From positions 98,048 through 140,420 of the forward strand of contig PLBO01000152.1 of assembly GCA_003134555.1 (NCBI GenBank): a stretch of 42,373 nucleotides of DNA. The letters are read 5' to 3'. Each line of letters begins with the position of its first letter. The stretch's first letter is position 1. The translations under genes and the position numbers were made by a program. Source of the DNA: Actinomycetota bacterium. GTDB taxonomy: Bacteria; Actinomycetota; Acidimicrobiia; IMCC26256; PALSA-610. The notes beneath the pieces were generated by a model. It was not told the origin of the DNA, did no database searches, and saw only the letters and a program-made list of their open reading frames with translations. Shown here piece after piece: positions 1 to 42,373 of the stretch.

Positions 1-471
1 GTCGATGGCCTTGATGCCCGTCTGCAGAGGCTCGTGCACCGGCTTGCGGCCGGTGATACCGGGCGCCTGCACTTCGAGGCGGCGGAGCGCGTCCTGCGCG
101 ACGGGTCCCTTCCCGTCGATCGCGACGCCGAGACCGTTCACGACCCGACCGAGGAGCGAGTCGCCGACCGGGACCGAGAGGATGCGACCGGTTGCGGTGA
201 CGAGCTGGCCTTCCTCCACCGCGTCGGCGTGCCCGAGGATCACCGCGCCGATCGTCTCTTCTTCGAGGTTGAGGGCGAGGGCCTGCGCGCCACCTTCGAA
301 CTCGAGCAGCTCGTTGACCGCGGCGTGCGGCAAACCGGCGACGCGCGCGATGCCGTCGCCGACCTCGAGCACGCGACCCACCTGGGCGCGTTCGACCTCG
401 GGCCGGAAGCCCTCGACGTTCTTGCGCAGAACAGCCGCGATGTCGGCCGCGTCGATCGTCAATTCCGCCAT
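1..471 (-). CDS. atpA: F1 ATP synthase subunit alpha, N-terminal part (runs off the window)
   Basis: Alpha is the non-catalytic nucleotide-binding subunit of the F1 hexamer on the cytoplasmic face of the membrane. The 157 visible codons start at ATG 471 (MAELTIDAAD). They cover the N-terminal helix that contacts delta and the beta-barrel domain (for example GRVLEVGDGIARVAGL and EEETIGAVILG). The visible part ends at TGIKAID, before the P-loop, so the nucleotide site cannot be judged. The atpH stop codon (472-474) directly abuts this ATG, so translation is probably coupled. This is the last visible gene of the atpZ-I-B-E-F-H-A operon. Identity is secure; the remainder lies outside the window. 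Confidence 0.97.
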   Translation of the reverse strand, partial: MAELTIDAADIAAVLRKNVEGFRPEVERAQVGRVLEVGDGIARVAGLPHAAVNELLEFEGGAQALALNLEEETIGAVILGHADAVEEGQLVTATGRILSVPVGDSLLGRVVNGLGVAIDGKGPVAQDALRRLEVQAPGITGRKPVHEPLQTGIKAID

Positions 472-996
472 TTAGAGCGTCTCCTTGAGCTGCTCGAGAC
501 GATGACGAACGGTTCCGTCGATCACCGTGTCGCCGATCGTGGCGACGATGCCGCCGAGGAGGGTCGGGTCGACCACCACGCGGACCTCGATGTTCTTGTT
601 GGTCGCGCGACCGAGTGCCTGCGCGAGCTTCTGCACCTGCTCATCGTCGAGCGGGACGGCCGAGCGGACCTCGGCGACCTCGTGCTGGCGACTCTGCGCC
701 GCGAGCTCGACGAACCGCGCCACGATCGCCGGGAGATCGTGACCGCGACCCGCGCCCACGATGAAGGCCGCCATTGCACGCGTCATCTGCAACGAGCGGT
801 TCTCGAGCAGCTCGTCGACGATGGCGGCACGACGGTCGGCGGGCTGGCCCGGGTTGGAGAGCGCCATGCGCAGCTCGTCGTTGCCTTCGACGATGCGCGC
901 GAAGCGGAACAGCTCGTCTTCGACCTCGCTCAGGTGATCTTCGGCCTGGGCGATCTCGAGCAGCGCCTGCGCCCATGCTTCGATGCGGTCCGCCAC
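472..996 (-). CDS. atpH: F1 ATP synthase subunit delta
   Basis: Delta (OSCP-like) caps the alpha/beta hexamer and ties it to the peripheral stalk b subunits. The 174-residue length is normal. The N-terminal helical domain (MADRIEAWAQALLEIA) is followed by a C-terminal region with the family-like stretch VDPTLLGGIVATIGDTVIDG, ending in HRLEQLKETL. The start is GTG at 996, two bases after the atpF stop, and the stop touches the atpA start, so it sits in a tightly packed operon. In some actinobacteria b and delta are fused; here they are separate proteins. No abnormal feature is seen. Confidence 0.95.
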   Translation of the reverse strand: MADRIEAWAQALLEIAQAEDHLSEVEDELFRFARIVEGNDELRMALSNPGQPADRRAAIVDELLENRSLQMTRAMAAFIVGAGRGHDLPAIVARFVELAAQSRQHEVAEVRSAVPLDDEQVQKLAQALGRATNKNIEVRVVVDPTLLGGIVATIGDTVIDGTVRHRLEQLKETL

Positions 997-998
997 GG

Positions 999-1682
999 CT
1001 AGTTGCTCCCGGATACCTGGTCGATGAAGCTGTCGACGAGTTGGCGATTGGTGTCGCTGTCGAGGTTGCGCTCGACAATGCGACCCGCGAGGTCGATCGA
1101 CAGCGACGCGACGTCGGTGCGCAGTTGAGCCATCGCCTGATTGGTCTGGTTGGCGATGTCGGCCTGGGCGCGCGCCCGGATGTCGTTGGCCTCTTGCTCG
1201 GCCCGCGCGACGAGGTCGGCCCGGACCGTCTCCGCGGCCTGACGCGCTTCCTCGATCAGTCGCCCCGCCTCATCCTTGGCCCCGGCGATCTGCGCGAGAT
1301 ACTGCGCCTTCTCGGCCTCGGCCTCGGCCTTCGCCTTCTCGGCCCCCTCGAGGTCGTTCCGGATGCGGTCCTCGCGTGCCTTCTCCATGTTCTTCACGGC
1401 CGGCACGCCGAACTTCCACACCGCGATGAGCAGCACCAGGAAGGACGCCGTTCCCCAGAGGATCTCGTTCTTGGCCGGCAGCAACGGCGACGGCGCCTTC
1501 TGGCAGTCGTCGGCCGTGACGTCGCCACCCTTGGCGAGCTTCTCGAAGCACTGCTTGGCCGCCTCGGTCGTGAACGGCTTCGCCGGCTGGATCGTCTCGG
1601 CCGCGTACGCGGGCGCGGCCAACAAGCCGACGACGAAGGTGATGCCGAGCACTGCGACGAGTGCGTGAATGCGCTTTCGCAC
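999..1682 (-). CDS. atpF: F0 ATP synthase subunit b, with signal-peptide-like N-terminal extension
   Basis: Subunit b forms the peripheral stalk that holds F1 against the F0 stator. The 227-residue product has a membrane helix at about 72-92 (ASFLVLLIAVWKFGVPAV). A long charged, Ala/Glu/Lys-rich coiled coil typical of b follows. Before the helix lies an unusual extension: a hydrophobic segment at 6-22, a signal-peptidase-like AYA-AE site near 27, and a short domain with Cys45 and Cys60. Normal b subunits (about 160-180 residues) begin with the membrane helix. GTG 1682 is preceded by a good AGGGGG ribosome binding site, which supports this long start. It lies 8 bases after the atpE stop. Confidence 0.93.
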   Translation of the reverse strand: MRKRIHALVAVLGITFVVGLLAAPAYAAETIQPAKPFTTEAAKQCFEKLAKGGDVTADDCQKAPSPLLPAKNEILWGTASFLVLLIAVWKFGVPAVKNMEKAREDRIRNDLEGAEKAKAEAEAEKAQYLAQIAGAKDEAGRLIEEARQAAETVRADLVARAEQEANDIRARAQADIANQTNQAMAQLRTDVASLSIDLAGRIVERNLDSDTNRQLVDSFIDQVSGSN

Positions 1683-1690
1683 GTTTCCCC

Positions 1691-3181
<1,491 letters not shown>

Positions 3182-3203
<22 letters not shown>

Positions 3204-3451
3204 GGCTTCCCCTCCTCGTCACGCTCGATCTGGGCGAGGTACGTGTAGTAGGCGCGCACGCCGAGGCCGATCACGGCGAGCAGTCCGAGGACGACGGTGA
3301 AGAGCGGGCGGGTGGAGATCCGGCTGTCGATCCAGAGGCCGAGCAGCACGAAGAGAACGGTCGTGGCGACGAGCTCGAAGGCGTGTGACAACGCGTTCGA
3401 GAAGCCGTGCCACGTGTCTCGCTGGTCGCGACGCTCCCCTGCCGGAACCAC
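3182..3451 (-). CDS. AtpZ/AtpI-family small membrane protein, first gene of the atp operon
   Basis: An 89-residue protein with two predicted membrane helices (about 26-43 and 50-68). The pattern AFELVATTVLFVLLGLWID matches the F0F1-ATPase 'gene 1'/AtpZ family, in which a Gly and an Asp close helix 1. In other bacteria AtpZ and AtpI work together in assembly or Mg/Ca uptake. GTG 3451 is preceded by AGAAGGGG about 8 bases away. It is the first reading frame after the promoter at 3526-3555. Assignment rests on short motifs and on its place before the subunit I-like gene and atpB. Confidence 0.65.
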
Positions 3452-3525
3452 GCCGAAGCCCCTTCTGGATCACGAGCGTCGGGCCCCCGCCACCGTTGCC
3501 GGAGGGCGCTTGTGAATCCATTCGC

Positions 3526-3555
3526 AATCTATGGGCGGGGTGACGAAAGTGTCAA
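3526..3555 (-). promoter_or_regulatory. Predicted housekeeping-sigma promoter of the atp operon
   Basis: On the minus strand a perfect -35 TTGACA (3555-3550) is followed by an 18-base spacer and -10 TAGATT (3531-3526). The expected transcription start is near 3519, about 68 bases before the GTG of the first atp gene. It lies in the 173-base gap after wecA, so the ATP synthase genes can be transcribed independently of wecA/glyA. This is the best -35/-10 match I saw in the window. Confidence 0.7.
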
Positions 3556-3624
3556 ACCGGAGAGGATATTTCGGAGCGGCAGCGGAGCCGACCGGATGGG
3601 AGGCGCAGCGCGAGCGACCCGTAA

Positions 3625-4824
3625 TTACGCCCTTTGGCGGCGGTGTTCGGCGAGGTCGACGACGTCTTCGCCCGGATTGTTGGTCGGGTGGCGGGCCCGT
3701 TCGTGGCGCTCCCGGCGAGACCTGATTCCCGGGTGGAACCACGCCAGCAACAAGAGCGCGAGCGCGGCGACGACGAACGGCACCAGCGCGTTGCTTCCGG
3801 TGTTGGGGAAATACGCCGGCACCAGCGCGACGCCCGACAGCAACGCGGTCCACGCCCACAGGATCACGACCGTCCGGCGGGGCCCGTGGCCGAGCCGCAT
3901 GAGCCGGTGGTGAAGGTGGCCGGCGTCCGCCTGGTGCCAACTCTGGCGGTGGATGCTGCGGCGGAGGAACGAGAAGACCGTGTCGAGGATCGGCACGCCG
4001 AGGATCAGCACCGGGATGAGGAGCGGTCCGAAGAAGAAGAACGTGTTCCCGGAAAACGCGTGATCGGTGCGCCCACCGATCGTGATCGTCGGAACCGCGA
4101 GCAGCACCCCGAGGAACAGCGCGCCCGCGTCTCCCATCATGATCTTCGACGGATGCCAGTTGAACGGGAGGAAGCCGAGACACACGCCGACCGCGATAAT
4201 CGCGATGAGCGGACCGACGTTCGTCCCGTCGATGTAGTTCTGCTTGAACAGCCGGTCGGCGAACAAGAAGAGCGCGCCGCCGCCGATCGCGACGATGCCG
4301 ACCGCCAACCCGTCGAGCCCGTCGATGAGGTTGACCGCGTTGGTCATCAACACGACCCACAGCGCGGTCACGAGCGGCGCGAACTGGGAACCGAGCACCA
4401 CCGTGTCGGTGTGGAAGAGATTGAACGGCATCCGGAAGTACAACATCACGACGCCGTAGAACCCGAGCACGCTCGCGGCCACCACCTGGCCGGCGACCTT
4501 GGCGGGCGGCGACACGTCGATGAGGTCGTCGAGCCCGCCGACGACGAACATCACACCCGCTCCGAGGATGATCCCGAACGGCTCGGAGTTCGACTGGAAC
4601 ATCTCGTGGAACTGCGACATCTGCGAGGCGACGGCCATCGCCACCAGGAAGCCGACGAACATCGCGGCGCCGCCGAGCGTGGGCGTGGGACGCGTGTGCA
4701 CGTGCCGCGCGTCGGCAGACGGCGTGACGACCGCGCCGAACCGGATCGCGACGATCCGGACGAAGGGCGTCAGGAGCAGCGTCGTGCCGAGCGCGACCGA
4801 AAGGACTACCGCGTAGCCCGCCAC
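3625..4824 (-). CDS. wecA: Undecaprenyl/decaprenyl-phosphate GlcNAc-1-phosphate transferase (WecA/TagO family)
   Basis: A 399-residue polytopic membrane enzyme of the MraY/WecA superfamily, which transfers a sugar-1-phosphate from a UDP-sugar to polyprenyl phosphate and starts cell-wall polymer synthesis (arabinogalactan linker or teichoic-acid-like polymers). Visible motifs are RPTPTLGG, the Mg-binding GGLDDLIDVSP, NAVNLIDGLDGLA, MGDAGALFLG and the cytoplasmic histidine motif AGHLHHRLMRLG. The hydrophilic C-terminal tail from about 365 is Arg/Glu-rich. GTG 4824 is the start. Neighbouring the atp operon is typical of actinobacteria. The exact sugar cannot be read from sequence. Confidence 0.9.
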   Translation of the reverse strand: MAGYAVVLSVALGTTLLLTPFVRIVAIRFGAVVTPSADARHVHTRPTPTLGGAAMFVGFLVAMAVASQMSQFHEMFQSNSEPFGIILGAGVMFVVGGLDDLIDVSPPAKVAGQVVAASVLGFYGVVMLYFRMPFNLFHTDTVVLGSQFAPLVTALWVVLMTNAVNLIDGLDGLAVGIVAIGGGALFLFADRLFKQNYIDGTNVGPLIAIIAVGVCLGFLPFNWHPSKIMMGDAGALFLGVLLAVPTITIGGRTDHAFSGNTFFFFGPLLIPVLILGVPILDTVFSFLRRSIHRQSWHQADAGHLHHRLMRLGHGPRRTVVILWAWTALLSGVALVPAYFPNTGSNALVPFVVAALALLLLAWFHPGIRSRRERHERARHPTNNPGEDVVDLAEHRRQRA

Positions 4825-4847
4825 GCGTTACTCGCCCACCCGCGCGC

Positions 4848-6095
4848 TCACGCGCCTTCGGGGTACGGCGTGAACTTCGAGCACAGGCGGTTGGCCTGCT
4901 CGCGCACGTCGGCCGCGGCACCGTCGTCGTCGACCGCGCGCAAAACGCGACCGATGAGCGCGGCGATCTCGCGCATCTGGTCGGGGCCCATTCCGGCGGA
5001 CGTGCACGATGCCGATCCGAGCCGCAGGCCGCTCGTGACGAACGGCTTTTCGGGGTCGTTCGGGATCGCGTTCTTGTTGCAGGTGATCCCGGCGCGGTCG
5101 AGCGCTTCCTGCGCGACCTTCCCCGTCACGCCGAACGGACGCAGGTCGACGAGCATCAGGTGATTGTCGGTGCCACCCGAGACGATCCGGAAGCCTTCTT
5201 CGGCGAGACCGGCCGCGAGCGCCTGCGCGTTCTTCACGACGTCGGCCGCGTACTGGCGGAAGTCGGGCCGGCTGGCCTCGCGGAAGGCCACGGCCTTGGC
5301 CGCCACCACGTGCATCAACGGACCACCCTGCAACCCGGGGAACACGGCCTTGTCGATCGCGGTTGCGTAGTCGGTGCGAGAGAGAATCGCACCGGCGCGC
5401 GGCCCGCGCAGGGTCTTGTGGGTGGTGAACGTGACCACGTCGGCCAGCGGCACCGGCGACGGATGGGCACCGCCGGCCACCAGCCCTGCGATATGGGCCG
5501 CGTCGACGAGCAGGAGCGCGCCCACGTCGTCGGCGATCGCCCGGAACGCCTCGAAGTCGATGATCCGCGGGTAGGCGGTGGCGCCCGCGATGATCATGCG
5601 CGGGCGCTCGCGAACGGCCAGATCGCGGATCACGTCGTAGTCGAGGGTCTCGGTGACGTCGTCGACGCCGTACGCGACGAAGTCGTACATCCGACCGCTG
5701 AAGTTGACCGGCGATCCGTGCGTGAGGTGGCCGCCCTGGTCGAGGCGCATCCCCATCACCTTGTCGCCGGGCTCGAGCAGGGCCATGTACGCGGCCTGGT
5801 TCGCGTTCGCACCCGAGTGCGGCTGCACGTTCGCGTGTTGCGCGCCGAACAGCGCGCACGCGCGGTCGCGCGCGACGTTCTCGGCTTCGTCGACGACGAG
5901 GTTGCCGCCGTAGTACCGCTTCGCGGGATAGCCCTCGGAGTACTTGTTCGTGAGCACCGAACCCTGGGCCTCGAGCACCGCGCGCGAGGTGAAGTTCTCC
6001 GACGCGATGAGCTGGATCGTGGTGTTCTGGCGCTCGAGCTCGCGTCGGATGATGTCGGCGATCTCGGGGTCGGTGCGCTCCAGGGGTGACGTCAT
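4848..6095 (-). CDS. glyA: Serine hydroxymethyltransferase
   Basis: A cytosolic PLP enzyme that interconverts serine plus tetrahydrofolate with glycine plus 5,10-methylene-tetrahydrofolate. The 415 residues are full length. Visible are ASENFTS (31-37), [34 protein letters not shown] (the Asp contacting PLP), [12 protein letters not shown] with Lys227 as Schiff-base lysine, and GLRLGSAS near the C-terminus. ATG 6095 overlaps the rpiB stop (ATGA), so glyA is coupled to rpiB. No anomaly. Confidence 0.98.
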
Positions 6096-6544
6096 CGATC
6101 GGTCTCCTCGCTCTCGATAGCGGTGATCTCCTCGATACGGCGTTCGTGGCGCCCGCCGTCGAACGGCGTCGAGAGGAAGATCTGCGTGATCTCGTCGGCG
6201 AGCTCGGCGGCGACGATCCGGGCGCCGATCGACAACACGTTCGCGTTGTTGTGTGCTCGCGCCAGACGCGCGGTGTACAGGTCGTTGCAGAGCGCCGCCC
6301 GAACCCCGTGGACCTTGTTGGCCGAGATCTGCTCGCCTTGCCCGCTACCGCCGAGCACGATGCCAACTTCGGCGTCGCCGCGCGTCACCGCGCGCCCGAC
6401 CGCCGCGCAATAGATCGGGTAGTCGACGGGGTCCTCGGAGTGCGTCCCGAGATCGTCGACGTCGTGATGCCACTCCTTCAGCACCACCAGCAGGTGCTGC
6501 TTGAGCGGGTAGCCGGCGTGGTCGCCGCCGATCGCAATTCGCAC
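6092..6544 (-). CDS. rpiB: Ribose-5-phosphate isomerase B
   Basis: Interconverts ribulose-5-phosphate and ribose-5-phosphate in the pentose phosphate pathway. The 150-residue product begins with the family signature [10 protein letters not shown], followed by [32 protein letters not shown] and the arginine/histidine-containing [14 protein letters not shown]. The SGxGEQ motif carries the glutamate used as base in the mycobacterial type. GTG 6544 is chosen because this is where family homology starts; the open frame continues upstream without it. The stop overlaps the glyA start by four bases. Confidence 0.95.
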
Positions 6545-6600
6545 CCGGCGAGTGTACTCAGCGTGCCTTCCCGTCCCTGTGAGTTGGCGCAGCGCACAAC

Positions 6601-6606
6601 TAGCGT
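6601..6606 (+). promoter_or_regulatory. Candidate -10 element (TAGCGT) for a leaderless Fe-S protein gene
   Basis: TAGCGT fits the actinobacterial TAnnnT -10 pattern. It ends 7 bases before GTG 6614, so transcription could begin at the start codon. No convincing -35 is seen 16-18 bases upstream and no ribosome binding site precedes the GTG. The 69-base gap 6545-6613 is the divergent space shared with rpiB. Confidence 0.35.
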
Positions 6607-6613
6607 CGTCGGT

Positions 6614-7318
6614 GTGGACGACGAGGATCTGCCGCAGATCACTCCGGCGCACCTGCGCCGGGCCGACGATATGTGCCGGAGGCGGCTCGCGCGCGAGGTG
6701 AACGGCGGGAAGCGGCGCGCGAACCAGACCGCGAACATGCGCTTCGCGGTCTCGAATCGCATCGAGGAAGACGCTTTGCTCGCGCAATCCGAACCGGGCC
6801 GCCCGCGGTCCGAGGCGTTCGTCGAGCCGGCTGAGCTCGAGCCCGAACAACGCGCGCTCTACCGCGCAGCCAGGCGCGGCTATCTCGACATGTTCGGCGA
6901 ATCGTCGGCGCGCGTCATCCGCCTCGACTTCCGCACCGAGCTCCCCGATCTCGGCGTCGAGCTGTCGTCGAACCCCGGCCTCGCCGCCGAGCTCGACGAC
7001 GGTCGCCGTGAATTGCGAAAGGTCCTCGTCGGCTCGCGCCGCGACGCGAAGTTGCTCGACCCCGTCGACCTGCGCGTCGCGCTCATACGCACAGAAGAGT
7101 GGGCGCCCGAGCAACTCGAGATCGTCGCGGTCGATGTGATCGAACAACGCCACGCCGCGCACGAGCCCGACCTCGCGACCGAGCGGGCCGAGGCGCACGC
7201 GTGGGTCGGCGATCGAGTGGAGCGGATACTCGACCTGACCTCCGATCCGCGGCCGCGAGCGGGTCGCGACTGTCTCGGGTGCTCGTTCATATCCGGCTGC
7301 TCGAAGCACCTGGGCTAG
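6614..7318 (+). CDS. Fe-S cysteine-containing RecB-like protein with degenerate nuclease core (hypothetical)
   Basis: A 234-residue soluble protein that I cannot assign to a named gene. It has one cysteine near the N-terminus (Cys21 in ADDMCRRRLARE) and a C-terminal Cx2Cx5C cluster (Cys220, Cys223, Cys229 in CLGCSFISGC). This is the arrangement that binds a 4Fe-4S cluster in AddB/Cas4-like PD-(D/E)XK nucleases. The middle (for example AAELDDGRRELRKVLVG) resembles the place where the catalytic D...(D/E)xK motif should be, but I see no clear DxK, so it may be inactive. It lies 12 bases upstream of a second protein with the same cysteine layout and an intact core; they form a two-gene operon. 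The N-terminus before GTG 6614 is not protein-like. Confidence 0.7.
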   Translation: MDDEDLPQITPAHLRRADDMCRRRLAREVNGGKRRANQTANMRFAVSNRIEEDALLAQSEPGRPRSEAFVEPAELEPEQRALYRAARRGYLDMFGESSARVIRLDFRTELPDLGVELSSNPGLAAELDDGRRELRKVLVGSRRDAKLLDPVDLRVALIRTEEWAPEQLEIVAVDVIEQRHAAHEPDLATERAEAHAWVGDRVERILDLTSDPRPRAGRDCLGCSFISGCSKHLG

Positions 7319-7330
7319 CGGGCCTCTTCA

Positions 7331-8116
7331 ATGCCCGCGAAACGACTCCTGTCCGACATCGTCTCGCTCACGCCAAGCAACTACGACGACTTCACTCGCT
7401 GCCCGCGTCTCTTCTATTGCAACGCACTCCTCGGTCTACCGGCCAGCGATCCGGTCGCATCGACCGATCAGGGGCTGCAGATGCACGACATGTTGTGGAA
7501 GATCCACTCCGACGGATCGTGCGCCGACGAGGAGCATGTCGCCGACGTACTCGACGCGCACGGCCTCGATACACCGAGCGCGCGCGAGATGATCACCCGG
7601 CACGCAGACCGTTGCCCGTCGGGAGCGACCGACGGCGCCGCGCACGAGTACGAGGTCGCGCGTTTCCACCGGCAGCCGCCGCCGATGTTCATGGCGACCG
7701 CCCGCATCGACGCGATCTGGGTGCACGACGGAATACTCGACGCGCGCGACTACAAGACCGGCCGGAAGTTTGCCGATCGTGTCGTCGATATGACCGCCGC
7801 GCACGTCCAGGCGTATGCGCTCGCCGAGCACGCGCGGTCGCGCGGGCTTCGCCTCCGGTTGCGCTACGAGTACCTCCAGCCCGAAATCGACGAGGACCCG
7901 GAACCGTGGGAGCTCGACGACGAAGGGTTGGAGATCGTCGAAGAGGAACTGCGCGCCGCCGTCGAACGCATGTGGAAGCAGGAGGATTGGCGAGGCGTCA
8001 ACGACATCGAGATCTGTCGCACGTGCCGGTACCGGTCGATCTGTCGCGACAGCGCCGCGCCGGGCGAGCCCGCGTGGCCGGTTCTCAGCACCGACTCCGG
8101 CGACTCCGACCACTAG
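7331..8116 (+). CDS. RecB-family PD-(D/E)XK nuclease with Fe-S cysteines
   Basis: A 261-residue single-domain protein of the PDDEXK_1/RecB-like superfamily. The N-terminal LTPSNYDDFTRCPRLFYC motif is typical of AddB/Cas4/RecB nuclease domains. The catalytic core reads ARIDAIWV (motif with the first Asp), then LDARDYKTG (Asp and the DxK-type motif) and a QAYALAEH helix. The C-terminal CRTCRYRSIC is a Cx2Cx5C cluster that, with an N-terminal cysteine, should hold a 4Fe-4S cluster. It lacks any helicase domain and so resembles stand-alone actinobacterial RecB-like exonucleases. It follows its degenerate-looking partner by 12 bases. The DNA substrate and role (repair or defence) are unknown. Confidence 0.8.
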   Translation: MPAKRLLSDIVSLTPSNYDDFTRCPRLFYCNALLGLPASDPVASTDQGLQMHDMLWKIHSDGSCADEEHVADVLDAHGLDTPSAREMITRHADRCPSGATDGAAHEYEVARFHRQPPPMFMATARIDAIWVHDGILDARDYKTGRKFADRVVDMTAAHVQAYALAEHARSRGLRLRLRYEYLQPEIDEDPEPWELDDEGLEIVEEELRAAVERMWKQEDWRGVNDIEICRTCRYRSICRDSAAPGEPAWPVLSTDSGDSDH

Positions 8117-8181
8117 GCGCACGTTGAACGACCGGTAGGGTGACGCACGCCGACGGGACGGATTCAGCGACGAGGGGGCCA

Positions 8182-9687
8182 GTGGTCGTGCCGGAAGTCG
8201 ATCGCCGTGCGCCGGTCATCGTGGGCGTCGGGCAGACGAGTCAGCGAGTATCGCCCGAGCTGGCGAAGCCGCCGATCGAGCTGCTGGCCGACGCGGCGCG
8301 CGCCGCCGACGCCGATACGGGTGCGCCCGTTTCGCTCCTGGCGCGGACCGATGTCGTCGCGGTGGTCGCGATCGGGTCGTGGCGGTATCCCGACCCGGGC
8401 GCGCTGCTCGGGCGCAAGTTCGGCATCTCGCCCCGCGCGACCGCGGTCTCGACGGTCGGCGGCAACAGCCCGCAGGTCCTGATCAACGAGTTCGCAGCCC
8501 GGGTGCAGCAGGGCGATTGCGACGTCGTGCTCGTCGGTGGCGCCGAGAGCATGCACACCCGCTGGCGCGCGCGGCGCGAACCGCGCGTCCAGCTCGACTG
8601 GGAATCGGGCGACGACCAACCGTGCGAGTTGGTCATCGGTGACGACTCGCCGGCCTCGAGTGAGTACGAGATGGCGCACCTCGCGGTCGCGCCCACCACG
8701 GTGTATCCCTTGTTCGAGACGGCTGTGCGCGCCGAGCTGGGTCACGGCATCGAGGAGCACCAGCGCTACGTCAGCGAGCTGTGGTCGGAGTTCGCCGCGG
8801 TCGCGGCGGAGAACCCCGACGCGTGGTCGCGCGTGGCGTACTCGCCCGAGGAGATCCGCACGATCTCGGCCGAGAACCGCGCGGTGTGCTTCCCGTACCC
8901 GAAGCGAATGTGCGCGAACATCGACGTCGACCAGGGTGCCGCGGTGTTGCTCTGCTCCTACGAGTCGGCGCGTGCCGCGGGCGTTCCCGACGACCGCATC
9001 GTCTTCCTGCATGCCGCGGCCGAAGCGCACGACCACTGGTACTTCACCGAACGGTTGTCGCTCGCCGAGTCACCTGCGATCGCGGCCACGGGAGCCGCGG
9101 TGCTCGAGGCGACCGCGAAGAACATCGACGAGATCGCGCACTTCGATCTGTATTCCTGCTTCCCCGCCGCGGTCGAGATCGGCCGCAATGCCCTCGGGAT
9201 CGGTACGAACGACCGCCGCGCGCTTACCGTCACCGGCGGTCTGGGCTTCGCGGGCGGTCCGGTCAACAACTACCCCACCCACGCGATCGCGAAGATGGTG
9301 GAGGTGCTGCGAGCGCGGCCCGACGACTTCGGCCTCACCACCGCGCTCGGCTGGTACATCTCCAAGCACACCGCCGCGGTGTGGTCGGCGCGTCCTCCGA
9401 CCCGGCCCTTCCGCCGCCTCGACGCGCAATCCGCGGTCGATGCACGACCCGGCCGACACGCCGCCGGACTCGTCGACATCGAGGCGACGATCGAGGCGAC
9501 ATCGGTCGCGTTCGAGCGCGACGGAACACCGTCGGTGGGCATCGTCACGGCCCTCGTCGACGACGGGCGGCGCGTCATCGCCAATGCCCGCGACGCCGAC
9601 GTGCTGCGCGACATGACCGTCCACCCCTGGGAGGGACGGCGCGCGAAGGTCACGAACGACGGCTCGACCAACGCGGTCGGCGACTGA
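8182..9687 (+). CDS. Thiolase-like protein (TLP1 type, acetyl-CoA acetyltransferase superfamily)
   Basis: About 501 residues with a thiolase fold signature: APVIVGVGQTSQ at the N-terminus, CDVVLVGGAESMHTRWRAR, FDLYSCFPAAVEI (the SCP-x-like second half) and GGLGFAGGPVNNYPTHAI, the counterpart of the GGHPxGASG loop. The nucleophilic cysteine of true thiolases falls at GGNSPQ, where no cysteine is present. The usual C-terminal CGGG motif is replaced by an extra domain of about 100 residues (VDIEATIEATSVAFERDG...). This is the build of mycobacterial TLP1, so acyl-CoA binding without normal thiolysis is possible. The start is uncertain: GTG 8182 or 8188 follow GAGGGGG at 8172-8178; GTG 8140 is also in frame. 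Confidence 0.8.
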   Translation: MVVPEVDRRAPVIVGVGQTSQRVSPELAKPPIELLADAARAADADTGAPVSLLARTDVVAVVAIGSWRYPDPGALLGRKFGISPRATAVSTVGGNSPQVLINEFAARVQQGDCDVVLVGGAESMHTRWRARREPRVQLDWESGDDQPCELVIGDDSPASSEYEMAHLAVAPTTVYPLFETAVRAELGHGIEEHQRYVSELWSEFAAVAAENPDAWSRVAYSPEEIRTISAENRAVCFPYPKRMCANIDVDQGAAVLLCSYESARAAGVPDDRIVFLHAAAEAHDHWYFTERLSLAESPAIAATGAAVLEATAKNIDEIAHFDLYSCFPAAVEIGRNALGIGTNDRRALTVTGGLGFAGGPVNNYPTHAIAKMVEVLRARPDDFGLTTALGWYISKHTAAVWSARPPTRPFRRLDAQSAVDARPGRHAAGLVDIEATIEATSVAFERDGTPSVGIVTALVDDGRRVIANARDADVLRDMTVHPWEGRRAKVTNDGSTNAVGD

Positions 9688-10061
9688 TGGCGAAGCCCAC
9701 GCTGCAACCCTCTCGCGGCCTGATGTTGTGGCGCGGCCTGACGAGACGATGCCCGCGGTGCGGCGGCGGGAAGCTGTTCAAAGGCTGGTTCCGGATGGTG
9801 CCCGACTGTCCTCATTGCGCGCTGCACTTCGAGCGCGAGCCCGGCTACTGGGTCGGCGCGGTGGCGATCAACACGATGGTGATCGGAATGCTGTTCGCGA
9901 TCGTCCTGGTGGCCGTCAGCGCGGCCACGATTCCCGACATCCCATGGGTCTCATTGCTGATGGCGGAGATTCCACTCATGGCGATCGGCCCCGCCGTCTT
10001 CTACCCCTTTTCGAAGACGCTGTGGGTCGCCATCGATCGCGCCTTCCTCGCGCATCTCTGA
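9687..10061 (+). CDS. DUF983 family membrane protein with zinc ribbon
   Basis: A 124-residue protein. The N-terminus holds a zinc-ribbon-like pair, CPRCGGGKLFKGWF (Cys at about 23 and 26) and CPHCALHF, followed by two hydrophobic helices (about 57-80 and 89-110). This is the DUF983 layout. Some family members have been linked to heme-copper oxidase assembly, but no such genes are nearby, so I give no function. ATG 9687 overlaps the stop of the thiolase-like gene by one base (TGATG), so the two are translationally coupled. Confidence 0.8.
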   Translation: MAKPTLQPSRGLMLWRGLTRRCPRCGGGKLFKGWFRMVPDCPHCALHFEREPGYWVGAVAINTMVIGMLFAIVLVAVSAATIPDIPWVSLLMAEIPLMAIGPAVFYPFSKTLWVAIDRAFLAHL

Positions 10062-10071
10062 GCGAACGCGT

Positions 10072-10296
10072 TCAGCTGGGGCGGAGGTCGATCGTGAGAG
10101 TCAGTACGCCGTCGACGAACGACCATGTCGCGTCGCCGATCATCGCGAAGTCCTGGAAGTCGAGTTGGGCCCGCTCCAGGAACTGCTGCCGCTCGGGCCC
10201 GGCCACGGGCGGCAACCCGCGCTTCTGAACGGCTTCCGCGCGTTCGCGAAACCGCTCGAGCATTCCGTCGATGTCGAGCTGATCGTTATCGGCCAT
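10072..10296 (-). CDS. Small conserved-looking hypothetical protein
   Basis: A 74-residue acidic soluble protein (start MADNDQLDIDGMLERFRERA, end LTLTIDLRPS) with an N-terminal amphipathic helix and a possible small beta region at the C-terminus. It starts 10 bases after the prmC stop on the same strand, so it is probably the last gene of the prfA-prmC operon. It is convergent with the DUF983 gene (10-base gap). I do not recognise the family; support comes from spacing, codon bias and a sensible amino-acid pattern. Confidence 0.6.
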   Translation of the reverse strand: MADNDQLDIDGMLERFRERAEAVQKRGLPPVAGPERQQFLERAQLDFQDFAMIGDATWSFVDGVLTLTIDLRPS

Positions 10297-10306
10297 CGCC
10301 GCGAAC

Positions 10307-11206
10307 TTACCCCGTGCGCGCCACGAGCACGCGGGGCCGACCGGTGAGGTCGTGACGCACCATCACCTCGTGATACCCGAGTGCGCGCGCGTGCTCGATC
10401 ATCGTGCCGGCCTGGTGCGGTGCGATCTCGCACACGAAGCTCGCTCCCGGTGCGAGCCACTGGAGCGCGTCCTCCAGCAGTCTCTCGATCGCCTCGGTTC
10501 CGGACGGCCCCGAGACCAACGCGCCACGCGGCTCGTGCCCCGCGACCTCCCGGGGCAATTCCGCGACCTCGTGCTCGGCTACGTACGGCGGGTTCGACAC
10601 GATCAGGCGCAGCGACCCGCGCAGTCGCTCCGGCAAGGGTTCGAACCAAACGCCTGCGGCCGCGATCCGCACGCGAGTGGCGGCGCAACCCGCGACGTTC
10701 GCGCGGGCGACGGCGAGCGCGTCCTCGCTCACGTCGCTCGCCCAGACCTCGACATCCGCCAGCTCCGCCTCCAGCGCGAGCGCGATCGCGCCCGAGCCCG
10801 TCCCGATGTCGGCGACGGCCGCGGGAGCCTCGGGTTCCACCCGCGCGACAGCTCGCCGCGATCGCCGCAACCCCGACCGCTCCGCCTCCTCCAACGCGAC
10901 CTCGACGACGTATTCCGTCTCCGGCCGCGGGATCAGTACCCGGTGATCGACGAACAGGTCGAGCCCGCGGAACTCCCATCCACCCAGGACGTATTGCAAC
11001 GGCTCACCGGCGACGCGCCGTCGCACCATCTCGCGCAATTCCTGCTCCGCGCGGGCCGAAGGAGCCGCGTCGGCGATCTCGAGCCACTCGCCGGCGTCGT
11101 AACCCGAGGCGCGTTCGACGATGAATCTCGCCTCGGTCTCCGCAGGGCCGATTCCCGCACCCGCCAGCTCGCGCGTCGCGATGACGCGCAACTCGCGCCA
11201 CGTCAT
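10307..11206 (-). CDS. prmC: Peptide chain release factor N5-glutamine methyltransferase
   Basis: Methylates the glutamine of the GGQ motif in release factors RF1 and RF2, using S-adenosylmethionine. The 299-residue protein has an N-terminal helical domain, the GEPLQYVLGGWEF motif, RVLIPRPETE, the SAM-binding DIGTGSGAIALAL (133-145) and the substrate-glutamine motif NPPY (195-198). ATG 11206 is 24 bases downstream of the prfA stop, placing the enzyme beside its substrate as usual. A short insertion (EPEAPAA region) precedes the SAM motif; otherwise it is normal. Confidence 0.95.
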   Translation of the reverse strand: MTWRELRVIATRELAGAGIGPAETEARFIVERASGYDAGEWLEIADAAPSARAEQELREMVRRRVAGEPLQYVLGGWEFRGLDLFVDHRVLIPRPETEYVVEVALEEAERSGLRRSRRAVARVEPEAPAAVADIGTGSGAIALALEAELADVEVWASDVSEDALAVARANVAGCAATRVRIAAAGVWFEPLPERLRGSLRLIVSNPPYVAEHEVAELPREVAGHEPRGALVSGPSGTEAIERLLEDALQWLAPGASFVCEIAPHQAGTMIEHARALGYHEVMVRHDLTGRPRVLVARTG

Positions 11207-11230
11207 CGAACCCCTCTCATTGCCTCGGCG

Positions 11231-12295
11231 TCACTCGCCGCCGAGCTGCCGGGCGCGCTCGTCGGCCGCGAGCGCGTCGACCACGTCGTCGAGCTCGCCG
11301 TCGAGCACCCGGTCGAGTGAGTGCAACGTGATCGGAATGCGGTGATCGGTGAGCCGGTTCTCCTTGTAGTTGTACGTGCGAATCTTCTCGGAGCGCCCGC
11401 CGCCCTTCACTTGGCTGCGCCGCGCCGCGCTCACCTCCGCGTGCTGACGATCCTGCTCCGCCTGCAACAGACGCGACCGGAGGATGCGCATCGCCTTGTC
11501 CTTGTTCTGGAGTTGACTCTTTTCGTCCTGGCACGACACGACGAGACCCGTCGGCTTGTGCGTGACCCGCACCGCAGAGTCGGTCGTGTTCACCGACTGA
11601 CCACCGGGCCCGGTGGCGCGGAACACGTCGATCTCGAGATCGTTGGGATCGATCTCGACGTCGATGTCCTCGGCCTCGGGCAAGACCGCGACCGTCGCCG
11701 CGCTCGTATGGATACGCCCCTGGCTCTCGGTCGCCGGGACCCGCTGCACGCGATGCGGCCCGCCTTCGTACTTCAGCCGGCTCCAGGCGTCGTCGCCCTT
11801 CACGAGGAACGTGACGTCGCGGTAGCCGCCGTGCTCCGACAGCTGACTGGTGAGCACCTCCGTCTTCAAGCCGTGGCGCTCGGCGAATCGCTGGTACATG
11901 CGGTAGAGGTCGCCGGCCCAGAGGTTGGCCTCCTCGCCGCCCTCGGTCCCCTGGATCTCGATGATGACGTTGCGACCCTCGTTGGGGTCCTGCGGAAGCA
12001 GGAGCTCCTTGATCCGGGCCTCGAGGGCCGCGAGCTGCGACTCTTTGTCGGCGAGCTCGGCCCGCCACGACTCGCGCTCGCCCGGATCGGTGATGCTCTC
12101 GAGTAGCTCGCGGGCGTCCTCGACGTCCTGTGACACCCTTCGCCAGTCGGCGTAGGCGTCGACGACCGGCTTGAGCTCCTGCTGTCGCCGCCCCGCGTCC
12201 CGGGACGCGCGGCGGTCGCCCGCCGCGTAGATGCGGGGAAGGTCGGCCTCGAGCCGATCGAGCTCATCGGAGAGCGCGGCGAGCTGTTCGAACAT
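11231..12295 (-). CDS. prfA: Peptide chain release factor 1
   Basis: Recognises UAA and UAG stop codons and triggers peptide release. The 354-residue protein begins MFEQLAALSDELDRLE. It has the stop-codon-reading tripeptide Pro-Ala-Thr (187-189 in RVPATESQGRIHTSA) and the GGQ motif (231-233 in ATGPGGQSVNTTDSAV), which together identify RF1 rather than RF2. GGGRSEKIRTYNYKENRLTDHR is the expected C-terminal block. ATG 12295 is chosen by homology; the frame is open upstream and no clear ribosome binding site is seen, so a GTG a few codons upstream is possible. Confidence 0.95.
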   Translation of the reverse strand: MFEQLAALSDELDRLEADLPRIYAAGDRRASRDAGRRQQELKPVVDAYADWRRVSQDVEDARELLESITDPGERESWRAELADKESQLAALEARIKELLLPQDPNEGRNVIIEIQGTEGGEEANLWAGDLYRMYQRFAERHGLKTEVLTSQLSEHGGYRDVTFLVKGDDAWSRLKYEGGPHRVQRVPATESQGRIHTSAATVAVLPEAEDIDVEIDPNDLEIDVFRATGPGGQSVNTTDSAVRVTHKPTGLVVSCQDEKSQLQNKDKAMRILRSRLLQAEQDRQHAEVSAARRSQVKGGGRSEKIRTYNYKENRLTDHRIPITLHSLDRVLDGELDDVVDALAADERARQLGGE

Positions 12296-12440
12296 CGTTT
12301 CGGAGGGTACCGGCACGCCGCGCGAGCTTTGATCCCATTGCTCCCGACCACGCCGGTGTCCGGGGCTCAAGGTGCCGGCGCGACGGGCCGAGAACACCCG
12401 CAGGTACGGGCTGGGACCGATGCTTGCCAGGGACGGCGGC

Positions 12441-12842
12441 ATGAACGTACCGAACATCGGCCAAGGTCTCGGGAGCGTGTCCACGTTCCCGCCGACGCTT
12501 GTAGGCGACGACACCGCTGCGCCGCGCCCCGACGTTTCCCCGACCCGCTTGGCGTGGTTCGACGTCAATGGCGACGGACGCATCGACCCTCGCAGCGCGA
12601 CCGATGGCGGGGACGCGACACTCGTCGTCCCGGCCCGGGCAATCGCGCTGTCGACCTACGGGCGCCGGGTGAGCCCGCCGGACGACGCGCACCCGGCCCC
12701 GAACAAGGAATCGGCCGCAGACGTTCCGCCGCCGGCTCCCAATGTGCCCAACGCCGCCCAGACCAACCGGGCGGTCGACGCGTATCAACGCTACGGCGAA
12801 GCTTCTACCGGCGCGGACGCGCCGGCGACTACCGGCCGCTGA
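12441..12842 (+). CDS. Small EF-hand-like hypothetical protein
   Basis: A 133-residue protein, with ATG 12441 chosen because AGGGA precedes it by about 7 bases. The centre has a textbook EF-hand/dockerin calcium loop, FDVNGDGRIDP, around residues 40-50. The flanks are Pro/Ala/Asn-rich and low in complexity, with a C-terminal helix-like AVDAYQRYGEA. No signal peptide is visible. It is divergent from prfA (145-base gap) and its last 14 bases overlap the end of the convergent oxidoreductase gene. I do not recognise the family; calcium binding is inferred from the loop only. Confidence 0.55.
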   Translation: MNVPNIGQGLGSVSTFPPTLVGDDTAAPRPDVSPTRLAWFDVNGDGRIDPRSATDGGDATLVVPARAIALSTYGRRVSPPDDAHPAPNKESAADVPPPAPNVPNAAQTNRAVDAYQRYGEASTGADAPATTGR

Positions 12843-14199
12843 TCAGGCCCTCGATACCGCCCGGACCGACCGCCGACTGCTCGGCGAATTCGTCCAGCAT
12901 CTGGTGGAACTGGTCGGAGCCGTTGCGATCCGCCATCGCGCGCGGAATCGCCGGGAACGCGTAGTCGTCGGACGGGAGCGGTGGATGGTCCTCGGCGGGC
13001 TTTCGCTCCATCACCGCGTCGATCAACGGCGCGAGCCGGGCCCGCTTGTCGCTCGTCAGCTTCTCGTCGCGGTCCTTGAACTCGGGCAGCACCTCGCGAC
13101 CGAACAGCTCGAGCGCCTCCATGATGTGCTCGTGGCGGTTCTTGCCGGACTGGAAACAGAAGATCACCTGGTCGACGCCGCACTCCTCGTAGCGCCGCAG
13201 GTAATCGCGCAGCTGGTCGGGCGTTCCGACCGCACCGCGCAAGCCGCCGATGCCCTGCTCCACCACCTTCGCGCCGAGCCGGTCGTCGTTCTCCGACGCG
13301 GCGATCACGGCCTCGGGGTCGTAGCCCTGCTCGGCCCGCCGTTTTTGGAACTCGTCCCAGACGTTCGTGACCGCGGGCCGGTGGCGTCCGAACACGTAGT
13401 AGTGCGCGAGTGAGTAACCGAAGAAGTTCGCGCCCTCGAGCCCGCGGCGCATCGCTTCGTCTTCGTCGTCGTGACACATGAACGTGGTGACGCACGCGAC
13501 ATTCGCGTTCACCGCGTCACCGATGGGAACGCCTTCCTTCGCGAGTGTCGCGTAGTAGTCGTCGATCCAGTACTTCGCTTCTTCGGGATCGACGAACGCG
13601 AAGGCCAGCGCGCCGATTGCCTTCTGCGCCGCGAGGTGGATCGTGTCGCGCCGGCTGCATGCGACCCACAGCGGCGGATGCGGCTTCTGGCGGGGCTTGG
13701 GGACGACGTTGCGCGGCGGCATCGTCACGAACTCGCCCGAGTGACCGGTGAACGGCGTTTCCGTCATGCACCGCACCGCTACCCGCAGACCTTCCTCCCA
13801 CATCGCCCGTTTGCGATCGGGGTCGACCATGAACCCGCCGAGCTCGGCTTCCGACGACGATTCGCCGGTTCCGAAGTCGGCGCGGCCACCACTCACCAGG
13901 TCGAGCATCGCGACGCGCTCCGCGACGCGCGCGGGATGGTTGAACGGCGGCGGCGCTTGCACGATGCCGTGCCCGAGCCGGATGTTCTTGGTGCGTTGCG
14001 ACGCGGCGGCGAGGAACACCTCCGGGGCGCTCGAGTGCGAGTACTCCTCGAGGAAGTGGTGCTCGACCTCCCACGCGTAGTCGATGCCGAGCGCATCGGC
14101 GTACTCGATCTGATCGAGCGCGTCCTGGATCAGGCGGTACTCGGAGTCGTCGGTCCACGGACGCGGGAGCTGGTGCTCGTAGAAGACCCCGAACTTCAC
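12829..14199 (-). CDS. LLM-class (luciferase-like) flavin-dependent oxidoreductase
   Basis: A 456-residue TIM-barrel flavoenzyme of the bacterial luciferase superfamily. It begins MKFGVFYEHQLPRPW and shows EVEHHFLEEYSHSSAPEVFL, IRLGHGIVQAPPPFNHPARVAE, LDLVSGGRADFGTGES and PPLWVACS, all typical of alkanal-monooxygenase-like members. The C-terminal 100 residues extend beyond the core (KDRDEKLTSDKRARLAP...). FMN or F420 as cofactor cannot be decided from sequence. ATG 14199 overlaps the stop of the ferritin-like gene by four bases, so the two proteins are co-produced and may act on one substrate. The upstream divergent TetR gene is the likely regulator. Confidence 0.85.
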   Translation of the reverse strand: MKFGVFYEHQLPRPWTDDSEYRLIQDALDQIEYADALGIDYAWEVEHHFLEEYSHSSAPEVFLAAASQRTKNIRLGHGIVQAPPPFNHPARVAERVAMLDLVSGGRADFGTGESSSEAELGGFMVDPDRKRAMWEEGLRVAVRCMTETPFTGHSGEFVTMPPRNVVPKPRQKPHPPLWVACSRRDTIHLAAQKAIGALAFAFVDPEEAKYWIDDYYATLAKEGVPIGDAVNANVACVTTFMCHDDEDEAMRRGLEGANFFGYSLAHYYVFGRHRPAVTNVWDEFQKRRAEQGYDPEAVIAASENDDRLGAKVVEQGIGGLRGAVGTPDQLRDYLRRYEECGVDQVIFCFQSGKNRHEHIMEALELFGREVLPEFKDRDEKLTSDKRARLAPLIDAVMERKPAEDHPPLPSDDYAFPAIPRAMADRNGSDQFHQMLDEFAEQSAVGPGGIEGLISGR

Positions 14200-15278
14200 G
14201 CCGGCACCTCCGACCCGGCCTCGGAGCCCAGCGCGCGAAAGCCCTCGAGGATCTCGTCGCGACGCGGATGCGAAGCGAGCGCGTGCTCGACCTCAGCCGT
14301 CGCCGTCCGTAGGAAGTTCTCGCGATTGACGCCGAGTGACAGTTCGAGCGCGGTGTCCCACAGCGTTCCGATCACGTCGGCGCCGGCGATGCTCGCGCCC
14401 GACTCCCCCACGAACGTGCGGTCGCGCATCTCGGTGAGCGCGGTGCGCAGGTAGTCGACGTGCGGCGTCTCGTCGGCCCGGATGTAGCGCACAAGGTCGG
14501 CCGCGCGCCCGTCGCCCGCGACGAGCTCGGTGTCCGCCAGCACCTCTTCGGCCCACGCGAACGTGTGGAACGCCGAGACCTCGATGAAAAGCAAGCCGAC
14601 CATCCGCCGCACCATCATCTCGAGCGAGAGGTCGAGATCGGGGAAGAGGCGAACCGCTTCGGCGTTGCGGCGAATGTCTTCCGGAGTCGGCAGTTTGCCG
14701 TCGGCGGGCACGATGCCCATGCGCACGAGCATCGTCTGCGTCATGTCTTCGGTTACCGGGCTGTCGAACGCGATGTCGCGCGCCGCGAACCACATCTGCT
14801 TGTGACCCGCCTCTTCCTCCCAGCCCGCTTCGTCGCGTGCGTGCGCTTCGAAGAGACCGTTTTGCAAATGTGCGATCGCAGTGCCGTCGATGCTCTCGAC
14901 GAAGTGCCGCTGCAACTTCTCGACGTTGACCGCACGGATCATCGAGCCGAAACCCTCGACCGTCCCGATGCGCGTCAGCGCGCTGATCGTCGGCCCCCGT
15001 ACGCCTTCGCGCAACAGATACTTCGTCTGCGCGACATTCGGGAAGGTGTCGGGCCACTGCTCGATCGGCGCGTCGAGAATGGCGTTGCCGAACAGCTCGC
15101 GATGCGACTGCTGCCACGCCTTCGTCGCGGGCACACGATTCTTCGCGCGCGGCGACACGTAGCGACCGTCGTCGGCGAACCCACCGTGACAGCGAACTCC
15201 GCCCGCGACGAGCGGCTCCGCCACGTCGTCGTTCGCGAGCAGCTCGACCTGGGACCACTTCAATTGGAGGTTGCTCAC
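14196..15278 (-). CDS. Putative ferritin-like di-iron protein of unknown function
   Basis: A 360-residue, mostly helical protein. The spacing of acidic and His residues fits a ferritin-like di-iron four-helix bundle: Glu144 in GLFEAHARDE, ExxH at 156-159 (EAGH), Glu233 in FIEVSAFHTF, and ExxH at 270-273 (DETPHVDYL). The first 100 residues (RAKNRVPATKAWQQ, FPNVAQTKYLLREG) are not recognised. GTG 15278 lies 8 bases after a TATACA -10, suggesting a leaderless start. It is translationally coupled to the luciferase-like oxidoreductase downstream. A di-iron oxygenase or an oxygen/peroxide-handling role is possible but is inference. Confidence 0.65.
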   Translation of the reverse strand: MSNLQLKWSQVELLANDDVAEPLVAGGVRCHGGFADDGRYVSPRAKNRVPATKAWQQSHRELFGNAILDAPIEQWPDTFPNVAQTKYLLREGVRGPTISALTRIGTVEGFGSMIRAVNVEKLQRHFVESIDGTAIAHLQNGLFEAHARDEAGWEEEAGHKQMWFAARDIAFDSPVTEDMTQTMLVRMGIVPADGKLPTPEDIRRNAEAVRLFPDLDLSLEMMVRRMVGLLFIEVSAFHTFAWAEEVLADTELVAGDGRAADLVRYIRADETPHVDYLRTALTEMRDRTFVGESGASIAGADVIGTLWDTALELSLGVNRENFLRTATAEVEHALASHPRRDEILEGFRALGSEAGSEVPA

Positions 15279-15315
15279 CTCCAGACTGTATACGCTAGAG
15301 TTACAGCCATGGCAA
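15271..15315. promoter_or_regulatory. Divergent overlapping promoters with a candidate TetR operator
   Basis: The two divergent start codons are only 30 bases apart. Minus strand: -35 TTGCCA (15315-15310), 17-base spacer, -10 TATACA (15292-15287), start near GTG 15278. Plus strand: -10 TAGAGT (15296-15301), 7 bases before ATG 15309; the -35 is weak (TTGCTC at 15271-15276). Neither gene has room for a ribosome binding site, so both messages look leaderless. An imperfect inverted repeat, CTCCAG-N10-CTAGAG at 15279-15300, covers both -10 elements and is the obvious operator for the TetR protein. Confidence 0.6.
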
Positions 15316-15932
15316 CCGGCTCCGCCGCCGCTCCGTCGCCGGCGCGACCCCGTGCCCGGCGGGACCCGGCCCGGCGCGAGGCCGTGTTGCAAGCCGCGGC
15401 CGAGGCTTTCGCGCACGCGGGCTACGCGGCGACGTCGATGGACGAGATCGCGGCAACCGCCGGCATCACCAAGCTGATCGTCTATCGCCACTTCGAGGCC
15501 AAGGAGACGCTCTACCGCGCGGTGCTCGAGCAGGTCTTCGACCGCCAGGTCGAGCTCTTCCTGGCCAACATCGCGCAGGGCCTCGAGGCCGAGGGCAGCA
15601 CCCGCGCCCTCCTCGAGGTCGCGCGCGAGTGGCCCGACGGGTTCCGCCTCCTGTGGCGCCACGCCGCCCGCGAGCCCCAGTTCGGCGACTACGCGCTCTC
15701 GTTGCGCGACGTCGCCGTCAACGCCGCCCGGGGTGTGGTCACTCCCCTCGTTGCGCCCGAATTGGCGGAATGGGCGGCGCAGGCCCTGTTCGACCATCTC
15801 GTCGACGCGGTTCTCGACTGGCTCGACCACGGCGACGCCGCGCACGACAACGACTTCATCGCGCTCGAGACCTCAGCCTTACGCGCGACGGTCGCCGCCT
15901 GGGCGACCACGTCGTCGGCCCGCCGCGCCTGA
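15309..15932 (+). CDS. TetR-family transcriptional regulator
   Basis: A 207-residue regulator. A basic Pro/Arg-rich N-terminal tail is followed by the TetR helix-turn-helix at about 25-70, with AAAEAFAHAGYAATSMDEIAA and GITKLIVYRHFEAKETLYRAV. The C-terminal ligand domain is helical and ends in RATVAAWATT. ATG 15309 is fixed by the -10 TAGAGT 7 bases upstream. It is divergent from the ferritin-like/LLM operon with overlapping promoters, so it most likely represses that operon and itself. The ligand is unknown. Confidence 0.88.
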   Translation: MATGSAAAPSPARPRARRDPARREAVLQAAAEAFAHAGYAATSMDEIAATAGITKLIVYRHFEAKETLYRAVLEQVFDRQVELFLANIAQGLEAEGSTRALLEVAREWPDGFRLLWRHAAREPQFGDYALSLRDVAVNAARGVVTPLVAPELAEWAAQALFDHLVDAVLDWLDHGDAAHDNDFIALETSALRATVAAWATTSSARRA

Positions 15933-15937
15933 CGCGC

Positions 15938-16855
15938 TCAGACCGCGGGAGCGACGGCCGGAACCAGGAGCCCGGCGCGTGCGTCGACTTCGGCGATCTG
16001 CTCGGCGGTCATCACTGCCCGCAACGACGTGATCGCGACCTCGAGTTGGTCGAGGTCGGGCCGCCGGGTCGTGAGCCTCTGGAGCATCAGTCCGGGCCGC
16101 ATCAGCGCGCGGACGATCGCGTGGTTCATGTTCTTCGCCGCCCACCGGATCACTTCGTAGCTCAGCCCGGCGATCAGGGGGATCAGCACGACACGCGACC
16201 CGATGACAAAGAGGAGGTTGGGCCGCGGGATCACCGAGTACACGACGATCGCGACGATCATCACGGTCAGCAGGAAGTTGGTGCCGCAGCGCACGTGCGC
16301 GGTCGAGAATTGCTGCGCGGTCTCCGGCGTCAGCTCGACACCGTTCTCATAGGCCGCGATCGCCTTGTGCTCGGCGCCGTGGTACTCGAAGACGCGCCGG
16401 ATGTCGCGCAAGCGCCCGATGGCGAGCAGGTACACGACGAAGATCCCGAGGCGGGCAACTCCCTCGACGATCGGGAACGAGCCGTGGAACAGGCTGCCGA
16501 GCGACCGGCCGGCGAGCGCGGGAAGGACGATGAACAGCGCGCTGAACGCGATGACCGCGATCGCGACCGCCCAGCCCATCACCTTCTCGGAGACCTGGTC
16601 CTCTTCGGGCACCTGCTGATTCGCCGACCAGGTGAGGGCGCGGTAGCCCAGCCCCAGCGATTCGACGAGAGACATCACGCCCCGCAACACAGGAATGTTG
16701 CGGTAGCGCTCGGCCCAGCCTGGAACCTCGTGCTCCTCGACCTTGATCGAGCCGTCGCGATCGCGGATAGCGACCGCCCAGCTCGACGGGCCGCGCATCA
16801 TCACGCCTTCGAGCACTGCCTGTCCGCCCATGTAGCGGGGCTGGGCCCGGGGCAT
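15938..16855 (-). CDS. DUF1385 family membrane protein
   Basis: A 305-residue membrane protein with the DUF1385 hallmarks: YMGGQAVLEGVMMRGP at the N-terminus, RNIPVLRGVMSLVESLGLG, the EYHGAEHKAIAAYENG block and RCGTNFLLTVMI. Several hydrophobic segments lie between about 90 and 240. The conserved His/Glu residues in EYHGAEHK suggest a metal site, but the function is unknown. The family is often encoded next to rpmE and prfA, as here (6 bases after rpmE). It is convergent with the TetR gene, with a 5-base gap. Confidence 0.88.
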   Translation of the reverse strand: MPRAQPRYMGGQAVLEGVMMRGPSSWAVAIRDRDGSIKVEEHEVPGWAERYRNIPVLRGVMSLVESLGLGYRALTWSANQQVPEEDQVSEKVMGWAVAIAVIAFSALFIVLPALAGRSLGSLFHGSFPIVEGVARLGIFVVYLLAIGRLRDIRRVFEYHGAEHKAIAAYENGVELTPETAQQFSTAHVRCGTNFLLTVMIVAIVVYSVIPRPNLLFVIGSRVVLIPLIAGLSYEVIRWAAKNMNHAIVRALMRPGLMLQRLTTRRPDLDQLEVAITSLRAVMTAEQIAEVDARAGLLVPAVAPAV

Positions 16856-16861
16856 ACGGTG

Positions 16862-17074
16862 CTACGCCTTCTTCTTGGCCTTCGCGGCCCGGCGCTCGAA
16901 GCGCTCGACCCGGCCACCGGTGTCGACCAGCTTCTGCTTGCCCGTATAGAAGGGGTGGCACTCGGAGCACAGCTCGGCGCGCAGCGTGGGCACGGTCGAG
17001 CGGGTTGTGAACTCGTTCCCGCACGAGCAGTGCACCTTGCACTCGACGTACTCGGGGTGGATGTCGGTCTTCAT
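16862..17074 (-). CDS. rpmE: 50S ribosomal protein L31 (zinc-binding form)
   Basis: A 70-residue large-subunit protein. It begins [19 protein letters not shown] and contains [14 protein letters not shown]. The cysteines in VHCSCGN and LCSECHP mark the zinc-binding C+ form rather than the zinc-independent paralogue. The C-terminus is Lys/Arg-rich. ATG 17074 follows the rho stop by 92 bases. Standard rho-rpmE order. Confidence 0.97.
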
Positions 17075-17166
17075 GGTCGTTCCAGTCTATTGCCGGATTT
17101 GCGCGGCCCGTTCGCCGGACAGGTCGTCGGAATCAGTCGTGGTCAGCTTCAGCTCAACCGGCGAGG

Positions 17167-18930
17167 TCAGGTTCCCATTCCCGTCGGGGCCTTGGCGATC
17201 TCGGTGAGGAACTCCTTGTTGCTCTTCGTGCTGCGCAGCTTGTCGATCAGCAGCTCGAGCCCCGACCCACCCTCGAGTGCGCCGAGCACGCGCCGCAACT
17301 TCCAGACCTGCTGGAGGTCGTTGCGGTCGAAGAGCAGCTCCTCGTGGCGGGTGCTCGACTGCTCGACGTCGATGGCGGGGTAGATGCGCCGGTCGGCGGT
17401 GCGCCGATCGAGACGCAGCTCCATGTTTCCGGTGCCCTTGAACTCCTCGAAGATGTGCTCGTCCATCTTCGAGTTCGTCTCGACGAGCGCTGTGGCAAGG
17501 ATCGTGAGCGATCCGCCTTCTTCGACATTGCGCGCGGCACCGAAGAACTTCTTCGGCGGGTAGAGCGCGCCGGCGTCGATACCGCCCGACATGATGCGGC
17601 CCGAGGCCGGCGCCGCGAGGTTGTAGGCGCGCGCCAGACGGGTGATGCCGTCGAGAATGATCACGACATCCTTCCCGCACTCGACGAGTCGCTTGGCCCG
17701 CTCGATCGTGAGCTCGGCGATGTGGCAGTGCTCTTCGGAAGGCCGGTCGAAGGTGGAGGCGACAACGTCGGCGCGCAGCACGTGCCGGCGCATGTCGGTG
17801 ACCTCTTCGGGACGCTCGTCGACGAGCAGCACGATGACGTGGCACTCGGGGTTGTTGCGCTCGATCGAGTAGACGATCTGCTTGATGATCGTGGTCTTGC
17901 CCGCCTTGGGCGGCGACACGATCATCCCGCGTTGACCTTTCCCGATTGGCGCGATGATGTCGATAATGCGTCCGGTGATTTCCCCCGGGTTGTCGTCGAG
18001 CTCGAGCCGGAGCCGCGAGTCGGGAAACAACGGCGTGAGGTCTTCGAAGCGAACGCGGTGACGCGCCTCGTCGATGCCGATCTCGTTGATGAGGTCGACG
18101 CGCACGAGCGCGGGATACTTCTCACTGCTCGCGGGCGGCCGGGTCGCACCCTTGACGTGGTCGCCCTTGCGCAAACCGAAACGCCGCACCTGCGATGCGG
18201 AAACGTAGGCATCGTTGCGGCCGGCGAGGTAGCCGGACGCGCGCAGGAAGCCGTAGCCCTCGTCGCGCAGATCGAGCAGACCTTCGATGTCGATCAGCTC
18301 GCCGGCGAAATCGTCGCTGCCCCGGTCGGTGCGCTCCGTGCGCTCGGGGCGGTCGGGACGGGTCTCGCGATCGACGCGACCATCGCCGGGAGTCCGCTCG
18401 CGGTCGCGACCACGACGGCGGCGGCGACGCTTGTTTCCCGAGCCGTCGTCGTCGCGCCACTGCTGTTGACCCTGGTGCGAGCGGTCGACCGAACCTGCGT
18501 CGGTGTCGGTGTCGGTTTCGGTGTCGGTCACATCGCCTTCCGCGGAGACGGGCTCCGATGTGGCGGCGACGGTTCCGCGGCCGTTCGACGACGAATCGGA
18601 TTCGTCGCCGGAGTCGGTGCGGTCGGTCGAGGCACTCCGCCGGGGGCGGATGAGAGCCATGTCGTCGCCCGAATCTCCGCCGCCCGCGAGCGCGTTCTGC
18701 TCCTCGGCGATCGATGCAAAATCGTCGCCGCCCGCGCCGGCGGTCGATCGGACCTTGCGCGGGGCCGACCTCTCCGCGCCGTTCGAGCCGGTCGCGGCGG
18801 TGGCGATCGCATCGATCAGATCGGCTTTGCGCATCCGGCTGACCGACTTCACGCCGAGCGCGGACGCAATCTCCGAAAGCTGGTCACGATCCTTCCCGTC
18901 CAGTTGTGAACGGTCGAAGGTCTCACTCAT
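17167..18930 (-). CDS. rho: Transcription termination factor Rho with long low-complexity insertion
   Basis: A hexameric RNA helicase that terminates transcription. The 587-residue protein starts with a Rho N-terminal helical domain ([20 protein letters not shown]). A disordered stretch of about 165 residues (48-213) follows, rich first in Asp/Ser/Thr and then in Arg. Next come the RNA-binding CSD ([14 protein letters not shown]...[16 protein letters not shown]) and the ATPase core with Walker [10 protein letters not shown] (339-347), [11 protein letters not shown] and [15 protein letters not shown]. Insertions of this sort are common in high-GC actinobacteria. ATG 18930 has AGGAG about 6 bases upstream. 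It is preceded by a 313-base non-coding leader. Confidence 0.97.
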
Positions 18931-19243
18931 GTTCGGCTCCTACCGACCGGCTGCGGCGCCTGCCTACAGCGGCCGGAGTGTGATGCTGTGATCCGTGTTG
19001 CCAAGTACCGACGCGGGTAAATCGGCGCCGGCCGACGAAGCCCTCGGAAGGTCTCGCACGATCCCGCCGAGCAGGAAGAAATCGAACTCGGAAGAAAAGT
19101 GAAGTGACCCGGCCCCCACCGCCAAGAAACCGCTCCTGGAGCGAGGTCTCAAGGGATCGCTTACACCCTATACCCAATGACTCTCCGGGCGCCTGCTCCC
19201 TCCCTGACACTCGACCGATTCGATCGATTCCTGAGGCCTCGGT
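18931..19243 (-). other. Non-coding leader region of rho (313 bases)
   Basis: No gene is supported here. In the rho direction I see a possible -10 (TATAGG/TAGGGT around 19167-19174, no good -35) and a small hairpin with arms CGCT/AGCG around 19131-19143. A pyrimidine-rich unstructured stretch follows (about 19065-19105), then AGGAG before the ATG. A long leader with a C/U-rich, G-poor segment would suit autogenous Rho-dependent attenuation, which is known for rho in other bacteria; here it is inference. Confidence 0.4.
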
Positions 19244-20413
19244 TCATCGCTCGACGAGACGAGCCATGAGGGAGTGACCGGGAACCGGCACGCACCCAGC
19301 GGTCGCGGGTTCGGTGTAGCGACCGCCCGCGCCCGCGCGCATCGAGTCGTACAGCAGGAACGGCACCGGGTCGGCGCTGTGCGTCTTGGTGTTGCACGGC
19401 GTGGCGTGATCGGGCATCAGGAGTATCCGATATGGCTCGCCGCCCGCGTCGAGCGCGTCGACAACCGGCCCGATCACTTCCGTGTCCCATCGCTCGAGCG
19501 CGTCCACTTTGATGTCCGAACGACCAAGGTGTCCCGCCTCGTCGGTGGCTTCGATGTGCAACACGAACAGATCCCGATCGACGAGTGAGCGGATACAAGC
19601 TTGCGCCTGCGCGCCGTAGTCGTTGTCGAATCCCGCCGTCGCGCCCGGCACGTCGACCACTTCGATGCCCGTCAGGACACCGAGGCCCTGCACCAGATCG
19701 ACCGCCGACGACATTCGGCCCTGCACGCCGAACGTCGCGGCGAACGAGGGCAGCGCCGGCTTCACGCCCTGACCCCACAACCAGATCTGAGTCGCGCTCG
19801 ATCCGACCGAACGGGCCGCGTCGCGCACGACGGCGCGCGACGCATCCATCAACGCGTTCACCCGCGGCGCGGAGGCGCCGCGAGGGAACACGGCCGGTTG
19901 CCCGGTGAGGTCGTGCGGCGGTGTGCACTCGGCGTCCGTCCACGTACTCGGCACGACGCAGAGGTGGCGATACTCGACGCCGGGATGGAAGCGCACTCCG
20001 TCGCGGCCGGCGCCGAGCGCGGCATCGAGCGCGGCGACGATCGCGTGACTCTGCTCGTTCGTCGGATGACCGGCCGCGAAGTCGACCATGTTCGGCTCGT
20101 CGTCGTCGGAGAGCGTGACCAGGTTGCACCGGTACGCAACCTCGTGGGGTTCGAGCTCGACGCCCATCGCCGCCGCCTCGATGGGAGCGCGACCCGTGTG
20201 GTACCGCTCGGGGTCGAAACCGAGGATCGACATGTTGCCGACGTCGCTGCCGGGAGCGAGGCCGGGCGGGATGACGGCGGCACGCCCGACGTCGGCCTTC
20301 GCCGCGAGCGCCGCCAGGCGGGGCATGCGCGCGGCTTCCAGCGGCGTTCGGTCGCCGAGCTCGGGCAACGACACGTCGGCGCAACCGTCGGGAACGAACA
20401 CGACGTATTTCAT
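19244..20413 (-). CDS. Archaeal-type phosphoglycerate-mutase family protein; candidate homoserine kinase
   Basis: A 389-residue alkaline-phosphatase-superfamily protein of the ApgM (2,3-BPG-independent phosphoglycerate mutase, COG3635) type. Metal and phosphate-site motifs are visible: FVPDGCAD (Asp9), PGSDVGNMSILG with Ser57-62 region, HIEATDEAGHLG and MPDHATPCNTKTHS. A subfamily of this fold, often encoded near threonine genes, has been proposed to be homoserine kinase. The gene occupies the position between thrC and rho where actinobacteria usually carry thrB, and no GHMP-type thrB is seen in the window. Either activity is possible from sequence alone. The start at ATG 20413 is by homology; ATGs at 20422 and 20425 are alternatives. 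Confidence 0.8.
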   Translation of the reverse strand: MKYVVFVPDGCADVSLPELGDRTPLEAARMPRLAALAAKADVGRAAVIPPGLAPGSDVGNMSILGFDPERYHTGRAPIEAAAMGVELEPHEVAYRCNLVTLSDDDEPNMVDFAAGHPTNEQSHAIVAALDAALGAGRDGVRFHPGVEYRHLCVVPSTWTDAECTPPHDLTGQPAVFPRGASAPRVNALMDASRAVVRDAARSVGSSATQIWLWGQGVKPALPSFAATFGVQGRMSSAVDLVQGLGVLTGIEVVDVPGATAGFDNDYGAQAQACIRSLVDRDLFVLHIEATDEAGHLGRSDIKVDALERWDTEVIGPVVDALDAGGEPYRILLMPDHATPCNTKTHSADPVPFLLYDSMRAGAGGRYTEPATAGCVPVPGHSLMARLVER

Positions 20414-20500
20414 CGCGCGCATCATACGGGCGGCGGCGGACCCGGCCTCTGAGTAGCAGCCGCACGGTCGCGCAATGTTTCTCCCCGTAGCCTGCACCTC

Positions 20501-21712
20501 GTGCGGCGCTCATGGATCGTCGCCGGTGCACTCCTCCTCGCGGCGTGCGCCGGCGGATCGTCCGACAAGTTGGTGTCGCCCCCGCCGATCCCGCCGACGA
20601 GCCCCGCGCCGAGCACGAGCACGAAAACCACGCCGCCGCCGACGCGGCAGCCCGCGCCACCCGACCTTGCCCGCGTGCGCGTGACGCTGACGTCCGTCGT
20701 GTCGGGTCTCGACAGCCCGATCGCGCTCGCGTGGCGGGTGCACGACACCAACATGTTCGTGGCCGAGCAAAGTGGCCGTGTCCGCATCGTCGACGCGAAC
20801 GGCCGGCTCTCATCAACGCCGGTCCTCACGGTCGGGCCGCTCTCGCGAGGCAACGAGGAAGGCCTCCTCGGCATCACGTTCTCGCCCGACGGCTCGAAGC
20901 TCTACGTCGACTACACCGACCCGAACGACGACACGCACGTCGACGAATACACGATGCGCGGCGAAGTCGCAGTCGCCTCGACGCGCCGCCAGTTGCTCGT
21001 CGTGCCGCAGCCGAATTCGAACCACAAGGGTGGCGAGGTGATCACCGGTCCCGACGGGATGCTCTACATCGGGCTCGGCGACGGCGGCAGCGAGGACGAC
21101 CCGAACAACTTCGGCCAGAACCTCGGAACGCTGTTGTCGAAGATCCTGCGCATCAATCCGGTCGCGAGCGGAAGCGCGCCCTACTCGGTCCCCGCCGACG
21201 ATCCGTTCGTCGGACGAGGCGGAGTGCGTCCGGAGACCTGGATGTGGGGACTGCGAAATCCGTGGCGCTTCTCGTTCGACCGCAAGACGGGCGACGTTTG
21301 GATCGGTGACGTCGGCCAGAACAAATACGAGGAGGTCGATTTCGCACGCGCGGGCGAGAAGGGAATCAACTTCGGTTGGAGCGCTCGCGAAGGCTTCCAC
21401 GCGTTCCGCGGCGCGACACCGAACGGCGTGCGCGATCCGGTGCTCGAGACGCGGCACTCCGACGGCAACTGCGCCGTCGTCGGCGGCTATGTGTACCGAG
21501 GTCGCGCGATACCCGCGCTCAACGGCGTGTACGTCTTTGGCGACGACTGCCGGCAGAACCTCGTCGGCGCGGTCGCATCCAACGGGCGCTTGATCGCGCA
21601 ACGCGACCTCGGCCCGGTCGTGTCGCAACTCACGACGTTCGGCGAGGATCTCGACGGCGAGATATACGCGGTAGCGCGCGGCGGCACGGTGTTTCGGCTC
21701 ACCGCTCGCTGA
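20501..21712 (+). CDS. PQQ-type sugar (glucose/sorbosone) dehydrogenase-like lipoprotein
   Basis: A 403-residue exported lipoprotein. Its signal peptide ends in LLLAACAGG (lipid-anchor Cys16) and is followed by a Pro/Ser/Thr-rich linker to about 55. The six-bladed beta-propeller of the GSDH family (PF07995) follows: FVAEQSGRVRIVD, GNEEGLLGITFSPDG, SNHKGGEVITGPDGMLYIGLGDGG, WGLRNPWRFSFD, WIGDVGQNKYEEVDF and GGYVYRG. The His in SNHKGG corresponds to the catalytic base region of soluble glucose dehydrogenase. Substrate and PQQ use are not certain. TAGCCT lies 7 bases before GTG 20501, so the message may be leaderless. Its stop touches the stop of the convergent SDR gene. Confidence 0.88.
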   Translation: MRRSWIVAGALLLAACAGGSSDKLVSPPPIPPTSPAPSTSTKTTPPPTRQPAPPDLARVRVTLTSVVSGLDSPIALAWRVHDTNMFVAEQSGRVRIVDANGRLSSTPVLTVGPLSRGNEEGLLGITFSPDGSKLYVDYTDPNDDTHVDEYTMRGEVAVASTRRQLLVVPQPNSNHKGGEVITGPDGMLYIGLGDGGSEDDPNNFGQNLGTLLSKILRINPVASGSAPYSVPADDPFVGRGGVRPETWMWGLRNPWRFSFDRKTGDVWIGDVGQNKYEEVDFARAGEKGINFGWSAREGFHAFRGATPNGVRDPVLETRHSDGNCAVVGGYVYRGRAIPALNGVYVFGDDCRQNLVGAVASNGRLIAQRDLGPVVSQLTTFGEDLDGEIYAVARGGTVFRLTAR

Positions 21713-22486
21713 TTATGTGCCCGCGCGCTTCAATATCGCTCCGCTCAGGCGACGGGTGATCACGTGCGGCGTGATCGCGGAGAGGGTGCCCATCACCTTG
21801 TTCGTCGTGCCGGGAATGACGATCGCCTTGTTCTTGGCGACGCCGTCGAGCCCGGCGCGCGCGACCTCGGGCGCCTCCTGCCACATGAAGCCGGGCACCG
21901 AGCCGGCCGGCACGTTGGCGCGCGACTGGAACTCGGTGTGGGTGAAGCTGGGACACAGCGCGGTTACCGACACACCCGTGCCTCTCAGCTCTTCGTGCAC
22001 CGCCTCCGTGAACGACGTCACGAACGCCTTCGTCGCGCTGTAGGTCCCGTTGGAAGGACCGGGCTGGAAGCCGGCGAGCGACGAGACGTTGAGGATTCCG
22101 CCGCGGCCGCGCTCGACCATCGCGGCGGCCGCCGCGTGCGTGAGCCGGACGAGCGCGATCACGTTCAGGTTGATCTCGCGGATCTCGGTGTCGAGGTCGA
22201 GCGTGTGGAACGGGCCGAACGTGCCGAAGCCCGCGTTGTTCACCAGGAGGTCGACCTCGCGCGCCCGGGCTTCGACCGCAGCCAGCTGCTCGGGGTCGGT
22301 GAGGTCGGCCGCGAGCACCTCGGCGTGCGCGCCGTTTCGACCCTCGATTTCCTTGGCCAGTGCCTCGAGGCGCGCGGTATCGCGGGCGACGAGCACCACG
22401 TCGTGACCGCGCTCCGAGAGCTGCCGCGCGAACTGCTCGCCGATTCCGACGGACGCACCCGTGATCAACGCAACCGGATTGCTCAT
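21713..22486 (-). CDS. Short-chain dehydrogenase/reductase (SDR family)
   Basis: A classical SDR of 257 residues with a Rossmann fold. The NAD(P)-binding TGASVGIG is at 9-16, followed by LVNNAGFGTFG, the catalytic Ser in LNVSSLAG, and the Tyr-Lys pair in GTYSATKAF. Arg/Asp following the second strand (VLVARDTARL) suggests NADP preference, which is tentative. ATG 22486 is chosen because AGCAGG lies about 8 bases upstream; an in-frame GTG at 22492 is the alternative. It starts 10 bases after the sortase stop on the same strand. The substrate is unknown. Confidence 0.88.
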   Translation of the reverse strand: MSNPVALITGASVGIGEQFARQLSERGHDVVLVARDTARLEALAKEIEGRNGAHAEVLAADLTDPEQLAAVEARAREVDLLVNNAGFGTFGPFHTLDLDTEIREINLNVIALVRLTHAAAAAMVERGRGGILNVSSLAGFQPGPSNGTYSATKAFVTSFTEAVHEELRGTGVSVTALCPSFTHTEFQSRANVPAGSVPGFMWQEAPEVARAGLDGVAKNKAIVIPGTTNKVMGTLSAITPHVITRRLSGAILKRAGT

Positions 22487-22496
22487 GTGCACCTGC

Positions 22497-23159
22497 TTAC
22501 GTGGGGCGTTTGATGTCGGCGGCCAGGATCGCCTTTACAACAATGCGTTGCGCCGCGCTGTGTTTCGGATGGCACGCGATCAGCGTCACCGTGGGCGACC
22601 TGGTGGGATCGGTCACGAAGAGCGCGCTGGGTTGAACGATCTGCGTGCTGGTGACCTTGTACACGCAGTCTCTCCCTGGCATGTGAAACACGATCTGGTC
22701 GCCCAGAGAAAGGAGGTCGAGGTTCAAGAACGGATGCGAGTGGGTGACCCGGTGGCCGGGGAACACCGCGTTGCCGGCCTGGCACGGCAACGCGGATCCG
22801 GGCCAATGACCGGGCCCGTGATCGATCACGGTGAGCGTGATGCCCTCGTACACGGCGTGTATCAGGCCGATCTTCGGTATCTCGATGGTGCCGATCTGGA
22901 TGACCGGACCCGGGGCGTAGGGATCGGCCGGCGGCGGGAACGGATGCGGCAACTTCTTCAAGTCGAAGGTCGTCGTGGTCTGGTGCGTCGGGGGGGTGCG
23001 CACCTTCGTCGTCGTGGTCGCCGCCGCCGCGAGGAGCGGCGAGTCGTCCGTAGAACGGGTGTCGCCGCGGTTCACCACGGCCGCGGTCGTGAGCGCGGCG
23101 GCGATCACGATGCCGAGTGCGCTGAGCGCCGCAATCAATCGCTTCCTCGTCATCCTCAC
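22497..23159 (-). CDS. Class E-like sortase
   Basis: A 220-residue membrane-anchored transpeptidase that should link sorting-signal proteins to the cell wall or to pili. It has an N-terminal membrane anchor (about 8-28) and a Thr/Pro-rich linker. The sortase domain carries catalytic His136 in VFPGHRVTHSHPF, Cys196 in VTLIACHP and Arg205 in AAQRIVV. The order His, Cys, Arg and the TLxxC context fit class E/D enzymes of actinobacteria. No LPxTG/LAxTG substrate gene is seen in the window, so it is a solo housekeeping type here. It lies 16 bases after thrC. Confidence 0.88.
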   Translation of the reverse strand: MRMTRKRLIAALSALGIVIAAALTTAAVVNRGDTRSTDDSPLLAAAATTTTKVRTPPTHQTTTTFDLKKLPHPFPPPADPYAPGPVIQIGTIEIPKIGLIHAVYEGITLTVIDHGPGHWPGSALPCQAGNAVFPGHRVTHSHPFLNLDLLSLGDQIVFHMPGRDCVYKVTSTQIVQPSALFVTDPTRSPTVTLIACHPKHSAAQRIVVKAILAADIKRPT

Positions 23160-23175
23160 TCCATCCCTACCCAGC

Positions 23176-24228
23176 TCAGAGGCCGAGCTCCTCCACCACC
23201 ACGTCGACGGACGCTTCGACGGCCGGTCGCGCCTCGATCTGGGCGATGGCCCGGTTGGGGTCCTTCAACCCGTGGCCGGTCACCGTGCAGACGATTGTCT
23301 CACCTCGCTCGACCAATCCGACCGCGGCCGCTTGCAGCAGCCCCGCCACCGACGCCGCCGACGCCGGCTCCACGAACACGCCTTCTTGCGACGCGAGCAT
23401 GCGGTAGGCCTCGAGAATCTGGGCGTCGGTGACCGCACCGATGTGGCCGCCCGACTCGTCGCGCGCCGCGATCGCGGAGTCCCAACTCGCCGGATTGCCG
23501 ATCCGGATTGCGGTCGCGATGGTCTCCGGAAACGCGACGGGCTCGCCGTGCACCAATGGCGCCGATCCTGCGGCCTGCCAGCCGAGCATGCGCGGCCGCT
23601 TCGAGACGACACCGTCGCTCGCGTACTCGCCGTATCCCTTCCAGTACGCGGTGATGTTGCCGGCGTTGCCGACGGGGATGCAGTGCACGTCGGGAGCGGC
23701 GCCGAGCGCGTCGCAGATCTCGAACGCGGCCGTCTTCTGGCCCTCGATGCGGAACGGGTTGATCGAGTTGACGATGGTGACGCCGCCCCGCTCCCCCAGC
23801 TCGCGCACGACGCGGAGCGCGTCGTCGAAGCTGCCGCGGATCGACACGACCTTGGCACCGTGGATCAACGCCTGCGCGAGCTTGCCCAGGGCTACGTGAC
23901 CGTCGGGGATGATGACCGCCGCGAGCATCTCGGCCCGGGCCGCGTAGGCCGCCGCGCTCGCCGAGGTGTTGCCGGTCGACGCGCAGACGACGACCTTGGC
24001 GCCGTCCTCGGCCGCCTTCGAGATCGCCATCGTCATCCCGCGATCTTTGAACGATCCCGTCGGGTTCGCGCCTTCGACCTTCAACATCACGCGCGCACCA
24101 ACCGCATCCGAAAGGCGCGGCGCGTCGACGAGCGGCGTGTTGCCTTCGCACAACGTCACGATGGGCGTCTTTTCCGTGACCGGCAATCGCGCGCGATACG
24201 CGTCGATGATTCCCCGCCAACGATCCAC
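23176..24228 (-). CDS. thrC: Threonine synthase
   Basis: A PLP enzyme that converts O-phosphohomoserine to threonine. The 350-residue product is the short actinobacterial form: [25 protein letters not shown] with Lys61 as Schiff-base lysine, [32 protein letters not shown] and [18 protein letters not shown] 24228 is two bases from the hom stop, so the genes are co-translated. Its substrate must come from a homoserine kinase, which is not present as a classical thrB nearby. Confidence 0.96.
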
Positions 24229-24230
24229 GT

Positions 24231-25520
24231 CTACTCCTCGCCTCCGACGACCCGCAGGACCGATCCGATTCGTCCGACGACGTCGAGCTCCCGCACGTCG
24301 TGGATGGTCGCGGTCAACGCGGCTTCGCGCGCGAGGTGCGTGACGAAGATGAGGCGGGCGCCCGCGCCCTGCCCCTTCTGCTGCATCGATTGGATCGAGA
24401 CCTCGTGGTCGCCGAACACGCCCGCGATCGTGGCGAGCACACCGGGCTGGTCGGCAACGTCGAGAGATACGTAGAACTGCGACGCGGTCTCGTCGATCGG
24501 ACGGATCGGCTTGCGGACGAGATCGCCGATCGTTGCCCCGCGCGCGCCGGCGCGGACGTTCTTGGCCGCGTCGATCAGGTCGCCGAGCACCGCGCTCGCC
24601 GTCGGACCGCCGCCGGCGCCCCGCCCGAGCAGCATCAGCTGGCCGACGGACTCGCCCTCGATGAACACCGCGTTGTAGGAGCCGCGAACCGACGCGAGTG
24701 GATGGTCGATCGGCACCATCGCCGGATGCACGCGCGCGCCGACGCCGCCGTCGTGCTCCTCGGCGACCGCGAGCAGCTTCACGACGTAACCGAGCTCCTT
24801 CGCCGCGGCGATGTCGTCGGCGGTGATCTTGGTGATCCCCTCGCGGTAGACGTCGCCCGCGACGATGCGGGCGCCGAACGCGATGCTTGCGATGATCGCG
24901 GCCTTCGACGCGGCGTCGAGCCCTTCGACGTCGGCGGTGGGGTCGCGCTCGGCGTAACCGAGCTCCTGCGCCTCGGCCACCGCTTCCGAGAAGCTCGAGC
25001 CCGCTTCGGTCATCTGCGTCAGCACGTAGTTCGTCGTGCCGTTCACTATGCCCATCACGCGGGTGATGCGCTCACCCGCGAGCGACTCGCGCAATGGCCG
25101 CATGAGCGGAATGCCACCCGCGACCGACGCTTCGAACAGCAGGTCGACGCCCGCGGTCTCGGCGGCGTCGAACAGCTCCTCGCCGAAGTTGGCGAGCAGC
25201 TCCTTGTTCGCGGTGACGACCGGCTTTCCGGCCTTCAGCGCGGTCAGGATCAGGCGGCGCGCGGGCTCGACGCCACCGATCACCTCGACTACCACGTCGA
25301 TCGCGGGATCACTCACGACCGCGTCGGCGTCGTTGGTCAGCACGCCCGGAGCGAGATCGACGTCGCGTTCCTTGGCCACGTTGTGCACCGCGACCCGGGA
25401 GACCACGAGCTTCACACTGGAACGTTGGGTGATGAGATCGGCGTTGGAATCGAGCAGGCGCACGAGCGCGCCTCCCACGTTCCCGCAGCCCAGCAATCCC
25501 ACTCGTACGACGTCGGTCAC
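24231..25520 (-). CDS. hom: Homoserine dehydrogenase with C-terminal ACT domain
   Basis: Reduces aspartate semialdehyde to homoserine. The 429 residues comprise an N-terminal NAD(P)-binding fold ([17 protein letters not shown]), [11 protein letters not shown], the catalytic core ([53 protein letters not shown]) and a C-terminal ACT domain ([23 protein letters not shown]) for amino-acid feedback. GTG 25520 overlaps the stop of the AbiEi-like gene by four bases (GTGA). The open frame upstream is not homologous. Core operon with thrC. Confidence 0.96.
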
Positions 25521-26146
25521 CCGGCCATTCTTGCGGATGGGTCGACCCGCCCTGAACCGATTGCCGCCAGGAGCGTTCGGAGGCTGGCGGCGCCGGGCCG
25601 ACCGACCGTGCCGATCTCGTCGAGTCGAGCGCGAACCGCGCGGATAGTGACGAGGCGGTGAGACCGAGCGCTCTGGAGGGCCCTTTCGAGTTCGCCGGCG
25701 CCGAGCACACCCGCGAGGTCGATGATGGTCCGCACCGGCGACGTGACCGGCAGCCGCCCGACGCGGAGAACATCTTCGTCGTCGATTCGGGTGACGCGGT
25801 GAACGACGACGCCGCGGACACGGGGCGCCCGAGTGTTGGGGACGATCAGCTCCGGCCGGCCGAGCACGGCACCGCGGATGCGCCAGATCGCGGCCGCGCT
25901 CGCGTGCGACAGCGCGCTCTCCGGCCCGGCCCACAAGACCGCGGCCCAGTGTGCAAGCGCGCTCGACGCCGGCGTCGCCGAGTGCCGGTAGACACGCGGA
26001 AGCACGCGCACCCACACCTCGCCACGCACCCGCCGTTCGATCTGCGCCGCGCTGAAGCCCGATGCCGTCGCCTGACCGCGCGTGAACACGCCCTGCTGTA
26101 CGACCGCGACCGCCGCCAGTCGCGCGTCGGCCGCCAACGTCGACAT
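25517..26146 (-). CDS. AbiEi-type antitoxin domain protein, apparently lacking the C-terminal DUF559 nuclease domain
   Basis: A 209-residue protein. The N-terminal helix-turn-helix-like part (QGVFTRGQATASGFSAAQIERRV) and the following VWVRVLPRVYRHSATP and ALSHASAAAIWRIRG match the AbiEi-like family common in actinobacteria. Most such proteins are about 280-320 residues and continue into a Vsr-like DUF559 nuclease domain after a GRPG...LRTLL motif. Here the protein ends soon after that motif. Its stop overlaps the hom start, so it sits inside the lysA-hom operon, 62 bases after lysA. No partner toxin is nearby. Whether it is a functional regulator or a trimmed relic is not known. Confidence 0.7.
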   Translation of the reverse strand: MSTLAADARLAAVAVVQQGVFTRGQATASGFSAAQIERRVRGEVWVRVLPRVYRHSATPASSALAHWAAVLWAGPESALSHASAAAIWRIRGAVLGRPELIVPNTRAPRVRGVVVHRVTRIDDEDVLRVGRLPVTSPVRTIIDLAGVLGAGELERALQSARSHRLVTIRAVRARLDEIGTVGRPGAASLRTLLAAIGSGRVDPSARMAG

Positions 26147-26208
26147 CGTGTCTCCCCGAGGTGTTGCTTCGGAACCGGGGAAGGCGAGGGAAGTGCGACG
26201 CGGGGAGG

Positions 26209-27519
26209 TTACGCGTCGGCGTCGAGCCGGACCAGATCCGAGTCGGTCTCTCGACGCACCACGAGGCGCGCCGAGCCATCTCGGACGAACACCACGGCCG
26301 GCCGGGTGACCTTGTTGTAATTCGACGCCATGGAGTGGCAGTACGCGCCGGTGACCGGCGTCGCGAGTACCTCGCCGATCGCGACGCCGCTCGGCAGCCG
26401 GGCGTCGCGCACGACGATGTCGCCCTGCTCGCAATGCTTGCCCGCGATCGTGACGATCGCGGGCCGATCGGCGGTGGCCCGCGCAGGCAGGAACGTTTCG
26501 TAGCGCGCGCCATAGGTGACCGGGCGCAGGTTGTCGCTCATTCCGCCGTCGACCGCGACGTAGGTGCGCACGCCTTCTATCTCCTTGATGGTGCCGATGG
26601 TGTAGAGCGTGATGCCGGCCGGCGCGACGATCGACCGTCCGGGCTCGGTGAGCAGTTGTGGGCGCGAGCGCACGCCCGCGTCGGCGAGCGCCTTGCCGAC
26701 CGCCTCGTGTACCGCGGTCGCGTACTGCTCGATCGTGGGCGACTCGTCGTCGGACAGATAGCGCACACCGAGGCCACCACCGAGGTTGAGCTCTTCGACC
26801 GCAGCACCGGCTTCGACCTCGATCGCGCGGACGAGGCCGACCATCTTGTCGACCGCACGCTCGAAGGAGTCGAGGCGGAACACCTGCGATCCGATGTGAC
26901 AGTGCACGCCCGCGAACCGGAGCACGCCACCGGTGACGACGCGCTGCACGGCTGCCAGCGCCTCGCCGCTGTCGAGACCGAACCCGAACTTCGAGTCCTC
27001 GACGCCGGTCTCGATGTACTCGTGGGTATGCGCCTCGACGCCGGGCGTGACCCGTATGTGCACCCGGGGCGCCGGCAGCCCGTCGCGCACAAGAGTCTCG
27101 AGTCGTTCGAGCTCGCTCGTCGAGTCGACAGCGATACGCCCGACACCGGCCTCGAGCGCGGTTCGCAGCTCGGCCGTCGACTTGTTGTTGCCGTGGAAGA
27201 CGATCCGCTCGGGCGGGAAACCGGCAGCCAGCGCGACGTACAGCTCGCCACCGGTCGCGACATCGAGGTGCAATCCCTCCTCGTGCACGAGGCGCGCCAT
27301 CGCGACACACAGGAACGCCTTGCTCGCATATGCCACCCCCTCACCGAAGGCGGAGCGGTAGACACGACAGCGAGCGCGGATGTCGGCTTCGTCGTAGACG
27401 TACAGCGGCGTGCCGAACCGCTCGGCCAGCGACGCGAGGTCGACGCCGGCGATCGCGACCCGGCCCGAGTCGTCGACAGTCGCCGACGCGGGGAGCAGCG
27501 AGACGTCGAACGCGCTCAC
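26209..27519 (-). CDS. lysA: Diaminopimelate decarboxylase
   Basis: A PLP enzyme that decarboxylates meso-diaminopimelate to lysine. The 436 residues form an alanine-racemase-type barrel with Lys67 in AYASKAFLC, FHGNNKS, VHCHIGSQV (His and Gly-rich phosphate region), NLGGGLGVRY, EPGRSIVAPAG and the C-terminal domain with GKHCEQGD (active-site Cys) and GAYCHSMASNYN. GTG 27519 overlaps the argS stop (GTGA). Lysine, threonine and arginine-tRNA genes share this transcript. Confidence 0.96.
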   Translation of the reverse strand: MSAFDVSLLPASATVDDSGRVAIAGVDLASLAERFGTPLYVYDEADIRARCRVYRSAFGEGVAYASKAFLCVAMARLVHEEGLHLDVATGGELYVALAAGFPPERIVFHGNNKSTAELRTALEAGVGRIAVDSTSELERLETLVRDGLPAPRVHIRVTPGVEAHTHEYIETGVEDSKFGFGLDSGEALAAVQRVVTGGVLRFAGVHCHIGSQVFRLDSFERAVDKMVGLVRAIEVEAGAAVEELNLGGGLGVRYLSDDESPTIEQYATAVHEAVGKALADAGVRSRPQLLTEPGRSIVAPAGITLYTIGTIKEIEGVRTYVAVDGGMSDNLRPVTYGARYETFLPARATADRPAIVTIAGKHCEQGDIVVRDARLPSGVAIGEVLATPVTGAYCHSMASNYNKVTRPAVVFVRDGSARLVVRRETDSDLVRLDADA

Positions 27520-29171
27520 GCGTCGAACACGTCCTCGTCGCGATCGAGCCGGGTCATCTCCTCGGGCGCGTGCACTCCAAGGACGCCAAGCGCGTTGGCG
27601 AGCCCGATCCGGCACGCTTCCGTGAGCCAGAGCCGCGCCTGGGTGAGTTCCGCGTCGTCGGAGAGCACCTTGCAGTCGCGATAGAAGCCGTGGAACACGC
27701 CCGCGAAGTCGCGGGCCCACGTGCTGATCTTCTGCGGCGCACGGACCTCGGCCGCCTCGTGAACCGCGTCGGGGTAGTTGGCGAGCGCGCGCAGCAGCTC
27801 GGCCTCGCGCTCGTGGACGAGCGGCGACAGGTCGACCTCGGCCAGCGGTCTGCGCACCACGTCCGCGCTCTCGGCCCTCCGGCCGATCGACGCGATGCGT
27901 GCGTGCGCGTACTGCACGTAGTACACGGGGTTCTCGCGCGACTGCTCGGTCACGACGTCGAGGTCGAACGTCTGAGCCGTGTCGATGCCCTGCAGCAGGA
28001 ACGTCATGCGCGCGACATCGGGATCGACCTCGTCGAGGATGTCGGCGAGCGTGACGATGTTGCCGGTTCGCTTCGACATCCGAACCTCTAGGCCGTCCTT
28101 CACCACCTTCACGAACTGCCCGAGGATGATCTCCGGCTCGCCGGCCTCGAAACCGAGCGCCTGCATGCCCGCCTGTAACGACTTCACCTGTCCGTGATGG
28201 TCGGCGCCCCAGATGTCGATCAGGTGCGTGAAGCCCCGACGGAACTTGTCGCGGTGGTACGCGAGGTCGTTGCAGAGATACGTCGTGCTGCCGTCACTGC
28301 GAACGAGGACGCGGTCGCGTTGGTCGCCGAAGTCGGTGGACCGCAACCAGCGCGCACCGTCGCGCTCGTAGACGAAGCCCTTTTCGGTGAGCTGCGCGAG
28401 CACGTCGGCCACCTCGCCGCGCTCGTGCAGCGTGCGCTCGGAGAACCAGGTGTCGAAGCGCACACCGACCCGCTCCAGGTCGGCCCGCAAGCTCTGCACG
28501 ACGTGCCGGTAACCCCACTCGCACGCATCGTCGGGCGTGACGTCGTCACCGAGCTCGGCGTGGAGCTGCGCCGCCATGTCGACGAGGTACTGGCCGTGGT
28601 AGCCGTCTTCGGGCGGCTCGACGTCGCGGTAGCGCGCGTAGAGCGAGTCCCGAAACTTGTCGAGCTGCGCGCCGGCGTCGTTGAGGTAGTACTCGCGGTG
28701 CACCTCGGCACCCTGCGCGGCGAGCAGGTTGGCGATGGCGTCTCCGACCGCGACCCACCGCCCACCGCCGGCGTGCAAGGGCCCGGTGGGATTCGCCGAC
28801 ACGAACTCGAGGTTGATCCGCCAGCCCGTGAGCACCGTCGAGCGGCCGTATTGATCCCCCGCCGCGACCACAGTGCGCAAGACGTCGTGCAACCAGGTCG
28901 GCGCGAGAAAGAGGTTGAGGAAGCCGGGACGGGCAATCTCGACCTTCGCGAGATGCGGGACGGCATCGGCCTCGAGCGCGTCCTTGACCCGTTCCGCGAT
29001 GTCGAGCGGGTTGGCGCCGACGACACGGTTGAGTTGGAGCGCCACATTCGACGCCCAGTCGCCGTGCTCACGGCTGCGAGCCGGGTCGAGCCCGATGCCT
29101 CCGGGCGGTTCGGGAAGACCCGCCCGGTCGAGCGCGCGACCCAGCGCCGTACGAAGGTCGTCTCGAATCAT
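27516..29171 (-). CDS. argS: Arginyl-tRNA synthetase
   Basis: Class I aminoacyl-tRNA synthetase that charges tRNA-Arg. The 551 residues comprise an N-terminal Add1 domain (REHGDWASNVALQL) and the catalytic fold with SANPTGPLHAGGGRW; the HxGG form replaces HIGH, as is usual in actinobacterial ArgRS. These are followed by EYYLNDAGAQ, WGADHHGQVKSL, VRMSKRTGN (KMSKS counterpart) and a helical anticodon-binding domain (NPVYYVQYAHARI). ATG 29171 is the start. It is the first gene of the argS-lysA-AbiEi-hom-thrC chain and lies divergent from the GGDEF gene. Confidence 0.97.
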   Translation of the reverse strand: MIRDDLRTALGRALDRAGLPEPPGGIGLDPARSREHGDWASNVALQLNRVVGANPLDIAERVKDALEADAVPHLAKVEIARPGFLNLFLAPTWLHDVLRTVVAAGDQYGRSTVLTGWRINLEFVSANPTGPLHAGGGRWVAVGDAIANLLAAQGAEVHREYYLNDAGAQLDKFRDSLYARYRDVEPPEDGYHGQYLVDMAAQLHAELGDDVTPDDACEWGYRHVVQSLRADLERVGVRFDTWFSERTLHERGEVADVLAQLTEKGFVYERDGARWLRSTDFGDQRDRVLVRSDGSTTYLCNDLAYHRDKFRRGFTHLIDIWGADHHGQVKSLQAGMQALGFEAGEPEIILGQFVKVVKDGLEVRMSKRTGNIVTLADILDEVDPDVARMTFLLQGIDTAQTFDLDVVTEQSRENPVYYVQYAHARIASIGRRAESADVVRRPLAEVDLSPLVHEREAELLRALANYPDAVHEAAEVRAPQKISTWARDFAGVFHGFYRDCKVLSDDAELTQARLWLTEACRIGLANALGVLGVHAPEEMTRLDRDEDVFDA

Positions 29172-29254
29172 GAGGGCGAGATCACGGAGGCTGGCACAGG
29201 ATTCGCAGGGGTGAGCGATCGTACATTGTGGTCAACGTGACACCTTGTCCCATT

Positions 29255-29283
29255 TTCACGCGAGGCGCGCACGTCACTATGCT
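29255..29283 (+). promoter_or_regulatory. Candidate promoter for the GGDEF gene pair
   Basis: TTCACG (29255-29260), a 17-base spacer and TATGCT (29278-29283) give a plausible though imperfect promoter on the plus strand. Transcription would begin near 29290, at the first of three tandem repeats, leaving a leader of about 125 bases before GTG 29415. Confidence 0.35.
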
Positions 29284-29288
29284 GAGCG

Positions 29289-29357
29289 AGCAAGCGGGGA
29301 CACGGTTTCACAGCAAGCGGGGTCAGGGTTTTCAGGCAGGCGGGGTCAGGGTTTCAG
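29289..29357 (+). repeat. Three tandem 23-base direct repeats
   Basis: Units begin at 29289, 29312 and 29335, each with the core GCGGGG(T/A)CA(G/C)GGTTT. Units 2 and 3 share the 15-base core GCGGGGTCAGGGTTT exactly; unit 1 differs at two core positions. They lie in the non-coding gap 29172-29414, between the divergent argS and GGDEF genes and probably in the GGDEF leader. No other copies were noticed in the window. Confidence 0.7.
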
Positions 29358-29414
29358 AGCGGGCTGCGTACCTCTTGGTCGCGTTGCCGTTGCGATGGTC
29401 CAGGGAGGGCATGA

Positions 29415-30296
29415 GTGTCGCAACAGTCGAGTATCGCTCGTGGGCTCGGGGCGCTGTTCCCCGGTCCGGCGGGCCATCGCGCGACAAGCTCCGTCTCGGC
29501 CGGCATCGATGCTCCCAGCGGGGTAAAGCGGATGAATGCGCTCGGCGAGGCGTTGGCCTCATCGGTTGCCACCAGCGAATCGGGCATCGCAATTATCTAC
29601 AAGGCTCTCGACGCGCTCGTCGAAGAGTTCGAGCTCGACGACGCCGCGGTGGTGGTCGAGGAAGCGAGCCTCGGCCTGCAGGTGTTCTGCGCCGGCCGCC
29701 GCCCGCTCGGTGCCGACGACGAAGAGTTACTCGTTTCCCCGCCCGGCCTCTACACCCGCCCCGCGCTCGACGACCACAGCTTCGACCGCTCGCTCCTGCT
29801 GACCCTCTGCGTTCTCGCGCTGCGCCTCGACGTGCAGCGGTACGACGCCTGGCACGACGCGCTCACCGGGCTGTACGACCGCCGCAGCTTCGACCGTCTG
29901 CTCGAGATGGCGATCGCGCGCAGTACCCGGTACGGCTGGCCGTTCACGCTGGTCATGCTCGATCTCGACCATCTCAAGACCATCAACGACGAGCAGGGCC
30001 ACCAGGCGGGCGACGCGGTGCTGCGCGATCTCGGGGTTCGCTTCCGGAGCGCGCTTCGATTCGGCGACAACGCGGGCCGCATCGGTGGCGACGAGTTCGC
30101 GATGATCCTCCCGAACACCGAGCCCGACCTCGTACCGGCGTTGCTCGACCGTGTGCGACGGGCCGACGGTGTAGAGACCGCGTGCCCCGCGTTCTCGTTC
30201 GGGGTCGCGCAGTGCCCGCACGAGGCGACGGAATTCGACAAGCTCGTGCAACTCGCCGACGCGCGACTCTACGAAGCGAAGCGGGCGAAGCGATGA
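29415..30296 (+). CDS. Diguanylate cyclase (GGDEF domain), soluble
   Basis: Makes cyclic di-GMP from two GTP. The 293-residue protein has an N-terminal region of about 140 residues that I do not recognise (it includes LDALVEEFELDDAAVVVEEASLGLQVF, GAF-like in flavour). A GGDEF domain follows: DALTGLYDRRSFDRLL, LDLDHLKTINDEQGHQAGD, the active GGDEF at 224-228 and FSFGVAQCP. An inhibitory I-site RxxD (RFGD, 216-219) is present five residues before it. GTG 29415 has AGGGAGG 6 bases upstream. No membrane segment is seen, so it is cytoplasmic. The stop overlaps the next gene by four bases. Confidence 0.9.
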   Translation: MSQQSSIARGLGALFPGPAGHRATSSVSAGIDAPSGVKRMNALGEALASSVATSESGIAIIYKALDALVEEFELDDAAVVVEEASLGLQVFCAGRRPLGADDEELLVSPPGLYTRPALDDHSFDRSLLLTLCVLALRLDVQRYDAWHDALTGLYDRRSFDRLLEMAIARSTRYGWPFTLVMLDLDHLKTINDEQGHQAGDAVLRDLGVRFRSALRFGDNAGRIGGDEFAMILPNTEPDLVPALLDRVRRADGVETACPAFSFGVAQCPHEATEFDKLVQLADARLYEAKRAKR

Positions 30297-31024
30297 GCCG
30301 GCCGGCGCGCGTCGAAGCGGTCTGGTCGATCGACGACCTCGAGCTCGAACTGCGCAAGCTCCCCGGCGTGCGCTCCGCGGGCTTCGACGAGTCCGACGAC
30401 GTGTTGCTCGTGCAACTGCACGTCGCCGATCGCAAGGAGAGCATCGATCGCACCGACCGCGACGACCAACCGGTGCCCATCTCGGCGTCGCGTATCGCGG
30501 CCCGGCATTCCGATCGCCCGGTCGCGGTAGAAGTCGTGCGGTGGCGCACCGCCCCCTCCGTCGCTCCACAACTCGCGGCGCCCGCGCCGTCCGAGACCAC
30601 GGCGCCGGTCGAGTCCACCGAGACTGACGCGGCCGAATTCGAAGGAGCCGGCGAGCCGACTCGAGCCCGACTGCTCGCGGTGCTCGCGTTTCCCGATACC
30701 GACGAGCTCGAAGTCCACCTCGTTTTCGGCGCCAAGCGCACCATCGGTCGCGCCCCCGTGAGCAGAGGAATCGAAGGTGCGGTCACCGCGACCATCGACG
30801 CGGTCGGCGAGCTCGGCACCGGGATCGACGCGCGCCTGGGTTGGGTACGCGCGCTCGAAGAAGCGGGCGACGACAACCACCCGGCCGTCGTCGCGGTCGC
30901 GCTCGCGGGCGTCGACACCCGCTCGCCGTTGCGCTACGGAATGGCGGCCGGCACGAGCCTGATCGACGCGGCCGCCCGCGCCACGCTCGACGCACTGAAC
31001 CGCCGTCTGAGCCGCGCGGGCTAG
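30293..31024 (+). CDS. Hypothetical protein coupled to the GGDEF gene
   Basis: A 243-residue soluble protein that I do not recognise. The N-terminal 50 residues (VEAVWSIDDLELELRKLPGVRSAGF...VLLVQLHVADR) look like a small alpha/beta domain. A variable Pro/Ala/Thr linker (about 85-120) follows. The C-terminal half reads ARLLAVLAFPDTDELEVHLVFG, RAPVSRGIEGAVTATIDAVGELG and ends in YGMAAGTSLIDAAARATLDALNRRL. ATG 30293 overlaps the GGDEF stop (ATGA). The same frame is open through the GGDEF gene, which is why a longer reading frame appears; the short start is supported by coupling. It may be a partner or effector of the diguanylate cyclase; this is inference. Confidence 0.7.
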   Translation: MSRPARVEAVWSIDDLELELRKLPGVRSAGFDESDDVLLVQLHVADRKESIDRTDRDDQPVPISASRIAARHSDRPVAVEVVRWRTAPSVAPQLAAPAPSETTAPVESTETDAAEFEGAGEPTRARLLAVLAFPDTDELEVHLVFGAKRTIGRAPVSRGIEGAVTATIDAVGELGTGIDARLGWVRALEEAGDDNHPAVVAVALAGVDTRSPLRYGMAAGTSLIDAAARATLDALNRRLSRAG

Positions 31025-31025
31025 C

Positions 31026-31358
31026 GGCGAGCTGGCCTACTTCATTGGCGCTCGACTCGGCCGAGCCCACTGCGCGCTGTGCGACATCACCCACGGGCTC
31101 GTCCGCGAGCGCGCCGCCTGGAAGACGTTCCGTGTTGGGCTTCCGGTCCAGTTCGACCTCTACCATCGCGATGATCAACCCGCCGACACTCGACTCCCAA
31201 CCGGGGGCAATGTCCCTGTTGTGCTCGCCGAGACCGACGACGAGTACGTCGCGGTGCTCGGACCCGCCGAACTCGTGTCGTGCGGCGGGTCGATCGAACA
31301 TTTCGCTCACGCCATCGAGACTGCGCTCACGCGAGTCAGGTTGAGTTGGCCGAGCTGA
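31026..31358 (+). pseudogene. 5'-truncated remnant of a conserved-type hypothetical gene
   Basis: From 31026 to the TGA at 31356-31358 one frame reads as good protein: GELAYFIGARLG, AHCALCDITHG, ERAAWKTFRVGLPVQFDLYHR, VVLAETDDEYVAVLGPAEL and SCGGSIEHFAHAIETAL. No ATG, GTG or TTG start exists between the in-frame stop at 31008-31010 and this block. The N-terminal 10-20 residues expected before GELAY are missing. The two cysteines in HCALC may bind a metal. The upstream gene ends two bases before, so a deletion probably joined them. The family is unnamed. Confidence 0.65.
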
Positions 31359-31491
31359 TCGGGGAGGTCTGGAGCGGCGGAGACCACGCGGCGAGTACCG
31401 ATCGATCTCCTCTTTGTTGTCAAGGGCTGTTCGTTGGTCCGGTCGCGGCGGGTTGTGGTGTTCTGGGCAGCCGGGTTCTAGCGTTGGGCCG

Positions 31492-32618
31492 GGTCCGGGA
31501 GTGGTTCTTCCGAAGCGCCGGTGTTTGGGGTTCGAAGCCGGTCACGCTGGATTGATGAGTCGTCCCCGCTTGCCCTCCCGGGCCCGCTTTGGTTCGTGCT
31601 GCGTCGGCGCGGAGTTGGCGGTAGATCGTGTCGGTGATCCGCCGCTTCAGCGCCGCCGCGTAACGCTTGTTTCTTCGTCTTGCCGGCAGCGAGTTTGCGG
31701 TCGTAGAACGCGCGCCCCGGCGAGTGACGGTGACGAATCTGCGTGACGGCCGCGATGTGGATCGCATGGTTCAACTGGCGGTTCCCGCGTAACGAGAGCC
31801 GTCGGATGGAGCGGCCGCCGTATTCGAACTCGATCGGAGCGGTCCCCGCGTACGCGGCGTAGTGGTCGCGGTCAGCGAACCGGTTGATGTTGCGCGTGTG
31901 ACCGATCACCATCGCCGCGACGACCGGTCCGACACCGAAGATGTCAGTCATCGTCGTGCCCGACGCGTGCACCGCGGCTTCGAGACGTCGTTTCGAGGTG
32001 CGCATTTGGGTGTCGAGGTGACGGAGATCGTCGAGATGTTCACACGCGAGGTCGTGGCGGATCTGCGCGACCGGATCAGCGGGTGCGACACAGTCGAGAA
32101 GTTCCTAGGCGGCCCGCACCGTCATTTCCTTGGAAATACCGCCCGGAACGAGCTCGATCAGCAGCGCATGGAGCCGACATGCGCTTCGGTTCCGGGCCCG
32201 GCCCAGATCTCGATGCCGTTTCGCCAACAACCGCAGCACCTCCGCATGATCCGCTGGTTGCACCGGCTGCACGCCAGGCGCACGCGCGGCAATCGCGATC
32301 GACAGCGCGTCGTGACGATCCGTCTTTTGCGACTTCGTCGTTGCCAACACCCGCACCCGCGACGCCAACGCCGCCGGCACATCCAACACCCGCTCCCCGG
32401 CACCAACGAGCTGCTGCTCGAAGGAGATAAGCGAGCCCACCCGCGGACTCGACCGCCCAAACGCGTTCCCCGAACTCGGCTGCCCAGCCGAGCAACTGAT
32501 CGAGCTGACGCGGACCCGAACGCACCTGCAAGCTCGCGCACTGTTGTTCGTTCGCGTCGATCGCGACTGCCATGTGCGAACCCTTGCGCGGATCGACACC
32601 AATCACCACCACCCCCAT
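31492..32618 (-). pseudogene. IS110-family transposase, disrupted by two frameshifts and a stop
   Basis: The N-terminal DEDD (RuvC-like) domain is readable: VVIGVDPRKGSH (first Asp), WAVESAGGL (Glu) and KTDRHDALSIA (two Asp). The C-terminal Transposase_20 part reads MTDIFGVGPVVAAMVIG, HYAAYAGTAP and LRGNRQLNHAIHIAAV. Lesions are a one-base frameshift near 32420 (after ESAGGLAYLL), an in-frame TAG at 32107-32105, and a frameshift near 31655 (before ALKRRITDTIYRQL). The residues after GTAPIE (FEYGG) lack the serine commonly seen there. The gene cannot make an intact enzyme. Confidence 0.88.
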
Positions 32619-32721
32619 CTGTCCCTCCCTCGCAAAAGCTCGTGTCGTGAGCGTCAGGGTGGGCACTCCTGATTCTGGAGGATCGTGCTCGCGCACCTCT
32701 TTCGAGCCACACCCCAACCGG
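31492..32721 (-). mobile_element. Degenerate IS110-family insertion sequence (copy 1)
   Basis: The element is built around a broken IS110/IS1111-type transposase on the minus strand. The 3' boundary is placed at 31492, where similarity with the second IS110 remnant of the window stops (both read GGTCCGGGA there on the plus strand). The 5' boundary is uncertain; a related GGTCCCGG lies at 32721, but the non-coding left end could reach 32870. IS110 elements have no terminal inverted repeats, so the ends cannot be fixed by inspection. With the second copy (same orientation, 38694-39285) it brackets a 7-kb transporter island. Confidence 0.7.
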
Positions 32722-32873
32722 TCCCGGCAGGCAGGAAACTCGATAGAAACCAGTCGGATCGCTCCGACGGCAGGCAGTTAGAGAACCACGCCCACCGGGA
32801 CCACCAACGCTACAAAACCCGCAGCGCCAGCGCCACGAACTCAATCAGGCAGATATGGCGCCGCTCCGGTGGG

Positions 32874-33086
32874 TCAGTTCGATTTCACGCCGCCGCGCTT
32901 CGCTCGTTGCCAGGTGTTCCAGTTCTGGAGCAAAACGACGACGCCTACTCCGGTCGCGAGCAGATACCACCCGCATCCCCACCAGTTTCGAGCAACCGCG
33001 TCGAGAACGCTCCGTATCACGAAGGCAGCCAGGATCGCGGCGCCGACGGTCAAGAAGCCGAGCGACCAACCGGGGGACCTTCTCAT
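32874..33086 (-). CDS. Small two-helix membrane protein (hypothetical)
   Basis: A 70-residue protein starting at ATG 33086 (MRRSPGWSLGFLTVG). It has two hydrophobic helices (about 8-27 and 38-56) separated by a short loop (RNWWGC) and a basic tail (QRAKRGGVKSN). No family is recognised. It lies between the IS110 left end and a single-pass membrane protein on the same strand. An upstream in-frame extension is not protein-like. Support comes from the clean membrane-protein pattern only. Confidence 0.5.
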   Translation of the reverse strand: MRRSPGWSLGFLTVGAAILAAFVIRSVLDAVARNWWGCGWYLLATGVGVVVLLQNWNTWQRAKRGGVKSN

Positions 33087-33175
33087 CGCACCATCATGCC
33101 CTTGACCGAGCGGGTACTCCAGCAACGCGTACCGATCGGCTGATCTGTACGCGGCGCTTGATGGTGAAGGTTGCG

Positions 33176-33802
33176 CTAGAGGGCTTGGCCGGTGACGACG
33201 TACGTCGATGTTGCGGTTCTGGTCCGCCTCCACGATCGGTATGTCACGGTGATGTGGCTGACGGACCACGCACCAGGACTTCGTGGCGTGACGGTGACGA
33301 CGAGAGCGGTCTGGCCGACGTGGTCAGGTTGCGGCGGCGGCGTGCAGAGCGTTGCGGTCGTCCCGCCCGTACATGACTCCTGCACGTTGTCGGGTGCGGG
33401 TTGTGCCACCCGGATCCCGTGTGCGCCGAGCGGCGTCGAACCCGGAATGCTTCCGTCCGCGTCTCCGATGCCGGACTGGCCCGGGCCGGTATGAATGATC
33501 GCGTAGTGCAAGTCGATGTTGGCCGAGTGCTTCGCAGTTGCGCTCTCGACGACGACGCTCGGGCCGCCGTGAGTTGTCAGGCCGACGCCGAAGCTCACCG
33601 AACTTCCGACCGGGACGGGATGGATCCCTAGGCCTGCGCCGTCCATCTTCAAGCGTGTTCCACCCTGATACCAGACATGTGCGGCGAACAACCCGACGAC
33701 AACGATCACAGCAACCGCAACCGCCCGAAGCCACGGTGAACCAATGTGCCGCTTCGGCTCGATGTCAGCTTCCGACCTGGCGACCGTGCTCGTCACACTC
33801 AT
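33176..33802 (-). CDS. Single-pass membrane-anchored extracellular protein (hypothetical)
   Basis: About 208 residues from ATG 33802 (MSVTSTVARSEADIEPK). A short cytoplasmic part is followed by one membrane helix (about 24-46, LRAVAVAVIVVVGLFAAHVWY). An outside domain of about 155 residues follows, Gly/Thr/Val-rich and probably beta-sandwich-like (SVSFGVGLTTHGGPSVVVESATA, HYAIIHTGPGQSG, TALVVTVTPRSPGAWSVSHITVTYR). Two cysteines (SCTGGTTATLC) could pair. No family is recognised. The gene is divergent from the ABC transporter (102-base gap), so it is a separate unit. Confidence 0.6.
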   Translation of the reverse strand: MSVTSTVARSEADIEPKRHIGSPWLRAVAVAVIVVVGLFAAHVWYQGGTRLKMDGAGLGIHPVPVGSSVSFGVGLTTHGGPSVVVESATAKHSANIDLHYAIIHTGPGQSGIGDADGSIPGSTPLGAHGIRVAQPAPDNVQESCTGGTTATLCTPPPQPDHVGQTALVVTVTPRSPGAWSVSHITVTYRSWRRTRTATSTYVVTGQAL

Positions 33803-33904
33803 ACGACACACACTGCCCGATCCCGAGCGCATCTGCGAGCGCGGCGACGGAGGTCGCTTGACGGGCATCGCACCGGACGAAAGCGGGCGTGACAGCATGA
33901 GTGC

Positions 33905-34807
33905 GTGAACGTCGTCTGCACGGATCGGCTAACGAAGCAGTACGGGCATACGACCGCGCTCGACGCGCTCGACCTCACCATCGGGGAGGGCGAGGTGTTC
34001 GGGTACCTCGGCCCAAACGGCGCGGGAAAATCGACGACGATCGCCTTGCTTCTCGGCCTCATCCGATCGACGTCGGGGACTGCGTCGATCTTCGGGCTCG
34101 ACGTTTGGCGGGACGCGCCGGCGATCCATCGGCGCGTCGCGTACGTGCCGAGCGAGTCCGACCTGTGGCCGTCGCTCACGGGCGCGGAGGTGCTCGAGTT
34201 TCTGGGCAACGTCCACGGTTCGGTCGATCGTGTGTACCGCGATGAGCTCGTGGAGCGATTCGATCTCGTGCTGGACAAGAAGATCCGCGCGTTGAGCCAC
34301 GGCAACCGCCAGAAGGTGGTACTCATAGGCGCGCTCGCAAGCCGGCCCGAGCTGTTGCTGCTCGACGAGCCGACCACTGGGTTGGATCCACTTATGGAGC
34401 AGGTCTTCCGTGCCTGTGTGCGTGAGGCCCGTGACCGCGGTCAGACCGTGTTGCTCTCGACGCACGTCTTGAGTGAGGTCGAGGCGGTGTGCGACCGCGT
34501 CGCGATGCTGCGCGCGGGCAGGGTCATCGAGACCGGCCGCCTCGACGCGCTGCGCGGCCTGGCTGCGCTGCACGTGGTCGCGCAGCTCCACAGCCCGCCG
34601 CCTGATGTCAGCCGTCTCGCGGGCGTGAACAACGTGGTGATCGACGGCACGACAATCGAATGTGACGTTGCCGGTTCGATGGAGCCGCTGCTGCGGAAGC
34701 TGGCGGCCGTCGGGGTCCGGCACATGACGACACGGGAGCCGTCCTTGGAGGAGTTGTTCATCGCGCGCTACGGCGAGCTGCAGCCGGCGAGCACGGACGA
34801 ACGATGA
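33905..34807 (+). CDS. ABC transporter ATP-binding protein (ABC-2 exporter type)
   Basis: A 300-residue ATPase that should power export with the permease encoded next. Visible are Walker A GPNGAGKST (36-44), a Q-loop region, the degenerate signature LSHGNRQKV typical of drug/lantibiotic-immunity ABC-2 ATPases, Walker B LLLLDEPTTGLDP, and the H-loop STHVLSE. The C-terminal domain ends in REPSLEELFIARYG, as in the CcmA/DrrA/YhaQ group. GTG 33905 is the start. It overlaps the permease by four bases. The substrate is unknown. Confidence 0.92.
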   Translation: MNVVCTDRLTKQYGHTTALDALDLTIGEGEVFGYLGPNGAGKSTTIALLLGLIRSTSGTASIFGLDVWRDAPAIHRRVAYVPSESDLWPSLTGAEVLEFLGNVHGSVDRVYRDELVERFDLVLDKKIRALSHGNRQKVVLIGALASRPELLLLDEPTTGLDPLMEQVFRACVREARDRGQTVLLSTHVLSEVEAVCDRVAMLRAGRVIETGRLDALRGLAALHVVAQLHSPPPDVSRLAGVNNVVIDGTTIECDVAGSMEPLLRKLAAVGVRHMTTREPSLEELFIARYGELQPASTDER

Positions 34808-36459
34808 CAGCGAGCACCAGTGCGCCGACGCCGATGTCAGCGCACGCGCCGCGCTACCGAACGGAGGTCGCGCTGGCGCGACGCGCGTTCAAGCAGGTGT
34901 GGATCAGCGCGACGCTGTGGGCGTTGCTGTTCGGCGTCACGATCGCGGCGAGCGCGCTCAACTACACGAGCACCTTCCCAGACCGCGCCACCCGCCTCAA
35001 GCTCGCCGCCACGACCGGTCGCGACCGCGGCATGGCGATGTTGCTCGGACCGGTCTCTGCGATCGACACCGTCGGCGGCTACACGGTCTACAAGTGCTTC
35101 GTGTTCCTCACCGCGATCGGCGCAGTCTGGGGCCTGCTGATCGCGACCCGGTTGCTGCGCGGCGAGGAGGACGCGGGCCGCTGGCAGCTCGTCCTTGCCG
35201 GCGGTACCCGCGCCGGGCGTGCCACGGTTGCGACGCTCACCGCACTGTTCGCCGGGGTCGGCGTCGTGTTCGTAGGCACGACCGCGATCACACTCCTTGC
35301 CGGCCGCAATCCCGACGTCGGCTTCGGCGCGGGCCCGACGCTGCTATACGGGCTGAGCCTGATGATCGCGCCGACGGTATTCGTCGCCGTTGGCGCGCTC
35401 ACATCCCAGCTCGGTCGGACGAGACGCGTCGCGACCGGCTTGGGCATGGCCGTGTTCGGTATCACCTCCATGCTGCGGATGATCGCCGACTCCGGCGAAT
35501 CAACGAAGTGGCTCTTGTGGACGACGCCGTTCGGCTGGACCGAACGCATGCGGCCGTTCGGCGCCAACGACCCGCGACCACTGCTGCTCGCCCTCGCCGT
35601 CGTTGCCGTGGTCCTCATCGGAGCGACACGACTCGCCTCGACGCGCGATGCAGGCGCCGGTGTCGTTGCCACGTCCGACGTCTCACGGCTGCGACCGTTC
35701 GGGCTCGCATCGCCGGTTCGGCTCGCCGCGCGGCTCGACGCGTCCGTCCTCAGCACATGGTGTGTCGGTGCGATCGCCGCAGGGTTCGCGTTCGGCGTCG
35801 TCGCCAACGTGGCAAGCGGCGTCGTGTCGTCGTCGGTCAGTGACACGCTCCGAAGGTTCGGCGTGCACGGTGGAAGCTTCGTACTGCGGTACTTCGGCAT
35901 CGCCTTTCTTCTCGTCGCTACCGTCGTTGCGCTCTTGCCGGTCAGCGAGATCGCCGCCGCAGCCGACGACGAGTCCACCGGGCGTCTCGTGCACGTACTC
36001 GCCCAACCAGTGCGCCGCACGGCGATGCTCGGCGGCCGGGTCGCGCTCGCCGCGGTGGCGATCGTGACGACCGGTCTCGTCACCGGGGTCGCCGCGTGGC
36101 TTGGCGCGAAGACGCAAGGTGTCGATCCCGGCCTGGGCCGCATGGCCGGCGCCGGCCTTAACACCGTACCGACCGCCCTCGTCGTCCTTGGCATCGGTGT
36201 GCTCGTGCTCGCCATCGCGCCACGAGCGGCGACCGGCACGGTCTACGGCGTCGTCATCGCGTCGCTGGTCATCGATCTCCTCACCACACTCGTGTCGGGC
36301 ACCTCGTGGCTCGACCGCGTGTCACTGTTCCACTACATGGCGCTCGCACCCTCAGAGCACACCGACGCGAGGACCGTCGTTCTCACGCTCACCGCCGCGG
36401 TCCTCTTGTGCGTCCTCGCCCTCACCTTCTTCCAACGTCGAGACCTCGACACCGCCTGA
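34804..36459 (+). CDS. ABC-2 type transporter permease
   Basis: A 551-residue membrane protein with about twelve hydrophobic segments arranged as two similar halves, as in single-chain polyketide/drug exporter permeases (about 530-560 residues). The first half shows LALRRAF-like ARRAFKQVW and a cytosolic RLLRGEEDAGRWQLVL motif; the second half repeats it as AADDESTGRLVHVLAQPVRR. These E(E/D).(G/S)R...L motifs are characteristic of this exporter class. ATG 34804 overlaps the ATPase stop (ATGA). A peptide or drug efflux role is likely; substrate unknown. Confidence 0.88.
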   Translation: MTASTSAPTPMSAHAPRYRTEVALARRAFKQVWISATLWALLFGVTIAASALNYTSTFPDRATRLKLAATTGRDRGMAMLLGPVSAIDTVGGYTVYKCFVFLTAIGAVWGLLIATRLLRGEEDAGRWQLVLAGGTRAGRATVATLTALFAGVGVVFVGTTAITLLAGRNPDVGFGAGPTLLYGLSLMIAPTVFVAVGALTSQLGRTRRVATGLGMAVFGITSMLRMIADSGESTKWLLWTTPFGWTERMRPFGANDPRPLLLALAVVAVVLIGATRLASTRDAGAGVVATSDVSRLRPFGLASPVRLAARLDASVLSTWCVGAIAAGFAFGVVANVASGVVSSSVSDTLRRFGVHGGSFVLRYFGIAFLLVATVVALLPVSEIAAAADDESTGRLVHVLAQPVRRTAMLGGRVALAAVAIVTTGLVTGVAAWLGAKTQGVDPGLGRMAGAGLNTVPTALVVLGIGVLVLAIAPRAATGTVYGVVIASLVIDLLTTLVSGTSWLDRVSLFHYMALAPSEHTDARTVVLTLTAAVLLCVLALTFFQRRDLDTA

Positions 36460-37222
36460 TCTCCCTCACGTCAGAGTCGCAGCGCGTCATGCAGACCGGA
36501 CCACTGCCGAGCCCTTCTGCCTGATGCCGCGAGCACCGAAACGGGCTATCCGCCCGACGAACCAGGACGCCATGAGTACCGAGCCGTTGCGAGTGGAGGC
36601 GCTCAACATCAACAGTGACGCCTAGACGAGGCGATCACGTTGTCTGCGGTTCGACTCGAGGACCGCGTCCGACGTTCGTTGCCACTTGCGACGGCGTGGC
36701 GTCGTGGTCCTTCCGGCAATGCATCGCGTTTCGATGAGGTCGCGCGCTACCACGACGTTCTCAGGCAAGAGCAACAGATTGTTCGCGGCGCTGGAGTCCT
36801 TCGGCAGCCGGACGGTCTTCGGGCAGGGCCCCGAACGTGCATCGAATCCGGTTCCCAACGCCGGTCAGCACCTGCTGCGTCGGGTCCGGATCGCGCTTGC
36901 ACGTGGGGGTTCACGTCGGTGGGCCGAAGACTCCGAGATTCACTGGCGATTGCGGCCATGGTCGGAGGCGGCGTGAGCCGGCGATGGTTGTTCGCGTAAC
37001 CGTCCCCGATCGGGCAATCGGTCCGCGTTCGCGATTGCAAGCGCATGGCCTCGGTTCGCTCGCGAAGTGCGTCCGCTACCCGGCGATCTGTGGCAGGGCG
37101 CGGCCGGGATTAGGGGACGCGCGTTTGGGGGCCACCCATCGTGTCGTTCTGTGCGTTCTCGGTAGGGCTGTGCGGTGCCGCGGTCGGAGGATTGGCTCGG
37201 TGCTGTTCGGCGCTGAACGCGC
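36460..37222. other. 763-base stretch without a supported gene
   Basis: Open frames here are short, overlap each other on both strands and lack recognisable domains. One minus-strand frame (36622-36858) contains NNLLLLPENVVVARDLIE, faintly reminiscent of an HNH-type relic, but without the His/Cys pattern. No convincing terminator is seen after the ABC operon. Near the right end, 37122-37161 resembles 38645-38684 on the far side of the NRAMP gene. The region looks like decayed sequence next to an IS-rich locus. Confidence 0.5.
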
Positions 37223-38506
37223 TTATGCCTTGAGGAGGGCGATGAGTGGGAAGGCGGTCATCGCGATGCCGGCGACGGAGGTGGCGATGAGCGACGCCGG
37301 CCCCGAGCGGAACTCGCCGAGGACTCCGCGTGACCGGGTGAGGATGATGATCAACAAGATGAGGGGCGGTGCGGTGAGGCCGTTGAAGATCGCGGCGAGG
37401 TACAGAGCGCGGATCGGATTCACTCCGATGCCGACCAATGCGAGGCCGATTGCCATGGAGGCGATGATCACCGCGTAGAAACCTGGGGCGTCTTTGAGCC
37501 GGCGGCTCAGTCCTTCGTGCCAGTGCAGTGCTTCGGCAGCCGCGTAGGCCGTGGCTCCGGCAAGCACGGGTACCGCGAGCAGACCAAGCCCGACGATCCC
37601 TAAGGCGAAGATGATCTTGGCGAAGCTTCCGGCGAGTGGTTCGAGTGCCTTGGCGGCTTGCTCGGCCGTTTGGATGTTGACCGATCCGGACTTCCCGAGG
37701 GTGACCGCCGCGGCGCACATGATCGCGAACATCGTGCCCACGCCCGACAGCATCCCGGTCCATACGTCGACGCGCATCGCGATGAGGTGCGGGCGATCAA
37801 CCGGTGCTGCAGTCTCGCTGTCATCTCGTTCTTCAACTTCCTCAGAGCATTGCCAGAAGAACAAGTACGGCGAGATGGTCGTACCCGCGATCGCGGTCAG
37901 AGCGATCATGGTCGTCGCGTCGAAACCGAAGCGAGGTACGAATGTTCGCGCGAAGACCGCGGACCAGTTGACGTGAACGACGGCGAGGACCAACACGTAC
38001 GCGACCAACGACAACGCGAGCCACCGAAGGACACGGGAGTACCGGTGGTAGGGCACGAACACTTCCGTCACCCCGATCGCCACCGCGAAAAGCACGACAC
38101 CCATGCCGGCGGGGACAGGTACCAACAGGCGTAATGCCGCGCCCATGGACGCGAGGTCGGCGGCAATGTTGAGCGTGTTCGCGGAAGCGACCAACAGCAC
38201 CGCGCCGACAAGCACCCAGCGCGGGAACCGTTCGCGGATCAGCGTGCCGAGACCTTTACCCGTTACGAGCCCAAGGCGTGCGGTGGATTCCTGGACGCCG
38301 ACCGCGAGTGGGAGAAGGAACGGCGCCATCCATAACAACGACAAACCCTGCGCTGCGCCGACCTGTGAGTACGTCGCGATGCCCGACGGATCGTCATCGG
38401 CAGCACCGGTGACAATGCCCGGACCCAGCCGCTTGAAGTAGCCGTGACCGCGCAGCGACCCCCGACTGGGATGATGCGCCACCTCGGACTTCGCGCGGAT
38501 CGACAT
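37223..38506 (-). CDS. NRAMP-family divalent cation transporter-like protein with non-canonical metal site
   Basis: A 427-residue membrane protein with about eleven helices and the NRAMP fold order: GPGIVTGAADDDPSGIATYSQVG in helix 1, QESTARLGLVTGKGL, and helix 6 with AIAGTTISPYLFFWQCSEE. Canonical manganese/iron NRAMPs have DPGN in helix 1 and MPH in helix 6. Here these are DPSG (39-42) and SPY (212-214), so the soft-metal-selective methionine and the proton-relay histidine are absent. Related NRAMP-like branches move magnesium or aluminium, so the ion is open. ATG 38506 is chosen over an upstream in-frame start because homology begins there. Confidence 0.85.
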   Translation of the reverse strand: MSIRAKSEVAHHPSRGSLRGHGYFKRLGPGIVTGAADDDPSGIATYSQVGAAQGLSLLWMAPFLLPLAVGVQESTARLGLVTGKGLGTLIRERFPRWVLVGAVLLVASANTLNIAADLASMGAALRLLVPVPAGMGVVLFAVAIGVTEVFVPYHRYSRVLRWLALSLVAYVLVLAVVHVNWSAVFARTFVPRFGFDATTMIALTAIAGTTISPYLFFWQCSEEVEERDDSETAAPVDRPHLIAMRVDVWTGMLSGVGTMFAIMCAAAVTLGKSGSVNIQTAEQAAKALEPLAGSFAKIIFALGIVGLGLLAVPVLAGATAYAAAEALHWHEGLSRRLKDAPGFYAVIIASMAIGLALVGIGVNPIRALYLAAIFNGLTAPPLILLIIILTRSRGVLGEFRSGPASLIATSVAGIAMTAFPLIALLKA

Positions 38507-38693
38507 CGAGCCATTGTCCCATCGTCGGTGATCTCGACCGCGCCTCACCCGCGTCGACTGCCCCGGACATGCCGGTCGGCCGCGATCGCGAACGCCCCGG
38601 TGCCGGCGATCGGGGATACCCGGGGCGCGTCGTTCGGGGATGCACGTTATGGCGCACCCGACGGCGTCGTTCCGTGCGGTTCCGGCTGGTGGC

Positions 38694-39285
38694 GGTCCGG
38701 GAATGGCCGTTCCGAAGTGCCGGTGTTCAGGGATCTGCCGGCCGCGCTGGATTCAGAGTCGCCCCTGGTTGCCTTCCCGGACCCGTTTCGTTCAGGTGGT
38801 GGTGTCGGCGCGGAGTTGTCGGTGGACGGCGACGCTGATCCGTCGTTTCAGGCAGCGCATCGCTTCTTTGCGGGACTTCCCTTCGGTTTGCTTGGCGAGG
38901 TAGTAGGCACGGCCAGGGGTGTCGTGGCTGATCTGGCCGAGCGCGGCGATGTGGATCGCGTGGTTGAGTTGGCGGTTGCCGTTCGGGTTGAGGCGGTGTC
39001 GTTTCTTCGGGCCCGTGGACGCTTCGATGGGTGCGGTCGCGTTGTAGCGGGCGTAGTGACCGGCGCTCGGAAACCGATGAACGTCGCCGCTGTAGCCAAT
39101 GAGGTAGCACGCGACGATCGGACCGACACCGAACACGTCGGTCACCGACGTGCGCGCGGCCTTCACGGCATCGTCGATGCGTCCGTGGAGCTCGACCAGC
39201 GCCCGGTCGATCCGACGGACCTCGTCCAAGAACTCTGCCGCGATCCGTTTACGTTCTATCCCGACCTGATCGTGGGGGCGGAGCT
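38694..39285 (-). mobile_element. IS110-family remnant (copy 2): C-terminal half of a transposase
   Basis: Only the C-terminal half of an IS110-type transposase remains: VGIERKRIAAEFLDEVRRI, VTDVFGVGPIVACYLIGY, YNATAPIEASTG (with the expected serine), LNPNGNRQLNHAIHIAAL and AMRCLKRRISVAVHRQL. The frame ends at 38792, and a shifted frame continues the conserved tail (GPGRQPGATL) up to about 38694. The similarity with copy 1 extends about 95 bases past the stop. The 5' half, including the DEDD catalytic domain and the left end, is missing; the frame instead continues upstream into an HD-GYP gene without a stop. Confidence 0.85.
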
Positions 39286-39846
39286 CGGGCATGCGTCCGA
39301 ACGCCTCGATGACGTCGGGGGCGAAGTGGCTGCCGGCATTGGTAGTTAGGTATTCGACAGCGGCGGTCAGGGTGTATGCGTTGGGGCGGTACGAACGAGG
39401 ATGGGTCAGCGCGTCGTAGACGTCGGCGACAGCGACGATACGGCCTGCGAGGGGGATATTGGCGCCCGCGAGCCCGTCTGGGTAGCCGCGGCCGTCCCAC
39501 CGTTCGTGGTGGGCGCGAACGGCGGCCGCGACCGGATCGAGCCCGGGCGAGATCGTGCGCAGGAGATCGGAACCTACAGACGGGTGGCGGTGCACCTCAG
39601 CCCATTCGTCAGAGTTCAGTGGGCCTTGCTTGGTGAGAATCTCCGCGGGCACGGCGAGCTTGCCGGGGTCATGGAGCAACCCGGCCCGTGGACGACTTCA
39701 AGCTCTGCGTCAGGAAGCTCGAGCTCGACACCGATTGCGCGCGCGATCGCACCGACACGTTGGGAGTGCTCGGCGGTGCCGCGGTGATAGACGACCATCG
39801 CGTTCCCGAACGCAGGCACGAGGTGCGAGAGGCCCGACGTCAGCAC
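39285..39846 (-). pseudogene. HD-GYP domain (c-di-GMP phosphodiesterase) gene, frameshifted and fused to IS110
   Basis: The gene starts at GTG 39846, two bases after the GGDEF stop. The first frame reads VVYHRGTAEHSQRVGAIARA and DAELEVVHG. A one-base deletion near 39685 (a T missing in GGTTTG) moves the sequence to another frame, which reads LLHDPGKLAVPAEIL, HRHPSVGSDLL, RAHHERWDGRGYP, VADVYDALTHPRSYR and HFAPDVIEAFG. These hold the HD, HHExxDGxGYP and other metal-site residues. At about 39285, near the natural end of the domain, the frame runs without a stop into the IS110 transposase. With the frameshift, the product as written lacks the first His. Confidence 0.85.
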
Positions 39847-39848
39847 GC

Positions 39849-41642
39849 TCAGGCGAGAGGGATCGGCTGGGAATGGTCAGCTCGTTCGACGGCGACGACT
39901 ACGCGGTTGCGGCCGTTGGCTTTGGCGGTGAGGAGTGCTTGGTCGGCGATGGCGACGATGTCGTCGAAGGTGTCGGCGTCGGTTGAGGATGCGACGCCGA
40001 AGCTGACGGTGAAGGCGGGGACGCGTCCGCTGGTGAGGGTGACTGCGAGTTGCTCGCGTAGGCGTTCGAGGATCTTGGTTGCGGTTTCGGTTGGGCAGTC
40101 GGGTAAGACGATGACGAACTCTTCGCCGCCGTAGCGGGCGGTGATATCGCTGGGTCGGACGGAGTCGCGCAGGACTTTGGCGAACAGGCGGAGTGCTTGG
40201 TCGCCTGCTTCGTGGCCGTGGGTGTCGTTGAGGATCTTGAAGTGGTCGAGGTCGCCGTAGGCGAGTGCGTACGGGGTTGCGTCTCGGGTGAGTTCGCGTA
40301 CCCGGTTTTCGAGGCTGCGGCGGTTCCATAGGCCGGTGAGGGGATCGGTTCGGGCTTGCGTTTCGGATTTCGCGAAGGCGCGGAGCATGGCGATGCGTTC
40401 GGACGCGTGGCGGGTCGTGATTTCGAGGTAGCGGACATCGTTTTCGTTGGGCGGGGTGCCGTCGGGTCCCATGGCGTGCACGACGCCGGAGCTGCGGCCG
40501 GTGACGCTGATCGCGACGCACGCGGCGGACAGTTCACCGGATGGACGCCCGGCGAGATGCGGGCATGCGTTCAGTTCTTGGCTGGAGGGGAACACGAGGG
40601 TGTGACCGCGCCGGGTGGCAGGACAATCGATCGGTGACACGACATCACAACCGCACCGTTGGTCGGTTTGCGACGGTTCGGTGGTGTGGAGGGTCTGGTG
40701 GAAGTGGGCGCCGCTGGAGTCGGCGACAAGCATTTCCACTTGCAGATGCGGCACGGACGTTCGCAGCGCTTTGGTCACGACGGTGTAGGCGTCGATCTCG
40801 GTGTCGGCCATGTCGAGCGCTTCTTGCAGGGTCGCTTCGTAGTTCCGTCGTTTCGTGTTGCTCCGCGTCGCGTATTCGCGGCGACGGAGTTGTCGCCCGA
40901 GCAGTAACGCGGCGCCGATCGCAAGCGCGGCGGCGCAGGCATCCGCGACGAGAGCGACGACGCGACCGTTATCGAGCTCGCGGATGCTGCGCTGCGCGTC
41001 AGCTTGACTCAGCGCTCGCAGACGTGTCGCCGCATCAGCGGTCACCGCTCGCGCTTGGGTGAACCTCGTCTGTTCCGCCACAAGCGTATTGGCGATCACC
41101 GCAAGCGGTCGCCCGCCGATGAGTGCCCCCAACGCGGTCAACGATTTCGTGAACGTCGCGCTCGCGGAACTGATCGCCGCCGCGTCGTCGCGCAAACCCA
41201 GCGCGCTCAACGACTTCGTAGCGGCCGCGGTTTGCGTGACGGCGGTCTGCACGATCTTCACGCCGGCCGCGATGTCCGTCGGATCGAACGTCGTCGCAGT
41301 CGTGGACAGTCTTGTGAACTGCGGCAACAAGTAGAGTTGAAACTCCGCGAACGTGGCGCGCAAATCCAACACCTGTTGCAATGCCAGATCGTCACGCGAC
41401 GCGCGGCGAACGTCGGCCCGGCCCGAGAGCATCGGTCCGACACTGAGCACCGCGAGCACCACGACGATCACCACCGCGGCCGCCCCGTACGTCCAGACCC
41501 GCCGCCGCGCCCGCAAACGCAACAACGGGTCTCGCCGCCGTCCCCGCATCATCGGAGCACTCGACTGCGATTGCGAGCGAGTCTCGAGTCCATCGCACCT
41601 TCTCGCGTCGGGGAGGCTCAGCCGCGATCCAAGATCGGCCAA
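39849..41642 (-). CDS. Membrane diguanylate cyclase with Cys-rich GAF-like and GGDEF domains
   Basis: A 597-residue signalling protein: membrane helix (about 50-70), a helical extracytoplasmic sensor (about 75-225), a second helix (about 235-255), a GAF-like domain (about 285-430) and a GGDEF domain. The GAF region has a cysteine set (RCGCDVVSPIDCPATRRG, NACPHL, SAACVAI) that could bind a metal or sense redox. The GGDEF domain shows DPLTGLWNRRSLENRV, GDLDHFKILNDTHGHEAGD, I-site RPSD and GGEEF at 505-509, so it should be active. TTG 41642 has GAGGG just upstream; ATG 41552 or 41549 are alternatives. It is in operon with the HD-GYP gene. Confidence 0.9.
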   Translation of the reverse strand: MADLGSRLSLPDARRCDGLETRSQSQSSAPMMRGRRRDPLLRLRARRRVWTYGAAAVVIVVVLAVLSVGPMLSGRADVRRASRDDLALQQVLDLRATFAEFQLYLLPQFTRLSTTATTFDPTDIAAGVKIVQTAVTQTAAATKSLSALGLRDDAAAISSASATFTKSLTALGALIGGRPLAVIANTLVAEQTRFTQARAVTADAATRLRALSQADAQRSIRELDNGRVVALVADACAAALAIGAALLLGRQLRRREYATRSNTKRRNYEATLQEALDMADTEIDAYTVVTKALRTSVPHLQVEMLVADSSGAHFHQTLHTTEPSQTDQRCGCDVVSPIDCPATRRGHTLVFPSSQELNACPHLAGRPSGELSAACVAISVTGRSSGVVHAMGPDGTPPNENDVRYLEITTRHASERIAMLRAFAKSETQARTDPLTGLWNRRSLENRVRELTRDATPYALAYGDLDHFKILNDTHGHEAGDQALRLFAKVLRDSVRPSDITARYGGEEFVIVLPDCPTETATKILERLREQLAVTLTSGRVPAFTVSFGVASSTDADTFDDIVAIADQALLTAKANGRNRVVVAVERADHSQPIPLA

Positions 41643-41793
41643 CTACCCTCACATCGACACCCCACAGCCGCCGCTACAGCCACCAACCACACAAAGGGTC
41701 CAAGGTCCTACAGATATGCACCTACCGCGGCTCCCCAGAGGCAGCGCGCTGGCGCTACGGCGACCCCGCGTACAGATCTGCCAATATGAGCGC

Positions 41794-42342
41794 GTGCTTC
41801 GCTGGCGGTTGTTCGCGTTGTCGATCGCCTTGATTGCTGGCGCGGCATGCGGATCGACGTCGAAGGTCACGACGGCGGGCAGCCCGCCCGCGACGTCAAC
41901 TTCGACGACGAGCGCACCGCCGACGAGCGTCCCGCCGTCCACTTCTGCGGTCCCGCCCCCCACGACGGTGTCGCAAACAACTGTCGCCCCAATCGACACC
42001 GCCATCGAGGTGTACGGCAACTGCAGGACGCCGAGCGTGAAGCCGTTCGAGATCGTACAGACGTGCGCTGACTACGGCACGATGTATGACGGACTCCGCT
42101 GGACAAGCTGGACCGGTACGAGTGCCACAGCGGTCGGGACCGGCGTGTACAGCCACTGCACCCCGTACTGCCCTCTAGGGAGCCTCCGGGTGCCAAATAC
42201 GAAGATCACCCTCAGTGTCCCCGTCAGAACAGCCGGCGGGCAGTTCGTGTGGTCGGAGATTCAGGAGAACCCCGAACCACCCGGGTACGAGACGGGTCCC
42301 TACCACGGAGGTCCGCAACCGCTCCCTACTCGGCCGGACTGA
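41794..42342 (+). CDS. Putative lipoprotein with Cys-rich C-terminal domain (hypothetical)
   Basis: A 182-residue exported protein from GTG 41794. The signal peptide ends with the lipobox LIAGAACGS (Cys19). A Thr/Ser/Pro-rich linker (about 25-65) follows, then a small domain of about 110 residues with NCRTPSV, IVQTCADYGTMYDGLRWTSW, GTGVYSHCTPYCPLGSLRVP and a final Pro/Gly-rich tail. The cysteines in NCR, QTC, SHC and YC probably form disulfides. This domain type occurs in many actinobacterial secreted proteins of unknown function. The gene is divergent from the GGDEF gene (151-base gap). Confidence 0.75.
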   Translation: MLRWRLFALSIALIAGAACGSTSKVTTAGSPPATSTSTTSAPPTSVPPSTSAVPPPTTVSQTTVAPIDTAIEVYGNCRTPSVKPFEIVQTCADYGTMYDGLRWTSWTGTSATAVGTGVYSHCTPYCPLGSLRVPNTKITLSVPVRTAGGQFVWSEIQENPEPPGYETGPYHGGPQPLPTRPD

Positions 42343-42373
42343 TCTCACATGGCTCTGTTGCGTTGAGTCGGTC

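Follow-up and report, generated by a model that had tools for sequence, protein, structure and literature searches.

The window, a stretch of 42,373 nucleotides from one contig of an Acidimicrobiia assembly (4.63 Mb, 154 contigs, 98.35% complete), contains the genes lysA, hom, thrC, sortase, SDR, GSDH, apgM and rho in this order, all on the minus strand except GSDH. The lysA gene (26209-27720), located upstream of hom, encodes a diaminopimelate decarboxylase-type protein (PF02784, PF00278). The hom gene (24231-25520) encodes homoserine dehydrogenase, which makes homoserine (Pfam Homoserine_dh, 230 bits; NF004976, 539 bits), and its conserved neighbor thrC (23176-24228) encodes threonine synthase, which consumes O-phosphohomoserine (TIGR00260, 311.8 bits versus a cut-off of 167.1). 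An ORF between lysA and hom (25520-26113) has no Pfam match in the part tested. The genes of a sortase (22497-23159; PF04203), an SDR protein (21713-22492; PF00106) and a glucose/sorbosone-dehydrogenase-like protein, GSDH (20501-21712, plus strand; PF07995, 127 bits), separate thrC from apgM; these Pfam matches agree with the initial annotation, where GSDH was listed as PQQ. As the plus-strand GSDH gene intervenes, the window apgM does not share an operon with hom and thrC. The transcription terminator gene rho (17167-18930; Pfam Rho_RNA_bind, ATP-synt_ab) is the conserved downstream neighbor of the slot. A search for known RNA leaders or riboswitches near these genes found none.

In other actinobacteria, the slot occupied here by apgM is filled by a GHMP-type thrB. 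The apgM-like ORF (19244-20413, minus strand) is uninterrupted and encodes 389 aa from an ATG at position 20413, with the N-terminal sequence MKYVVFVPDGCAD. The motifs PDGCAD, PGSDVGNMS, DEAGHLG and MPDHATP were all found in it, so the translation and the profiles alike agree with the earlier reading of an intact ApgM-like gene with metal/phosphate motifs between thrC and rho. The protein scores above the cut-offs of Pfam Metalloenzyme and PhosphMutase and of TIGR00306 (apgM; 398 bits versus 320), and below those of NF003242 (422 bits versus 426) and TIGR02535, "proposed homoserine kinase" (404.1 bits versus 446.3). NCBIfam gives this one clade two conflicting names, NF003242 being designated "cofactor-independent phosphoglycerate mutase".

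The profiles of apgM, thrB, gpmA and gpmI were scored in 159 Acidimicrobiia genomes. ApgM matches split into an A-type, present in 37 genomes including the source genome, which has a single apgM, and a lower-scoring B-type, present in 6 genomes. Seven other A-type proteins tested reach 456-514 bits with TIGR02535 (cut-off 446) and 467-529 bits with NF003242; relatives from the class (L083, L086) as well as from other phyla exceed the TIGR02535 cut-off. Three B-type proteins score 157-173 bits with TIGR02535 and match NF003160 instead. A maximum-likelihood tree was constructed for 104 proteins (96 A-type rows), including the archaeal mutases 2zkt and 3kd8. Placement in such a tree had been suggested in the initial annotation, and the window protein fell with the hom/thrC-linked clade, inside the A-type, which is split from the B-type and 2zkt/3kd8 with 100/100 support; long branches connect the two sides. 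The proteins of the B-type loci (L116-L121, NF003160) have Glu at position 295, where other ApgM proteins have a metal-ligand His, and the B-type is therefore labeled as mutase from its co-occurrence pattern and from its name in NCBIfam.

The catalytic serine and the metal ligands are conserved in the window protein (D9, S56, D291, H295, D335, H336, H345), and all 96 A-type proteins retain them. According to structure prediction (pLDDT 97), its model matches the archaeal mutase fold (2zkt_B, Z 43.8, rmsd 2.5, 357 aligned residues). Conserved zinc sites have been noted for BT2402, the Bacteroides member of TIGR02535 (PMC9765024). Five other positions separate the two types: Arg or Lys at 112, 113, 116, 213 or 288 occurs in none of the 96 A-type proteins, versus 6/6 B-type proteins and both archaeal mutases. 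In place of R112, R113, R116, R213 and K288, the A-type proteins have F/Y, A/S/T, mostly H, W and E, and the window protein has F, A, H, W and E. The mutase motifs are DRRAGR, LxRG and a Lys three residues before the metal-ligand Asp; those of the A-type are D[F/Y]xxG(H), WLWGQG with an invariant VDL, and HxE. Judged from the sequence motifs, the signature residues probably lie near the active site, and the loss of basic groups together with the gain of acidic ones would fit an amino-bearing, phosphate-free substrate such as homoserine. No nucleotide-binding feature was identified in the ApgM-like protein.

According to a TBLASTN comparison of the window genes with relatives, almost all close relatives whose contigs are long enough have the order hom-thrC-(SDR/GSDH/sortase)-apgM-rho. 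The genes inserted between thrC and apgM are specific to the lineage of the window; GSDH is a conserved element of this order, and the sortase gene is found in some close relatives. At two loci, the segment from thrC to apgM contains three tandem GSDH genes, encoded on the opposite strand (L109:5563-9034, L148:4244-7892). At seven loci (L083, L086, L193, L194, L195, L201 and L219), thrC and apgM are within about 125 bp of each other. A second large group has hom, then a gap of the right size, then apgM; at L176, the sole locus of this group checked, the space is taken up by the gene of a threonine synthase of the long type, with Thr_synth_N and THR4_C domains (TIGR00260). This long ThrC (L176:6102-7922) and the short PALP-type ThrC of the window (23176-24228) occupy the same place beside an A-type apgM in different lineages. 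One Omnitrophota locus has the order hom-apgM-lysC, with lysC named from its sequence. B-type apgM genes are not near the genes of the hom/thrC/rho block. The relict synteny on which the initial annotation relied is thus real and widespread, and its recurrence as hom-thrC-apgM-rho in the class makes it a conserved association.

The initial annotation also stated that GHMP-type thrB is missing. This is correct for the window, where none was found; the matches in the genome sit on other contigs. For the whole genome, the premise of a missing homoserine kinase proved wrong, because a divergent GHMP ThrB is encoded on contig C10, unlinked to hom and thrC. Its score with TIGR00191 (131 bits) is below the cut-off of 168.25, as is that of many sole ThrB proteins of the class. 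Only homoserine kinases match it in the PDB (6cyz best, E 3.6e-26), and 26 of the 27 columns conserved in the class are intact. The gene adjoins an SDR gene, and the same pair occurs in relatives from the family. The best match to APH-type thrB in the genome reaches only 20 bits versus a cut-off of 255.9. The search for another mutase revealed gpmA on contig C49 (321 bits versus a cut-off of 81.7) and no classical gpmI in the source genome. A classical thrB elsewhere combined with the lack of another phosphoglycerate mutase had been named as the pattern that would speak against the proposal; since gpmA accompanies thrB, the genome does not have this combination. Contamination as the origin of thrB and gpmA is unlikely, because both contigs share the tetranucleotide signature of the window (correlation 0.99 for each), and the relatives share the ThrB-SDR pair. 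Decay of the GHMP ThrB was likewise rejected: with a single departure in the 27 conserved columns, the protein is probably still functional, since ThrB diverges no faster in genomes with both genes than in those with one. Thus, as far as its gene content indicates, the source genome is in a dual state: there are two candidates for homoserine kinase, and the mutase is encoded separately.

Taking a match over 80 bits as thrB, 31 of the 159 genomes have the A-type only, 6 have both genes, 100 have thrB only and 22 have neither; the GHMP matches of 38-49 bits in the genomes with the A-type only were taken as presumably other GHMP kinases. The avoidance between A-type and thrB is significant by genome (Fisher p = 3.8e-13) and by family (p = 1.3e-4), both values being uncorrected for the tree. 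The A-type is unrelated to gpmA (p = 1), whereas all 6 B-type genomes have neither gpmA (p = 5e-6, not tree-corrected) nor gpmI, as expected if only the B-type is a mutase. These patterns show two kinds of ApgM in the class: a mutase-like one, confined to genomes that lack the usual mutase, and one whose presence follows the loss of homoserine kinase. The 22 genomes with neither gene, among them G031 (L118), indicate that other solutions for the threonine step exist; several of them are genomes of about 1 Mb from a single family (f14). Three MAG records titled "Bifidobacterium breve" (L149, L165, L169) group with Acidimicrobiia and appear to be mislabelled.

Within the family of the window, four other members carry both apgM and thrB, and three genomes (G015, G023, G052) have thrB and no A-type gene. 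In these three, the lysA-hom-thrC-GSDH-rho block is intact (L231:5057-8740, L232:6015-8087, L233:4706-7961), and GSDH and rho are about 290-350 bp apart, versus the 1571 bp that hold apgM in the window. A search for apgM remnants in these relatives yielded no more than a single match of 15 bits, located on a different contig. The ThrB-only members are therefore a natural deletion of exactly apgM. Most other A-type-bearing families of the same order have lost thrB. Such reciprocal loss of apgM or thrB would be expected if the two genes are redundant for one step.

Based on the observed clade membership, synteny, complementary distribution, residue signature and presence of thrB and gpmA, the window protein is likely to be of ThrB2 type, that is, to represent the bacterial A-type within the ApgM fold and to supply the ThrC encoded nearby with O-phosphohomoserine by phosphorylating homoserine, the step being probably doubly encoded. 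The idea of a non-homologous homoserine kinase is thereby favored by the clade and by the complementarity with thrB; the protein is not the sole candidate, given the conserved GHMP ThrB elsewhere. In the proposed mechanism, a two-metal site of the alkaline phosphatase fold would transfer a phosphoryl group via phospho-Ser56 to the hydroxyl of homoserine, whose amino group may be bound by Asp239 and Glu288. The donor would be a small phosphorylated compound, most likely a glycolytic C3 acid (PEP or phosphoglycerate), with ATP also possible. The source organism may use both the ApgM-like protein and the unlinked GHMP ThrB in vivo, and gpmA would serve glycolysis. A bolder and more tentative version would regard the A-type proteins as donor-swapped homoserine phosphotransferases, i.e. 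a mutase scaffold without its basic residues that takes phosphate from a glycolytic acid and not from ATP, with the family of the window caught in the middle of an exchange with GHMP ThrB. Several points count against the ThrB2 reading: homoserine kinase is already represented in the genome by a conserved GHMP ThrB, which evolves no faster than in relatives without ApgM; the window protein is under two of its profile cut-offs (TIGR02535 and NF003242); a plus-strand gene splits apgM from hom-thrC; BT2402 did not complement an E. coli thrB mutant (personal communication cited in PMC7311316); and there are 22 genomes with neither gene.

It is very improbable that the thrB slot holds, by chance, an ordinary cofactor-independent phosphoglycerate mutase of the archaeal type. 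The solved archaeal mutases are the best fold match of the window protein (2zkt), the names of TIGR00306 and NF003242 say mutase, and the metal ligands and catalytic serine are intact; however, the five basic residues of the mutases are absent from every A-type protein and the linkage to threonine genes is strong. Moreover, gpmA is already present, so the ApgM-like protein is not needed as the mutase of the organism, and across the class it is the B-type, not the A-type, that goes with the absence of gpmA.

The two other explanations concern the division of labor with the GHMP protein. If the ThrB of contig C10 were the only working homoserine kinase, the apgM-like gene would be an unused leftover or have another role, in agreement with the conserved columns of ThrB, its 6cyz match and the loss of apgM with retention of thrB in three family members. 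Yet the ApgM-like protein appears to be under selection, because the clade signature residues are kept in all six genomes with both genes and the identity among the closest relatives is 74-88%; this makes the explanation decidedly unlikely. Conversely, the phosphorylation of homoserine could fall mainly to the ApgM-like protein, with the GHMP protein of the family now phosphorylating another alcohol. In the source genome and G079, the latter protein has an A for a G in the GPGFD motif and TPT in place of TST, and its gene is unlinked to hom and thrC and lies beside an SDR gene; but the same SDR neighbor occurs in the ThrB-only relatives G052 and G023, and the dual genomes show no elevated rate of divergence. 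Such a change of substrate is unlikely as well, and the ThrB2-type reading with a doubly encoded step is preferred.

The idea of a homoserine kinase of this kind is already published (TIGRFAM, GapMind, ThrB2), the name ThrB2 having been given to the proposed enzyme (PMC9026213), and the clade is biochemically unproven: in the literature searched, no paper demonstrating the homoserine-phosphorylating reaction by it was found. Mutants of BT2402 need threonine (PMC7311316), and the TIGRFAM curators suggested phosphoenolpyruvate or a similar compound as the donor (as cited in PMC7311316). In 148 prototrophs, ThrB was of low confidence in 20% (PMC7311316). An earlier survey counted the archaeal-type iPGM of Bacteroidetes, Clostridia and Deltaproteobacteria as mutases (PMC2964296). 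As far as the literature was searched, the following elements are new: the survey of the profiles across Acidimicrobiia, in which the B-type serves as a control; the signature of residues; the order hom-thrC-apgM-rho; and, in the family of the window, the dual state together with the reciprocal losses. Homoserine kinase is among the steps most often missing in bacterial amino acid reconstructions, and the five-residue signature is a simple separator of ThrB2-type proteins from mutases. The natural losses of apgM in one family and the relatives with the A-type only are clean systems for testing the function of the family.

Among known systems, TIGR02535/ThrB2 (Bacteroides BT2402; PMC7311316, PMC9026213, PMC9765024) shares its clade with the window protein, as judged by score and by the tree relative to the mutases, and the A-type shares with it the linkage to hom/thrC and the anti-correlation with thrB. 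The window protein differs in scoring under the cut-off, in lying in a slot that in Acidimicrobiia is between thrC and rho, and in coexisting with a conserved GHMP ThrB. With the archaeal-type mutases (2zkt, 3kd8, 3idd; NF003160/PRK04135 in bacteria) it has the fold, the two-metal site and the catalytic serine in common, but it lacks the arginines of DRRAGR, R213 and K288, is linked to threonine genes, and occurs in a genome with gpmA. GHMP ThrB (TIGR00191), represented in the same genome by the protein of contig C10, would share the proposed reaction, whereas its fold is unrelated. The phosphonoformyl transferase PhpG (NF038358) is also of the ApgM fold and carries out a transfer reaction other than that of a mutase; the window protein scores 160 bits versus its cut-off of 545, and the PhpG pathway is different.

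What the first reader, a model, noticed from the sequence alone, without database searches (positions are those of the whole stretch)
38694..39846. In-frame HD-GYP to IS110-transposase chimera
One continuous reading frame (39679-38792) encodes the HD-GYP core and then, without a stop, the C-terminal half of an IS110 transposase. The junction near 39285 lies just past the natural end of the HD-GYP domain. The fusion could therefore have been tolerated as a new C-terminal tail before the frameshift at about 39685 arose. A fusion of a c-di-GMP phosphodiesterase with the Transposase_20 half is unusual.
Basis: seen in the sequence. Interest (0 to 1): 0.68.

Follow-up and report, generated by a model that had tools for sequence, protein, structure and literature searches.

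The report
Broken signalling gene fused to transposon
A bacterial signalling-enzyme gene has run into the back half of an old jumping gene; both halves look broken and the fusion is probably an ordinary accident of genome decay, although the jumping gene's tail end resembles a known tuberculosis small RNA.

Summary
The chimera is in the sequence. One frame (39679-38792, minus) joins an HD-GYP core to the C-terminal part of an IS110 recombinase, with the junction at about 39291-39298. The HD-GYP gene is the second gene of a GGDEF / HD-GYP operon. A related genome keeps the same order with an intact HD-GYP gene that ends eight codons past the last conserved residues, so the IS110 piece replaced only the native tail and stop. 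I read it as a remnant. The HD-GYP gene is one base short near 39685. The IS110 piece lacks its left end and RuvC domain. Its catalytic serine is threonine. No other genome searched shows the fusion. The IS110 right end is intact (about 38694-38791) and abuts a dispersed repeat. An unforeseen lead: read antisense, this right end resembles the mycobacterial sRNA family RF02341 (ncrMT1302). A model built only from 13 IS110 right ends finds the sRNA locus in four genomes. Chimera: ordinary. Right-end / sRNA link: worth a second look, direction of descent unknown.

The parts
39849..41642 (-). GGDEF (diguanylate cyclase) gene, first gene of the operon
   Evidence: Pfam GGDEF 1.4e-40; same gene order in G007 contig C159
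39680..39846 (-). N-terminal part of the HD-GYP gene (GTG start), in another frame than the rest
   Evidence: 52-61% aa identity to three G007 homologues; alignment
39679..39697 (-). Site of a one-base frameshift relative to relatives
39298..39679 (-). HD-GYP core inside the fused frame (HDxGK, HHExxDGxGYP present)
   Evidence: HD_5 7.4e-32; alignment
39291..39298 (-). Junction between HD-GYP 3' end and IS110 interior
   Evidence: ends of similarity on either side
38792..39291 (-). C-terminal part of an IS110 recombinase (end of coiled coil plus Tnp domain); catalytic Ser replaced by Thr; RuvC domain absent
   Evidence: Transposase_20 7e-15; aligned to IS621 chain 174-312; serine column
38694..38791 (-). 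IS110 right end (non-coding, structured)
   Evidence: conserved in 13 IS110 elements; boundary also from dispersed repeat
38701..38794 (+). Antisense to the right end: sub-threshold full-length match to Rfam RF02341 (ncrMT1302)
   Evidence: 30 bits, E 0.0057, gathering 45
38560..38693 (.). Dispersed repeat abutting the right end
   Evidence: 30 places in own genome at E<=0.001, window copy included; alignment
37223..38548 (-). Nramp-like transporter gene downstream (not part of the chimera)
   Evidence: Pfam Nramp 8.3e-75

Best explanation
A gene-decay remnant. An IS110-family element sat downstream of a GGDEF / HD-GYP operon, its right end against a dispersed repeat. A deletion, with one end in the last codons of the HD-GYP gene and the other inside the recombinase gene, removed the native stop, the IS110 left end and the RuvC domain. 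By a one-in-three chance this left the HD-GYP frame reading into the C-terminal part of the recombinase. The HD-GYP gene also carries a one-base frameshift and the recombinase remnant has lost its catalytic serine, so neither activity is expected. Shown: the parts, the boundaries, the intact relatives, the missing and changed residues. Inferred: the deletion as mechanism, the order of events, and the absence of function.
For: Same operon with an intact 191-aa HD-GYP ending in its own stop in G007:C159. Related full-length IS110 in G008 with DEDD and Transposase_20 domains. The window piece starts inside the coding region, which IS110 integration by its ends would not give. Frameshift. Serine column: 18 of 19 other distinct IS110 copies in the loci held have Ser, the one exception (Tyr) is the other decayed copy in this window, the window copy has Thr. 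Pro in HDxGK where 15 of 15 aligned relatives have I, L, V or T. Fusion not seen in the listed matches of 149 relatives (list truncated), nor in the other 394 of 395 class genomes at E<=1e-33, nor in the 80 loci kept of 444, nor in any locus held other than the window's own, of 210.
Against: The fused frame has no stop and the IS110 part shows no excess of amino-acid changes: 10 synonymous and 7 non-synonymous on the window branch, 10 and 8 on the C53 branch. That is also what recent loss of function would leave. Both halves give a confident predicted fold (mean pLDDT 87.8). The frameshift could be a sequencing error.
Confidence: 0.82

Rival explanations
1. The frameshift is a sequencing or assembly error; the gene encodes a full HD-GYP phosphodiesterase with an inert IS110-derived tail.
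For: The N-terminal part keeps the conserved residues in its own frame and the codon pattern is still that of a constrained gene, so the shift is recent or false; the junction lies beyond the domain.
Against: Pro in the HDxGK motif. No read data. The place is not a long single-base run, where such errors are commonest.
Confidence: 0.13
2. Assembly chimera at 39291-39298.
For: Draft genome of 154 contigs with several IS110 relics; the contig ends about 3 kb from the junction.
Against: The 121 bases over the junction match full length only here; no other place matches across it at length and the nearest IS110 copy is 79% identical on its side, so no shared exact repeat was seen that could cause a mis-join; both flanks look native.
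Confidence: 0.06
3. A functional chimera in which the Tnp domain gives the phosphodiesterase a nucleic-acid-binding or oligomerising tail.
For: Open frame; two confidently folded parts with a weak linker.
Against: Frameshift, lost serine, seen in one contig only, no added constraint. No experiment.
Confidence: 0.03

Closest known systems
HD-GYP c-di-GMP phosphodiesterases (Pfam HD_5; solved chains 4mcw, 4r8z, 5z7c)
   Same: HDxGK, HHExxDGxGYP and domain extent
   Different: First part out of frame, Pro in the HD motif, foreign tail
IS110-family recombinases (IS621, 8wt6; ISCro4, 9t56)
   Same: C-terminal part aligned over 138 residues
   Different: No RuvC domain, catalytic Ser is Thr, no left end
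Rfam RF02341 ncrMT1302 (equated with Mcr11 here by inference from its gene neighbours)
   Same: Full-length match on the antisense strand of the IS110 right end and reciprocal match
   Different: Below the family's gathering score; no evidence of transcription here

Membership tests
HD-GYP phosphodiesterase | HDxGK and HHExxDGxGYP motifs | tested here: met
   LLHDPGK and HHERWDGRGYP; HD_5 7.4e-32
HD-GYP phosphodiesterase | Complete domain in one frame | tested here: not met
   Profile matched only from position 47; first part in another frame
HD-GYP phosphodiesterase | Hydrolysis of c-di-GMP | not testable with these tools
   needs an assay
IS110 recombinase | Transposase_20 (Tnp) domain | tested here: met
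   7e-15
IS110 recombinase | RuvC-like DEDD domain | tested here: not met
   DEDD_Tnp_IS110 absent from the window ORF, present in the G008 copy
IS110 recombinase | Catalytic serine (S241 of IS621) | tested here: not met
   Thr in the window copy; Ser in 18 of 19 other distinct copies; column placed by the IS621 alignment
IS110 element | Left end and right end both present | tested here: not met
   right end present, left end absent
RF02341 ncrMT1302 | Score over the Rfam gathering threshold (45 bits) | tested here: not met
   30 bits
RF02341 ncrMT1302 | Reciprocal match with a model built from IS110 right ends only | tested here: met
   four over-threshold RF02341 loci found at 24.7-30.3 bits, E 1e-4 to 1.5e-3; in 412 kb of 68 other sources the only matches up to E=1 were four IS110 right ends, all of them in the model
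RF02341 ncrMT1302 | Expression as an sRNA | not testable with these tools
   needs RNA data

The most novel reading that the evidence does not exclude
The right end of this IS110 clade, intact in the fused remnant, is homologous to the mycobacterial sRNA family RF02341 (ncrMT1302, lying beside an Rv1264-type adenylyl cyclase gene, i.e. probably Mcr11). A regulatory sRNA of mycobacteria would then descend from a transposon end, or both from one mobile structured element found antisense at the 3' side of genes.
Probability: 0.35. Interest if true: 0.6.

Novelty: new member of a known kind. Interest (0 to 1): 0.25.

Why it matters
As a chimera it is a caution: in high-GC genomes an open frame across a gene and an insertion-sequence remnant is easily made and needs intact relatives and catalytic residues before a new protein is claimed. 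The right-end lead matters more: if a tuberculosis-group sRNA and an IS110 end share ancestry, it would give that sRNA an origin and suggest that IS110 right ends of this clade are, or were, transcribed structured elements.

Tried and rejected
Functional domain fusion: rejected for lack of recurrence and for damage in both halves. Selection test on the IS110 part: too few changes to separate the fusion from the C53 copy. Bridge RNA in the right end: considered and not favoured, because the left non-coding end of the G008 element is longer (at least about 230 nt against about 95 nt, and the rule in PMC11208160, passages seen) and because the loops of the right end are mostly conserved. Dispersed repeat at 38560-38693 as integron attC: looked at by eye, no clear attC ends, not pursued. 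Literature: IS110 with HD-GYP gave 1 paper, seen as a listing only; a five-term search gave none; ncrMT1302 gave 2 papers, of which passages of PMC4109619 were read; a search for Mcr11 or IS110 gave 745 papers, 6 listed; Mcr11 alone gave 87, 15 listed, of which passages of PMC8628891 were read. None of what I saw links the sRNA to IS110; no paper was read whole. Also read in passages: PMC11208158, PMC11208160, PMC11187229.

Against the right-end lead: RF02341 scores of the right ends stay below threshold. Nine of the RF02341 loci checked (L162, L171, L173-L179) have no IS110 tail by my profile, nor have the four sRNA loci, so the element is not tied to IS110 everywhere. Of 30 loci fetched from 53 right-end model matches in 37 of 395 class genomes, 23 have the IS110 tail beside them, 2 end at a contig end, 5 have none. 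The structure on the transposase strand shows more pairs with compensated changes (9 of 21) than the antisense strand (6 of 22), so the strand that matters is open.

Full report
What is there. On the minus strand a GGDEF gene (41642-39849) is followed two bases later by an HD-GYP gene starting with GTG at 39846. Its first 53 or so codons are in one frame; from about 39697-39679 on the coding frame is shifted by one base relative to three homologues in genome G007. It holds the HD-GYP core with HDxGK and HHExxDGxGYP and, from about 39291-39298, the C-terminal part of an IS110 recombinase (Pfam HD_5 and Transposase_20). The IS110 part aligns to residues 174-312 of the IS621 chain, which by the published domain borders (coiled coil 123-188, Tnp 189-326; passages of PMC11208158) is the end of the coiled coil and the Tnp domain. 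RuvC is gone.

Relatives. In G007 contig C159 a GGDEF gene and an intact 191-aa HD-GYP gene lie in the same order, nine bases apart. That HD-GYP protein ends eight residues after the last conserved residues (Ala-Phe), just before the window sequence leaves it; the other two G007 copies end nine and twelve residues after them. Elsewhere in the same genome, C53 carries a broken IS110 copy 88% identical over 400 bases that lacks the 3' end, and G008 carries a full-length relative with both domains. The window piece ends at 38694, where the right ends of other IS110 copies also end and where two copies of a dispersed repeat, on C69 and C19, begin to match. That repeat has 30 matches in the genome, the window's own included.

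Is the fusion more than an accident? It was searched for as a protein in 149 relatives (103 with some match; the printed list is truncated; no listed match other than the window covers both halves convincingly), in 395 class genomes at E<=1e-33 (27 with a match, only the window spans both), and in genome contigs (80 loci kept of 444). Three matches that seemed to span the junction (G005, G079, L091) carry only one of the two domains when scanned with profiles. In that scan of 6213 open frames from 210 loci, 120 carried the HD profile, 58 the IS110 profile and 5 both, all five being the window's own locus fetched several times. Plasmids gave no match to both halves in the 10 listed of 42 records.

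Damage. Besides the frameshift, the residue aligned with the catalytic serine of IS621 is threonine. Of 25 rows, 22 had Ser, 2 Tyr and 1 Thr; after removing the window's own row and repeats of the same place there are 19 other copies, 18 with Ser and one, the second decayed IS110 in this window, with Tyr. The HDxGK motif has Pro where 15 of 15 aligned relatives have another residue. On the IS110 part the window branch has 10 synonymous and 7 non-synonymous changes, the C53 branch 10 and 8, 11 more being ambiguous: no sign of selection special to the fusion. The predicted structure has mean pLDDT 87.8 and pTM 0.58 with a weak linker at about 131-150: two modules that fold, without a defined arrangement.

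Mechanism. The simplest account is a deletion between the 3' end of the HD-GYP gene and the interior of an adjacent IS110 element. In-frame joining has a one-in-three chance; the other two phases would have ended after 11 and 13 codons. I could not see reads, so an assembly join or a sequencing error at the frameshift cannot be excluded; the 121 bases over the junction match at full length only once in the genome.

The right end. A scan against Rfam gave a sub-threshold match of RF02341 (ncrMT1302, a mycobacterial sRNA) over 38701-38794 on the plus strand, antisense to the recombinase (30 bits, E 0.0057). The right ends of the second IS110 relic and of the G008 element match the same way (3 of 7 loci given). 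In 198 class genomes RF02341 had seven places at E<=0.01; six are directly beside an IS110 tail, antisense. In 396 phylum genomes it had 15 places, four over threshold, all in one genus. Two of these four (L167, L168) were checked with Pfam and lie beside a gene for an adenylyl cyclase with the Ad_Cy_reg domain; in L167 a PknH_C gene is near as well. That fits the published site of ncrMT1302 between an adenylyl cyclase gene and its neighbour (PMC4109619, passages) and of Mcr11 between rv1264 and rv1265 (PMC8628891, passages); that the two names mean the same RNA is my inference from these passages.

I then built a model from 13 IS110 right ends only. Among 13 loci chosen through RF02341 it finds 11 at E<=0.0015, the four over-threshold sRNA loci among them at 24.7 to 30.3 bits. 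In 68 other sources (412 kb) it finds only four right ends, all members of the model. In 395 class genomes it gives 53 matches in 37 genomes; of the 30 loci fetched, 23 have an IS110 tail beside them, two lie at a contig end and five have none. The two RNAs therefore share sequence and structure beyond what the control shows. Shared ancestry is plausible, but the direction is open: the sRNA may come from a transposon end, the IS110 clade may have taken up a structured element, or a third mobile element may have seeded both. The 13 loci were chosen by RF02341, so only the four over-threshold loci are a fair reciprocal test, and E-values of the model are rough.

Verdict. Observation confirmed with a small shift of the junction; interpretation partly supported; the chimera is most likely a decayed accident. 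Interest of the chimera is low; the right-end lead is recorded as the most novel reading not excluded.

Noticed in passing
window 38701-38794 (+), 31490-31586 (+): IS110 right ends that match Rfam RF02341 (ncrMT1302) below threshold on the antisense strand; a model from 13 right ends finds the sRNA locus in four genomes.
   Followed up: partly
window about 31490-32717 (-): A second decayed IS110 copy in the window, with frameshifts and Tyr at the catalytic serine position.
   Followed up: partly
window 38560-38693: A dispersed, partly palindromic repeat with 30 places in the genome, several each on contigs C19, C37 and C53; nature unknown.
   Followed up: partly
window 36580-36627 and G000:C53:5159-5206: A 48-base repeat, 98% identical, that would encode the same C-terminal peptide in two unrelated frames.
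   Followed up: no
L180, 1501-1596 and 1608-2822: A high-scoring right-end element (101.7 bits) about 12 bases from a long open frame that is not IS110 by my profile; a solitary copy or one taken up by another gene.
   Followed up: no
L175: A right-end-like element beside a DDE transposase gene (DDE_Tnp_1) rather than IS110.
   Followed up: no
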